A stretch of DNA of 45,683 nt, from positions 1 to 45,683 of the forward strand of contig JAGXSE010000006.1 of NCBI GenBank assembly GCA_018333865.1, written 5' to 3'. The translations under genes and the position numbers were made by a program. The stretch is from Syntrophomonadaceae bacterium. Its GTDB lineage: Bacteria; Bacillota; PH28-bin88. The notes under the pieces were generated by a model. It did no database searches. It was not told where the DNA came from and saw only the letters and a list, made by a program, of their open reading frames with translations. How positions within the stretch are numbered: position 1 is the stretch's first letter; every line of letters begins with the position of its first letter. Below are positions 1-45,683 of the stretch, one piece after another.

Positions 1-140
1 CCGGTTTTATCCCTCCAATCCCAGATTTCGCAGAGCATTACCGACAGTCTTGTCCGGCCCTTGTCTGGGTTCATTGCAATAAACTGGCGAATGAAATCAA
101 TTAACTCTTCTGTAATTTCAGGTCTTTTATATATACTCAT
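1..140 (-). CDS. DruA-like (DUF4338) protein, N-terminal part
   Basis: The reading frame starts at ATG 140-138 and runs off the left edge, so only about 46 residues are visible. They begin MSIYKRPEITEELIDFIRQF and include a segment of the type RTRLSVMLCEIWDWRDKTG. The pattern of a helical region followed by LS..LC..W.WR..G is typical of the N-terminus of DUF4338 proteins, named DruA-like after the Druantia defence component. Many such genes sit in transposon-like contexts and their molecular role is unsettled. The gene is too short in this window to place any catalytic residue. A hairpin terminator lies just upstream at 195-216 and a GTGTCCCC/AATTCCC repeat follows it, which suggests a mobile or rearranged neighbourhood. 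The family assignment rests on pattern recognition only. Confidence 0.55.
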   Translation of the reverse strand, partial: MSIYKRPEITEELIDFIRQFIAMNPDKGRTRLSVMLCEIWDWRDKT

Positions 141-184
141 GAACTATGTATTCGACATGAATTCAAAGAGACCTGCTTTTTTTG

Positions 185-216
185 AAAAAAAAATTGAGGC
201 TTGCGCCTCATTTTTT
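185..216. terminator. Bidirectional hairpin terminator
   Basis: A 6-bp stem TGAGGC/GCCTCA (195-200 with 205-210, loop TTGC) is flanked by an A-run on the left (185-193) and a T-run on the right (211-216), so it could terminate transcription in both directions. It separates the leftward DruA-like gene from the rightward Rpn gene. The following stretch up to 359 holds only the GTGTCCCC/AATTCCC repeat (about 254-285) and AT-rich sequence that could carry the Rpn promoter. Confidence 0.6.
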
Positions 217-359
217 CAGGTCATCCCCCAAAAGGGGGGTCTGAACAGTAACATGGTGTCCCCCTAATTCCCCCTTAATTCCCATATAAATTGCTAAATT
301 TAGTGACTTATGTTAAACTATAAGCACAAAGCAGAACAAACATATTAGAGGTTTTAGGC

Positions 360-1286
360 ATGAAGAGGTTAAAGGTCAAAAACGATTTTATATTTCGCAA
401 GCTGTTTGGAGAGGTTAAGAACAAGGATATCCTCCTAAGTTTTTTGAATGCTGTACTGGAATTGGCAGACTCTGAAAAACTTAATGACATAGAAATTATC
501 GACGGTACGGAATTGAAAAAAGACAGCTTAGAAGATAATCTTGGCATTTTGGATATCCGGGCAAAGACAATGCGGGGAGAACAGATCAATATAGAAGTAC
601 AGCTGGTAAACCAGTACAACATGGATAAGAGAACACTGTTTTACTGGTCGAAGATGTTTACGGAGCAATTGAAAGAAGGGCAGCCTTATAACGCTTTAAA
701 TAAAACCATTGCGATAAATATCCTGGACTTTAATTTTATTGAACTTGAGAAATTTAGCACGGTCTTTCATCTATGGGAGGATACGAACAAGGACTGCAAA
801 TTAACGGACGTGCTGGAAATAAGATTCCTTGAGCTTCCGAAATTCAGAAAAAAACAACCGGATTTAAACAAGCCGCTTGAGCGGTGGATGATATTCATAG
901 AAGATTCACCCGAGGAGGTGTTGGAAATGGCAAAGAAAGCAGAACCTGCAATAGCTAGAGCGGAAGAAGTCCTTAAACAGTTGGGAAGCTTTGATGAAAT
1001 CCGAAGATATTATGAAGCGCGGGAAATCGCTATTCATGATGAGATAACCAGAATTACGGGAGCAAGGGCTGAGGGCAGGGCTGAGGGCAGAGCTGAGGGC
1101 AAGGCTGAGGGCAAGGCTGAGGGCAAGGCAGACCTAATCGTAAAGCTTCTGCTAAAAAAATTCGGCCTTCTTCCTGCAGACATCATAAAAAAAATAGATG
1201 AGGCTGACCAATCCCAGCTAGACATTATTGCAGAAGGCATTTTTGAATTTCAGTCCATTGACGATACCCGAAAGTATCTTCAGTAA
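360..1286 (+). CDS. Rpn family recombination-promoting nuclease / putative transposase
   Basis: This 308-residue protein begins MKRLKVKNDFIFRKLFG and continues with GILDIRAKTMRGEQINIEVQ, the N-terminal signature of Rpn/YhgA-like proteins. In the family, PD-(D/E)XK endonuclease residues lie in strands of this kind; here the D of LDIRA and the E-x-Q of INIEVQLV are the likely metal ligands. Escherichia coli RpnA is a DNA endonuclease that promotes RecA-independent recombination. The full expected length is present, with a C-terminal helical region (LLLKKFGLLP) after a short tandem repeat. The start is ATG 360 with a weak AGAGG upstream at about 347. No partner gene is adjacent. A partial second member of the superfamily lies at 45289 at the other end of the window. 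Family identity is clear; function in this organism is not shown. Confidence 0.88.
   Translation: MKRLKVKNDFIFRKLFGEVKNKDILLSFLNAVLELADSEKLNDIEIIDGTELKKDSLEDNLGILDIRAKTMRGEQINIEVQLVNQYNMDKRTLFYWSKMFTEQLKEGQPYNALNKTIAINILDFNFIELEKFSTVFHLWEDTNKDCKLTDVLEIRFLELPKFRKKQPDLNKPLERWMIFIEDSPEEVLEMAKKAEPAIARAEEVLKQLGSFDEIRRYYEAREIAIHDEITRITGARAEGRAEGRAEGKAEGKAEGKADLIVKLLLKKFGLLPADIIKKIDEADQSQLDIIAEGIFEFQSIDDTRKYLQ
1068..1127 (+). repeat. 12-bp in-frame tandem repeat inside the Rpn gene
   Basis: Five consecutive 12-bp units, GCTGAGGGCAGG/AGA/AAG variants, encode A-E-G-(R/K) five times. Because the unit is a multiple of three, changes in copy number keep the frame. Such charged (AEG[RK])n linkers are common between the nuclease and C-terminal parts of Rpn proteins and are prone to slippage. 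Confidence 0.9.
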
Positions 1287-1679
1287 ATTAGGATACTCCA
1301 CAGCTTGAGGCTGCCGGCCTCCTACACCACTTGTACAAGCCGGCCTGGCATACGGCGGTTCGTCAGGGATAAAAAGGGGATGCACATCGTGGGCTACGGC
1401 AAATAAAAAAATGTAACCACATCATCCCCGGAAATGCCCTCCCTGTCTGCTCCCTGTCCTCGTGTCCCTGCGGAATAGGCGGGACAAGGAACCCGACCCC
1501 GTGCCCCCCCCCTGGCTAGGCCTTACCGTAACGGCTTCCCGTCGGCTGTATTCACAGCGCCGAACGGGTGCAACCACCCCTGCTAAGGTTAACAAATAAA
1601 GGGTTCTTCCATCGACCGACACAAAAGAACTGTCCCTTTGTGTTTCTCTTTGCCGGACATAATACGACAATCGCCGGAT
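1287..1679. other. Gene-free spacer with repeat debris
   Basis: No credible gene is seen here. The stretch 1472-1503 (GGAATAGGCGGGACAAGGAA and following) matches 3879-3910 at roughly 28 of 32 positions, so it is a dispersed repeat. At 1619-1643 the arms ACACAAA and TTTGTGT enclose AGAACTGTCCC, a degenerate copy of the GAACCGTCCCC palindrome family found elsewhere in the window. The remainder (1287-1470) may be decayed coding sequence but was not recognised. Confidence 0.6.
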
Positions 1680-2459
1680 TTACTTCAAGAAGCGCCGAGG
1701 GAAACCAAGAACCTGTTTTCCAGCAATGACCATTTGATTTAGCTTAAAACACCGCATGCCTCTGGCAGCCACTTGCAACCCGCAAGCTCTTAAAAACGAT
1801 TTCGACCAGTAATCCGGATGCGTAAGCAAATAAACGACCGGCCACTCCTGTCGTTTTATCCGGGAAACTAGCTCCTTGGCAGAGATATCTCCCCCATTCC
1901 ATCTTATTCCAACATCGCTGAAATTCTGCAAAGATGAAAAGTCAACTTCCAAATAGGCTTCACCAAGTAAATTGCTGCGCTTACGCAGACCCGGGTCTTT
2001 AAGAAAAATCTCATTATTCACTTTATACCCAATCTTTTTAACCCGCGGGTCACCGTGTGAACATACTGTATCTATCTTTAGGCCCGCTGCCCGCAACTCT
2101 CGCAGCTCTTTTTCAAACAATGCTATCGCCCGGTTAAAGTCCCCGCCACAGCGATCGAGCGTATTAAAATGATAGCCTATCTCGAAGCCGTCTTCCTGCA
2201 AGCTGCGCATTGCCGGCAAATCAAACGCTTTTGTATCAACACGAAAATACATGGTCGATCTAATGCCATGGGCTTTTTCTATTTTTGCCACGGCCATAGC
2301 CCGAGAAACATTCCATTCTACATCATGGCGCAAAACTAATAGAGGCTTTTCCCGGTCGCCTTGCAGATACTGCCGGACAGTAACTACCCGGTACCCCCCC
2401 CCGCATATTGCCGCTAAAAGCCGATCATAGGCTGTATGTGTCAAAAGCTCCACTAGCAT
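1680..2459 (-). CDS. Polysaccharide deacetylase-like (NodB-fold) protein
   Basis: The 259-residue product contains LLVLRHDVEWNVSRAMAVAK near residue 41, which resembles the first motif of NodB-type carbohydrate deacetylases and of the related polysaccharide deacetylase-like proteins often found in O-antigen clusters. FEIGYHFNTLD near residue 92 supplies a second conserved His region and YLLTHPDYW near residue 210 a third. In the family these residues bind a divalent metal and remove N-acetyl groups from glycans. No signal peptide is visible, so a cytoplasmic action on a precursor is likely. The start ATG 2459 sits only one base after GAGGAG; GTG 2453, with a 7-base gap, may be the real start. 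It lies downstream of the truncated glycosyltransferase on the same strand, with a 102-bp gap. Confidence 0.75.
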   Translation of the reverse strand: MLVELLTHTAYDRLLAAICGGGYRVVTVRQYLQGDREKPLLVLRHDVEWNVSRAMAVAKIEKAHGIRSTMYFRVDTKAFDLPAMRSLQEDGFEIGYHFNTLDRCGGDFNRAIALFEKELRELRAAGLKIDTVCSHGDPRVKKIGYKVNNEIFLKDPGLRKRSNLLGEAYLEVDFSSLQNFSDVGIRWNGGDISAKELVSRIKRQEWPVVYLLTHPDYWSKSFLRACGLQVAARGMRCFKLNQMVIAGKQVLGFPRRFLK

Positions 2460-2561
2460 TCTCCTCTGTCTCGCAATTTTTCTTATTTGGTCCTTTTCCC
2501 CGTTTTATCCTGAGTTCTCCTAATTTTACGCAGAAGTAGGCGCAAGACTCGGCCCTGCTTG

Positions 2562-3746
2562 CTAGCTAAGGATTTTAGCCAAGGTTTCTCCCAGGTGCTT
2601 CGTGTCATAATACTTTTCCACAAAAGCGCGGCCGTTGGCCCCTAGCTGATCCAGCTCCTCCGGTCGCATCTTAAACAGTTGCAGTATCCCGTCTGCCAGG
2701 GCCTGCGCGTCGCCTGGCAAAACAGTTAGCCCGGCCTGGGCTTCGGCAACTGCATCGTTGGAAACAGCGGCCGCCATAACAACCGGCCTTCCACTGGCCA
2801 GGTAATCGTTTACTTTGTTTAGGCTAACACCATACTTATACACTTCCATGGGTCTTATGCAAAGTATCAGCAAATCTGCCTGTTTAAGCACTGCAGGCAC
2901 GCCGGCCTTGGGTACGGGATCGCAAAAAGTTACATTTGCGCAGCCAAGATGTGCTGCCTTCTCCCGCAAGGCCTGTTTCTCCGGCCCGTCACCTATGAAA
3001 ATGAAATGGACCGCAGCCTCTTTTTTACTTATCAAGGCGGCAGCCTCGATAGCCACCTCCAAGCCGTTAGCCTGGCCGTGGGCACCGGCATAGATTACCT
3101 TAAACTTTTCCTGATGCCGTTCTATAGCCTGGGCCGCCCCAATTGATGGGTCGAAGGGGGTCGTGTCGCGGTAGCGTTCCACATCGACTCCGTTGGGAAT
3201 CCAGCAAATTTTGCCCGGATCGACACCACGGTTTTCATAATATTGCCTGGCCCCGGGCATCAGCACAATAACCTTTTCCGCCTTTAAACACATGAACTTT
3301 TCCCAGGCGTAAAGCAGCCTGGCCGGAAGGCCGGTTTCCTTTATGGCCCCCATGTCGACTAGCGTTTGCGGCCAAAGGTCCCGCACCTCGAAGATAAACC
3401 TTGCCTGGTATTTTCTGGCCAGCCACCAGCCGGCCAGAACTGCCAAGGGGTGCACATTCGAACCGATTACCACATCCGGCTTGTTAAAACTACTCGCGGC
3501 CTTTAAGACCCTAAAAGCGTAGGAAACCATACCGGCCACTCTACGCCAGTCATTTTTATGGTGGGGAAAGGTGTTCAGCCAAACGAACTGTACTCCTGCC
3601 AGTTCCTCCGTCCTGAGCATTTCCTTGGAGCCAATCTTTGTATACTTCCGCGAGACATATTCAAAACCGGAAGCAAAGATGACTACCTGGTAGCCTCGCT
3701 TGAGCAGCTCTTTCCCCAGGTCGAAATGCCTTGTCCCTCCGGCCAT
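2562..3746 (-). CDS. Glycosyltransferase family 4 (WbuB-like), 5'-truncated
   Basis: The product is a GT-B glycosyltransferase. MAGGTRHFDLGKELLKRGYQ is the start of the N-terminal Rossmann domain, IFEVRDLWPQTLVDMG is typical of WbuB-like enzymes, WIPNGVDVERY and FIGDGPEKQ mark the C-terminal nucleotide-sugar domain, and YGVSLNKVNDYLASGRPVV takes the place of the E-x7-E motif. It should transfer a sugar from a nucleotide donor to a lipid-linked glycan at the membrane. Upstream of ATG 3746 the frame remains open to a TAA at 3792-3794 and reads LLPPAITPD, which is genuine family sequence, but the usual first strand and its start codon are missing. At about 3774 the sequence switches to a repeat (GGGTCAGGTCTATATTC on the plus strand). 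The gene therefore seems to have lost its first 8-12 residues and may be inactive or start internally. Confidence 0.85.
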   Translation of the reverse strand: MAGGTRHFDLGKELLKRGYQVVIFASGFEYVSRKYTKIGSKEMLRTEELAGVQFVWLNTFPHHKNDWRRVAGMVSYAFRVLKAASSFNKPDVVIGSNVHPLAVLAGWWLARKYQARFIFEVRDLWPQTLVDMGAIKETGLPARLLYAWEKFMCLKAEKVIVLMPGARQYYENRGVDPGKICWIPNGVDVERYRDTTPFDPSIGAAQAIERHQEKFKVIYAGAHGQANGLEVAIEAAALISKKEAAVHFIFIGDGPEKQALREKAAHLGCANVTFCDPVPKAGVPAVLKQADLLILCIRPMEVYKYGVSLNKVNDYLASGRPVVMAAAVSNDAVAEAQAGLTVLPGDAQALADGILQLFKMRPEELDQLGANGRAFVEKYYDTKHLGETLAKILS

Positions 3747-4020
3747 ATCGGGTGTAATCGCAGGGGGCAGTAAAGGGTCAGGTCTATATTCTTAACATTA
3801 TTGCTTATTTCTTGCGTATTTATTCCGAATCGTATTTTAATACCTTCCCCTATGGTAAACCAACGCAACGTACGCCAAGGAATAGGCTGGGCAAGGAACC
3901 TGTCCCCGTGTATACTGGTGTTCGTGACTTTCTGACTTTCATGCGCCAGAAATAGCCGCCGCAACAAAAGTATTGACGACAAAAGACGCCTTGCCAGACA
4001 ATAATTTAGTATAGTGTCCC
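3747..4020. repeat. Composite dispersed repeats between glycosyltransferase and hsdR fragments
   Basis: Three repeat pieces follow each other. From about 3774 a GGGTCAGGTCTATATTC motif abuts the glycosyltransferase remnant. At 3879-3910 there is a copy of the repeat also seen at 1472-1503, ending CAAGGAACCTGTCCCCGTG. At 3933-4017 lies a sequence that matches 45124-45208, 41 kb away, at close to nine positions in ten; both include AGACGCCTTGCCAGACAATA. No gene is supported. A minus-strand frame over 3683-3982 is open but simply spans the repeats. Confidence 0.75.
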
Positions 4021-4087
4021 CTTAATTCCCTTTTATTCCTTTAATTCCCTTTAATACCCTTAATTCCCCTCCCTTAATTCCCCCCCA
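4021..4087. repeat. TTAATTCCC short-period repeat
   Basis: The motif TTAATTCCC or a close variant recurs five or six times at intervals of roughly 10-15 bases. The same motif follows GTGTCCCC at about 254-285. The right edge of the repeat is exactly where recognisable hsdR coding sequence stops, so it marks a rearrangement junction. Confidence 0.7.
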
Positions 4088-4352
4088 TAAATCGAGCATT
4101 CTTCTTCGAAACCGTGCCGCCTTCGATGTGGCGTAATCTATAGGCCGCTTCAAAAAGTGCAGCTTCCGGCAGCCTTGGGTTGACCCGACGCAGGGCGGGC
4201 AAAAGCTCAGCCATATAAAGAGGATCGATATAATCACGCACCACGTCAGGGCCATAGACGTTGGCATACCCTAATGTGTCGCGAAACATCTCGATGACCG
4301 CGTTTTCATAGTCGGCCTCGGTGTATGGTGTCAGGTGAACCTCCTTGAGCAC
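4074..4352 (-). pseudogene. hsdR: Type I restriction enzyme R subunit, N-terminal fragment
   Basis: About 88 residues are kept, including YENAVIEMFRDTLGYANVYG, DYIDPLYMAELLPALRRVNP and a segment ending in EGGTVSKKNARFM. This is the conserved N-terminus of HsdR, whose full length is near 1000 residues and carries the nuclease and the DEAD-box translocase. Here homology stops after NARFM, where a GGN tail and TAA (4074-4076) derive from the TTAATTCCC repeat. The PD-(D/E)XK nuclease core and all helicase motifs are absent, so the fragment cannot restrict DNA. The start is GTG 4352, one base after the stop codon of the HEPN-motif gene, which indicates that the two were once one operon. No hsdM or hsdS is in the window. 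Confidence 0.85.
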
Positions 4353-4353
4353 G

Positions 4354-5202
4354 TTATAGATTAGGCAACTCTCGTATAGCCTTTATAGTCTTTGGCAGAA
4401 AGGCCTGATAGTTTGTCAATATCATTTCAAATTGTTCTTTCGTTATAATTTTGCCTGTAGGATGACCGCTATCATTCCGATTCTGCCGAATCACGTCCAT
4501 ATAATTGAAGTTAAGGTGTACATTTTCGAACCCAAACGACTTGAAGATTGTTGGCTTTGCTTCAATTCGCTTCATTAGCTCCGTTAATCGAACAGACGCT
4601 ATCTTTGCATTGATGACTTTTCTTTCATATTCAGATTGTTCTGAAGGAGTGCCATGCTTTTTGAGATACTCATAATACGCACAACTCAATTCAAGAAGTA
4701 GCAGTTCGGCAGAGCAACCCAACATTACTGTAGCAGATAACATATTGTTGGAATGTCCATTTTCACAAGCCTCAAATAGATACTTCTTTTGTATCTCGGG
4801 AACATCAGCATTATCAGCCAGATATTTCATAAAACTCGTAAAGACGCTACCCTGCTCGACAATTACTTTTCGCTCCTCAAAAGTAATCTCTTCAAGGTTA
4901 ATTGCTAAAACGCCAACATTATTTATGCCTAAATAGTGATAAGTATCATCATTCTCATAGATGCTACAGGCAATCTTTGAGAGATATGGCAACGCTCCCA
5001 TAACCATACTACGAAAAGCAATGGGTACTTTCAAGTTTGAATATAATTTTCTTTGATAAGAAACTATACCTGAAAACTCCCATTGAGGGTCAAAGTTAAA
5101 CTTGGACCTGCTTAAAACGTTAGCAAGGTCTGTCTTGCCACCATCTTTCAAAACAGCTATCAGTGTAGCCAACATCTGGTTTTCACTAACTGAATAACTC
5201 AT
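4354..5202 (-). CDS. HEPN-motif protein of unknown function, hsdR-linked
   Basis: The 282-residue protein is not recognised as a named family. Its C-terminal part has NRNDSGHP with R242-N243-x3-H247, which fits the R-[N/D/H]-x3-H signature of HEPN ribonuclease domains, and the surrounding 150-280 region is predicted all-helical (AELLLLELSCAYYEYLKK, then LTELMKRIEAK). HEPN proteins commonly act as RNases in toxin-antitoxin, abortive-infection and restriction-associated systems. The start ATG 5202 follows AAGGAGAG at a good distance. The gene ends one base before the hsdR fragment, so it probably belonged to a type I restriction locus as an accessory defence component. Its frame is intact although its partner is destroyed. 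The HEPN call is an inference from one motif plus context. Confidence 0.6.
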   Translation of the reverse strand: MSYSVSENQMLATLIAVLKDGGKTDLANVLSRSKFNFDPQWEFSGIVSYQRKLYSNLKVPIAFRSMVMGALPYLSKIACSIYENDDTYHYLGINNVGVLAINLEEITFEERKVIVEQGSVFTSFMKYLADNADVPEIQKKYLFEACENGHSNNMLSATVMLGCSAELLLLELSCAYYEYLKKHGTPSEQSEYERKVINAKIASVRLTELMKRIEAKPTIFKSFGFENVHLNFNYMDVIRQNRNDSGHPTGKIITKEQFEMILTNYQAFLPKTIKAIRELPNL

Positions 5203-5220
5203 AAAGTACTCTCCTTTTTC

Positions 5221-5335
5221 TCAATATGCAGCAGCGCTTGACCAGTTGTAATCTTCTGCATTTTGAACGATTAATTCCAGCACTAACAGGATTGAGTTCA
5301 ACATAACCGACAGCCTAACACAGATATCTATCGTC
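5221..5335 (-). pseudogene. REP-associated tyrosine transposase (RAYT) C-terminal remnant
   Basis: Reading leftwards from about 5335, one frame gives DDRYLC, an in-frame TAG, then AVGYVELNPVSAGI. After a frame change near 5272 the next frame gives VQNAEDYNWSSAAAY and a TGA at 5221-5223. DDRYL, Y(V/I)ELNPV.AG and (A/P)EDY.WSSA are the hallmark C-terminal motifs of RAYT / Y1-type TnpA proteins. The stop codon, the frameshift and the missing HUH and catalytic-Tyr regions make it a relic. It lies directly upstream of the HEPN-motif gene, in a 280-bp spacer that otherwise holds nothing recognisable. Confidence 0.75.
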
Positions 5336-5482
5336 AAATATAGCCTCTCGCCGGTTCCCTCATTGGGTTACATGACCAGGAAGGCGATCTATCATTGTAC
5401 TTGCTAACCATGGCTTGTTGAATTACATATAACCACCGGTCTCAAATGTTAAGAAATTGTGTGCATCCCCTTTATTTCCACT

Positions 5483-6634
5483 TTAGCCCAAGAAACGGTC
5501 ATAGATGTCGGCCATTTCAACCGTTACCTTCTCCAAGGAATAGTCCTGTATCTTCTCCCGCCCGGCAGCGCCCATGGCGGCTCGCAGTTCCGGATCGGAA
5601 ATAAGCCTTTCCAGAGCCTTGCCCAGCCCCGGCACGTCCCCCAGCTCCACCAAAAACCCCGTCCGCCCATTTTCAACCAGATCGCGGTTGCCACGGACAT
5701 TGGATGCAACCACCGGCTTGCCGGCAGCCATGGCCTCCATGATGCATCTAGGAAGGCCTTCCCGCTTGGAAACCAGAGCCACGATGTCTGATTCTTGCAG
5801 GATGTGTGGGACATCCCGTCGGTAGCCCAAAAAGTGGACCCTGGGAATCTGCTCTATCTCAACCTTTCGCTGCAACGCCGCCATATCTTGGCCGACACCA
5901 ACAAGCAGTAGGTGGGCACTGCCATAGCGATGAGAAAGTCGTTGCCATGCGTTCAGAAGAAAAGCATGGTTTTTATTGGCGTTAAACTCCCCCACACAGG
6001 TAACCACCATGTCATCCCGCCCAAGCCCCAGCTCAACCCTGACGGAGCCCACACCGGAAGAAGGGGGGTAACAGTTCAGCTCCACACCCACTCCGTGAAC
6101 ATAAAACAGATTTTTTCCGGGCAAAAACCCCAAGTGACGGGCATTCTCGAAGTCCTCTTTATTCATTACCAGAAGTCCGTCGGTCCAGCTGGCGGCAATC
6201 CGTTCCGCTGTGTGGTAGATAAGCCAATTTTTAAGCGGCGCGCCCCGATAGAAATGAAATCCATGGGCCGTATACAAAACAGGTCCCTGCCCGGTAGCCT
6301 TGGCCAGATACCGCCCGAGAAAAGCGGCCACAGGGGTGTGGACATGAATAAGGTCAAAATGCTGTGATTTGAGTAATGCCTTAAGCCGATGGAAGGCCTG
6401 AAGATTAGCCGGCCTGTAAGGAGAACGGGCAAAGGGGATCTCCCAGCAGGTAACCCCCGCACTCTCCACATCCTCCCTGCACCCCATTGAAGAAGAGGAC
6501 GCAGCATGTATCTCGTAGCTATTCTTCTGTAGTAGCCTTATAAAGGGGATATGAAAGTTAGCCAGGTGGGCATAAACATTGGCAATAAATAATATTTTTT
6601 TGCCGCATACTTGATTATTATTCCCTATTTGCAT
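5483..6634 (-). CDS. Glycosyltransferase family 4 (CapM/EpsF type)
   Basis: The 383-residue protein has the two Rossmann domains of a GT-B retaining glycosyltransferase. The N-terminal half shows KKILFIANVYAHLANFHIPF, FDLIHVHTPVAAFLGRYLA and YTAHGFHFYRGAPLKNWLIY, the last two being diagnostic of the EpsF/CapM/PglA-like group. The C-terminal half shows CVGEFNANKNH, LLLVGVGQDM and the donor-binding E-x7-E region EGLPRCIMEAMAAGKPVVAS. It should add a hexose or N-acetylhexosamine to an undecaprenyl-linked glycan at the inner membrane face. Start ATG 6634 has a GGGAGG 12 bases upstream, so the exact start is less certain. It stands alone, with a 731-bp gap upstream. Family is certain; donor and acceptor cannot be read from sequence. 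Confidence 0.88.
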   Translation of the reverse strand: MQIGNNNQVCGKKILFIANVYAHLANFHIPFIRLLQKNSYEIHAASSSSMGCREDVESAGVTCWEIPFARSPYRPANLQAFHRLKALLKSQHFDLIHVHTPVAAFLGRYLAKATGQGPVLYTAHGFHFYRGAPLKNWLIYHTAERIAASWTDGLLVMNKEDFENARHLGFLPGKNLFYVHGVGVELNCYPPSSGVGSVRVELGLGRDDMVVTCVGEFNANKNHAFLLNAWQRLSHRYGSAHLLLVGVGQDMAALQRKVEIEQIPRVHFLGYRRDVPHILQESDIVALVSKREGLPRCIMEAMAAGKPVVASNVRGNRDLVENGRTGFLVELGDVPGLGKALERLISDPELRAAMGAAGREKIQDYSLEKVTVEMADIYDRFLG

Positions 6635-7365
6635 AACTCCAGAAATCCTCCCATTACGCTCGGTGCCCGTTTGTTTCAGGTTGCTTGTAAAAGTTTCTCC
6701 TTTGCTTTAGTTCGGGTAGTGCTTATTACCAATCAGTCGATTTGCCAATTAGCCCAAGTAATGCTCACATGCGCTTGCCGTTTGATTATTAGTTCGTTCC
6801 CAAAAAGCTTACATCCATAAAAGGCATGTTCCCACGAGATATGATATTGGAACATGAGGATATATCATTAAAGCCAGCAGGTTTCTTTCATAGCAAGCGA
6901 TTCTAGGACACAAACCAGTTATGACACGTCACCCATCTTGCCATATCGACAATACTCAACTTTAAAGATGCCCCTGAACTTGTACTCTACGATGTTATGG
7001 CAACGTTGCTTGGACAGCAGCCATCAACTTCAATACTGGTTTATAGATACATACCTTAGCATATGGTCTAGTTATTAGGTTCCACCGGAGTTGCTTTCTG
7101 TCTTTCATGTAAATATAACTTCGCTAGCATCTTGCATTAAATGTTGGCAGAGCTCATCATCTTGCTTCAAAAACCTTTCCTCAATTGCTGCTCCACATAA
7201 TTGAATATTGAGGAAACTAAAAGGGAGTTAAGTAAGTATAGTGGAGATAATAGAATTATCCCATTAGGCAATCATTTCCTATTTTTTCACCATTTTCCAG
7301 ACGAGCCCTCTTTCGAGCAAGGTGTTTTTGTCCATTAAATCATTAAAAAGAGGCCAATGAATGCC
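6635..7365. other. Gene-free, AT-rich spacer of 731 bases
   Basis: Both strands are broken by frequent stop codons and no family motif was recognised in any frame. A short open piece on the minus strand around 6960-7000 (EYKFRGIFKVEY and following) may be a decayed gene. The stretch carries no copy of the GGAACCGTCCCC repeat. It separates two glycosyltransferase groups and is best read as a deletion or decay scar. Confidence 0.5.
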
Positions 7366-8247
7366 TTACCAACCAGGCACATCCGTTTGCCTAATATACT
7401 GAAGCACTTCACGAGCTTTTTGAGCTTGTTCCGCATCAATAGGTTTATAAGCCAGCCGTGTTACAAAATCTTGCCTATTAAATGAACACAATAAAGGCAG
7501 TGCAGCTGACTTAATATGCGAACGAAACCACAGCTTAATAGTATTTGAGTAGCCAATCAACTTCGGGCCATAGCGTAACAACACTTTGCGTTCGGAGGAA
7601 TAACTTTGGAAAAAGGCCTGGAGTCTTACATTGCCAACAAACAAATAAAAGAGTAATGGTTCTGGAAGATGGGCTATCTTAACAGAGTCCAGAACTCGCA
7701 CAAAAAGCTCCCGATCTTCCGCCCTGGGGTATGCAGGATCATAGGGGTGTTGCATATACCAACTAGTACGCGCAATTACTGTTGGGTGCAGAATCACACC
7801 CCACTTGAGGGCCTCGTACATACTAGGTCGTTTATCCTGCGAACCTTTTATGCCTATGGGTTCCCGAGCTTGGTTTATCACAAACGCTCCTGTATCAACT
7901 ACACTAATATCCCTATTTAGTTGCAGAAAGCGTATTTGCTTTTCTAACCGGAATGGATGCATGATGTCATCCGCATCCATCCTTGCCATGTACTCCCCTC
8001 GTGCCAATGTTCCGAGTTGGTTTAGACGGGCAACCAACCCTAAGGTTTTTCCATCGTTGATCAGCCTGACCCTTGGATCCCTCACAGTCTGCGCTATTGC
8101 GACTGACTCATCATTTGAACCATCGTTCACTAGAATCAGTTCCCAATCTGTAAGCGTTTGGCAGAATACCGACTGAATAGCTTCCTTAAGAAGTACACCA
8201 GGATTTAGAAATGGGATACCGATTGTAACTAATGGCCGCATGCTCAC
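7366..8247 (-). CDS. Glycosyltransferase family 2
   Basis: The 293-residue protein has a GT-A fold. PLVTIGIPFLNPGVLLKEAI and WELILVNDGSNDES form the nucleotide-binding start, and ARGEYMARMDADDIMHPFRL contains the DxD-type motif DADD that binds the metal and nucleotide-sugar phosphate. HPTVIAR and AEDRELFVR follow in the acceptor half, where the ED pair is the usual catalytic base region. A weakly hydrophobic C-terminus may touch the membrane. The start is GTG 8247, which overlaps the upstream stop codon by 4 bases and lies 7 bases after GGAGG; ATG 8241 is too far from that site to be favoured. It is the last gene of the run wecB' - wzy - GT4 - GT2 and probably extends the same repeat unit. 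Confidence 0.9.
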   Translation of the reverse strand: MSMRPLVTIGIPFLNPGVLLKEAIQSVFCQTLTDWELILVNDGSNDESVAIAQTVRDPRVRLINDGKTLGLVARLNQLGTLARGEYMARMDADDIMHPFRLEKQIRFLQLNRDISVVDTGAFVINQAREPIGIKGSQDKRPSMYEALKWGVILHPTVIARTSWYMQHPYDPAYPRAEDRELFVRVLDSVKIAHLPEPLLFYLFVGNVRLQAFFQSYSSERKVLLRYGPKLIGYSNTIKLWFRSHIKSAALPLLCSFNRQDFVTRLAYKPIDAEQAQKAREVLQYIRQTDVPGW

Positions 8248-9341
8248 CGTTTCACCTCCTCAACAGGCATAGTATAGTTAACTAATGATTTAAAAAAATC
8301 CAATCGCCGTGCTTCCTTATATGACCAATCAAGATGACGCACAGCCTCACGGGGTACTCGCTTATCTTTCCAAGCTAAAACAAATTTTCTGATACCCTCA
8401 ATGTTTTCTTTTACGTTGTCTTCGGTATTGGGCAATTGGAGCAAAAAATCTGCACCCTGAGGGAAGTCGGTATCGCTGTAGCCAATAATTACCGGTAGGC
8501 CATAGGCCAAATACTCCCTGGTCTTTAAAGGGGAAGCTTCTTCCATATTATTCCGATTGAGTGCCAGGGTACCAATCGAACAATTTGCTTGCCTAAGGAT
8601 TTGCTCATACTCAGAGCGTTCCAACATGCCATGAAAAACCAAGTTGTCTGGTATCTTACCCACTATTTCTTCAGGTTTTAGTCCAACTAAATCAAAGCGC
8701 CAATCAGGAAAGGCGAAGGCCAAATAAATTAACTTGTCTGTACCGTGCCAAATGTAACCAGGCTGACCCAGGAAGACCAAGCGAGGTCGATCTGTGGCGA
8801 GCTTAACTGTTAGCTTTATTTCATCCATAGCAATGCCATTTCCAATTACTAGGAATGGTTTCCTAAAACGCTGATAGGACCAACGTAGGCTCAGCTCTCG
8901 GGATACAAACACCAAAGCGCTTGCTCTGCGCAGAATTAATCCTCTCGTTAAAAAATGGTATACCCACTGCAATTTTGAATATGTCCAGATTTCTGCCAGA
9001 TCGTCAGTATTAACTTCGATTATTAACTTGAACTTACTGGCCAAACGGGCCACTTGTGGATAGTACATATCCTGCCGAGTATATACTACATCCGGCTGCC
9101 ATTCCACAATTGCCTTTGCGGCCTTGTTGAATTCCTGAAGACGGCTTCGGAATGATTTTTGACTATACTGAAATGATTCTGCCACACCGCTTAAGGACTG
9201 CACAATTTCTTCTTCCCGAGTGATAACAAATAGCTTCACTTCATGAGAAGCAAGTTGCCACATTTGCAGCTGGCCTAGTACTTTTTTGTACACACCGCTA
9301 CGCGGACCTAAATTAAGATGAACCAAATAAGCAATACGCAT
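8244..9341 (-). CDS. Glycosyltransferase, GT-B fold (group 1-like)
   Basis: The 365-residue protein begins MRIAYLVHLNLGPRSGVYKK, a glycine-rich GT-B entry loop, and continues with DVVYTRQDMYYPQVARLASK. The C-terminal domain has PRLVFLGQPGYIWHGTDKL, LVFHGMLERSEYEQILRQAN and EEASPLKTREYLAYGLPVII, where the E-x7-E acidic pair is replaced by SPLKTREYLAYG as in several O-antigen GT4 enzymes. It should act on a lipid-linked sugar at the cytoplasmic face. ATG 9341 follows AAGGAG with 7 bases between. It starts 11 bases after the Wzy-like gene and overlaps the GT2 gene by 4 bases, so translation is coupled. Donor is unknown. Confidence 0.82.
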   Translation of the reverse strand: MRIAYLVHLNLGPRSGVYKKVLGQLQMWQLASHEVKLFVITREEEIVQSLSGVAESFQYSQKSFRSRLQEFNKAAKAIVEWQPDVVYTRQDMYYPQVARLASKFKLIIEVNTDDLAEIWTYSKLQWVYHFLTRGLILRRASALVFVSRELSLRWSYQRFRKPFLVIGNGIAMDEIKLTVKLATDRPRLVFLGQPGYIWHGTDKLIYLAFAFPDWRFDLVGLKPEEIVGKIPDNLVFHGMLERSEYEQILRQANCSIGTLALNRNNMEEASPLKTREYLAYGLPVIIGYSDTDFPQGADFLLQLPNTEDNVKENIEGIRKFVLAWKDKRVPREAVRHLDWSYKEARRLDFFKSLVNYTMPVEEVKR

Positions 9342-9352
9342 ACTATAACTCC

Positions 9353-10696
9353 TTATCGCATATTAGAAATAAACTTGTCGCGTGATATTTGTCTCGTCTT
9401 ACGGCTAATATATACAACAATTAAAATTGCAAGAGGGATGATGAAGCCACCCCAGTGAATATAATCCAGCAAGCTACCAGAACTCAACCCCAAAAAAGAC
9501 TGAACTGTCAATGCTACTAAAACAATATATACGCGGTTATCAACAGATAGCAAAAAACGATCCAAAGCTATTAGTACACCCACTAAGATAATGGAAGCAA
9601 GCGCTACTCCCCAAAACCCCGCTCCACTCCATGCCACCGCCAGGAAGGACGCATTGGAGGAGAACCGATCTCCGGTAGCCGCTACAGCTACATCAAAAAT
9701 CGTAATATCATCCAATACAGGAAAGTGTCCCAAATTAATGAGTAAGATTCGATCAATACCTCTGAAAAAATAAATATCCGGAAACACATAGAAATAATTT
9801 GTCTCTGTCGCACCAGGAATGACCAAGAGTCGAGCGAATACGGCCTGAATCGCAGCAACTACGGATTGTCCGAAATTAATCATATAATAAATTGTTCCGC
9901 CAACGTACGAAACCAATAGCGTTATCAAGGCTACTTTTTTTATATGTCTCCTATCCAAGTTATGCCATAACCTATTCTGCATATATCTATCTCCCGCTAA
10001 AAGCAAGCTGAATGTTAGCAAAACCGCTAATAGTGGCGCTTTTTGTATTGTTTGGAAAGCGTATGCTGCTGAAAGCAGAAAACAAAGGGCAAACCAAAAG
10101 TAGCGCCTCTTAGCTCGACTTAAGAGCAGCAAGGCAGCCGCTAACGGGAATATGATTTTGGAAGCCAGGCTAGCAGCGTATGCCCCCTGACCTAATTGAA
10201 CAGTATCACGTACTATCGAACGTGCTGCCACAGCTTCAATGGTACTACTAAAAACAATCCGACTAGATAGGAGCAAATCCATGCCAGGCCCTAAAACGAA
10301 GTACTCAAAAGAAAAAAGCAAGCCCAAAGCGAAGAATATAATGCCCCAAAAACGTAACCGTGCTTGATTAGTAAACACATATGAGGTGCCTTTAGGCCAT
10401 GATAGCTCAACCAATAAACCGCAGAAAGCCAAGAAAATAAATATCCAATGAGCTTGAAGCTGCCTCAGATATAGATCAATATCACCATCATTGATGAGGA
10501 ATATTGGGTTAGTTAAATAGGCAATGTTCTCAAGCGGCAGATAAGGCGCAAATACTAAACCCAGTGATGTGATAAATATGAAACCGATTACTGTTAGGGC
10601 TAACAGGGATCTTCTTCCTGAAAGAAGCAGACAAGAAGCAAGGCCAAGTACAAGTAAAATCGCAAGCATATGTGTCATAGAGAGAATTACAGTCAT
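9353..10696 (-). CDS. Wzy-like oligosaccharide repeat-unit polymerase
   Basis: The 447-residue protein is strongly hydrophobic, with roughly ten to twelve membrane segments and a larger external loop in the second half (near residues 310-350, with FYVFPDIYFFRGIDRI). The C-terminal FLGLSSGSLLDYIHWGGFII is the kind of sequence seen in O-antigen and enterococcal-type repeat-unit polymerases. Wzy proteins diverge too far for motif proof, so the call rests on topology and on position between glycosyltransferases. It would join lipid-linked repeat units on the outer face of the membrane, under control of the Wzz homologue at 20838. Its ATG overlaps the TGA of the upstream wecB fragment by 4 bases (ATGA), showing the intact operon once ran wecB-wzy. 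Confidence 0.72.
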   Translation of the reverse strand: MTVILSMTHMLAILLVLGLASCLLLSGRRSLLALTVIGFIFITSLGLVFAPYLPLENIAYLTNPIFLINDGDIDLYLRQLQAHWIFIFLAFCGLLVELSWPKGTSYVFTNQARLRFWGIIFFALGLLFSFEYFVLGPGMDLLLSSRIVFSSTIEAVAARSIVRDTVQLGQGAYAASLASKIIFPLAAALLLLSRAKRRYFWFALCFLLSAAYAFQTIQKAPLLAVLLTFSLLLAGDRYMQNRLWHNLDRRHIKKVALITLLVSYVGGTIYYMINFGQSVVAAIQAVFARLLVIPGATETNYFYVFPDIYFFRGIDRILLINLGHFPVLDDITIFDVAVAATGDRFSSNASFLAVAWSGAGFWGVALASIILVGVLIALDRFLLSVDNRVYIVLVALTVQSFLGLSSGSLLDYIHWGGFIIPLAILIVVYISRKTRQISRDKFISNMR

Positions 10697-11125
10697 TTTA
10701 AATTCCCTACTTCCAGTATTGTCCGCATAATATGCAATGAAGCCTGTCCATTACCATATAGTTGTGCGGTGTCATCGGCAATGGGATGCCCTGATTGAGC
10801 TTTCGCGAGCACCGCAGCACATATTTGCTGAACATTGGTTGGCGGTACCAGCTTGTTCCAGCCTAGCTCCACCAGTTCAACCCACTCGGTTTCGTCACGC
10901 AGGGTTACGCACGGCACCCGATAAAAGAAAGCCTCTTTCTGCGCACCACCGGAATCAGTGGCGATTAGTCTGGCGTTATGTTCCAGCATAACCATGTCAA
11001 GGTAGCCTACTGGTTCAATTAAACACAAGCTTAGCTCGGCTTCTGGCAAGAAACCATTGCGATCTAATGCCTGGCGGGTGCGGGGATGGAGCGGCAAGAC
11101 CACTGGAGTCTCCTTGGCCGCTTAG
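10693..11125 (-). pseudogene. wecB: UDP-N-acetylglucosamine 2-epimerase family, C-terminal fragment
   Basis: The 136 residues from GTG 11103 contain VLPLHPRTRQALDRNG, LIEPVGYLDMVMLEHNARLI, ATDSGGAQKEAFFYRVPCVT and LRDETEWVELVELGW. These are the conserved second-domain motifs of WecB-type non-hydrolysing 2-epimerases, including the UDP-binding SGG-QKE loop and the DETEW segment. Upstream of GTG 11103 the frame still reads AKETPV, a family match, to a TAA near 11125, and then the sequence belongs to an IS110 relic on the other strand. The first 230 or so residues are missing here, but a remnant of the N-terminus is found at 12619-12777. In a Wbp-type pathway the epimerase could be WbpI, converting the diacetamido-glucuronate sugar to the manno form. 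As it stands it cannot be active. Confidence 0.85.
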
Positions 11126-11149
11126 CCCAGGCCGTGCTTTTTTGTCAGC

Positions 11150-11852
11150 GTTTTCTGCAAGGTGGACGGTGGCGAGAATGTATTCTTTCGGTATGAGCCC
11201 CATAGAGGCCTTAGGCGAGGCTTCTATAGATGAGCTGACTGGGTTTCCCATCAAGCATGGCGGAAACCGCTTTGGAGACCCTTTGCCGTGGCCAAAGAGC
11301 TACAAAAAGCAGACCGCTCTTTCTATCGATTTCTCAAGGCCACGGCTGATTCTGTCAACCTGACTATGGCCTCGAGTATTAGAATAATTCGGACTCCCTA
11401 AGAACAATTGAAGTCTTTAAAAAGGCTATCTCTGATCATCTGGATATCATGCGACTCTGTGCCAGACATCGGCCCCATTTACGCTTCCGGAATTGTCGCA
11501 GAAATCGGTGTTATTCACCAGTTTGGCTACCATAAAAAGTGACTAAATTCGCGGGACTGGTTTTGACGGAAAACTAGTCAGGAAACTTTATTGCCAGTCA
11601 AACTCGCCTGATTCGTTCCGGCAACCGCTTTTTACGGTACTATCTGATCGAGGCGTCTGACAAGGTCCGGATGCACGACCATGTCTTTGCCGAGTACTCT
11701 GCAAAGAAAAAAGCCTAGCCAAATCATTACGCCCACAAAAGGACCCTTACTCTTATTGCCCAAAACTGGTCAGGTTGGCTGTCAACTGCTATAGACTAAC
11801 CAACTCTATCAGCCAAAGGGAGGAACCCGACAAGTTAGATAACGATACCTGA
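11150..11852 (+). mobile_element. IS110 family transposase, decayed
   Basis: Successive frames give pieces of an IS110 transposase: SPIEALGEASIDELTGF, IKHGGNRFGDPL, ADRSFYRFLKATADSVNLTM, then SVPDIGPIYASGIVAEIG (the C-terminal helix-hairpin-helix of the transposase_20 domain), and finally TRLIRSGNRFLRYYLIEA with SDKVRMHDHVFAEY. At least three frame changes and several stops separate them and the N-terminal RuvC-like DEDD part is absent, so the element is dead. The left boundary is near 11125, where wecB coding sequence resumes on the other strand. The right end is near a TGA at 11850. No clear ends of the element were identified. The spacer to 11980 holds nothing recognisable. Confidence 0.85.
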
Positions 11853-11980
11853 TACCACTTCTCCCACAGTCTTTTTGTCATCTTTGTTAATGCTGTCCTT
11901 TTTAAGTAAACACACCTCAAATACGCTAAATCTCTTGAAAAATTACCTGTTATCTACTCGACATCATACCGCTACTCTTT

Positions 11981-12625
11981 TTACTTGACTACCAGCCGTA
12001 GAACCTCAAAAGCCTCGGCATACGACTCCCCTAGCACAACACCCCTGCCACGTGCCCATCCCCTGATAAATTCCGCACTGGCATAAGATCTGTGGCTTTG
12101 TGACCTATAGGCAGAGCAGGCCGAGATCTTCGCTGCGATGTTGTCTTCGCATAGTGCCACTAAAGCCTGGGCACGAAACTCGATGATATTCCAAGGCTGT
12201 TCATAGCCAAAAACAGTGCAGTGTTTAAATGCCCTTATTGCTTCCTGCGTTATTGTTTGATGATCCTGATGCAGATCTGAACTCGCATGCACAAATACTA
12301 AGTCGGGATTGATCAGACTTTTTAACCGGACAAGGTCTTCCAGGATATCCTGACGATACTGAGAAAAACGCCGCACAGGGTAATCAAGAATCCTTATATT
12401 AGCTAGCGGAACGCCCAGGATTTTGCATGACTCTTTTGCCTCCAAGACCAGAGTATCTTCCCCGAAACCCGGCGGCAGAGACTCCTTTGCAGTTGAAAAC
12501 GCCACAGAAAACATCTCCACGCCATTTGTGACAAGACGATGCACGGTGCCGCCCATGCCAAACTCCGCATCATCGGTGTGTGGTGACAACAAAAGAGCAC
12601 GTCGGGCAGAAAACAACATCAACAC
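11981..12625 (-). CDS. PIG-L (LmbE) family N-acetylglucosamine-type deacetylase
   Basis: The 214-residue protein carries LLLSPHTDDAEFGMGGTVHR near residue 13, the PHxDDxExG metal-binding motif of the PIG-L family, and SSDLHQDHQTI near residue 115, the HxDH motif. These residues bind zinc and a water for removal of an N-acetyl group, classically from a GlcNAc-containing lipid or nucleotide sugar. The expected length for the family is 200-260 residues, so it appears complete. The start is GTG 12625 after GAGAGG; it overlaps the 3' end of the broken wecB N-terminal remnant by 7 bases. The gene lies inside what used to be wecB, next to the IS110 relic, so it probably arrived with the same rearrangement. 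The substrate is unknown. Confidence 0.85.
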   Translation of the reverse strand: MLMLFSARRALLLSPHTDDAEFGMGGTVHRLVTNGVEMFSVAFSTAKESLPPGFGEDTLVLEAKESCKILGVPLANIRILDYPVRRFSQYRQDILEDLVRLKSLINPDLVFVHASSDLHQDHQTITQEAIRAFKHCTVFGYEQPWNIIEFRAQALVALCEDNIAAKISACSAYRSQSHRSYASAEFIRGWARGRGVVLGESYAEAFEVLRLVVK

Positions 12626-12777
12626 ATAACCTCTCTAATTGCAGATATGTTTTTATCGTAATGCTGGCCGGAATGGACCAGTACCTCCCTAACCTCAGAT
12701 GCGCTGCGAAGCGCCCTTGAGACGACAGCCGCTTCGATAAATTACGGCCGAGCACCAACTACAGTAACTGACTTCAT
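12619..12777 (-). pseudogene. wecB: UDP-N-acetylglucosamine 2-epimerase, N-terminal remnant
   Basis: From ATG 12777 the frame reads MKSVTVVGARP, a TAA at 12742-12744, then FIEAAVVSRALR, and later EVREVLVHSGQHYDKNISAI before running into VMC and TGA. Family members read GARPQFIKAAPVSRAL and EVLVHTGQHYD at the same points, so the stop stands exactly where a Gln codon (CAA) belongs. Sequence identity with the family ends near 12640. The matching C-terminal half is at 10693-11125, about 1.5 kb away on the same strand, with the PIG-L gene and IS110 relic in between. The spacer 12778-12930 upstream shows nothing further. Confidence 0.82.
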
Positions 12778-12930
12778 TGTTCTGTCCTCGCATCCTCATT
12801 CAAAATATTTTTGTAAAACCTACGCTACTTATCTCGCTAGCTTTTTGCCGTTACCTTAATAGTTATCCAGCCAAGTGGTCTGTTTACGGGAAAGAGCAAT
12901 GATAGCTTGTGAAAGCCTGCTTTACTATCG

Positions 12931-14445
12931 TTATACCCCCGCGCTCTTAGGCAGCAACCTAGCTCTCGCCCAGTTGATCGCCCTTGCCAACTCCTCGGTA
13001 TTGAAGAGAGCGGCGACAGTGATGTAGATCGCCCCGCCGAGGGCGATGAGAACCACTACCTGCAGCAGCCGGTGGGTGAGGAGAGTGGGGTCGAACATTG
13101 GTAACGAGTAGCTGTGGGCAGCTGTTACCGCCAGGCCCATGGACAGGGAAGCGATAGCGAATTTAGCGGCAGAGCGCAGGATCCGTTGGCCGTCCAGATG
13201 CCCTAGCTTTCTCCGCAGGTAGTAGGCCAGCAAAAGGCAGTTGGCCGTAGCGGCGATGGAGGTGGCCAAGGCCAAGCCGCCGTGGGCCAGGTAACGCACC
13301 AGGATCAGGTTAAGAATGATGTTTAAGCCAACCGCCCAAAGGCCCAGCTTAACCGGGGTAGCAGTATCCTGCAGGGCAAAGTACACCCGCACCAGCAGGG
13401 CGTAAGCGGCGTGGGCAAAGATGCCCAGGGAGTAATAGAACAGGGCCACGGCGGTCATATGGGTGGCTCTGGCGTCGAAGGCTCCCCGCTCGAATAAGAG
13501 GCGGGTGATGGGTTCGCTCAAAACCATTAGTCCCACGGAAAGCGGGAAAACGATAAACCAGAGCAGGCGCAGCCCCTCGGAAAAGGTGCGGCGCAGGTCT
13601 TCGGTTTGCTGGCTTGCCGCCTGTTCCGCCAGGAAAGGGTAGCTGGCGGTGGCGGCAGCCCCGGCGAAGATGCCTAAAGGCAAATGCATTACCCGCACGG
13701 CAAAATTAAGGGCGGAAATGCTGCCCTCCGCCAGCCCGGAGGCCAGGATGCGGTCCACCAAAAGGTTTATCTGGCCGGCAGCAGAACCTACAATAAACGG
13801 AAGCACCAGCAGGCCGATTTTTTTCACGCCGGGGTGGTCTAAACCCTTTAAAGTCGGCCGGTAGTTTTTCTGGCCGACCAGGGGGAAAGCCAAAGCCAGC
13901 AAGTGGGCAGCTGCTCCGACCACCGCCCCCAGCACCAGCCCGCTGATACCCATCAGGCTGCCCAGGAGCAAGGCGCCGCCGATCATGCCAAAATTATACA
14001 ATAGGCCGGCAAAGGCTGGATAAGTAAAGTGTCGGTAGGCGTTGAGCACGGCTGTTACCAATGCGACCATCCCGGTGAAGATTAATACTGGGGCCAGCAG
14101 CATGGACAGGTTTACTGCTAAGGATTTGGTCTCCGGCGCCAGGCCGGGGCCTAGTAAAGGAACCAGAACCGGTGCTGCTAGGATAAATAGCCCGGTGGCT
14201 GCAACCAAGGCAAGGGTTGTCAGGTTGATGACGGTGCTAGCGATGGTCCATGCTTCTTTTTCGCCTTTTTGCAGGCGGTATTCCGTAAAGACCGGAATGA
14301 AGGCTACGGCAACGGCGCCGGCCACCAAACCGGCGAGGGCCATAGGGATGATGGATGCCACCAGGAAGGCGTCGGTTTGGGCAGTGGCTCCGAACTGGTA
14401 GGCGATGACAGTTTCCCGGACAAAACCGAAGATGCGGCTTAGCAC
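12931..14445 (-). CDS. murJ: MurJ/MviN-type lipid II or glycan-lipid flippase
   Basis: The 504-residue protein has about fourteen membrane helices and the MviN/MurJ signatures LSRIFGFVRETVIAYQFG, TDAFLVASIIP and RVYFALQDTATPVKLG. MurJ flips undecaprenyl-linked precursors across the membrane. Here it lies at the downstream end of the Wbp-type sugar genes, where a Wzx flippase would be expected, so it may serve the polysaccharide instead of, or as well as, peptidoglycan (inference). GTG 14445 has no ribosome binding site and cuts the first helix. The frame is open upstream to 14502 and reads SISQQGIGQAAFLIVAGA, which completes the usual N-terminus. The only start candidate there is CTG 14502, nine bases after GAGAGGGG, three bases past the stop codon of the aminotransferase gene. 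A non-canonical CTG start is therefore possible. Confidence 0.88.
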   Translation of the reverse strand: MLSRIFGFVRETVIAYQFGATAQTDAFLVASIIPMALAGLVAGAVAVAFIPVFTEYRLQKGEKEAWTIASTVINLTTLALVAATGLFILAAPVLVPLLGPGLAPETKSLAVNLSMLLAPVLIFTGMVALVTAVLNAYRHFTYPAFAGLLYNFGMIGGALLLGSLMGISGLVLGAVVGAAAHLLALAFPLVGQKNYRPTLKGLDHPGVKKIGLLVLPFIVGSAAGQINLLVDRILASGLAEGSISALNFAVRVMHLPLGIFAGAAATASYPFLAEQAASQQTEDLRRTFSEGLRLLWFIVFPLSVGLMVLSEPITRLLFERGAFDARATHMTAVALFYYSLGIFAHAAYALLVRVYFALQDTATPVKLGLWAVGLNIILNLILVRYLAHGGLALATSIAATANCLLLAYYLRRKLGHLDGQRILRSAAKFAIASLSMGLAVTAAHSYSLPMFDPTLLTHRLLQVVVLIALGGAIYITVAALFNTEELARAINWARARLLPKSAGV

Positions 14446-14505
14446 CGCGCCGGCGACGATTAAAAATGCCGCCTGGCCTATTCCTTGCTGACTGATACTC
14501 AGTGG

Positions 14506-15645
14506 TTATTTCCCCTCTCGTCCAATAGTTTCGGCCTTGGCAAAAAGTGCCTGTTGAAGCACCTCTGCTACCCGCTCCTGCAGGGTGGGTTCCAGCTGCG
14601 GCCAGAGGGGCAGGCTTAAGACCTCTGTGGCCAGGGCCTCGGCTACCGGGCAGGAGGCACCCAGGCCGGCATAGGGCGGCAGCCGGTGAAGCGCTACCGG
14701 GTAATAGACCATGGTGCTGATGCCGTTTGCGGCCAGGTGTTGCTGCACCAGGTCCCGCCGGCCTTCCCCAATGCGCACCGTGTACTGGTGGTAAACGTGC
14801 AGGGCATCGGGAACCGGGGCAGGGATAACGAGGCCCGGCAGACCGCTGAGCAGGGTGTGGTAGCGGGAGGCTGCCTGCCGCCGGCCTTCGTTCCATTGGT
14901 CGATGTGGGGCAGTTTTACTCTTAAAATGGCGGCCTGCAGCTCGTCCAGGCGGGAGTTGTAGCCGATGGTTTCGTTAAAATATTTTTGCTTGCTGCCGTG
15001 CACGCGCAGCATGCGGGCGGCGGCGGCGATTTGATCGCTGTTGGTGGCGATGAGGCCGGCATCGCCAAAGGCACCCAGGTTTTTGGAAGGGAAGAAGGAA
15101 AAGCAGCCCACATCGCCGATGGTGCCAAGTTTTTTGCCTCTGTACTCGCCGCCGAAGGCCTGGGCGGTGTCTTCGATTACCTTGAGTTGATATTTTTCTG
15201 CCAGGTGCATGATGGGATCCATACTGGCAGCCTGACCGTAAAGGTGCACGGGCAGGATGGCCCTGGTGCTGGGGGTGATGGCCGGCTCAATCAAATCAAC
15301 GTCGATATTGAAGGTTTCCGGATCGATATCCACAAAGACCGGGGTGGCCCCCAGGAGACTAACGGCCTCGGCGGTGGCAAAAAAGGTAAAGGGTGTCGTG
15401 ATTACCTCATCCCCCGGGGCGATGCCGGCGGCTTTAAGGCCGATAACCAGGGCATCGGTGCCGGAGTTGACGCCGATGGCGTGTTTGACGCCCAGGTAGG
15501 CGGCCACTTCCGCTTCAAAGGCGTTGACATTGGGGCCCATAATAAAATGGCCGGACTTTAAGACGCCTTCAATGGCTGACAGCAAGTCGTCCCAGAGAAA
15601 CTCGATCTCCGGTTTTAGGTCCAGTACGGGAATTTTAACTGGCAT
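14506..15645 (-). CDS. wbpE: DegT/DnrJ/EryC1/StrS sugar aminotransferase (WbpE-like)
   Basis: This is a PLP-dependent fold-type I aminotransferase of about 379 residues. GVNSGTDALVIGLKAAGI binds the cofactor phosphate, PGDEVITTPFTFFATAEA is a family hallmark, VIEDTAQAFGGEYRGKKLG carries the Asp that contacts the pyridine nitrogen, and CFSFFPSKNLGAFGDAG has the lysine (SKNLGAFGDAG) that forms the Schiff base. In the Wbp route WbpE transfers an amino group from glutamate to the 3-keto intermediate UDP-3-oxo-GlcNAcA. ATG 15645 is preferred to an upstream TTG at 15669 because GGGAGAAAG lies just before it and family members start at PVLDLKPE. It is followed after 3 bases by murJ and preceded by the acyltransferase. 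The exact substrate is inferred from neighbours. Confidence 0.88.
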   Translation of the reverse strand: MPVKIPVLDLKPEIEFLWDDLLSAIEGVLKSGHFIMGPNVNAFEAEVAAYLGVKHAIGVNSGTDALVIGLKAAGIAPGDEVITTPFTFFATAEAVSLLGATPVFVDIDPETFNIDVDLIEPAITPSTRAILPVHLYGQAASMDPIMHLAEKYQLKVIEDTAQAFGGEYRGKKLGTIGDVGCFSFFPSKNLGAFGDAGLIATNSDQIAAAARMLRVHGSKQKYFNETIGYNSRLDELQAAILRVKLPHIDQWNEGRRQAASRYHTLLSGLPGLVIPAPVPDALHVYHQYTVRIGEGRRDLVQQHLAANGISTMVYYPVALHRLPPYAGLGASCPVAEALATEVLSLPLWPQLEPTLQERVAEVLQQALFAKAETIGREGK

Positions 15646-15680
15646 CAAGTATCTTTCTCCCTTCAGCAAACCATCTTAAA

Positions 15681-16433
15681 CTAGTCGGCCGCTAGTATTT
15701 CGGCGGGCGGCACCGGGCGGACCGGTCTGGCCGGCAACCCTTTATAAACCGTACCCGGTTCAGTATCTTTAGTAACCAGTGCGCCGGCGGCAATGAAGGA
15801 TTCCTGGGCGATGGTCACTCCCGGCAGGGTAATGGAACCGCCGCCTACCCGGGCGGCTTTTTTAATGGTTGGACCCTTGATCGTCTTAAACCTTTCCTTG
15901 GTGCGGCCCATGAAGTTATCGTTGGTGGTGGTGACCATGGGGGCAATGAAAACCTGGTCTTCGATGGTGGTATAGGCGGTGATATAGGCCCCGGTCTGGA
16001 TCTTGGTGTAGGAGCCGATAGTCACCTGGTTTTCCACAGCTACCCCGCGGCCGACAATAACATAATCGGCTATGACACACTTTTCACGGATACTGGCCAG
16101 GTCGGCCACCAGGCAGTTTTCGCCGATGGCTGTTCCGGCGTAGATTACCGCCCCGGTGCCGATGATGGTGCCGTTGCCGATTGCAAGCGGTGGCAAGTCG
16201 CTGTCGATGGTTACGGTGCTGGTCTTGGCCGGCTTGGGCTTTTTGCCCAAAACGCAGTTGTCGCCGACGCTAACCCCGTCCCCCAGCAGGGTGCCGGGAT
16301 AAATGGTGACGTTATTGCCGATGGTCACTTCCCGTCCCAGGCTGACATTTTCCATGATTACAGTAAACCAGCCGATGCGGCAGTTTTCCCCCCGGGTTGC
16401 CGCCGGATGGACAAAATTTATTGCCTGCTCCAA
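15681..16433 (-). CDS. Left-handed beta-helix acyltransferase (WbpD-like N-acetyltransferase)
   Basis: The product of about 250 residues is built almost entirely of hexapeptide repeats (for example IGNNVTIYPGTLLGDGVSVG, IGNGTIIGTGAVIYAGTAIG and IADYVIVGRGVAVENQVTIG), which fold into a left-handed beta-helix trimer that binds acetyl-CoA. The C-terminus, VGGGSITLPGVTIAQESFIA followed by KGLPARPVR, is typical of nucleotide-sugar N-acetyltransferases. In the Wbp pathway WbpD acetylates the 3-amino group. It is longer than classical WbpD (about 190 residues), with extra N-terminal coils, so the match is functional rather than strict. The start is TTG 16433, eight bases after AAGGGG and one base after the TAG of the oxidoreductase gene; longer readings to 16535 would overlap that gene by 100 bases. 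Confidence 0.78.
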   Translation of the reverse strand: MEQAINFVHPAATRGENCRIGWFTVIMENVSLGREVTIGNNVTIYPGTLLGDGVSVGDNCVLGKKPKPAKTSTVTIDSDLPPLAIGNGTIIGTGAVIYAGTAIGENCLVADLASIREKCVIADYVIVGRGVAVENQVTIGSYTKIQTGAYITAYTTIEDQVFIAPMVTTTNDNFMGRTKERFKTIKGPTIKKAARVGGGSITLPGVTIAQESFIAAGALVTKDTEPGTVYKGLPARPVRPVPPAEILAAD

Positions 16434-16434
16434 C

Positions 16435-17481
16435 CTAATTGCCCCTTTCTGCATTCGAAAGCCTGACAGGCACTCCCGCCCTGGCCGACCTGTAAATGGC
16501 CAGGATGATCGCCAGGGCTTTTTTCCCTTCTTCACCGTTAACCAGTGGTTCCCGGCCTGTTCTGATGGCTTCCGCCAGATCCTCCAGGATGACCTGGTGC
16601 CCTGGCTTGGCTGTGGCGCTGTTTACCGCCTGTTTGAGGCTGGCGGCCTCGTCTTCGGTGTATCCGGCCACCCGCCAGGTATTTAGCTGGGAAGCGGTTA
16701 CGCCATTAATCACGGCGGTACCGGTTTCACCGAATACTGCCAAAGTTTCTTCCAGGTTGGCAGGGTAGAGGGTGGTTGCCGCCTCAACGATACCCAGGGC
16801 GCCGCCGGCGAATTTAAGCGCGGCCACTCCCAGGTCTTCGGTTTCGATCTTCCTTAAGCGGGTGGTGGTGTAGGCAAAGACCTCGACCACCGGGCCCAGC
16901 ATCCACTGGAGCAAATCTATGTTATGTATGGCCTGGTTCATCAGGGCGCCGCCGTCCAAGTCTTTGGTGCCGCGCCAGGCGTCCTGGTCGAAATAGGCCT
17001 GGTTGCGGTTCCATCTGACGGTGGCGCTGCCGTGGGTGATGGTACCAAAGCGGCCATCGTCTAAAGCTTTTTTCAGTGCTTGGACCGCCGGCTTAAAACG
17101 GTTGGGGTGCACCACCGCCAGCTTAACCCCTGCCTTACGGCACTCGTCGATGATCTGGCCGGCATTGGCCAGGGTCAGGGCCAGGGGTTTTTCCACCACC
17201 ACATGCTTGCCGGCCCTGGCGGCGTCTACAGCCATTCGGGCATGGAGGCCGCTGGGGGTGCAGATACATACCACGTCTATCCCGGGGTCTTGCAATAACT
17301 GCCGGTAGTCGCTGTATTCCCTGGCGCCATGCTTGTCCCGGAAGGGGGCGGAGCGGGCGGGGCTGGTATCGCACACCGCCGCCAGGCGGGCCTCCTTTAT
17401 GTTGGCAATGGCCTGGGCGTGTTTGGCGGCAATATGGCCGCAGCCGATAAGGGCGAAATTAAGGGCCTCGATGATGTCCAC
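16435..17481 (-). CDS. wbpB: Gfo/Idh/MocA oxidoreductase (WbpB-like UDP-sugar 3-dehydrogenase)
   Basis: The 348-residue enzyme has an N-terminal Rossmann domain, NFALIGCGHIAAKHAQAI, with the G-x-G-x-x-A NAD site, and the family motif GKHVVVEKPLALTLANA whose EKP lysine assists catalysis. The C-terminal domain shows RWNRNQAYFDQDAWRGT and DGGALMNQAIHNIDLLQW, where the H of the NQAIHNID segment is the second catalytic residue. WbpB/WlbA oxidises C-3 of UDP-GlcNAcA in an NAD-dependent step paired with WbpE. The start is GTG 17481, one base after the stop codon of the dehydrogenase gene, so the two are translationally coupled. Order in the operon is dehydrogenase, this gene, acyltransferase, aminotransferase, which is a complete four-step pathway. 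Confidence 0.87.
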   Translation of the reverse strand: MDIIEALNFALIGCGHIAAKHAQAIANIKEARLAAVCDTSPARSAPFRDKHGAREYSDYRQLLQDPGIDVVCICTPSGLHARMAVDAARAGKHVVVEKPLALTLANAGQIIDECRKAGVKLAVVHPNRFKPAVQALKKALDDGRFGTITHGSATVRWNRNQAYFDQDAWRGTKDLDGGALMNQAIHNIDLLQWMLGPVVEVFAYTTTRLRKIETEDLGVAALKFAGGALGIVEAATTLYPANLEETLAVFGETGTAVINGVTASQLNTWRVAGYTEDEAASLKQAVNSATAKPGHQVILEDLAEAIRTGREPLVNGEEGKKALAIILAIYRSARAGVPVRLSNAERGN

Positions 17482-17482
17482 C

Positions 17483-18868
17483 TCAGATCTTGACTATTTT
17501 CCTCCTGTTGTCTTGCACATGCTTGGTAGCGTTTCTGGTATCGACCACGAGCCGGGAGTGTTGTACCACCCATTCATAGTCAATGCCGGAGTGATCGGTA
17601 ATGATCAGGACACAGTCGGCCGCTGCCAGCGCGCTTTTGGCCAGGGGTACGCTCTCGGCGCTGAAGATGCTCCGGCCGTGGGGTTCCACAAAGGGGATCA
17701 GGGGGTCGTGATAGGTAATTTCCGCCCCGCTTTGGAGCAGCTGGTCGATAATGCGCAGGGCCGGGGATTCTCTCACATCGGCCACGTCTTTTTTGTAGGC
17801 CACGCCCAGGACCAGTATCTTGGCCCCGTTAAGGCACTTTTGCACCCGGTTCAGGGCCTGCCCTACCTTGTTGACTACATAGCAGGAGACTTCCAAGTTT
17901 ATTTCCCCCGCCAGCTCGATAAACCTGGTATGGAAGCCGTATTCCCGGGCTTTCCAGGTCAGGTAGAAGGGGTCGATGGGAATGCAGTGGCCTCCTACCC
18001 CGGGTCCGGGGTAAAAGGTCTGGATGCCGAAGGGCTTGGTAGCGGCGGCATCCACCACTTCCCACACATCGAGCCCCATTTTGTCGCATAAGAGCATCAT
18101 CTCGTTGACCAGGGCGATGTTCACTGCCCGGTAGGTGTTTTCAAAAACCTTGGTCATCTCGGCCGCCGCAGGGGTGGAAACCGGTATTACCATATGAATG
18201 GTTTGGGCATAGAAGGTCTGTGCCACATCCAGGCAGGCCGGGGTTATGCCGCCCACCACCTTGGAGGTGTTTTGGGTGGTGTAGCGCTTATTGCCCGGGT
18301 CTACCCGTTCGGGGGAAAAAGCAACGAAAAAGTCTTGTCCCACCTTTAAACCGGTTGCCTCCAGCTGGGGAAGGATAACCTCCTGGGTGGTACCCGGGTA
18401 GGTGGTGCTTTCCAATATAATCAGTTGGCCAGGGCGCAGATGGGTGGCAATTTCTTTGGTGACACTTACAATGTAAGAAATATCCGGATCCAGGTTGGGG
18501 GTAAGAGGAGTGGGCACGCAGATGACGATGGCATCTGCCCCCGGCAGACAGGAAAAACCTGTGTAGGCTTTAAGTTTGCCCGCATGAACAACCTTTTTCA
18601 GCTCTTCGTCTTTCACATCGAGGATGTAGTTTTCGCCGTTATTAACATTGTAGGCCCTTTTGGGGTTCTGCTCGATGCCCATAACCTGAAAGCCCACCTT
18701 GGCCTTTTCAACTGCCAGCGGCAGGCCGACATAGCCCAGGCCAACGACAGCCACATTAGCAGTCCGGACAGCAAATTTTCTTTTCAGTTCCGCCCTGGTT
18801 AAGTGACCGGCACCAGTTAATTGCGTTATTGCCAACTCTCCACGCCTCCCCAAAAGTCCTGTTATCAT
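17483..18868 (-). CDS. wbpA: UDP-N-acetyl-D-glucosamine 6-dehydrogenase (WbpA-like)
   Basis: The protein belongs to the UDP-glucose/GDP-mannose dehydrogenase family. VAVVGLGYVGLPLAVEKAKV is the N-terminal NAD-binding loop, ICVPTPLTPNLDPDISYI and LESTTYPGTT are substrate-side motifs, and YPGPGVGGHCIPIDPFYLTW contains the catalytic cysteine (GGHC). ILVLGVAYKKDVADVRESPA begins the C-terminal UDP-binding domain. WbpA and WecC-like enzymes oxidise C-6 of UDP-GlcNAc or UDP-ManNAc in two NAD-dependent steps; the WbpB/E neighbours favour UDP-GlcNAc. ATG 18868 has no clear ribosome binding site. TTG 18835 lies nine bases after GGGGAGG and would start MAITQLTGAG, so it may be the true start, giving about 450 residues. 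It heads the minus-strand sugar operon after a small gene at 18924. Confidence 0.9.
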   Translation of the reverse strand: MITGLLGRRGELAITQLTGAGHLTRAELKRKFAVRTANVAVVGLGYVGLPLAVEKAKVGFQVMGIEQNPKRAYNVNNGENYILDVKDEELKKVVHAGKLKAYTGFSCLPGADAIVICVPTPLTPNLDPDISYIVSVTKEIATHLRPGQLIILESTTYPGTTQEVILPQLEATGLKVGQDFFVAFSPERVDPGNKRYTTQNTSKVVGGITPACLDVAQTFYAQTIHMVIPVSTPAAAEMTKVFENTYRAVNIALVNEMMLLCDKMGLDVWEVVDAAATKPFGIQTFYPGPGVGGHCIPIDPFYLTWKAREYGFHTRFIELAGEINLEVSCYVVNKVGQALNRVQKCLNGAKILVLGVAYKKDVADVRESPALRIIDQLLQSGAEITYHDPLIPFVEPHGRSIFSAESVPLAKSALAAADCVLIITDHSGIDYEWVVQHSRLVVDTRNATKHVQDNRRKIVKI

Positions 18869-18923
18869 CGATAGTAACCCGCTTTAAAGGGCGGGGATAC
18901 GCTCCTTACAAAAGCCTCTTGCC

Positions 18924-19139
18924 TTACGACGGCTTGTCGGGGTTCAGGCATTGAAGGGCAAAGGCTACTTGCTCTTCCAATGCGGCAATCACTTCGTCGA
19001 GCTGGGCCGGGGTACAACGGGAAAGGTCTGGGGTCCCCGTCACACCGGCGATCAGATCATTAACCTGGAATTGATAGTAGCCTAAATCTCGCAGGGTTTT
19101 CTTTAAGGCCCCAACCGTGGCGATCTTTTCCCGGTCCAT
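18924..19139 (-). CDS. Small conserved-looking hypothetical protein (71 residues)
   Basis: The protein reads MDREKIATVGALKKTLRDLG, then YYQFQVNDLIAGVTGTPDLS, and ends with a helix QLDEVIAALEEQVAFALQCL. I do not recognise it with certainty. The build of a short helix, a VTG turn and a C-terminal helix of the type L..VI..LE is reminiscent of the GemA/DUF1018-like fold and of small DNA-associated helical domains, but the similarity is weak. ATG 19139 follows AGGAGGGAGCAAG, a strong ribosome binding site, which rules out the longer frame to 19238. It is the first gene before wbpA with a 55-bp gap. The gap contains CCCGC and GCGGG arms that could form a weak hairpin. No function is assigned. Confidence 0.6.
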   Translation of the reverse strand: MDREKIATVGALKKTLRDLGYYQFQVNDLIAGVTGTPDLSRCTPAQLDEVIAALEEQVAFALQCLNPDKPS

Positions 19140-19330
19140 CTTGCTCCCTCCTAAACTAAAAGGCTGGGCCGGTCGCGCCACTGACTCACCGCCGGGGCCT
19201 GGGCGCCCGCTTAAACCCCGGGATTCATTGTCTCCCACAATAAATTGTAAGATCAGATATTCTGCAACTGCCAGATTTATCCTGCTTTATTAATAACATA
19301 TATTTCCATAATTTATAACTATTTCCGCTA

Positions 19331-20137
19331 TTATTTGACAATACTTCCCAGGATTCGCCCTAAGACCCGTTCCCAAAGATTGACTCCCCGCCCGGAAAGG
19401 GCTGTGGGACCGGGGGATGCGGCGACTTCTGATCCGGCCAGCAAGTCTTTGGGGTTATGCAGGGTTAGGGGCAAGACAGCTTCGCGGCCAGCCAGCTTTT
19501 CCAGCCGTGCCAGGGCGGCAGGCCAGAGGGGGGGGCGTTTTTGGGGGCAATGGGCGTCGCTCCCCAAAAAGTGGACCAAGCCCTGCCGGACCAGGCTGCC
19601 TGCAAACTTCTGCACCCTGGGCCCGAATTCCCCTGCCAGGCTGCCGGCGTTGACCTGGACCAGGGTGCCCCGCTCCACCAGGGCAGCCAGCGAAGCAGGG
19701 TTTTCCTGCAGGCTGGCGTTTCGCTCGGGGTGGGCCAGGACCGGGGTGATCCCGTCTAACATCAGGGAGAAAAGGACGTTTTCGGCACAGGAGGGTATTT
19801 CCCCTAAAGGGAGTTCCACCAAAAGATAGCGCCCGCCGTTGTTTAAGGTGGGGACAGTCCCGGCGGCCACTAACCGGGGGAGTTCCGGAACCAGGCAGGC
19901 CTCGGCCCCCGGGTAGACGGTCAGGTCCACCCCTGCAGCCTGGAGCCTGCTCGTGAGTTCGGCGGTCAATTCCAATACTTGCACGGCATCAGGGTAGCTT
20001 CCCGGCAAAAAGTGAGGGGTGGCGACTACCCCGGCAACTCCCTGGCTGGCCAGTTGCCGGCAAAGCTCCAGGGCTTTCGGCCAGGTGGCGGGCCCATCAT
20101 CCACACCTGGCAGGATGTGGGCGTGAAGGTCAATCAT
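19331..20137 (-). CDS. CpsB/YwqE-type protein-tyrosine phosphatase (PHP domain)
   Basis: The 268-residue protein starts MIDLHAHILPGVDDGPATW, the first metal-binding motif (HxH and D) of the PHP superfamily as found in CpsB, CapC and YwqE. GVVATPHFLPG, VYPGAEACLV, ITPVLAHPERN and FLGSDAHCP supply the remaining metal ligands. These Firmicutes enzymes are manganese-dependent phosphatases that dephosphorylate the tyrosine cluster of the CpsD kinase and thereby control polymer length and export. The start ATG 20137 overlaps the CpsD stop codon by 8 bases. It is the last gene of the Wzz-CpsD-CpsB set; a 190-bp spacer then separates it from the small gene at 18924-19139, the next one downstream. Confidence 0.9.
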   Translation of the reverse strand: MIDLHAHILPGVDDGPATWPKALELCRQLASQGVAGVVATPHFLPGSYPDAVQVLELTAELTSRLQAAGVDLTVYPGAEACLVPELPRLVAAGTVPTLNNGGRYLLVELPLGEIPSCAENVLFSLMLDGITPVLAHPERNASLQENPASLAALVERGTLVQVNAGSLAGEFGPRVQKFAGSLVRQGLVHFLGSDAHCPQKRPPLWPAALARLEKLAGREAVLPLTLHNPKDLLAGSEVAASPGPTALSGRGVNLWERVLGRILGSIVK

Positions 20138-20825
20138 CGGTACCGCTCTTTTCCGCGTAGTAATAGTAGTAGTGGTAATCCTTGGTTTTACGGCGCACGC
20201 CGTTTAACACGCAGCCAATCAGCCGGGCCCCGGCGTTTTGAATGATGGACCTGGCCTCCTGCACCATGTCGATGCGGGTCTTGCCGGCCTCGATAACCAG
20301 GAGTACCCCGTCCACCCAGGGAGCCAGAAGGGCGGCATCGGTAACGGCAATGAGGGGCGGTCCGTCAAAAATTACGAATTCATGCCTGTTCTTCAGCTCT
20401 TCGATCAGCGGACGTATGGCTTGGGAGCCAAGCAGTTCGGCGGGGTTGGGGGGGATCAGGCCGCTGGTGATCAGTCCAAGTTGGGGAACCATAGTTTCTT
20501 TTGTTACACCGGCAGGGTCACCTCCCTGTACCAAAAGGGAGGTGAGCCCGGTCAGGTTGCTCAGGCCGAAGAGGCGCTGCTGCATGGGCTTTCTTAAATC
20601 GCAGTCCACCAGGAGGGTCTTTTTTCCGCCATGTGCCATTACTATTGCCAGGTTAGCCGCCGTAAGGGATTTGCCCTCTCCCGGCCCAGCGCTGGTAATT
20701 AAAAGGCTCTGCAGAGGGCGATCCACAGCGGCATACTGGATGTTGGTTCTTAACGTCCGGTAGGCCTCGGTTGCCGGGGATTTGGGCTCGTGGTAGGCAA
20801 TGGGTTTTAAAATACTTCTTGTCAT
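20130..20825 (-). CDS. CpsD/CapB-type BY-kinase
   Basis: The 231-residue ATPase has SAGPGEGKS at 45-53 (Walker A), LLVDCDLRKP at 71-80 (Walker A') and VIFDGPP at 151-157 (Walker B), the three hallmarks of bacterial tyrosine kinases. The C-terminal tail KDYHYYYYYAEK holds six tyrosines at 217 and 219-223, the usual autophosphorylation cluster. As in other Firmicutes the kinase lacks its own membrane domain and needs the C-terminal cytoplasmic tail of the Wzz-like partner (20838) to be active. N-terminal EAYRTLRTNIQY is the conserved oligomerisation motif with EaYR. The start ATG 20825 follows AGGAGGG. Opposed by the CpsB phosphatase encoded by the next gene. Together they cycle polymer export. 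Confidence 0.93.
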   Translation of the reverse strand: MTRSILKPIAYHEPKSPATEAYRTLRTNIQYAAVDRPLQSLLITSAGPGEGKSLTAANLAIVMAHGGKKTLLVDCDLRKPMQQRLFGLSNLTGLTSLLVQGGDPAGVTKETMVPQLGLITSGLIPPNPAELLGSQAIRPLIEELKNRHEFVIFDGPPLIAVTDAALLAPWVDGVLLVIEAGKTRIDMVQEARSIIQNAGARLIGCVLNGVRRKTKDYHYYYYYAEKSGTDD

Positions 20826-20837
20826 TAGCCGTCCCTC

Positions 20838-22280
20838 CTATTCCTTGGTGGCGGAGGTTTCTCCGCGGGCGATGCCGGCCGCCGGGTAGCCCGCAGCGCC
20901 GGGAACAGGTTCGTTTTGGTTCGCAAACCAGCCCTTTTTACCGACGCCGGATACGCTATCCCTTGGTTCATGAAAAGGAATACTCCCCAGCACTGGAACT
21001 GCCAGGTGCCGCTCGATATCTGCCGGGGTTTTGATGGTGTTGTCTAAAAACTCCAGCAAGAAGACCAGGAAGACGGAAACCATTAAGCCCAGCAGAAAGG
21101 CGATGGCCACGTTCAACATCTTTCTCGGTTTAACTGGATCGGTCGGGGTTACCGCCCCGGCTACCACCATTAAGCTGGCGTCCCCGATGTTGATGGACCT
21201 GATCACTTGGGTACGGGTGATGTTATCCGCCAAAACGCCGTAGGTGGCTTCAAGCCGGTCCACGCTCCCTTGCAGTTGGCTCCGCTCGGCTCGCTTGCCG
21301 GCGATTTCCGCCTGCAGACCGGTTATTTCCCGATCCAGTGCCTTAACAGTGGCTGTGATGGCCGCTACCCGGGCCTGCAATTCGGTAATTTTAACATCTC
21401 TTGCGGCTAATTCCTGGGTGATCCGGTCGTAGGCCGGGTTAGGCTCTTCCGTCACCACCTGCCCGGCAGAAGTGCCCGGACTTAACTCGCTCCCGTCTAA
21501 CGGCGGCTCTATTTTTGTTGTAATTGTAATCACCGGCGGGGTCTGGGCCAGGCGCGCTTCCAGCCGGTTTTTGCCGGCCAGTTCTTGCTGCAGGGAGACC
21601 TCTGCCGCAATTTGTTGCGAGCGGAAATTGCTCAGGTCGGCCAGCCGGCTGGTCATTTGTTCCGCCAGGTATTCTACGCTGCGGGGCTGGGCGTCGAACT
21701 TGCGCAGGTTTTCCGTAGCGGCGGCCAGCTCCCGGTCGGTGCTTTCCAGCTGGCTTCTAAGCAGCTCCATGGACTTGCCCAGCTGCTCCTGGTTATTTTC
21801 GTTAATAAACACCATGAATTCTTCGCTGATGGCATTGGCCAGATTAGCCGCCAAATTGGGATCAGTATTTTGAACCTGGACCTCGATCAGGTTGGTATCC
21901 CTGACGGCATGGGCGGATACCATGCCTGACAATCCCGCAGGGGTATAGAGGGTCTGGTCCAGGTTCAGGCGCTTGATCACCTGCTGGAAGACCTCCTGGT
22001 TTTTCAGCTGGCTGACATAGGTGTTGATGGTCATCTGGGGAAGACGGGACAGGGTGCCGACTACCTCTTCCAAGGTTTGAGCTTCTCTTGCGGCCACCGG
22101 CCTTTGCTCGCCCCGGATCACCTGGATGACGGCCTTGGCCTGGTAAACAGGCGGCAAGACAAACCAGCTTAAGACCGCGGCGGTAACTATAGAAACCGCG
22201 GTGATCAGGATAATTACCCACTTCCACTTGCCCAAAATACGCAGGTAGTCTTTTAAGTCGATAGTAATTTCATCGTTCAA
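20838..22280 (-). CDS. Wzz/CapA-type polysaccharide chain-length regulator
   Basis: The 480-residue protein has a first membrane helix at about 20-43 (WVIILITAVSIVTAAVLSWF), an extracytoplasmic Wzz domain with PPVYQAKAVIQV and EVFQQVIKRLNL, a long coiled-coil region at roughly 160-350 rich in LxxL heptads, and a second helix at about 389-411 preceded by PTDPVKPRKM, the Pro-rich motif of the family. Past it, a cytoplasmic tail of about 70 residues (VPVLGSIPFHEP and following) is the likely activator of CpsD. The long coiled-coil is typical of PCP-2-type proteins with a GNVR-like region and exceeds the classic Firmicutes CapA, which lacks it. The start is TTG 22280, seven bases after GGGGGTG. 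It regulates the length of the surface polysaccharide. Confidence 0.88.
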   Translation of the reverse strand: MNDEITIDLKDYLRILGKWKWVIILITAVSIVTAAVLSWFVLPPVYQAKAVIQVIRGEQRPVAAREAQTLEEVVGTLSRLPQMTINTYVSQLKNQEVFQQVIKRLNLDQTLYTPAGLSGMVSAHAVRDTNLIEVQVQNTDPNLAANLANAISEEFMVFINENNQEQLGKSMELLRSQLESTDRELAAATENLRKFDAQPRSVEYLAEQMTSRLADLSNFRSQQIAAEVSLQQELAGKNRLEARLAQTPPVITITTKIEPPLDGSELSPGTSAGQVVTEEPNPAYDRITQELAARDVKITELQARVAAITATVKALDREITGLQAEIAGKRAERSQLQGSVDRLEATYGVLADNITRTQVIRSINIGDASLMVVAGAVTPTDPVKPRKMLNVAIAFLLGLMVSVFLVFLLEFLDNTIKTPADIERHLAVPVLGSIPFHEPRDSVSGVGKKGWFANQNEPVPGAAGYPAAGIARGETSATKE

Positions 22281-22318
22281 TTGTTTACACCCCCGTGAGA
22301 TTTTTACGGCTGGCCGCC

Positions 22319-24748
22319 TTATTTTAATGCCGGAGTTTGTATTATTTCTTTAAATACCGCGTCTGCCGCCCGCTGTTCGGTTCTGGCCCGGGCCAGGTGC
22401 TTTTCCGCCTGGGCCTGGCTATTGCTGCGGGCCGCCGTTACCGCCAGCCAGAGGGAGGCTTCGGCGGCCAGTTCTTTTTGTTTTGCGGCCGATTGAAGCA
22501 GCTTTTCCGCCGTTAGGTAGTCCCCCAACAGGCAGACCGCCTGGCCTGCGCTTAAGGATATCAGGGGAGTCACCGTCATTTTTCGCTGCCTTTGGCCGGG
22601 TTTGGGGGCAGGGCTTTCTCTGGCCTTGGCTTCGACCCGGGCCGGCAATTGGGCTACCCGCTCCAGGTAGGTCCTGGCCATGGGGAACTCCCGTCTGGCC
22701 AGGTAGTGCCTGGCAGCTGCCATGGCTGTGCGCCCGTAAAACTCGTAAGCTCCCACATCCAGGGGGTTGATGGTTATTAAGGCATGGGCCTCGGCCACTG
22801 CCTGGTCGGGGTACCCAATCAGCAGGTAAACCACGGAGGTTGTGGCGCGCACCCGGGGATTAAAGGGCTCCAGCCGGACTGCTGTTCGGGCATATTCCTT
22901 CGCCTTCTGCAAGGCGGCGGGGTCTTTTCTGGCCAGCCCCAGGGCGGCTTCCACCTGGGCCAGGTCGGCAAGGTAAGTGGCGGTAAAGGGGTCCAGCCGG
23001 TGGGCTTTTTCCATTAGCTCCTTTGCCGCAAAAGGTTTTTGAGCGTTGATAGCCCTGGCTCCCTCGGCTCCCAGGACGCCAGCCTGGTAAAACCGCCAGG
23101 CCGGCAGCCATAAAGCCAAGGCCAAAAGGAGGCCGACGGCCAGCTGCAACCAAGGCCTATGATTAACGTGTTGTTTTTGCGGGATAGCCGGTGCTTTCCC
23201 TAATGCTTTCCCTATTATGGATGCAAGCTGATTAAAACCGGGCCGATAGCCGGATTGGAACTCAGTCCCGGTGATGCCTCCGCGAACGATCCCGGCCAGG
23301 GCCCACACTAAGATCGCCAGGGCCGGCAGGGATAAATTGAAATCGATGGCGCTATGACCCACCAGGGCCAGGGCGGCCACCCCGCTCCCCCAGACCAGGG
23401 GGTAACCTGGGGCGGCAGGGCTAGTCGCTAATCGCCAAAGGACATAGGCCAGCACCAGCCAGAAACCTGTAAAGAGCAGAAAACCGATGGTGCCGGTTTC
23501 CACCCAGGTCTGCATGAAAACGCTGTGGACCTCGGTGGTAAAGTATGCGCCCTCTTTATACCGATGGTAGAGGGTGTTCCAGGCTCCTCCGCCGGCGCCT
23601 AACAGGGGGTGGTTTTTGATGATCTCCAAGGCATCGCGGAAAAAAACAAACCTGCTTACAGCACTCGGGTCTTCCAGGCTGATGGTGCCGGCTCTGTCCA
23701 GGAGGGCCGCCGGCAAAAACTGGGTCCCCACCCGGGGCAGTGCCTGAGCAGCGTAGAACAAATAGGTGCCGACAACGGCGGCAATGTACAGGAGGCCGCC
23801 ATAAGTTAGAAGCGCCCGGTATGGCTGCTCCAGGTCCCGCCTGGCCAGCAGGTAATCGCCCAGGGCTACCAGCAATTGGGCCGCCACCATGACACCGCAA
23901 GCAACCAGCAGGACCTTGACGGCACCGGTGCCGTCTTTAGCCAGGACCTCGGGCAGGAAGAAGCGGGCTGTCAGCATCGCCAGCCCTAAATTCAGAAAGA
24001 AAAGGTAACAGCCCCGCCAGAAACGGTCCCGCAGGCCGGCCAGCCAGACCGCCACCGCCAGGGGGTAAACAATCCACCCGCCTCTGGACTGGCTAAGCAA
24101 AAGCACGGTGACCATAAGCAGGCTCCCTAAGGCCAGCAGGGTTTGGTGCAGGGGGTTTCTGGCCCGGACCCACAGGGTGAACCCTACAATCTGGGCCGCC
24201 ACCAGGTACCCGGCCAGCGCGTTTCTGTACTGCAAAGTAGAGTTGATATGGGTGCCCGCCCAGGCCCCGGGATAATTAAGGTGCCCGGTTGCCGAGAGGA
24301 GGCCGATCAGAGCCACGCCAACCGCCCCGGCAAAGACTATGTGCAGAAGGTAATTAATTGTTTGTTCGTTACGGGAACTGCGAGAGATCATAAAGTAAAC
24401 CAGAAAATAGTTCAGGTATTTTAAGGCTTCGCCCACGGCTCCGCGCAGGTTAACCGCCACGCTGATTGAGGCAAGGTAAGCCAAAAAAAGGCCTAGGAGC
24501 AACCAGTCTAACGGGTGGGAAAAGGTGAACGGTTCTCTTTTAATGGCCCGGTCTAAAACGAAGGCCAGGAAGATGGCGGCTGCCAGCTGATGGGTAACCA
24601 GCAGCTCGGGCGCAAAAAACAGGCCGCGCAAAAAGGGCGGGAAAAATAGCAACAAGCCCAGGCCAAGCAGTACCAGGGGTTGCAGGTTCAGGTATAACAG
24701 CGGTTGGCGGTCTGGCTTTGGCACTGCTTTGGCAGCTAGTCCCGGCAT
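22319..24748 (-). CDS. O-antigen ligase/polymerase family membrane protein with TPR domain (copy 1)
   Basis: The 809-residue protein has 12-14 membrane helices in its first 500 residues and a Wzy_C/O-antigen-ligase core: QSRGGWIVYPLAVAVWLAGL, then LGAGGGAWNTLYHRYKEGAY, VHSVFMQTWVETGTIGFLLF and GHSAIDFNLSLPALAIL. The conserved His of VHS and the Arg of SRGG are the residues expected for transfer from undecaprenyl-diphosphate. After residue 540 it carries TPR-like helical repeats (AKELMEKAHRLDPFTATYLA, AKEYARTAVRLEPFNPRVRA). Such proteins link polysaccharide to an acceptor or polymerise it. A paralogue lies at 32926. The start ATG 24748 follows AAGGAG. It begins the run ligase-Wzz-CpsD-CpsB with gaps of 38 and 12 bases and one overlap. 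The acceptor is not known. Confidence 0.85.
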   Translation of the reverse strand: MPGLAAKAVPKPDRQPLLYLNLQPLVLLGLGLLLFFPPFLRGLFFAPELLVTHQLAAAIFLAFVLDRAIKREPFTFSHPLDWLLLGLFLAYLASISVAVNLRGAVGEALKYLNYFLVYFMISRSSRNEQTINYLLHIVFAGAVGVALIGLLSATGHLNYPGAWAGTHINSTLQYRNALAGYLVAAQIVGFTLWVRARNPLHQTLLALGSLLMVTVLLLSQSRGGWIVYPLAVAVWLAGLRDRFWRGCYLFFLNLGLAMLTARFFLPEVLAKDGTGAVKVLLVACGVMVAAQLLVALGDYLLARRDLEQPYRALLTYGGLLYIAAVVGTYLFYAAQALPRVGTQFLPAALLDRAGTISLEDPSAVSRFVFFRDALEIIKNHPLLGAGGGAWNTLYHRYKEGAYFTTEVHSVFMQTWVETGTIGFLLFTGFWLVLAYVLWRLATSPAAPGYPLVWGSGVAALALVGHSAIDFNLSLPALAILVWALAGIVRGGITGTEFQSGYRPGFNQLASIIGKALGKAPAIPQKQHVNHRPWLQLAVGLLLALALWLPAWRFYQAGVLGAEGARAINAQKPFAAKELMEKAHRLDPFTATYLADLAQVEAALGLARKDPAALQKAKEYARTAVRLEPFNPRVRATTSVVYLLIGYPDQAVAEAHALITINPLDVGAYEFYGRTAMAAARHYLARREFPMARTYLERVAQLPARVEAKARESPAPKPGQRQRKMTVTPLISLSAGQAVCLLGDYLTAEKLLQSAAKQKELAAEASLWLAVTAARSNSQAQAEKHLARARTEQRAADAVFKEIIQTPALK

Positions 24749-25107
24749 AGTTGCACTCCTTGTTAATCTTAAAAATAGTACGGCTGAAAATCATTAGCTA
24801 AGCGCTTAGCCGCAAGCAGTGAGCGGATAGCCTTTTCCTGTAAAGCACTGCGGAAAAATGGCGATTAAACGATCGCACAAACCAGCAATGGATTGGCTTA
24901 ATCTGCCATTTATTCTTTATTTCTCCTATAATGGAGAAATTACCTTCCGCGAAAAACATATTTCTATTCCTTTTCTTTCGACTATATTTGTATTTTTGTC
25001 GTTTCCCGCCGCCAACCCCGTCAGTTGGGCAACGAAAAAGGCCGTTGGCCGGGTCAAAATTGGCCCGAACAACGGCCTGAAGCAAAGTTTAAGCGCTAAT
25101 TATGTTT
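24749..25107. other. Spacer upstream of the ligase-Wzz operon
   Basis: The spacer holds the leader of the leftward ligase operon and, at its right end, the terminator of the SLH gene. At 24797-24810 the sequence GCTAAGCGCTTAGC is a perfect 14-bp palindrome about 50 bases before the ligase start codon, a possible operator. A convincing -35/-10 pair was not identified, and open frames here lack ribosome binding sites and family motifs. Confidence 0.5.
25035..25078 (-). terminator. Rho-independent terminator of the SLH gene
   Basis: Read leftwards, the arms AGGCCGTTG and CAACGGCCT (25070-25078 with 25039-25047) enclose an inner pair CGGG/CCCG and are followed by five T residues (complement of 25035-25039). 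It lies 30 bases beyond the stop codon of the SLH gene at 25108. Confidence 0.85.
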
Positions 25108-26856
25108 TTATATTTCTCCTAGTCCAACCAGCATTCGCTTAAGCATTACCGTACCTTCCGCCCGGGTGCCGAAAGCTACCGGCGCCAGGGTGGTGGCAGT
25201 ACGGCCTTTAACAATTTCGGCCTTTACTGCTGCCGCAGCCGCGTGCCTGGCCCAGGGGGCAATGCTTGTGGCATCGGCAAACCGCGCTAACAGGGTGTTC
25301 ACTTCGGCGTCGGTCATTGTAACTGGCTTGCCGGCAATGCCCATGGCCCGGTTAACCATGGCCGCTATCTCCTGCCGGGTTATTCTTTGCTCCGGCCGGA
25401 AGGTGTTGTCCTCGTAACCGATTACCAAACCAACCCGGCGGGCCGTTTCTACCTCGGCGAAGTACCACTTGTCTGCAGCCACATCGTTAAAGGTAGCGCG
25501 AGCCGGCCTGGTGGCCGCTACACCCATGGACCGCAACAAGAGCGCCGCGAATTCGGATCTGGTGGTGTTCCGGTCTGGTTCAAACCGGTTCTGGTCTATC
25601 CCTCTGGCAACATGCCGGGAAGCCATGATCTCCACGTCCTGTTGGCTCCAGTGGGTCCTGATGTCGGCAAAGGTCCGGTGGTAGGCCATGACTGTGAATT
25701 TGCTGAAGGCATTCAGCCCGGCCGATACCGTTCCGGCAGCAAGGTTTACCTTGCCACCCCGGAACTCCCAGGTATTGGTGGCTTCATCCAGCCGGTACAC
25801 CCCCAAGCTCCAGGCGGGGGCAGCCCCCAGCCGGGCAGCCTCGAAAGGCAGACTGACCCAGACCCGCTGGGCGAAGGTACTGATGGCGGTACTCGCGCCG
25901 GCCGGATTTACCACTGACATGGTAATTTCCACCACCTGGCCCACTGGCGAGGCCCCGGCTGGCCTTGCAGCCAACTGGGCATCGGCCTGGGCCGCTGGAA
26001 TGGCCCTTACTGCTAGCTCAAGCCGCGCGCCCGGAACCATTTGATTGATAACCTCCGGAGCTGCCAGGAACCCAGCCGGCAACAGGAAAGTACCGAATTG
26101 GGTTTCAATGTTAATGCCTCTTTTGGCATCAGCCAAATTATTAACCACAGCAGTAGGTAATTGCACTGCCAGCTGGGTTACTCCTGCCGTTGCCGGAACT
26201 TTTAGGGAAACGACATTGGCCTGGGGTTCGGCCTGCAGTTGGCTCTGTACAGAGCCGCTGTCTACAACCGCGGTGGCGTTGCCGTCAACAACCGTAGGCG
26301 TTACAACTATGGGCTGGCCAGGAACAACCGGCGGCGGGGCAGGCACACCAACTCCCGGCCCTGGCCATGGTGTCGGGCCTGGCGGATCTTCCGGCGGCGG
26401 ACCCTCAAAAACTATGGAGACGCTCCTAAGCAGGACGTCGTCGTACCAAACGGCCAGCTGGAAAGGTGTGCGGCTAATGAACAGGTCGCTGTACACGAAA
26501 TACACCAAATCATAAACTGCTGCATCAACATCATAATAAACTATGTCATAGATATATTGGTCGAGATAGACGGTTTCATAGACCATACCCCCTACCAGGA
26601 GTTGATACCACAACGGCATGAAAAGATCCGGAGTGGCGGCCTGCAGGTGGATCGTCAAAAACCAGAGATCCACATCGTAGGGTACTGTCAGCTCATCATC
26701 CGGAATCTCTACCCACGTTATTTCATCTGCTGCTGCCGTGGGAGCGACACTTTGAGCGGCTCCCGGTCCCATAAACACCATGGAGAAAAGGAGGGCCGCA
26801 AAAACAACCAGGCAGATATTTCCCGCCCATTGCTTATTTCGGCGAATTGTCCTCAT
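25108..26856 (-). CDS. Secreted S-layer homology protein with Tyr-rich N-terminal domain
   Basis: The 582-residue protein has a signal peptide (residues 1-35, NICLVVFAALLFSMVFMGPG), then a domain unusually rich in Tyr, Asp and Val around 90-125 (VYLDQYIYDIVYYDVDAAVY). A Pro/Gly linker (PPPEDPPGPTPWPGPGVGVP) leads to a beta-rich middle part, and three SLH domains occupy the last 180 residues: FADIRTHWSQQDVEIMASRH, FNDVAADKWYFAEVETARRV and FADATSIAPWARHAAAAAVK. SLH triplets anchor proteins to pyruvylated wall polymers, so this is a surface or S-layer protein. ATG 26856 follows AAAGGAGGTG; a longer frame to 26901 has no ribosome binding site. It is a single-gene unit with its own promoter (26906-26934) and terminator. 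The N-terminal domain is not recognised. Confidence 0.85.
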   Translation of the reverse strand: MRTIRRNKQWAGNICLVVFAALLFSMVFMGPGAAQSVAPTAAADEITWVEIPDDELTVPYDVDLWFLTIHLQAATPDLFMPLWYQLLVGGMVYETVYLDQYIYDIVYYDVDAAVYDLVYFVYSDLFISRTPFQLAVWYDDVLLRSVSIVFEGPPPEDPPGPTPWPGPGVGVPAPPPVVPGQPIVVTPTVVDGNATAVVDSGSVQSQLQAEPQANVVSLKVPATAGVTQLAVQLPTAVVNNLADAKRGINIETQFGTFLLPAGFLAAPEVINQMVPGARLELAVRAIPAAQADAQLAARPAGASPVGQVVEITMSVVNPAGASTAISTFAQRVWVSLPFEAARLGAAPAWSLGVYRLDEATNTWEFRGGKVNLAAGTVSAGLNAFSKFTVMAYHRTFADIRTHWSQQDVEIMASRHVARGIDQNRFEPDRNTTRSEFAALLLRSMGVAATRPARATFNDVAADKWYFAEVETARRVGLVIGYEDNTFRPEQRITRQEIAAMVNRAMGIAGKPVTMTDAEVNTLLARFADATSIAPWARHAAAAAVKAEIVKGRTATTLAPVAFGTRAEGTVMLKRMLVGLGEI

Positions 26857-26905
26857 TTTTTCACCTCCTTTCTCGTGGAGGTATAGCTTTTGGCTATTCA
26901 AGAAA

Positions 26906-26934
26906 ATAATACCATAGTTTCACATATATGCCAA
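26906..26934 (-). promoter_or_regulatory. Sigma-A type promoter of the SLH gene
   Basis: On the minus strand TTGGCA (26929-26934) and TATTAT (26906-26911) are separated by 17 bases, a near-consensus housekeeping promoter. The predicted start of transcription lies about 40 bases ahead of the ATG at 26856, leaving a short leader that ends in AAAGGAGGTG. The strength of promoter and ribosome binding site suggests an abundant surface protein. Confidence 0.75.
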
Positions 26935-27000
26935 CTGTTTTTATGCCCGAGCTTTTTGCGTTGCAGCCTTTAACCCCTTAGTTTTTATGTTTTATTGCAC

Positions 27001-27032
27001 AAAAATAGAACCTCGGCATAAACCTTGCCGAG
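27001..27032 (-). terminator. Terminator of the rfb operon
   Basis: The arms CTCGGCA and TGCCGAG (27026-27032 with 27012-27018, 7-base loop) are followed on the minus strand by GTTCTATTTTT. It lies about 90 bases after the rfbD stop codon and in front of the SLH gene promoter. Confidence 0.7.
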
Positions 27033-27119
27033 ATTCTCGATCTGTCCTTGCCAATTGCGCCTTCCGTATACGGCAGGCTCATTTTTTACACCTACTTCTA
27101 TACAGCGAAGGAGTACTTT

Positions 27120-28028
27120 TTAAGGATTGGCCCCAGATTTAACTTGGTCCCTCACTAAAGCCGATTTTAAACTCTGTTCCCAGTCTGGTAACGTCAGGCC
27201 AAAAAAAGCCTTTAGCTTGGCATTTGACAGCACCGAAAAAGCCGGGCGGGCGGCAGGGGTGGGATATTCGGCGGTCGGGATTGGTCTAACATGTTTGCAG
27301 ACCTGCTCGCTCTGGTCTGGATCAAGCGTCAGGATCGCTCTGGCAAACCCGTACCAGGTGGTGCTGCCGGCGGCTGTCAGGTGATAAATACCGGCGGCGG
27401 CCAGGGACAGGGGGCCGGCTGATAAGATCCGGGCTGTGGCCTCGGCGACGGCGCGGCTCCAGGTGGGGGCGCCTGTTTGGTCGTCAACTATTTTTAGTTC
27501 TTCCCGTTCCCGGGCCAATCGAAGGATGGTGAGCAGAAAGTTTTTGCCGCGCATGCCATATACCCAACTGGTGCGCAAGATAAGATGCGGCACTCCCACA
27601 TCCCGAATGGCCTGTTCGCCAGCCAGCTTGGTGCGCCCGTAAACATTCAGGGGGTTTGGTGCATCTTCTTCGGTATAGGGGGTGGCCTTGGTGCCGTCGA
27701 AAACATAATCGGTGGAGTAATGCACAATGGCCGCACCGATCCGCTTGGCTTCTTCGGCCAAGATTCCAGGGGCGATACCGTTTACGGCCATAGCCAGTCC
27801 GGGCTCTGCTTCGGCCCGGTCCACAGCGGTGTAGGCGGCGGCGTTGACGATAAGATCGGGCTTGATTTCCCGCACCCGTTTCCGGATCTGATCGGGGTCT
27901 GCCAGGTCTAGCTGCTGGCGGTCTAAGGCCACTACTTCGCCTAAGGGGGTCAGGGTCTGGTGCAGCTCCCAGCCCACCTGGCCGTTTTTGCCGGTGAGCA
28001 GGATGCGCGGCGATAAAGCGCGGGGCAT
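27120..28028 (-). CDS. rfbD: dTDP-4-dehydrorhamnose reductase
   Basis: The 302-residue short-chain reductase shows ILLTGKNGQVGWELHQTL (NADPH loop), DLIVNAAAYTAVDRAEAEPG, HYSTDYVFDGTKATPYTEED and YGRTKLAGEQ, where Tyr and Lys of YxxxK are the catalytic pair and the Thr of STDYVF the third. SWVYGMRGKNFLLTILRL follows. RfbD reduces dTDP-4-keto-L-rhamnose to dTDP-L-rhamnose, the last step of the pathway. ATG 28028 lies 51 bases after rfbC and behind a GCCGGCT..AGCCGGC repeat. Last gene of rfbBACD; a terminator follows. The length matches the family. Confidence 0.95.
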   Translation of the reverse strand: MPRALSPRILLTGKNGQVGWELHQTLTPLGEVVALDRQQLDLADPDQIRKRVREIKPDLIVNAAAYTAVDRAEAEPGLAMAVNGIAPGILAEEAKRIGAAIVHYSTDYVFDGTKATPYTEEDAPNPLNVYGRTKLAGEQAIRDVGVPHLILRTSWVYGMRGKNFLLTILRLAREREELKIVDDQTGAPTWSRAVAEATARILSAGPLSLAAAGIYHLTAAGSTTWYGFARAILTLDPDQSEQVCKHVRPIPTAEYPTPAARPAFSVLSNAKLKAFFGLTLPDWEQSLKSALVRDQVKSGANP

Positions 28029-28060
28029 ATATCTGTTCCTTTCTGCCTGAGGCTACCGAA

Positions 28061-28112
28061 TGCCGGCTGGAAGCCAGCGCTACTTGCTTGCTGCCGGCTG
28101 GAAGCCGGCGCT
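28061..28112. repeat. Two copies of a GCCGGCTGGAAGCCGGC palindromic repeat
   Basis: A 21-base unit occurs at 28061-28081 and again at 28092-28112 with one difference between them. Each has arms GCCGGCT/AGCC(G/A)GC around GGA. The second copy lies inside the rfbC frame and encodes SAGFQPA in its C-terminal tail; the first lies just after the stop codon, in front of rfbD. Repeats of this type occur in many bacterial genomes at gene ends. Confidence 0.85.
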
Positions 28113-28661
28113 TTTAATTGGCAGCCGCTCCGGCGGAAGCTCTTTCAGCCTCGGGTAATTCCGGTCTTTTTCCGACAAAATGGGCTTGCTGTCTGGCCAT
28201 GGGATGCCGAGGTCCGGGTCGTCCCAGGCGATGCCGCCCTCGGTCGCTGGATTGTAAAAATCGGTGCACTTATAGGCAAAAAGGGCGGTTTCACTGGTGA
28301 CGCAAAAGCCGTGGGCAAACCCTTCGGGAATATAGAGCTGGCGCTTATTGGCAGCGGATAGGGTAACCCCCACCCACTGACCGAAGGTAGGCGAGCCGGT
28401 TCTGATATCTACCGCTACGTCGAACACCTCGCCCTGCAAAACATAGACCAGTTTGCCCTGGGCATTGGGATGCTGAAAGTGCAGGCCGCGCAAAGTGCCC
28501 AGTTTCGAAAAAGAAAGGTTGTCCTGGACGAAGGAAGCGGGCAGGCCGGCCTCGGCGTAGCGCTTCTGGTTCCAGGTTTCCATAAAAAAGCCGCGGGCGT
28601 CACCGAACACCGGGGGCTCGATGACCAACACCCCGGGCAGCTTCGTGGCTATTGTTTTCAT
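28080..28661 (-). CDS. rfbC: dTDP-4-dehydrorhamnose 3,5-epimerase
   Basis: The 193-residue cupin has the family motifs [60 protein letters not shown] and [20 protein letters not shown]. The His of RGLHFQ is the catalytic base and the Tyr of YKCTDFYNP the acid. It epimerises C-3 and C-5 of dTDP-4-keto-6-deoxyglucose. ATG 28661 overlaps rfbA by 4 bases. The last dozen residues, [14 protein letters not shown], are not family sequence: they are encoded by a palindromic repeat, so the tail was added by repeat insertion. The core enzyme is complete and probably active. Confidence 0.94.
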
Positions 28662-29539
28662 GCCGGTCCATCCTTCCGGACAAGATTTATCAGGTATTGG
28701 CCGTAACCGTTTTTCTTAAGCGGCTCGGCCAGCCTTAACACTTGCTCGGCATCGATCAGCCCCATACGGTAGGCGATCTCTTCCGGGCAGGAGATTTTCA
28801 GCCCCTGGCGCTGTTCAATGGTTTCGATAAAGTTGGCGGCCTGCAGCAGGGCTTCATGGGTGCCGGTATCCAGCCAGGCGATGCCGCGGCCAAGCTTTTC
28901 CACGCGCAGCTGGCCCTGCGCAAGATAGAGCTTGTTGATGTCGGTGATTTCGAGTTCGCCACGGGCAGAGGGCTTTAAGCCGGCGGCCATGTCTACAACC
29001 TGGTTATCGTAAAAGTAAAGGCCGGTAACCGCATAATTGGATTTGGGGCAGGCCGGTTTTTCCTCGATGCTTAAAGCCTGGCCGTTTTCATCAAATTCGA
29101 CCACTCCGTAGCGCTCCGGGTCCCGCACCCAGTAGCCGAATACGGTGGCGCCGTCTTTCTTTGTGGCAGCAGCCCGCAGTTTGTCCGGGAGCCCGTGGCC
29201 GAAGTAGATGTTGTCCCCCAGGATGAGGGCGGAGTTGTCCTTGCCGATGAAGTCGCGGCCGATGATAAAGGCCTGGGCCAGGCCGTCGGGGCTTGGCTGC
29301 ACCGCATAGCGGATGCTGATACCCCACTGGCTGCCGTCGCTTAGCAGTTCCTGAAACAGGCGTTGATCCTGGGGAGTGGTGATGACCAGGATCTCGGTGA
29401 TGCCAGACAGCATCAGGATGCTTAGGGGGTAATAGATCATTGGTTTGTCGTAAATCGACAACAGCTGTTTGCACACCACGCGGGTAAGGGGATAAAGCCG
29501 GGTGCCGGACCCGCCGGCCAGGATAATGCCTTTATTCAT
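28658..29539 (-). CDS. rfbA: Glucose-1-phosphate thymidylyltransferase
   Basis: The 293-residue nucleotidyltransferase begins [20 protein letters not shown], the G-x-G-T-R-L nucleotide loop, and continues with [20 protein letters not shown], where K of YDKP contacts phosphate. [18 protein letters not shown] contains the metal-binding Asp and [19 protein letters not shown] the sugar-binding segment. [20 protein letters not shown] is a late hallmark. It makes dTDP-glucose from dTTP and glucose-1-phosphate, the committed step, commonly inhibited by dTDP-rhamnose. Its start overlaps rfbB by 8 bases and its end overlaps rfbC by 4. Confidence 0.95.
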
Positions 29540-30605
29540 TGCCTGCCACCCCCAATCCTAATCTCTCTCCGCGGTAACTTCCGTTTTGCACCCGCTGCCA
29601 CCAATGCCGGTTTTCCAGGTACCAGCGGATGGTCTTCTCAAGGCCTGTGACAAAGGTTTCTTGCGGTGTCCAGCCTAGTTCGCGCCGGATTTTGCCGGCA
29701 TCGATGGCGTAACGCCGGTCGTGGCCGGGGCGATCTTTCACAAATGTTAAAAGGGCGGCGTGGGGAAGAACGGGAGAATCCGGTGCCAGTTCATCCAGGA
29801 TGGCGCAGATTGTTTTTACCACTTCCAGGTTTGTTTTTTCACAGTGCCCGCCGATGTTGTAGGTTTGGCCGGGGCGGCCTTTTTTAAGCACGGTTCTGAT
29901 CGCCCGGCAGTGGTCTTCCACATACAGCCAGTCGCGCACGTTTAACCCGTCGCCATATACCGGAAGGGGTTCGCCGGCCAAGGCTTTTATAATTATCAGC
30001 GGGATCAGCTTTTCAGGAAACTGGTAGGGGCCGTAGTTGTTGGAACAGTTGGTAATCAGCACCGGCAGGCTGTAGGTATGGTGCCAGGCCTGGGCCAGGT
30101 GATCTGCGGCTGCTTTGGATGCAGAATAGGGTGAACTGGGGCGGTAAGGGCTTTCTTCGGTGAAATACCCATCAGGGCCGAGGGAGCCGTAGACTTCGTC
30201 GGTGGAAACGTGCAGGAAACGGAAACCCTGGCGTTTGCCGGCATCCAGGCTGTGGCAATAAAACCGCGCCGCCTCCAGCAGTTCGAAGGTACCGACGGTG
30301 TTTGTCCAGATAAAGTCGGCTGGCCCGTCGATAGAGCGGTCGACGTGGGACTCGGCCGCAAAATTGACAATAGCCTCGGGATGGTATTTTAATAATAATT
30401 CCTTGATTAAGGCCCGGTTTCTGATATCACCGTGGATAAAAATATAGTTTTGGTGGTCTGACACCAAAGCCAGGGATTCCGGGTTTCCGGCATATGTGAG
30501 CTGATCCAGGTTTATGATCCGCAAGGTTTCTTCCTCAGCCAGGCACTGCCGGATAAAGTTGCTGCCGATAAAGCCGGCGCCGCCGGTGACTAACCAAGTT
30601 TTCAT
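29532..30605 (-). CDS. rfbB: dTDP-glucose 4,6-dehydratase
   Basis: The 357-residue extended SDR has [20 protein letters not shown] (NAD loop), [40 protein letters not shown] and [23 protein letters not shown] in STDEVYG and Y-x-x-x-K in YSASK are the catalytic residues of 4,6-dehydratases. [20 protein letters not shown] and [16 protein letters not shown] bind the nucleotide. The enzyme converts dTDP-glucose to dTDP-4-keto-6-deoxyglucose. First gene of rfbBACD. Between it and the SLH gene upstream lies a tandem GGAACCGTCCCC repeat array; no clear promoter was found there, so the operon may be read from further upstream. Confidence 0.96.
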
Positions 30606-30650
30606 GATTAAGCTGGCTCCTTCACTGTGATTCTCTCAGATTCCGGCCTT

Positions 30651-30757
30651 GCAAGTCAGGAACCGTCCCCAATTTGCTAGCAAGTCAGGAACCGTCCCCG
30701 GCTTGCTACTATGGATTGCAAGTCAGGAACCGTCCCCGCTTGCTCCCGGCTTGCTAG
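30651..30757. repeat. Triple tandem array of the CAAGTCAGGAACCGTCCCC repeat
   Basis: Three near-identical units begin at about 30651, 30681 and 30719, each CAAGTCAGGAACCGTCCCC followed by a variable ...TTGCTA/TTGCTC end. The middle copy is the cleanest and is bounded by TAGCAAG and CTTGCTA. The last CTTGCTAG joins the stop codon of the SLH gene: the CTA at 30754-30756 is the complement of its TAG. It is not a CRISPR, since the units nearly abut with no unique spacers. Confidence 0.9.
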
Positions 30758-32817
30758 TCTGCGGTTCCCACTATCACGACCAGGGAGCCCATAAATACTC
30801 CCGATTCCACTTTTCCAACCACAATCACTTCGTCGGTAATTCTAACATTATTGAGATTGATAAAGCTGCCGAACCTGATCAGATCGGCCCCGCTCCGCAA
30901 GAAAATCTCCCTTAGGCGGTTGGTGTCCTTTTCTTTCAGCACCAGCACCCGGGCAGTTGTATTAATATTTTCCACAACGCCAATCACATAATCCTGGGTA
31001 GTGCGAAGCTCCACATTCATTTCCGTAATTAAACCGCCCACAACCGTTACGGTTGCGTCAGACCCGATCTGAACAGACGGCAGCGAGATCACACTTGTTC
31101 CCCGGGTAATCCTGGCATTGGGGGCAATGCTGTAGGCGCGTTCAACCCCGTCCCTTTCCATCAGGCTAATCCTTGGTGTTGCCGCAATAGTAACCGCCTG
31201 CACCCTACCCTGAATTCTCCTTTCCAGTTGACTGGCATAAATCCGTTGCACCACACCGTTTCTCAGGTTAATTTCCAATTCATCCCCCGGCAAAAGATCC
31301 CGCAGGGTGATGGTGGTGTTCGCGCGCCGCACTCGTACATCGGGAGCCACCGGGAAGGTAATTTCCGTTCCGTCTTTGCGGACGATTCTAATGGCCTCTC
31401 TGGGAGCAAAGGCCACAGCAGCCAGCGTTCCCTCCGCATCCGTCTCCACACTGGAAGCCAGAATCAGTGTGGCATTGTTACCTCGCACCGTAATTTCCAG
31501 GGATTGGCCCGGGAATAGATCCTCCGCCTTTGCGGACCTGGAATCAAGCAGTACTGATACATTCGGAGCCAGCCTGACGGTAAAATCAGTATTGTCGGGG
31601 CGAGTGACGACAATTGAGTGAACGCCAGCTGTCAGGGCAACTGATTTAAGCCTTCCTGTCACCTGCTGGTCCCCGCTTAACAGATTAATTCTGACAGCCC
31701 TGGTGCCTTCCACAATTGCTTCCACGCTGAGACCGGCGCTCAAGTCCGAAATGGCTCTAGCCTGGGTGCCAGAAAAGATCTGGGTATCTGTTGCAACAGA
31801 AATGGTGACATCCCCGCCTTCTTGCCGGGTAAGAACAAATGTAGGGTTGGCGGTCGGGTTAACGCTTTTAATCGTCCCTCTGAGGGTTACCTGGTCAAAG
31901 CGAAAATCCTCGGGCCGCATCACATCTATAAATGCTGCACTGCCGGCGGCATTACTCACAATTAACACCCTGTCGCCCCGCGCCAGGCCTGTCAGGGGAA
32001 CAGTTCTCCCGGCTTTAAAAATGGCGGCGTCCGCGGCCACCGGCACGGTGATAGTAACCCCGCCGGAGACAGTAACTAATATTGAACGATCTGCCGGACT
32101 GACGGTAAACACTTCTCCTCTTCTTTCCATTGCCGCCAGCCTGTTGGCCTGGTTGTCTACCCTGGCCAGGACTGCCGCGATCTGGGCCCTGTTGATCGGG
32201 TCTAGAGGTCTAAAAGTTCCGTCCGGGTTTCCGGACATGATGTTCAGATTCCGCACCAGTGCAACGTGGCCTAAGGCCCAGGCGGGGATATTGGCGATAT
32301 CGGTGAATGGGGGCCTGACACCTTGCGCCAGGCGGGCTGCCTCGGCTTCCATGCCCAGTGCCCGCACAATCAGTACTGCCGCCTCATGTCGCCTTGCCGC
32401 ATCGGCGGGACGGAAATTTGGCAGGTCTACTCCCGCAATTACTCCTCTTTCAATAGCATAGGCCACAAAACTCCTGGCCCAAGTGCTGATCCGGTCATGG
32501 TTGTTGATGGTGGCGGGCAGGGTCTTTCCCGCGGCCTCGTCCGCCCAGCCCATAGCCCGCGAAAGCATTACCACCAGCTGCTCCCTGGTTACAGGGCTGT
32601 TTGGCCCATACATGTTGGGTGCCACCCCGCTGACAATGCCTTTAGCCCTCATTTTCGCGATATCCTTTTCGGCCCAGTGGCCGGCAGGCACATCGGCGAA
32701 CACTGCTGCAGCAGCAGCTCCCACTGCAGCGCCGGGATTGGCGAAAGCAGGCCCAGCATAACCAAGCAGGTATATCACACATAATATCAGTCCCACTGCC
32801 TTTCTGGACATTAACAT
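30754..32817 (-). CDS. SLH-anchored protein with tandem beta-domain repeats
   Basis: The product of about 687 residues starts with a signal peptide (SRKAVGLILCVIYLLGYAGP) and three N-terminal SLH domains at roughly 40-91 (FADVPAGHWAEKDIAKMRAK), 103-152 (WARSFVAYAIERGVIAG) and 165-216 (FTDIANIPAWALGHVALVRN). The remaining two thirds consist of about six repeats of 75-80 residues of the form G.(V/L)..V......I.V...DG....V..D......G....L.DL..G...E, for example LRDLLPGDELEINLRNGVVQ and AEDLFPGQSLEITVRGNNAT. These look like small beta-barrel repeats and resemble DUF5666-type domains; I do not assign a function. ATG 32817 has GGAG ten bases before it; longer frames lack a site. It lies between the rfb operon and the second ligase gene. 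The stop codon TAG is part of a repeat. Confidence 0.82.
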   Translation of the reverse strand: MLMSRKAVGLILCVIYLLGYAGPAFANPGAAVGAAAAAVFADVPAGHWAEKDIAKMRAKGIVSGVAPNMYGPNSPVTREQLVVMLSRAMGWADEAAGKTLPATINNHDRISTWARSFVAYAIERGVIAGVDLPNFRPADAARRHEAAVLIVRALGMEAEAARLAQGVRPPFTDIANIPAWALGHVALVRNLNIMSGNPDGTFRPLDPINRAQIAAVLARVDNQANRLAAMERRGEVFTVSPADRSILVTVSGGVTITVPVAADAAIFKAGRTVPLTGLARGDRVLIVSNAAGSAAFIDVMRPEDFRFDQVTLRGTIKSVNPTANPTFVLTRQEGGDVTISVATDTQIFSGTQARAISDLSAGLSVEAIVEGTRAVRINLLSGDQQVTGRLKSVALTAGVHSIVVTRPDNTDFTVRLAPNVSVLLDSRSAKAEDLFPGQSLEITVRGNNATLILASSVETDAEGTLAAVAFAPREAIRIVRKDGTEITFPVAPDVRVRRANTTITLRDLLPGDELEINLRNGVVQRIYASQLERRIQGRVQAVTIAATPRISLMERDGVERAYSIAPNARITRGTSVISLPSVQIGSDATVTVVGGLITEMNVELRTTQDYVIGVVENINTTARVLVLKEKDTNRLREIFLRSGADLIRFGSFINLNNVRITDEVIVVGKVESGVFMGSLVVIVGTAD

Positions 32818-32925
32818 CGCCTGATCACTCCCGCACTTTTTTGACATAATTCTTCTATTTTTACCATTCAAATCCTTCATCGGGAAGAATAATTTTCTTA
32901 GCAAGGGGAGACAAGTTGCTATTTG

Positions 32926-35433
32926 CTACTTCAATATTGGCAATTTTTTTATGACTGCCAGGTCCGGCGCCATGGGGGACCCTGCTTCCAACGCCTGCAG
33001 GAAGAGTTGATTGGCTTCTTCGGCTTGCCCTTGTTTTTCCGCCACAAGGCCCAGCCATAGTAAGGCGTCTCCTCTGGTTTTTTCGTGCTCCCGGGCGGCC
33101 TGCAGCCGGGTCCTGGCTTCTTGCCACTGGCCCAGGAAATAGCTGCCGATACCTGCGCTTAGCTGTACCCGGGGAGCCCTGGAAAAGCCCGCCCATTGCT
33201 CCCAGATCCGCTTCTCGATTTCCCCCAGGTTGCCGGCCCGGTTATCCATTTCCCCGGGCACTGCAATTGCTTTTTCCATGAAGTCTCTTGCCGTATTTAA
33301 ATCGCCAGCCGACAGGGCATTAATGCCTGCCAGGGCGTAGGTCCAGGCCAGATTTTCCCAAACACTGCTGATCCAGGGGGCCAAGTCCCTGGCCTTTTCC
33401 ATATAGTTAACGGCTCGCTGGGATTCCTGATGGTTAAACAAGGTTTCGGCCTTTATCACCATGATGCGCCAGTTATAGGGGTCCTTATTTAGCGCTCTCT
33501 CCAGGGTTTTGAGGGCTTTTTCCATATTACCCTGCCGGGCGTATAACTGCCCCAGGTCTGCCAGGTATCCGGCATTAAACCTGTCGTAAGCACTGGCTTT
33601 TTCGAACATGGCAACAGCATTGTTTTGGTTCTGCCTGTTTAATTCCGCCACGGCTTTTTTTGCGTAGCTGTTTCCGATTAAAAGAGCGCCGGCCATAATT
33701 ATCAAAAAAATCGCTAACCCGGCTGCAGCAGAGAGAAAAACCGGCCGCAGCCCGGCAAAATTTTTCGCCGGCAAGACCTTTTCGGAAGGGCTATAAATTT
33801 CCTGCTGGGCTCTGGTGATCCCAAACAAAGCCCAAACCAAAATGGGCACAGACGCCAGAGCAAAGTTAAAATCTATTAAGGAATGTGCCCCAATGCCTGC
33901 CGCCGCCGCCAGGACAGCAGCCTGGCACAGCCGCTCTTCCGGGCTGCCCCGGCGGTAGTTTTGCCAGCCGGTATAAAACATTAACAGCCAGACGCCCACA
34001 AAGAGCAAGAAGCCAATGGTGCCAACCTCCAGCCAGAGCTGAGCCCAATCGTTATGGACCTGGGTCGTATTATAAAAATAGTCCTGGTGGCTGCGGTAGG
34101 TGGCCTCCCAGGCCCCGCCGCCAAAGCCGACCACCGGGCTCTCCCTTAGTTTCTCTAAGGCTTCTCTTGTCCAATAAATCCGCTCAATGCTGCTTCTGGC
34201 TTCCAGGTCGATATCCATGATCCGGGCCAGGATTTGGGTGGGGAGGATCCTTTCCACAAGCTTGCCGTCTTGCCAGGCAAAGGCCGCAAAGGAGCCGGTT
34301 ACAAGCAGGCCGGCCACGACCAACCCGGCAAGGGCTTTTTTGCTAAGCCTTAATCTCTCCGCCATTATCCGCGAAAGAAAAAGCACTCCATTTCCGGCCC
34401 AGGCCACAGCTGCACCCAGGCCCACCCAGAGCCAGGCGTGCATGATATTCCCCTCCATAATTGATGGAAGCATACGGTAATTGCCAGCCAGCGCGGCGGC
34501 GGCGGCAATACCGATGCAGGCCGCCAGCCGGAACCAGTACTGCCTGGGTGTTACGAGGAAAAACAAGCCTGCCGCAACGGGGTAAACCAGGTAGCCCCCA
34601 CGGGATCCGGTAGCTAAGAAAACCAATAACAACAGATAGTTCCCCGCAGCATAGGCAAAAGACCACGGTCCGGCAGCCTTTACCCAAAGATAAAAGCCCA
34701 GGATACTGACGGCCCCCAGGTAAATAGCTAGCGTGTTGGGATACTGCATGGTGGAGAAAATCCTGCTGCCAACAAAGCCATCTTCAATATGGATCAGGCC
34801 AACTGCCGTTAAAAGGCCGGCCAGGGCTACCCCGACACCACTTATGTATAACACATTGATCAAGACGTCAATCCGCCTGGTATCTTTTGCAAGCTGATAA
34901 ACGAGCCAGAAAACCAGGAAGTAGATCGAGGCCTTAATCGCCCCGTCGACCGCCAGGCGTTGGTTGGCAGCCCAAAAAATGGCGAGCCAATAAAGCAGCG
35001 CCAAGCCAAGGGCCAGCCAGTCCACAGGTTTAGTTAAAAAAGAAACCTCCCGGCGGCTTTCTTTCCAAAGCCAGGTGAAAAAGAAAAGGACAGCGGCGAA
35101 AATCAGGGTCCATTGCTGTTCCCGGGGAAAAAACAGCCCCCGGAAAAAAGGCGGGTAAAAAAGCAGGGCCACCAGGCCAATAAAGGCAATCTGGTAGAGG
35201 GTTATGTTGCCACCGTAAACCTTGGCAATCTTCGCCGGTGTTGGCGGAGCGTGGCCGGCAAGAACAGGTTGCCCGCCCTTTTTTGTTGCCGCCGGAGGGA
35301 GATGACGGCGCGCTTCATGGCCGGCCTGCTCTTGCGGCCCCGGTGCCTGCTTCTTATTAGCAGACGGCGGAGGAACAGTAACTGGGTGGGCGGATTTGCT
35401 TTTTTTAGCTGTTTTTTCTGTCTTTTTGTCCAT
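32926..35433 (-). CDS. O-antigen ligase/polymerase family membrane protein with TPR domain (copy 2)
   Basis: This 835-residue paralogue of the protein at 22319 starts with an unusual cytoplasmic Lys/Pro-rich extension of about 80 residues (KKTEKTAKKSKSAHP), absent from copy 1. The membrane core has FYPPFFRGLFFPREQQWTLI, TGSRGGYLVYPVAAGLFFLV, VGFGGGAWEATYRSHQDYFY, VHNDWAQLWLEVGTIGFLLF and AHSLIDFNFALASVPILVWA, aligning one for one with copy 1. TPR units follow from about residue 620 (AVAMFEKASAYDRFNAGYLA, ALKTLERALNKDPYNWRIMV). ATG 35433 follows GGGAGGTTGAAA; a longer frame to 35526 would run through a repeat. It sits between two SLH-protein genes on the same strand, suggesting a role in decorating S-layer proteins or assembling their glycan (inference). 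Confidence 0.84.
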   Translation of the reverse strand: MDKKTEKTAKKSKSAHPVTVPPPSANKKQAPGPQEQAGHEARRHLPPAATKKGGQPVLAGHAPPTPAKIAKVYGGNITLYQIAFIGLVALLFYPPFFRGLFFPREQQWTLIFAAVLFFFTWLWKESRREVSFLTKPVDWLALGLALLYWLAIFWAANQRLAVDGAIKASIYFLVFWLVYQLAKDTRRIDVLINVLYISGVGVALAGLLTAVGLIHIEDGFVGSRIFSTMQYPNTLAIYLGAVSILGFYLWVKAAGPWSFAYAAGNYLLLLVFLATGSRGGYLVYPVAAGLFFLVTPRQYWFRLAACIGIAAAAALAGNYRMLPSIMEGNIMHAWLWVGLGAAVAWAGNGVLFLSRIMAERLRLSKKALAGLVVAGLLVTGSFAAFAWQDGKLVERILPTQILARIMDIDLEARSSIERIYWTREALEKLRESPVVGFGGGAWEATYRSHQDYFYNTTQVHNDWAQLWLEVGTIGFLLFVGVWLLMFYTGWQNYRRGSPEERLCQAAVLAAAAGIGAHSLIDFNFALASVPILVWALFGITRAQQEIYSPSEKVLPAKNFAGLRPVFLSAAAGLAIFLIIMAGALLIGNSYAKKAVAELNRQNQNNAVAMFEKASAYDRFNAGYLADLGQLYARQGNMEKALKTLERALNKDPYNWRIMVIKAETLFNHQESQRAVNYMEKARDLAPWISSVWENLAWTYALAGINALSAGDLNTARDFMEKAIAVPGEMDNRAGNLGEIEKRIWEQWAGFSRAPRVQLSAGIGSYFLGQWQEARTRLQAAREHEKTRGDALLWLGLVAEKQGQAEEANQLFLQALEAGSPMAPDLAVIKKLPILK

Positions 35434-35466
35434 TTTCAACCTCCCACTACCTGACAGTATTACCAG

Positions 35467-35531
35467 GCAAGTTGGGGACGGTGCTTGACTTGCTACCCTG
35501 CCTGGCAAGTCAAGCACCGTCCCCAACTTGC
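35467..35531. repeat. Perfect 27-bp palindrome (GGGGACGGTGCTTGACTTGC type)
   Basis: The arms 35467-35493 and 35505-35531 are perfectly complementary over 27 positions around an 11-base loop. Each arm contains GGGGACGG/CCGTCCCC and a CAAGT/ACTTG end, so it is two inverted copies of the repeat family placed head to head. The right arm ends in the stop codon of the subtilase gene (CTA at 35531-35533). The hairpin could act as a transcriptional barrier even without a T-run. Confidence 0.92.
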
Positions 35532-38500
35532 TACCTGATAGTTATTTCCAGATGATTGTTGGCCGGCACTACTGGAAAGGTCAGCCTGCCGCCATGGACT
35601 TCCATCATCGCCCCGTTTACCTCCAGCACGGTGTCCGCCGGGCGCAAAGTACGGGGATCCCGCACCTGCAGGGTAATATGACTTAATTTGCCTTGCTCTA
35701 GATTCCGGGGGATAACACCAACCAGCCAGCGGGGAGCCGCAGGTTTTGTCTCTGTAACCTCTGTCGCCTGGACGGCAAGGGTGAAGCTGGAATTCTGCCG
35801 GCCGTACAGGCTTAGGGCGGCGGAACTGTAGACGACAACCTCCCAGTTTCCTGGGCGGGGATTTTCAATCGTTTGAGAGACCTGTCTGTGCATAATTGTA
35901 CCTTCGTGGCTTACACCGGCGAAATCGCTGGCATAGGTCTCCAGGCCATCGGGGCTAACCAGGTGAAAGCGCACTCTGCCCTGAAATCTGCCGCCGGCCA
36001 TTGGCACTTCCAGGCTAAAGTTGGCCCGGCCAGTACCTTCGGGAATCTGGAAAAAGTAGCGATAGTGCTGCCCTGCCGAAAGCTGGCCGCTCAATTCCTG
36101 GCCGAAGCCATTCGCCCTGGTAAGCGGATAAGGCCGGATCACTGTGGCCATTAACCTTAAATCCATTCCCGGGCTGGTGGGGACAACTCCCTTAATAATA
36201 CCGGTATAAAGGCCCGGCTTCTCCGGCACCTGGTACTCCACGCCAACCCTGCGGTTTATCCCCGGGGGCAGCAAGGTTTGCCGGGATACGGTGCGCATCC
36301 AGGCGGCGGTTGGCTCCCAGAATACAGTGATGGGGTCTTTAGCCTGGTTTACCATCAGGAAGGGAAGCTGGCCGGGGATAAAATCCCGGGCATAGAGCCC
36401 TTCGCCTAAGCCCAGGGCCCGGTTATAGGTATAGGCAACGACCGGCGAATGGGGTGGCAAGCGCCGCAGGCTTGACCAGGCGGCAAGCGCGTTGATTGCT
36501 CCCGCCCCAGCCTCTACCGGGCTAAAATGCTCTATGGACCTTGCTCCGCTGATCAGCGCTTGTTTTATCGAGGCCGGCGAGACTTTTAATTTCTCCCTGT
36601 CGGCGCTGTCCAACAATAGGGCCACCACGCCAGCCGCATGGGCCGCAGCGATACTGGTACCCTCCACCAGGGTATACCCGCTGCCCATCCAGGTGGGGTG
36701 GGTGGTAACGGCGCTGCCAGGAGCGATTACCGACGGTCCCATCAGGCCGTCCTGCCTGGGGCCGACTGAGCTGAAGTACCACAGCGTCTCCCGGGGCACC
36801 TGGTAGCCATAGTCCTCCAGCCACATGGCAGGGGAAATGTAGGCTCCCACACCAACGGCGCTTCTGGCGTTTCCTGGGGTGGCCAGGGAAGCCAGGCCAG
36901 GCCCCCGGTTTCCTGCAGCAATGGTAAAGACTGTGCCATGCTGTTCTGTCATCCGGTCTACCAGTTGGGTCAGGGTATTAAAACCGGAAGTTACGTCCCG
37001 GTAATTTGCCAGACTGAGGTTGATCACCTGGGCCCCGTTCGCGGCGGCAAAACGAATTGCTCTGGCCAGGGTATCCCAATCACCGGCCTGGCCGTTTTTA
37101 TCCATGGCTTTAATGACCATTAACTGAGCTCCGGGTGCCACGCCCTGAATACCGCCGTTGGCGGCAATTACCCCGGCTACCTGGGTGCCGTGGCCATTGG
37201 CATCGAAACCAAGGATGGCTTCAGCACCAGTAGAAGGAATCTCGCATACCACAAAAGACATGCCGGCAGTCCCGCCGGCGCCGGGAAAGCTGGCGTAGTC
37301 CCGGGTTAGGCGGAATTCCTGCAAGGGCAGTTCGTCCGCCAAGGAACGGTTGCTGTTGGTATCCACATAAACGGTGTCATACTGCCCGGCCCGCCAGGGG
37401 TCGGCCACAACCACCAGGAATCTGTCGCCAGTGGTCCTGTTGCCGTTAAAATCTATCCCTACCCTTGATTCTTCCAGCCACCCGTAACGAAATAAGCCGC
37501 CCTGGGAAGTTAGCCCCCGGAAATTAAACTGCTGACCGCCAATGATATAGCTATCTTGCCCAGCAGTTAACCTGCCGGGGGTGACCACCCGCCCCTCGCC
37601 GGAAAAATCGCGGAAATCCACAATCCTGGCCTGGCCTGGGGCTTGGGCCCTGAAGTCGGGGTGGGCTGGGTCAATCCCGGTATCAATTACTGCCACCACT
37701 ACTCCCCGCCCGTCGGCCCCGGTGCGGCCTGTCAGTTCTGCTGCCCCCACCTCTTTTTTGGTCAGTTCGAGGCTTCTTCCCTGTCCTGCGCCGGCCGCAA
37801 GGTTTGCTGCGGGCGCCTGGTTAGCAGCGGTCCACGGTCCTTCGGTTTTTTGCCAGGCTTGAGGCTGTTCCCGGGCAATGGTCAAATCCCGCTCCGATGA
37901 GCCGGCAAACTTCAGGCGGATACCCTTTTCCGTTTTGGGCTCAGTCAGCACATGGATAAAGCTGGCTGTTCCGTCTGCAGCCAGGTTGAGATAAGCCGGC
38001 GCAGGCAAGGCCCGGCTTAAGTCCGCCGGTCTTCCCGGCCGGGGGCCCAGGTAGATCTTGGTTTGGGGGGTTAAACGCATTTCAATCAGGCCGGTTTCCG
38101 CTAAAAGCCGGATACCGCCTGCAGCCGTTTGTTCCAAATTGCCGTAAAAATGATACTTCGCCCCCATTTGCTCCAGCATTCTGCTGATCATGGCCGTGGT
38201 TTCCGCCCTGGTTGCCAGCCCTTCCGGGCGAAAGGTCTGGTCCGGGTAACCGCTCACCAGTTTTCTGGCAGATGCAGTAGCAACGGCGCTTGTAGCCCAG
38301 GCGGGAACCTGTGCCGCGTCTTGAAAGGGCGGCATCCGATCCCGCTCCCCTTCAAGGTTTAAGGCCCTAACCAGCATGGCGGCTACTTCGGCCCGCCGGA
38401 CAGGGTCACCGGGCCGGAAATTGCCGTCGGCATGACCCCTCACAATGCCTAATTCGTAAGCAAGCTGAATATATCCCCTGGCCCAATGCTGGGAATCCAC

Positions 38501-38785
38501 ATCCCGGAAAACTGGCGGCCCAGCCTCCAGTGCCCAAACTTCGTCTTCCTTGTTTAAGGCCACTATCAGCACCTTGGCGAACTCAGCGCGGGAAATGCTG
38601 TTATTGGGCAAAAAAAGCCCGCCAGGATAGCCCCTGATTGCCCCGTGGCTGGTCAGGATGTCGATGTCAAAACGGGCCCAGTGACCTTCGGCATCGGCAA
38701 AGGCAAAAGCCCTGCCAGGTAAAATCATGGCAGTGATAAAAAAGACGGCGATAAATAAACTAATGCTTAAGAAGCGGCGTTTCAT
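35531..38785 (-). CDS. SLH-anchored subtilisin-like serine protease (S8)
   Basis: The product of about 1084 residues has a signal peptide (RRFLSISLFIAVFFITAMIL), three SLH domains in residues 29-205 (FADAEGHWARFDIDILTSHG, FRDVDSQHWARGYIQLAYEL, FQDAAQVPAWATSAVATASA) and a subtilase domain with Asp368 (VVAVIDTGIDPAHPDF), His532 (DANGHGTQVAGVIAANGG), Asn626 (AAGNRGPG) and Ser711 (VEGTSIAAAHAAG), so the triad is complete. The 164 residues between Asp and His contain an insertion with possible calcium loops (DFNGNRTTGDRF, DTNSNRSLADE). The last 350 residues are beta-rich, like PPC or Fn3-type modules. It should be a wall-anchored protease processing surface proteins. ATG 38785 has GGAG seven bases ahead. 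Its TAG stop codon is the edge of a palindrome. Confidence 0.9.
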   Translation of the reverse strand: MKRRFLSISLFIAVFFITAMILPGRAFAFADAEGHWARFDIDILTSHGAIRGYPGGLFLPNNSISRAEFAKVLIVALNKEDEVWALEAGPPVFRDVDSQHWARGYIQLAYELGIVRGHADGNFRPGDPVRRAEVAAMLVRALNLEGERDRMPPFQDAAQVPAWATSAVATASARKLVSGYPDQTFRPEGLATRAETTAMISRMLEQMGAKYHFYGNLEQTAAGGIRLLAETGLIEMRLTPQTKIYLGPRPGRPADLSRALPAPAYLNLAADGTASFIHVLTEPKTEKGIRLKFAGSSERDLTIAREQPQAWQKTEGPWTAANQAPAANLAAGAGQGRSLELTKKEVGAAELTGRTGADGRGVVVAVIDTGIDPAHPDFRAQAPGQARIVDFRDFSGEGRVVTPGRLTAGQDSYIIGGQQFNFRGLTSQGGLFRYGWLEESRVGIDFNGNRTTGDRFLVVVADPWRAGQYDTVYVDTNSNRSLADELPLQEFRLTRDYASFPGAGGTAGMSFVVCEIPSTGAEAILGFDANGHGTQVAGVIAANGGIQGVAPGAQLMVIKAMDKNGQAGDWDTLARAIRFAAANGAQVINLSLANYRDVTSGFNTLTQLVDRMTEQHGTVFTIAAGNRGPGLASLATPGNARSAVGVGAYISPAMWLEDYGYQVPRETLWYFSSVGPRQDGLMGPSVIAPGSAVTTHPTWMGSGYTLVEGTSIAAAHAAGVVALLLDSADREKLKVSPASIKQALISGARSIEHFSPVEAGAGAINALAAWSSLRRLPPHSPVVAYTYNRALGLGEGLYARDFIPGQLPFLMVNQAKDPITVFWEPTAAWMRTVSRQTLLPPGINRRVGVEYQVPEKPGLYTGIIKGVVPTSPGMDLRLMATVIRPYPLTRANGFGQELSGQLSAGQHYRYFFQIPEGTGRANFSLEVPMAGGRFQGRVRFHLVSPDGLETYASDFAGVSHEGTIMHRQVSQTIENPRPGNWEVVVYSSAALSLYGRQNSSFTLAVQATEVTETKPAAPRWLVGVIPRNLEQGKLSHITLQVRDPRTLRPADTVLEVNGAMMEVHGGRLTFPVVPANNHLEITIR

Positions 38786-39123
38786 TGCTGCACTCCGTTT
38801 CAAAGGCTTTTCTTCAGCCTGATTTATCTATTCTGCTCTAATCTGTTTTCTCCTTTTGTTAACATTTTTTTTACACGGCATTTTCTCCCTTGGCAGGGGC
38901 AAGTCGGGGACGGTTTTTGACTTACTACCCCCCGATAGCACGCGCGAAGGACAGGCAAACAGACATCTTGTTCCATCCCTTCCAATGTCCTACCTGATAT
39001 ATAGACCGTTTGGCGCAAAAAAAGTTCCCGAACTATTGAAATATTTATTAGGGATATTACGGGGGATTTTGCGTGTGTGTTAAAATAGATTCAACCTCGA
39101 CAGCATGTATGGAGGGGATAAGG
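38786..39123. other. Divergent spacer between subtilase and response regulator
   Basis: The spacer should carry promoters for both directions. At 38900-38924 a single copy of the repeat family (CAAGTCGGGGACGGTTTTTG) has arms CAAGTC and GACTTA. On the plus strand TAAAAT at 39081-39086 could be a -10 box for the response regulator, with no good -35 at the right distance. No gene is supported. Confidence 0.55.
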
Positions 39124-39810
39124 ATGGGAAAAAAGATTCTGGTTGTTGATGACGACGCCAATATCCGGGAGGTCCTCAAGCTTTACCTGGAGTTTGAGGG
39201 TTTTACTGTTTTTCTGGCTGAGGACGGTGTCCGGGTCCTGGATATTTTTCGCCAGTCCAAACCGGATGTTGTCATTCTTGACCTGATGTTGCCGGGAAAG
39301 AGCGGATTCGATGTTTGCCAGGTATTGCGGCAGGAGAGCAATGTGCCGGTGCTGATGCTGACAGCCAAAGACGGCACGGAGGACAAGCTGGCAAGCTTCA
39401 GGCTTGGCGCCGATGACTATGTGGTGAAACCTTTCGACCCGCTGGAAGTGGTAGCCAGGGTGAGGGTAATGCTAAGGAGGACGGCCGAAAGCAACCCTTC
39501 GGTGTCTGCGGTCGACAAAATAGGACTGCTGGAGATTAACATGGAAACTTATGAGGTGCGTTTGGACGGAAAAACGGTCCAGCTAAAGCCGAGAGAGCTC
39601 CAGTTATTATTTTTTCTCCGGCAGCACCAGAATAAGGTTTTTGACCGGGAACAGCTTTTGGCAAAAGTCTGGGGCTATGATTACGCCGGAGAGACCAGGA
39701 CGGTTGATGTACATATCCAGCGATTGCGTGAAAAACTGGAGAACGAGGGTTGCGGCTACAGGTTTAAAACGGTCCGTGGCGTGGGCTATAAATTTGAGGT
39801 GGACCGGTGA
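39124..39810 (+). CDS. OmpR/PhoB family response regulator
   Basis: The 228-residue regulator has a receiver domain at 1-120 with the acidic pocket DDD at 10-12, the phosphoacceptor Asp53 (VVILDLMLPGKSG), Thr80 (VLMLTAKDG) and Lys102 (YVVKPFDP). A winged-helix Trans_reg_C domain occupies 130-228, with LKPRELQLLFFLRQHQNKVF and RTVDVHIQRLREKLENEGCG forming the recognition helix and wing. It should bind direct repeats in promoters after phosphorylation by the kinase encoded next. ATG 39124 is preferred because GGAGGGG precedes it; longer frames to 39073 have no site. It overlaps the kinase gene by 4 bases. A pair of 11-bp direct repeats just after the kinase gene is a candidate target. Confidence 0.95.
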   Translation: MGKKILVVDDDANIREVLKLYLEFEGFTVFLAEDGVRVLDIFRQSKPDVVILDLMLPGKSGFDVCQVLRQESNVPVLMLTAKDGTEDKLASFRLGADDYVVKPFDPLEVVARVRVMLRRTAESNPSVSAVDKIGLLEINMETYEVRLDGKTVQLKPRELQLLFFLRQHQNKVFDREQLLAKVWGYDYAGETRTVDVHIQRLREKLENEGCGYRFKTVRGVGYKFEVDR

Positions 39811-41207
39811 AAAGCATTTTTGGCCGCCTGATGCTGACCTATGTGCTGATAATTGCTGCTGCCATTCTGTTATTCTCCTTTTTTCTGTCCGTGCTTTTAA
39901 AAGAGCACCTGTTCCGGGCCAAGGAAGAGGAGATGCTGAAGACGGGCTATTACCTGAACACACTGTTGGCAAGCTCCAGGCGGGGCCTATTGACGGAAAA
40001 CGAATTGGCTCTGGCCGCCGATGTGGCTGGTCAGACGGCAAATGCCAGAGTGGTGCTCTTTAACATGCAAAACGGCGGCTTACCAGAGCAGGCAGCCTGG
40101 CGGGAGCTTTTGGCAGACGAGGGGCTGGCCGGAATTATGGAAGGAATCTGGCGGGGGGAGACGGTGATCAGAAGACGCCAGTTTGCACCGGAACTTGGCG
40201 CCTATGTGGTAGCGGTTGGCGTGCCTTCGCTGGCCGGCGAACGGGTAACGGGAGCGGTGATTTTATTTTCACCCCTGAACGAGCTGGAAGGAGTTTTGGA
40301 CCAGGGCCGGAAAGTTGTCTGGCTTAGCGGAGCTGTTTTGCTATGCCTGGCCTTGCTGATTGTTTACATTGTTTCCCGCCGCCTGGCCCGGCCGATTGTC
40401 CGCGTAAGCATTGCCGCAGAGGCTATGGCCAGCGGCATAGCTACCGCAGACCTGGAGGAAAGCGGAAACGACGAAATAGGCCGGCTGGTCCGCTCCTTTA
40501 ACGACTTGAAAAACAAACTGCTAACAATGGAAAAGATGCGCAGGGAACTGATTGCCGGAGTCTCCCACGAGTTGCGCTCGCCTTTGACGGCGATCAGAGG
40601 TTTTGTGCAGGGGATGCTAGACGATGTGATCCCTCCCCGGGAGCGGCCCAGGTGCCTGGCGCTGGTTTTACAGGAGACCAACCGCCTTACCGCCATGACC
40701 AACGACTTGCTGGAAATGGCGCAGCTGGAGGCTGGCGGTATTGTTTTGCAAAAGAAGGAGTTCGATTTATGCCGCCTGGTCAGAGAGATGGCAGAGCTGT
40801 TTGCGGTTCAGGCCAAGTCTAAAGACATAGAGTTGGTAGTGTGCGGTTGTGACAGGGAGGCGCCAATTTTTGCAGACAGCGACAGAATAAAGCAAGTTGC
40901 CGGCAATTTGCTTTCTAACGCGGTTAAATTTACTCCTGCCGGCGGCAGGGTGGGCCTGGGCGTAATAAAAGGAGAACACGGGACAACCCTGAAGGTTTGG
41001 GATACTGGCCCCGGCATCCCTGCTGGAGACTTACCCCTGGTATTCGAGAAGTTCTACCGGGTGGAGAAGTCCAGGGATGCGGCGACAGGCGGTACGGGGC
41101 TTGGTCTGTCCATCGCCAGAACCATTATTGAGCTGCACGGCGGGCATATTACCCTGGAAAGCGATGAGAAAGGCACCATGGCAAAAGTGGTATTCCCTGA
41201 AAAATAA
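39807..41207 (+). CDS. Sensor histidine kinase
   Basis: The 466-residue kinase has a membrane helix at 9-31, an extracytoplasmic sensor region to about 168, a second helix near 169-190 (VVWLSGAVLLCLALLIVYIV), a HAMP domain to about 243 and a HisKA domain with His254 (AGVSHELRSPLTAIRGF). The HATPase domain has the N box around Asn367 and Asn371 (QVAGNLLSNAVKFTP), G1 at 399-405 (DTGPGIP) and G2 at 429-435 (GTGLGLS). The sensor region lacks a recognised domain but has the size of a dCache/PAS-like fold. The start overlaps the regulator stop codon by 4 bases (GTGA). The signal is unknown; the position next to a lipoprotein and surface genes suggests envelope sensing (inference). Confidence 0.94.
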   Translation: MKSIFGRLMLTYVLIIAAAILLFSFFLSVLLKEHLFRAKEEEMLKTGYYLNTLLASSRRGLLTENELALAADVAGQTANARVVLFNMQNGGLPEQAAWRELLADEGLAGIMEGIWRGETVIRRRQFAPELGAYVVAVGVPSLAGERVTGAVILFSPLNELEGVLDQGRKVVWLSGAVLLCLALLIVYIVSRRLARPIVRVSIAAEAMASGIATADLEESGNDEIGRLVRSFNDLKNKLLTMEKMRRELIAGVSHELRSPLTAIRGFVQGMLDDVIPPRERPRCLALVLQETNRLTAMTNDLLEMAQLEAGGIVLQKKEFDLCRLVREMAELFAVQAKSKDIELVVCGCDREAPIFADSDRIKQVAGNLLSNAVKFTPAGGRVGLGVIKGEHGTTLKVWDTGPGIPAGDLPLVFEKFYRVEKSRDAATGGTGLGLSIARTIIELHGGHITLESDEKGTMAKVVFPEK

Positions 41208-41209
41208 TT

Positions 41210-41265
41210 TGTTTACAAACTGTTTACATTTGGGTTATCTGCCAGTTACATGGGGCAAGTACAAT
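41210..41265 (+). promoter_or_regulatory. Candidate response-regulator box and promoter
   Basis: TGTTTACAAAC (41210-41220) is followed immediately by TGTTTACATTT (41221-41231), a direct repeat with an 11-bp period, the geometry bound by OmpR/PhoB-type dimers. A -10-like TACAAT lies at 41260-41265 with no good -35, as expected for an activated promoter. The site begins just after the kinase stop codon and precedes the lipoprotein/coiled-coil gene pair, so these may be the targets of the adjacent regulator. Confidence 0.5.
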
Positions 41266-41294
41266 AGGATTGCGCAAAACGGGGATTAAACCCG

Positions 41295-41378
41295 GCACTC
41301 AATCGCAAAAAGCAGCCAGGGCAAGCTGCCATGGTCATAACTCCTGTAGATGGGCCCTTCGATATTGGGATTGAGTGC
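41295..41378 (+). ncRNA. Candidate structured 5' leader RNA
   Basis: GCACTCAATC (41295-41304) and GATTGAGTGC (41369-41378) are perfectly complementary over 10 bases and enclose 64 bases. Inside is a hairpin GCAGC/GCTGC (41312-41316 with 41325-41329, loop CAGGGCAA) and a second possible pairing CCAT/ATGG. A closing helix with two inner arms resembles a riboswitch or cis-acting leader, but no known class was recognised. It lies between the candidate promoter at 41260 and the lipoprotein gene. Confidence 0.4.
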
Positions 41379-41427
41379 TTGGGGGCAGCAAGAAGTATCT
41401 ATATTTAGGAAGAATCTTTTTTATGAA

Positions 41428-41577
41428 GGAATTTGTAACTACTCAGGTATTCAGAATTCAGGAGGCAGAATTGAGAATATCCCGAGAATATGCTTCTAAA
41501 TTTCAAATGTTTTCGCTGCTCTTCTCATTCTGACTTCTGGCTACTGACACCTGACTTCTGAGTAGTTACAGGAATTT
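41428..41577. mobile_element. MITE-like element with 13-bp inverted ends and target duplication
   Basis: TGTAACTACTCAG (41434-41446) and CTGAGTAGTTACA (41558-41570) are perfect inverted ends of a 137-bp element with no coding capacity. GGAATT lies directly outside each end (41428-41433 and 41571-41576), as expected of a 6-bp target duplication. The inner halves are also roughly complementary (CAGAATTGAGAA near 41470 with TTCTCATTCTG near 41523), so the whole element can fold into one long hairpin. It is inserted just before the ribosome binding site of the lipoprotein gene. Confidence 0.75.
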
Positions 41578-41598
41578 ACCCGAAAGGAGGTGCGCTCG

Positions 41599-42084
41599 TT
41601 GCCAAAATATTGCAGGCGGCTTTTGGCAGTGCTTTTGCTCGGGGCAGTCCTCCTGGCCGGCTGCGAGAATATAGGTCCAAAGCCAGCTGAGCTAACCAGC
41701 AAGAGCGACCCTGGCAGAGCGGCACAAACGAAACCGGATAAGCCAACTGGTCAGCCAGAGGCAAAACCGGCCCCAGGGCAAGCTGTATCAACGGTTCGAG
41801 AAGGAGAAAAGCCATCCGCGGATCCGGCTGCTCAGGTGGCAAAGCCCGCTAAAGAGGCGACAGTAACTGCCGGCCAGCCCAAGCCGCAGTTGGAGCCCGG
41901 CGCTGGGACAGCACCGGCGAAAGTTTCACCTGCCGGACAGGAAAAGCCGCTGGTGATTGTTTCGCAAAACCCCGTCTTTGCAGGCACCGGCCAACTACTG
42001 GTAGAAATAGACAAGGAGCTGGAGTTATTCCTGGGCTCCCTGGAGGCAATGGATGATATCCAGGCAGAGGAACTAAATTTTTAA
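41599..42084 (+). CDS. Small Pro/Ala/Lys-rich lipoprotein
   Basis: The 161-residue protein has a lipoprotein signal peptide with the lipobox LLAGC, Cys22 being the lipidation site (RRLLAVLLLGAVLLAGC). Residues 25-115 are a low-complexity region rich in Pro, Ala, Lys and Gln (QTKPDKPTGQPEAKPAPGQA), a likely extended wall spacer. The C-terminal part, LLVEIDKELELFLGSLEAMD, forms an acidic amphipathic helix. The start TTG 41599 lies eight bases after AAAGGAGG; the longer GTG 41590 overlaps that site and is unlikely. The coiled-coil gene follows after 19 bases, so the two form an operon downstream of the two-component system. I do not recognise a family; the C-terminal helix may be what binds its partner. 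Confidence 0.75.
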   Translation: MPKYCRRLLAVLLLGAVLLAGCENIGPKPAELTSKSDPGRAAQTKPDKPTGQPEAKPAPGQAVSTVREGEKPSADPAAQVAKPAKEATVTAGQPKPQLEPGAGTAPAKVSPAGQEKPLVIVSQNPVFAGTGQLLVEIDKELELFLGSLEAMDDIQAEELNF

Positions 42085-42103
42085 CTGAAGGAGGCTCTGT
42101 ACA

Positions 42104-42778
42104 TTGTTAAAAAAACTTTTGTCAACCAGCATGATAGCAGTGTTGCTCCTGACAGCCGGCGGATATTTTGCGGCGAATGCAAAGGCCACCGGCCAGGAGG
42201 GAGCGGGAAATACCGATCAAATCCGTCAGATAAGGCCCAAGGTTAACCCTGAGATTAAAAAAATGCGCGAGCAGGCTGCCGCCGCTGCCAAAGCAGAACG
42301 CGAGAAAGCTGCTGCTGCAATTAAGGCCTTGCGAGAACAGGCCACTGTCACAGGCAGTGTCTACCGGGAAGCCGCCGCTGCCGCCAAACTCCAGCGGGAG
42401 CAGGCCCGGATGCGGGCAGAGCAAATCAAACAAAACCAGCGGGTGATTAAGGACCTGCAAAAGACCATTCGGGAAAAAACAAAGTTGGTCAGGGAATTAA
42501 TCAAGGAGCTACAAGAAAAGCCGGAACTGTTCCCGGCAGAAAAAGCGGCTGCCGTGCGTGAAAAGCTGCGCTTGTTCAGGGAAAACAGGGCTAAGTTTGC
42601 AGACACATTAGGCAAAATTCGCGATGAACGTGCCCATTTGAAGGAAAATAGACAAAAACAAGACGGCCCCAGGATCCGGGGCAATACTGACAATATTTTT
42701 GCGGTACAAGAAGCCAGGATTAAAGTTCTAAAAGCAATGATAGTCGATCTAGACGAGTTGCTCGCGCTATTGCGCTAA
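42104..42778 (+). CDS. Exported coiled-coil protein of unknown function
   Basis: The 224-residue protein has a signal peptide (KKLLSTSMIAVLLLTAGGYF, cleavage after ANAKA) and is then almost entirely helical and charged. Heptad-rich stretches include QAAAAAKAEREKAAAAIKAL, then DLQKTIREKTKLVRELIKEL and REKLRLFRENRAKFADTLGK. It ends with AMIVDLDELLALLR, an acidic amphipathic helix like the C-terminus of the lipoprotein before it. The start is TTG 42104 with GAAGGAGG upstream. It is probably a periplasm-like or wall-space filamentous partner of the lipoprotein. No family is recognised. A strong hairpin at 42784-42818 follows the stop codon. Confidence 0.72.
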   Translation: MLKKLLSTSMIAVLLLTAGGYFAANAKATGQEGAGNTDQIRQIRPKVNPEIKKMREQAAAAAKAEREKAAAAIKALREQATVTGSVYREAAAAAKLQREQARMRAEQIKQNQRVIKDLQKTIREKTKLVRELIKELQEKPELFPAEKAAAVREKLRLFRENRAKFADTLGKIRDERAHLKENRQKQDGPRIRGNTDNIFAVQEARIKVLKAMIVDLDELLALLR

Positions 42779-42783
42779 AGGGA

Positions 42784-42818
42784 GGGGGAGAACAGGTTCA
42801 TTGTCCCTGTTCTCCCCC
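42784..42818. terminator. Strong hairpin after the coiled-coil gene
   Basis: GGGGGAGAACAGG (42784-42796) pairs perfectly with CCTGTTCTCCCCC (42806-42818) around a 9-base loop. A T-run is missing, but it starts 6 bases after the stop codon of the plus-strand operon and lies between convergent genes, so a terminator or mRNA-stabilising role is likely. Confidence 0.6.
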
Positions 42819-42942
42819 GCTTGCCGTATCAGACTGCCCCGCAGCCTTTTCCTCGATCTGCTCCAGACATTTGGTAATGGTATCCAGTTTGTCCGCCAGG
42901 CTATTTTGCCCATCTAAAAGTGCCGATAGCTTTTCTTGACGG
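42798..42942 (-). pseudogene. Coiled-coil protein, 3' relic
   Basis: On the minus strand a frame reads SRQEKLSALLDGQNSLADKL, continues DTITKCLEQIEEKAAGQ and ends at TGA 42798-42800. The heptad pattern and codon use look like real coding sequence, but there is no ATG, GTG or TTG in frame. Its upstream side is replaced by a GGAACCGTCCCC-type repeat (42943-42976) that itself begins in the stop codon of hflC. It is best explained as the C-terminal remnant of a short coiled-coil protein that once followed hflC. Confidence 0.5.
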
Positions 42943-42976
42943 CTAGCAAGTTGAGAACCGTCCCCGACTTGCGCTA
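42943..42976. repeat. Single copy of the GGAACCGTCCCC palindromic repeat
   Basis: CTAGCAAGTTGAGAACCGTC and the following CCCGACTTGCGCTA form one complete unit with ends CTAGCAAGT and ACTTGCGCTA. The final CTA (42974-42976) is the complement of the hflC stop codon TAG, as with the units at 30754 and 35531. Confidence 0.85.
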
Positions 42977-43849
42977 TCTTGCCCGTATATTCTCAAGATA
43001 TCTGAACAGCTCAGTATCAGTTCCTAGTATTAGGGTAGAGTTCTCTTTAAGGAATTGTTCATAGGCTCGCAATGATCTTAAAAAGCTATAAAATTCGGTA
43101 TGTTGATTAAAGGCTGCCGCATATATGGCAGCTGCTCTTGCTTCTCCTTCGCCCCGCAGAATCCTGTTTTGCTTTTCAGCCTCGGCCAGAAGCACCGTTA
43201 CCTGCCGGTCAGCTTCGGCCCTGATTTGCATGGCAGCTTCTTCTCCCTTAGCGCGATGCTCCTTGGCAATCCTTTCGCGTTCGGCTCGCATGCGGGCAAA
43301 AACGGCTTCCTGAACTCCTTCGGGCAAATCCACCCGTTTCATGCGGACATCGATTACCTCAATGCCAAACTCTTTTAAAGCGACCTCATTGACATGCGAG
43401 CCTACAGTCTGCATGATAGGTTCTCTTTTGGTCCCGATGATATCCCAAAGGTTATAACTGGCGATCAATTCTCTTAACTTTGATATAGCTACACTGTTTA
43501 TTCTTGGCTCAGCGCCATATTCGTTCCGAACAGTTGTGAAAAACAGGCGCGGGTTGACGATTCTCCAGCGGGTATAGGCATCTATTACAAGCCTTTCTTT
43601 GTCAAGGGAGATAAACTCGGTTGGCGGGGCATCGCCAATCATTACCCTGGCCTCCATCCTCTCCACTACCTGGATAAAAGGAATGCGCAGATAAAGGCCC
43701 GGCTCCTTTATGGTCCTGATATATTCTCCAAATTGCAGGATAATCACATGTTCTCTTTCATCCACTGTAAAGGTAAAGGAAATGGCAATAACCAGCAGGA
43801 AGATCAGGGCAACTACAAGGGAAGCAATCGTCTTTTTGGTCTTACTCAT
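42974..43849 (-). CDS. hflC: HflC, modulator of FtsH-type protease (SPFH/prohibitin family)
   Basis: The 291-residue protein has one N-terminal membrane helix (IASLVVALIFLLVIAISFTF) and an SPFH domain with VDEREHVIILQFGEYIRTIK, EPGLYLRIPFIQVVERMEAR and DKERLVIDAYTRWRIVNPRL. EFGIEVIDVRMKRVDLPEGV and the long AERERIAKEHRAKGEEAAMQ helix follow. In bacteria HflK and HflC form a large ring complex around FtsH at the membrane. ATG 43849 follows AAGGAGG, with 11 bases after the hflK stop codon. The pair lies in a two-gene operon with no ftsH, hflX or hfq beside it. Its stop codon TAG lies in a repeat. Confidence 0.93.
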   Translation of the reverse strand: MSKTKKTIASLVVALIFLLVIAISFTFTVDEREHVIILQFGEYIRTIKEPGLYLRIPFIQVVERMEARVMIGDAPPTEFISLDKERLVIDAYTRWRIVNPRLFFTTVRNEYGAEPRINSVAISKLRELIASYNLWDIIGTKREPIMQTVGSHVNEVALKEFGIEVIDVRMKRVDLPEGVQEAVFARMRAERERIAKEHRAKGEEAAMQIRAEADRQVTVLLAEAEKQNRILRGEGEARAAAIYAAAFNQHTEFYSFLRSLRAYEQFLKENSTLILGTDTELFRYLENIRAR

Positions 43850-43860
43850 TCTTTTCCTCC

Positions 43861-44883
43861 TTAATTAGCCCCTAAGCCAAAATCTTTCAGGGGCAACAGT
43901 GGCGTTACGCCGCCGCCAACCCTGGGGTTGACGATGATATTTTCGGTTTTTGCCAGCACGGCTTCAATTGTTTCAAAGTATAACCGTCTTTTGGTCACTA
44001 CCGGAGCCTGCCTGTATTCTTTTGCTACGGCAAGGAAACCGGAGCTCTCTCCTTCGGCAATCAGTATCTTCTGCTCTTTATAGGCTGTTGCCGCTTGTAT
44101 TATTTTTGTAGCTTCACCGCGAGCGCGGGGAACCACATCCATTGCATAGCCTTCAGCTTCTCTCTTAAGTCTTTCCTCATCGGCTTTAGCTCTTACTACC
44201 TCATAAAATGTCTCTTTTACTTCCTCTGGCGGGTCAACTGTCTGTAATTCAACCCCTACAATATGCAGCCCCGTGTTGTGATCATCCATTAGCCGCTGCA
44301 AGAAATACCAAGTGGTAGACTCCACTTCCGGCCGCCCTACGGTCATAATATGATCGATGTCAAACCCGCCCACAGCACTTCTTAAAGCGATCTCGGTATT
44401 TATTCTTAAAAAGCGTTCAGGTTCTGTAGATCCAAAAAGATAAAGGGGGGCGTCTTTTACTTGATAAAGGACAAACACCTGGACATCTGCAATGTTTTTA
44501 TCTTTGGTGAGCATCATAGATTCTTCGGGGACACGCCTATGCTCCACGGATCTTCCGAGCTCATCCATAGTCCTGAAGCCGATTTCCAATCTCCTTATAG
44601 AAGCTACATTAACTACATCAACCGATTGAATAGGCCACGGGAAGCGATAGTTTAGCCCCGGTCCGGCCTCAGCTGTGAATGCCCCAAACTGCCTGATTAC
44701 CCCAACCTCGCCAGGCCCTACGGTGTAGATGCCTGTAGACAGCCATGCCAAAACCAGGATAGCTACTGTCACCAAGAGCCATGAGCCCGATTTTTTTTCC
44801 CAGCCTCCCGGGTTCTGTTCAATTTTTCGCCTCAAAGTCGACCAGACATCGTCAAATCTGTTTTCTTCGCGATTCACAATCAA
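43861..44883 (-). CDS. hflK: HflK, modulator of FtsH-type protease (SPFH family)
   Basis: The 340-residue protein has a soluble N-terminus, a membrane helix (SWLLVTVAILVLAWLSTGIY) and the SPFH motifs VGPGEVGVIRQFGAFTAEAG, PGLNYRFPWPIQSVDVVNVA and LTKDKNIADVQVFVLYQVKD. DPPEEVKETFYEVVRAKADE and YAMDVVPRARGEATKIIQAA are typical HflK segments. Unlike the E. coli protein it lacks the Gly/Pro-rich N-terminal extension. The start is TTG 44883, six bases after GGAG. First gene of hflK-hflC. Upstream lies a repeat-filled spacer where no promoter was confidently located. Confidence 0.93.
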   Translation of the reverse strand: MIVNREENRFDDVWSTLRRKIEQNPGGWEKKSGSWLLVTVAILVLAWLSTGIYTVGPGEVGVIRQFGAFTAEAGPGLNYRFPWPIQSVDVVNVASIRRLEIGFRTMDELGRSVEHRRVPEESMMLTKDKNIADVQVFVLYQVKDAPLYLFGSTEPERFLRINTEIALRSAVGGFDIDHIMTVGRPEVESTTWYFLQRLMDDHNTGLHIVGVELQTVDPPEEVKETFYEVVRAKADEERLKREAEGYAMDVVPRARGEATKIIQAATAYKEQKILIAEGESSGFLAVAKEYRQAPVVTKRRLYFETIEAVLAKTENIIVNPRVGGGVTPLLPLKDFGLGAN

Positions 44884-45288
44884 TTATTTCTCCTTTCTAC
44901 ACGCTATCCAATGCACATACTCACTTAATATATATTTGCGTCAACTCTGCAAAAACCTTCCCTTAAAAAAAATTTGGTTAAGCGGACCCAAACACAAGGG
45001 GACGGTTCTTTTGTGTTCTGCAATTGGTGATCATGACTTTCATACGACAGAAATAGCCACCGCAAAAAGCACAAGGGGAAAGCACAAGGGGTCGGTTCTT
45101 TTGTGATCTATAACCGGTGATCATGACTTTCATACGACAGAAATAGCCACCGCAACAAAATTATTGTCGGCAAAAGACGCCTTGCCAGACAATAATTCAG
45201 CATGGTATCCACCTATATTCAACCCGAAAATGATTGAGTATACCAAATCGATGCGACATGGGTTATAATAAGGGCAAGAAACAAGAAA
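44884..45288. repeat. Repeat-filled spacer with a 90-bp-period direct duplication
   Basis: Two copies of a 74-base unit at 44993-45066 and 45083-45156 are exactly 90 bases apart. Each begins CACAAGGGG(A/T)CGGTTCTTTTGTG, another variant of the repeat family with CACAA/TTTTGTG ends, and continues with TGATCATGACTTTCATACGA and AGAAATAGCCACCGCAA. The second copy extends to about 45210 with the sequence shared with 3933-4017. TATAAT at 45264-45269 could be a -10 box for the Rpn gene that follows, without a clear -35. No gene is seen in this stretch. Confidence 0.85.
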
Positions 45289-45683
45289 ATGAAATATTTG
45301 CAGAAAAGAGCGATACTATTGGCCATTGTTGAAAATAAGCCGCGCCACCAGGCATATGACGAAACCATCAAAAATTTACAAGTAAAAGATTGCCGGGGCC
45401 TGGCCAGCATTGTCCTCCCAGATATCTTCGAGGCGGAAGATGTGATTTTGAATCTCCATGAACTGTCAATGGCAGATATGAAAAAGCCGGATTACCTGGC
45501 CAAGATTAAACTCCATGGAGAGCAGTTCCTCCTCCATTTGGAATTCGAAGCAAATTACAAAAGCAACAAAGAAATTGAGCGCCGGATGCTCCGCTACTAT
45601 TCCAGTCTATACTGGCATGAAGACTTACCTATCATGCAGGCCGTAATAATATTGAAAGAGCCCTCGCTTAAGGAGGTCACCCA
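45289..45683 (+). CDS. Rpn/PD-(D/E)XK nuclease family protein, partial (3' end off window)
   Basis: From ATG 45289 an open frame of 131 residues reaches the right edge. It reads YDETIKNLQVKDCRGLASIV, then a Pro-Asp-Ile-Phe segment, then KPDYLAKIKLHGEQFLLHLE and FEANYKSNKEIERRMLRYYS. The pattern D-x-x-x-K-I ... LLHLEFEA ... RMLRYYSSLYWHEDLPIMQAVI is the conserved core of the Rpn/YhgA-like and DUF4351-type proteins of the PD-(D/E)XK superfamily, with the E-x-E of HLEFEA as the likely metal ligand. The start has only AAGGGC upstream, so its position is less certain. The protein differs from the Rpn at 360, so they are distant relatives. Confidence 0.8.
   Translation, partial: MKYLQKRAILLAIVENKPRHQAYDETIKNLQVKDCRGLASIVLPDIFEAEDVILNLHELSMADMKKPDYLAKIKLHGEQFLLHLEFEANYKSNKEIERRMLRYYSSLYWHEDLPIMQAVIILKEPSLKEVT

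Follow-up and report, generated by a model that had tools for sequence, protein, structure and literature searches.

A HEPN-like gene beside an hsdR remnant in a Syntrophomonadaceae genome, a probable antiviral cargo of type I restriction operons

The contig JAGXSE010000006.1 of a Syntrophomonadaceae bacterium (GenBank assembly GCA_018333865.1), analyzed over its 45,683 nucleotides and referred to below as the window, carries an intact gene for a 282-residue HEPN-like protein next to the broken 5' end of hsdR, the gene of a type I restriction subunit. Judged from sequence comparisons, this is probably a suicide-type RNA-cutting gene and a new example of a known bacterial antiviral cargo, not a new type of system. 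The explanation favored here on balance is that of an abortive-infection-type effector, in which an AbiJ-style sensor or autoinhibitor is joined to a HEPN RNase and which would be carried as a mobile cassette in the slot between hsdS and hsdR, and also on its own. The features on which the analysis is based are collected in Table 1.

Table 1. Features of the HEPN-like locus (window positions)
Feature	Positions	Strand	Description
HEPN-like gene	4354-5202	-	Intact, 282 codons, ATG start; N-terminal common domain of about 105 aa and C-terminal HEPN-like helical domain
N-terminal domain, about residues 1-113	4863-5202	-	Common to PLD-nuclease and Abi_C-HEPN proteins; reciprocal profile searches
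C-terminal HEPN-like domain, residues 115-282	4357-4860	-	Helical AF2 core and DUF4145 profile-profile score
R-N-D-S-G-H motif, R242 to H247	4462-4479	-	Putative metal-independent RNase site; R, N, S, G and H invariant in five members
Leader with ribosome-binding site	5203-5217	-	Homology to the hsdS-HEPN gap of G202 extends up to 5217
hsdR 5' end remnant	4086-4328	-	81 codons, part of HSDR_N; tblastn and DNA alignment
Lost native hsdR start codon	4329-4331	-	ACA in place of the ATG of both intact copies; conserved AAGGAGGT ribosome-binding site in front
REP-like repeat region	3930-4085	.	TTAATTCCC array and AGTATAGTGTCCCC motif; hsdR is broken off at the edge of the region
Y1 / REP-associated transposase, 3'-end relic	5229-5300	-	82% DNA match to G000:C34

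The original prediction described a 282-residue protein with an R-N-x3-H motif, whose gene ends one base before an hsdR frame. Both statements are correct: RNDSGH occupies residues 242-247, and the next open frame, 4074-4352 on the same strand, begins with GTG one base downstream. The stretch R242-N243-D-S-G-H247 conforms to the R-x4-6-H motif of the HEPN superfamily with a polar residue following the arginine. A family of five members could be assembled, consisting of the window protein, a protein from a genome of another family of the same phylum (G202), a Paenibacillus plasmid protein and two phage-contig proteins, the latter two being found by the DNA pattern of the motif. The sequence RQxRN[DE]SGHPTG is kept in all five at identities down to about 30% and 54 columns of the family alignment are invariant, so the motif is not due to chance. 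The window protein keeps 54 of 55 family-invariant columns. The family is a rare one: full-length matches are present in 2 of the 398 sampled genomes of the phylum, and no relatives were found in two scans of genome contigs and two early viral scans. A match in G326, limited to a short stretch of a glycosidase-like frame, was taken as chance.

Membership of this family in HEPN is considered very probable. The profile of DUF4145 (PF13643), itself a HEPN family (PMC3710099), matches four of the five members over the motif, below its cut-off (best E 0.0041), with 12.1 bits for the window protein and 17.6 for the best member against a Pfam gathering cut-off of 23.1. Alignment with hhalign to DUF4145 domains gathered within this phylum gave a score of 26.8 with R-N-x3-H in register, the maximum in 200 column shuffles being 23.0. 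The same comparison of the C-terminal domain with Abi_C was uninformative, and no match to Abi_C (PF14355) was found in the effector domain of the window protein. Pfam, PADLOC and NCBIfam returned no family above cut-off for this protein, and searches of PHROGs and PDB sequences gave nothing useful. The proposed HEPN fold is supported only in part. The single-sequence AF2 model was useless (mean pLDDT 36) and the model built from three sequences (mean pLDDT 55.5) is informative only outside the motif, where it is moderately confident and displays a helical C-terminal domain with residues 120-220 at about 65-89 and residues 250-282 at 66-83. The motif loop (residues 228-251) falls below pLDDT 50, Foldseek retrieved no significant match to the three-sequence model from the PDB and viral libraries, and the model is too poor for a fold to be assigned. 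The sequence evidence, although sub-threshold, is consistent with a DUF4145-like HEPN.

The N-terminal domain has a wider distribution than the family itself. A profile of residues 1-112, built exclusively from the family, finds PLD nucleases and Abi_C-HEPN proteins with E values of 2e-13 to 2e-5, and more weakly a Cytobacillus PLD protein (E 0.02), all computed for a nominal 100,000 sequences. A profile made only from the PLD proteins finds the window family in return, and no decoy ORF was matched. In the phylum sample, the domain is present in 5 of 398 genomes (the window genome, G202, G004, G233 and G369) and is accompanied by an Abi_C match in the proteins of G004 and G369. In G233 it is fused to PLD at about 1.1 kb from an hsdM fragment, and no hsd genes lie near the G369 protein. 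When the window genome and G202 are left out, two of the three remaining genomes have hsd genes adjoining. Taking some 0.4% of a genome to lie within such a distance, which is a rough estimate, this outcome has a chance probability of about 1 in 20,000. The G004 locus (L040 1058-7664) is an intact operon ordered hsdM, N-domain-Abi_C HEPN, hsdS and hsdR, with gaps of 4-5 bases to hsdM and hsdS. Elsewhere, N-domain-PLD genes follow ABC-3C genes in Peribacillus and an AAA-S8 protease pair in G422, and the phage NatCom_35866 from human faeces (L073 1083-5762) has a single run of overlapping genes for EVE-McrB, McrC and an N-domain-PLD nuclease.

The published partners of AbiJ-NTD1 are the AbiJ HEPN domain, DUF4145 and HKD/PLD (PMC3710099), and the N-terminal domain was found here with DUF4145-like, Abi_C and PLD effectors. 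Likened in this manner through the partner list, it is probably AbiJ-NTD1 or a sister domain. A bolder proposal, which appears doubtful to us, would make it a universal plug docking swappable nucleases (two kinds of HEPN, and PLD) onto type I restriction-modification, McrBC, ABC-3C and AAA-S8 protease platforms, each platform being the sensor that licenses the effector. If this were true, restriction enzymes would gain a swappable second-line killing module.

The predicted coupling of the HEPN gene to type I restriction is true of the history of the family. In G202, a protein 92% identical to that of the window is encoded in a complete type I operon between hsdS and an intact hsdR of 1004 codons, and the restriction link was therefore once real. 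The gene order is hsdM, invertible hsdS, integrase (tyrosine recombinase), hsdS, HEPN-like gene and hsdR, with a GmrSD-type gene downstream of hsdR and an ABC-3C-like trio, recognized by eye, upstream of the operon. Embedding in a type I hsd operon, a position characteristic of PrrC and RloC, is thus intact in G202, whereas the window keeps only the hsdR scrap. The hsdS pieces of G202 (L014 5801-9299) are oppositely oriented and associated with inverted repeats of 36 nt at 94% and 75 nt at 75% and with the tyrosine recombinase; the operon is apparently phase-variable.

Comparison of both sides of the HEPN-hsdR junction reveals a mosaic. Between the window and G202, the HEPN gene has 78 differences in 849 bases (dS 0.36), while across the junction the hsdR parts differ by 28% with saturated dS, and the hsdR part of the window is 92% identical in DNA to an operon of its own genome (contig C9) that is devoid of a HEPN gene. 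The HEPN gene was therefore exchanged independently of hsdR. The type I operon on C9 (G000:C9, L012 5135-13690) is intact, and a RhuM-like gene separates its hsdM from its hsdS. Only some homologues lie next to restriction genes, as that of G202 does; the other relatives do not. The protein of the Paenibacillus polymyxa plasmid is 32% identical, and no hsd genes are annotated within 9 kb of it; the two phage contigs encode proteins 29-30% identical, without hsd genes. The family is thus free-standing cargo as well, and the existence of solo copies implies that the protein is tolerated even without an hsd partner. Both phage relatives (L024 3559-4449 and L026 7895-8746) are located directly upstream of an apparent small terminase gene, a possible cargo slot.

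In the window, the hsdR gene is indeed truncated, as had been predicted, but homology to HsdR covers only 81 codons and not the 88 residues originally proposed. The remnant has 91% amino acid identity to the intact hsdR of C9 and 74% to that of G202. Its native ATG has been lost, so the GTG mentioned above is only an incidental start of the open frame. Similarity to hsdR runs out at about 4085, at the start of the REP-like repeat, which contains a tandem TTAATTCCC array at 4017-4083 and has 31 matches in its own genome. On the other side of the HEPN-like gene stands the Y1-transposase relic, whose translation reads by eye ...VELNPVCAGIVQNTEDYIWS. No hsdM, hsdS or other hsd operon gene was found elsewhere in the window, the surroundings being a polysaccharide gene cluster. 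The REP-like repeat (AGTATAGTGTCCCC...) is also present at 45034-45220 and some of its copies in the genome adjoin Y1-transposase relics.

Other explanations of the gene have to be weighed against a self-contained effector. It might not encode a HEPN RNase at all, and would then be an unrelated helical protein with a convergent RNxxxH, for instance a regulatory or binding subunit of a restriction enzyme. In its favor, no HEPN model passes its cut-off and no PDB or Foldseek match was obtained; these points also count against the favored explanation, as does the low confidence of the motif loop. Such convergence is nevertheless very unlikely, in view of the invariant motif, of a DUF4145 match which recurs on that motif, of a profile-profile score above all shuffles, and of the fusion of the same N-terminal domain to a true Abi_C HEPN. 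Somewhat less remote, and still unlikely, though conceivable for the operon-borne copies, is an obligate partnership of the PrrC kind, in which binding by the type I enzyme would silence the HEPN RNase and free it only when the enzyme is disabled; the window gene, having no hsdMSR, would then be toxic or silenced in its expression. PrrC has such a link to EcoprrI, which silences it (PMC2610378, PMC3710099), the G202 gene occupies the hsdS-hsdR slot used by DarTG2 (PMC12255303), and the intact G004 operon likewise embeds an N-domain-HEPN gene. Against this partnership, relatives live alone in two phage contigs and on one plasmid, the HEPN gene has moved relative to hsdR, the protein has no ABC ATPase domain, and the window frame survives in the absence of hsdM and hsdS.

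A different question is whether the window copy is still alive. The original prediction took the open HEPN frame as a hint of continued use, and this argument fails: the dead hsdR scrap is also stop-free over its 81 codons, and its dN/dS (0.14 versus C9) is as low as that of the HEPN gene (0.11 versus G202). An open frame as proof of selection is consequently ruled out. In simulations of random substitution, stops were absent from between 2.7% (with 78 changes) and 15% (with 39 changes) of the runs, and both dN/dS values largely reflect selection that preceded the deletion. Recency, the other half of the suggestion, explains both open frames. The copy may still function or may have died only recently. 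It is quite conceivable, at a little less than even chance, that the gene is a silent leftover of an operon whose deletion is too recent for stops to have arisen, a reading that is compatible with a functional family. The relic and repeats flanking the gene, the equally open scrap and the lack of a convincing promoter, only weak promoter-like matches being found upstream, all point in this direction; the near-complete retention of the invariant columns and of the native leader with its ribosome-binding site points away from it.

The self-contained effector would operate as follows. Sensing or restraint by the N-terminal domain, and RNA cutting by the HEPN domain, is the logic proposed for such proteins (PMC3710099). 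Here, a sensor or autoinhibitor domain of the kind published as AbiJ-NTD would keep the C-terminal RNase inactive until an infection, or the inhibition or overwhelming of a linked restriction enzyme, releases it. The released enzyme would cut RNA in a metal-independent manner via R242 and H247, and growth would stop before phage release. The cassette would travel in the hsdS-hsdR slot of type I operons, a slot proposed as a recombination hotspot for defence cargo and occupied by DarTG2 (PMC12255303), and alone in phages and plasmids. Judging from the copies that exist on their own, the protein is probably tolerable without the restriction enzyme, which favors a self-contained effector in this slot. 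In the present genome, the operon would have been lost save for the HEPN gene and 81 hsdR codons, caught between the Y1-transposase relic and the REP-like repeat. Of this explanation, the sequences themselves show the intact frame, the conserved motif, the operon position in G202, the modular N-terminal domain, the mosaic junction and the broken hsdR, while the RNase activity, the autoinhibition, its trigger and current expression of the window copy are inferred; the copy may be unexpressed.

Several known systems resemble this family. DUF4145 HEPN proteins, often fused to or located beside restriction-modification subunits (Anantharaman 2013, PMC3710099), share the register of R-N-x3-H, a helical C-terminal domain, the association with restriction-modification and a published fusion to AbiJ-NTD1 (PMC3710099). 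In contrast, all members of the window family score below the Pfam cut-off and the protein stands alone, not fused to a helicase or restriction endonuclease. AbiJ is similar in its small N-terminal domain with interchangeable Abi_C (AbiJ) HEPN, DUF4145-like HEPN and PLD effectors, and differs in that the window protein itself has no Abi_C match, NTD1 being compared by its published partner table. PrrC with EcoprrI is likewise a HEPN-type nuclease linked to a type I operon, while the window protein has 282 residues, no ABC ATPase domain by Pfam and relatives living without hsd genes. DarTG2 of the RRDM island (PMC12255303) is also defence cargo between hsdS and hsdR, with another toxin chemistry and a separate antitoxin. 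In 2013, with PrrC as the model, restriction-linked HEPN genes were predicted to encode suicide RNases that act as a second line (PMC3710099). The present family offers a compact case, with 282 residues, no ATPase, an intact operon in G202, solo relatives and one N-terminal domain combined with three effectors, in which control of the effector by the restriction enzyme or by its own N-terminal domain becomes a directly testable question.

Upstream in the window, a frame at 360-1286 resembles, by eye, Rpn/PD-(D/E)XK transposase-family proteins. It includes a 12-base tandem repeat (1062-1129) encoding AEGK/AEGR repeats.
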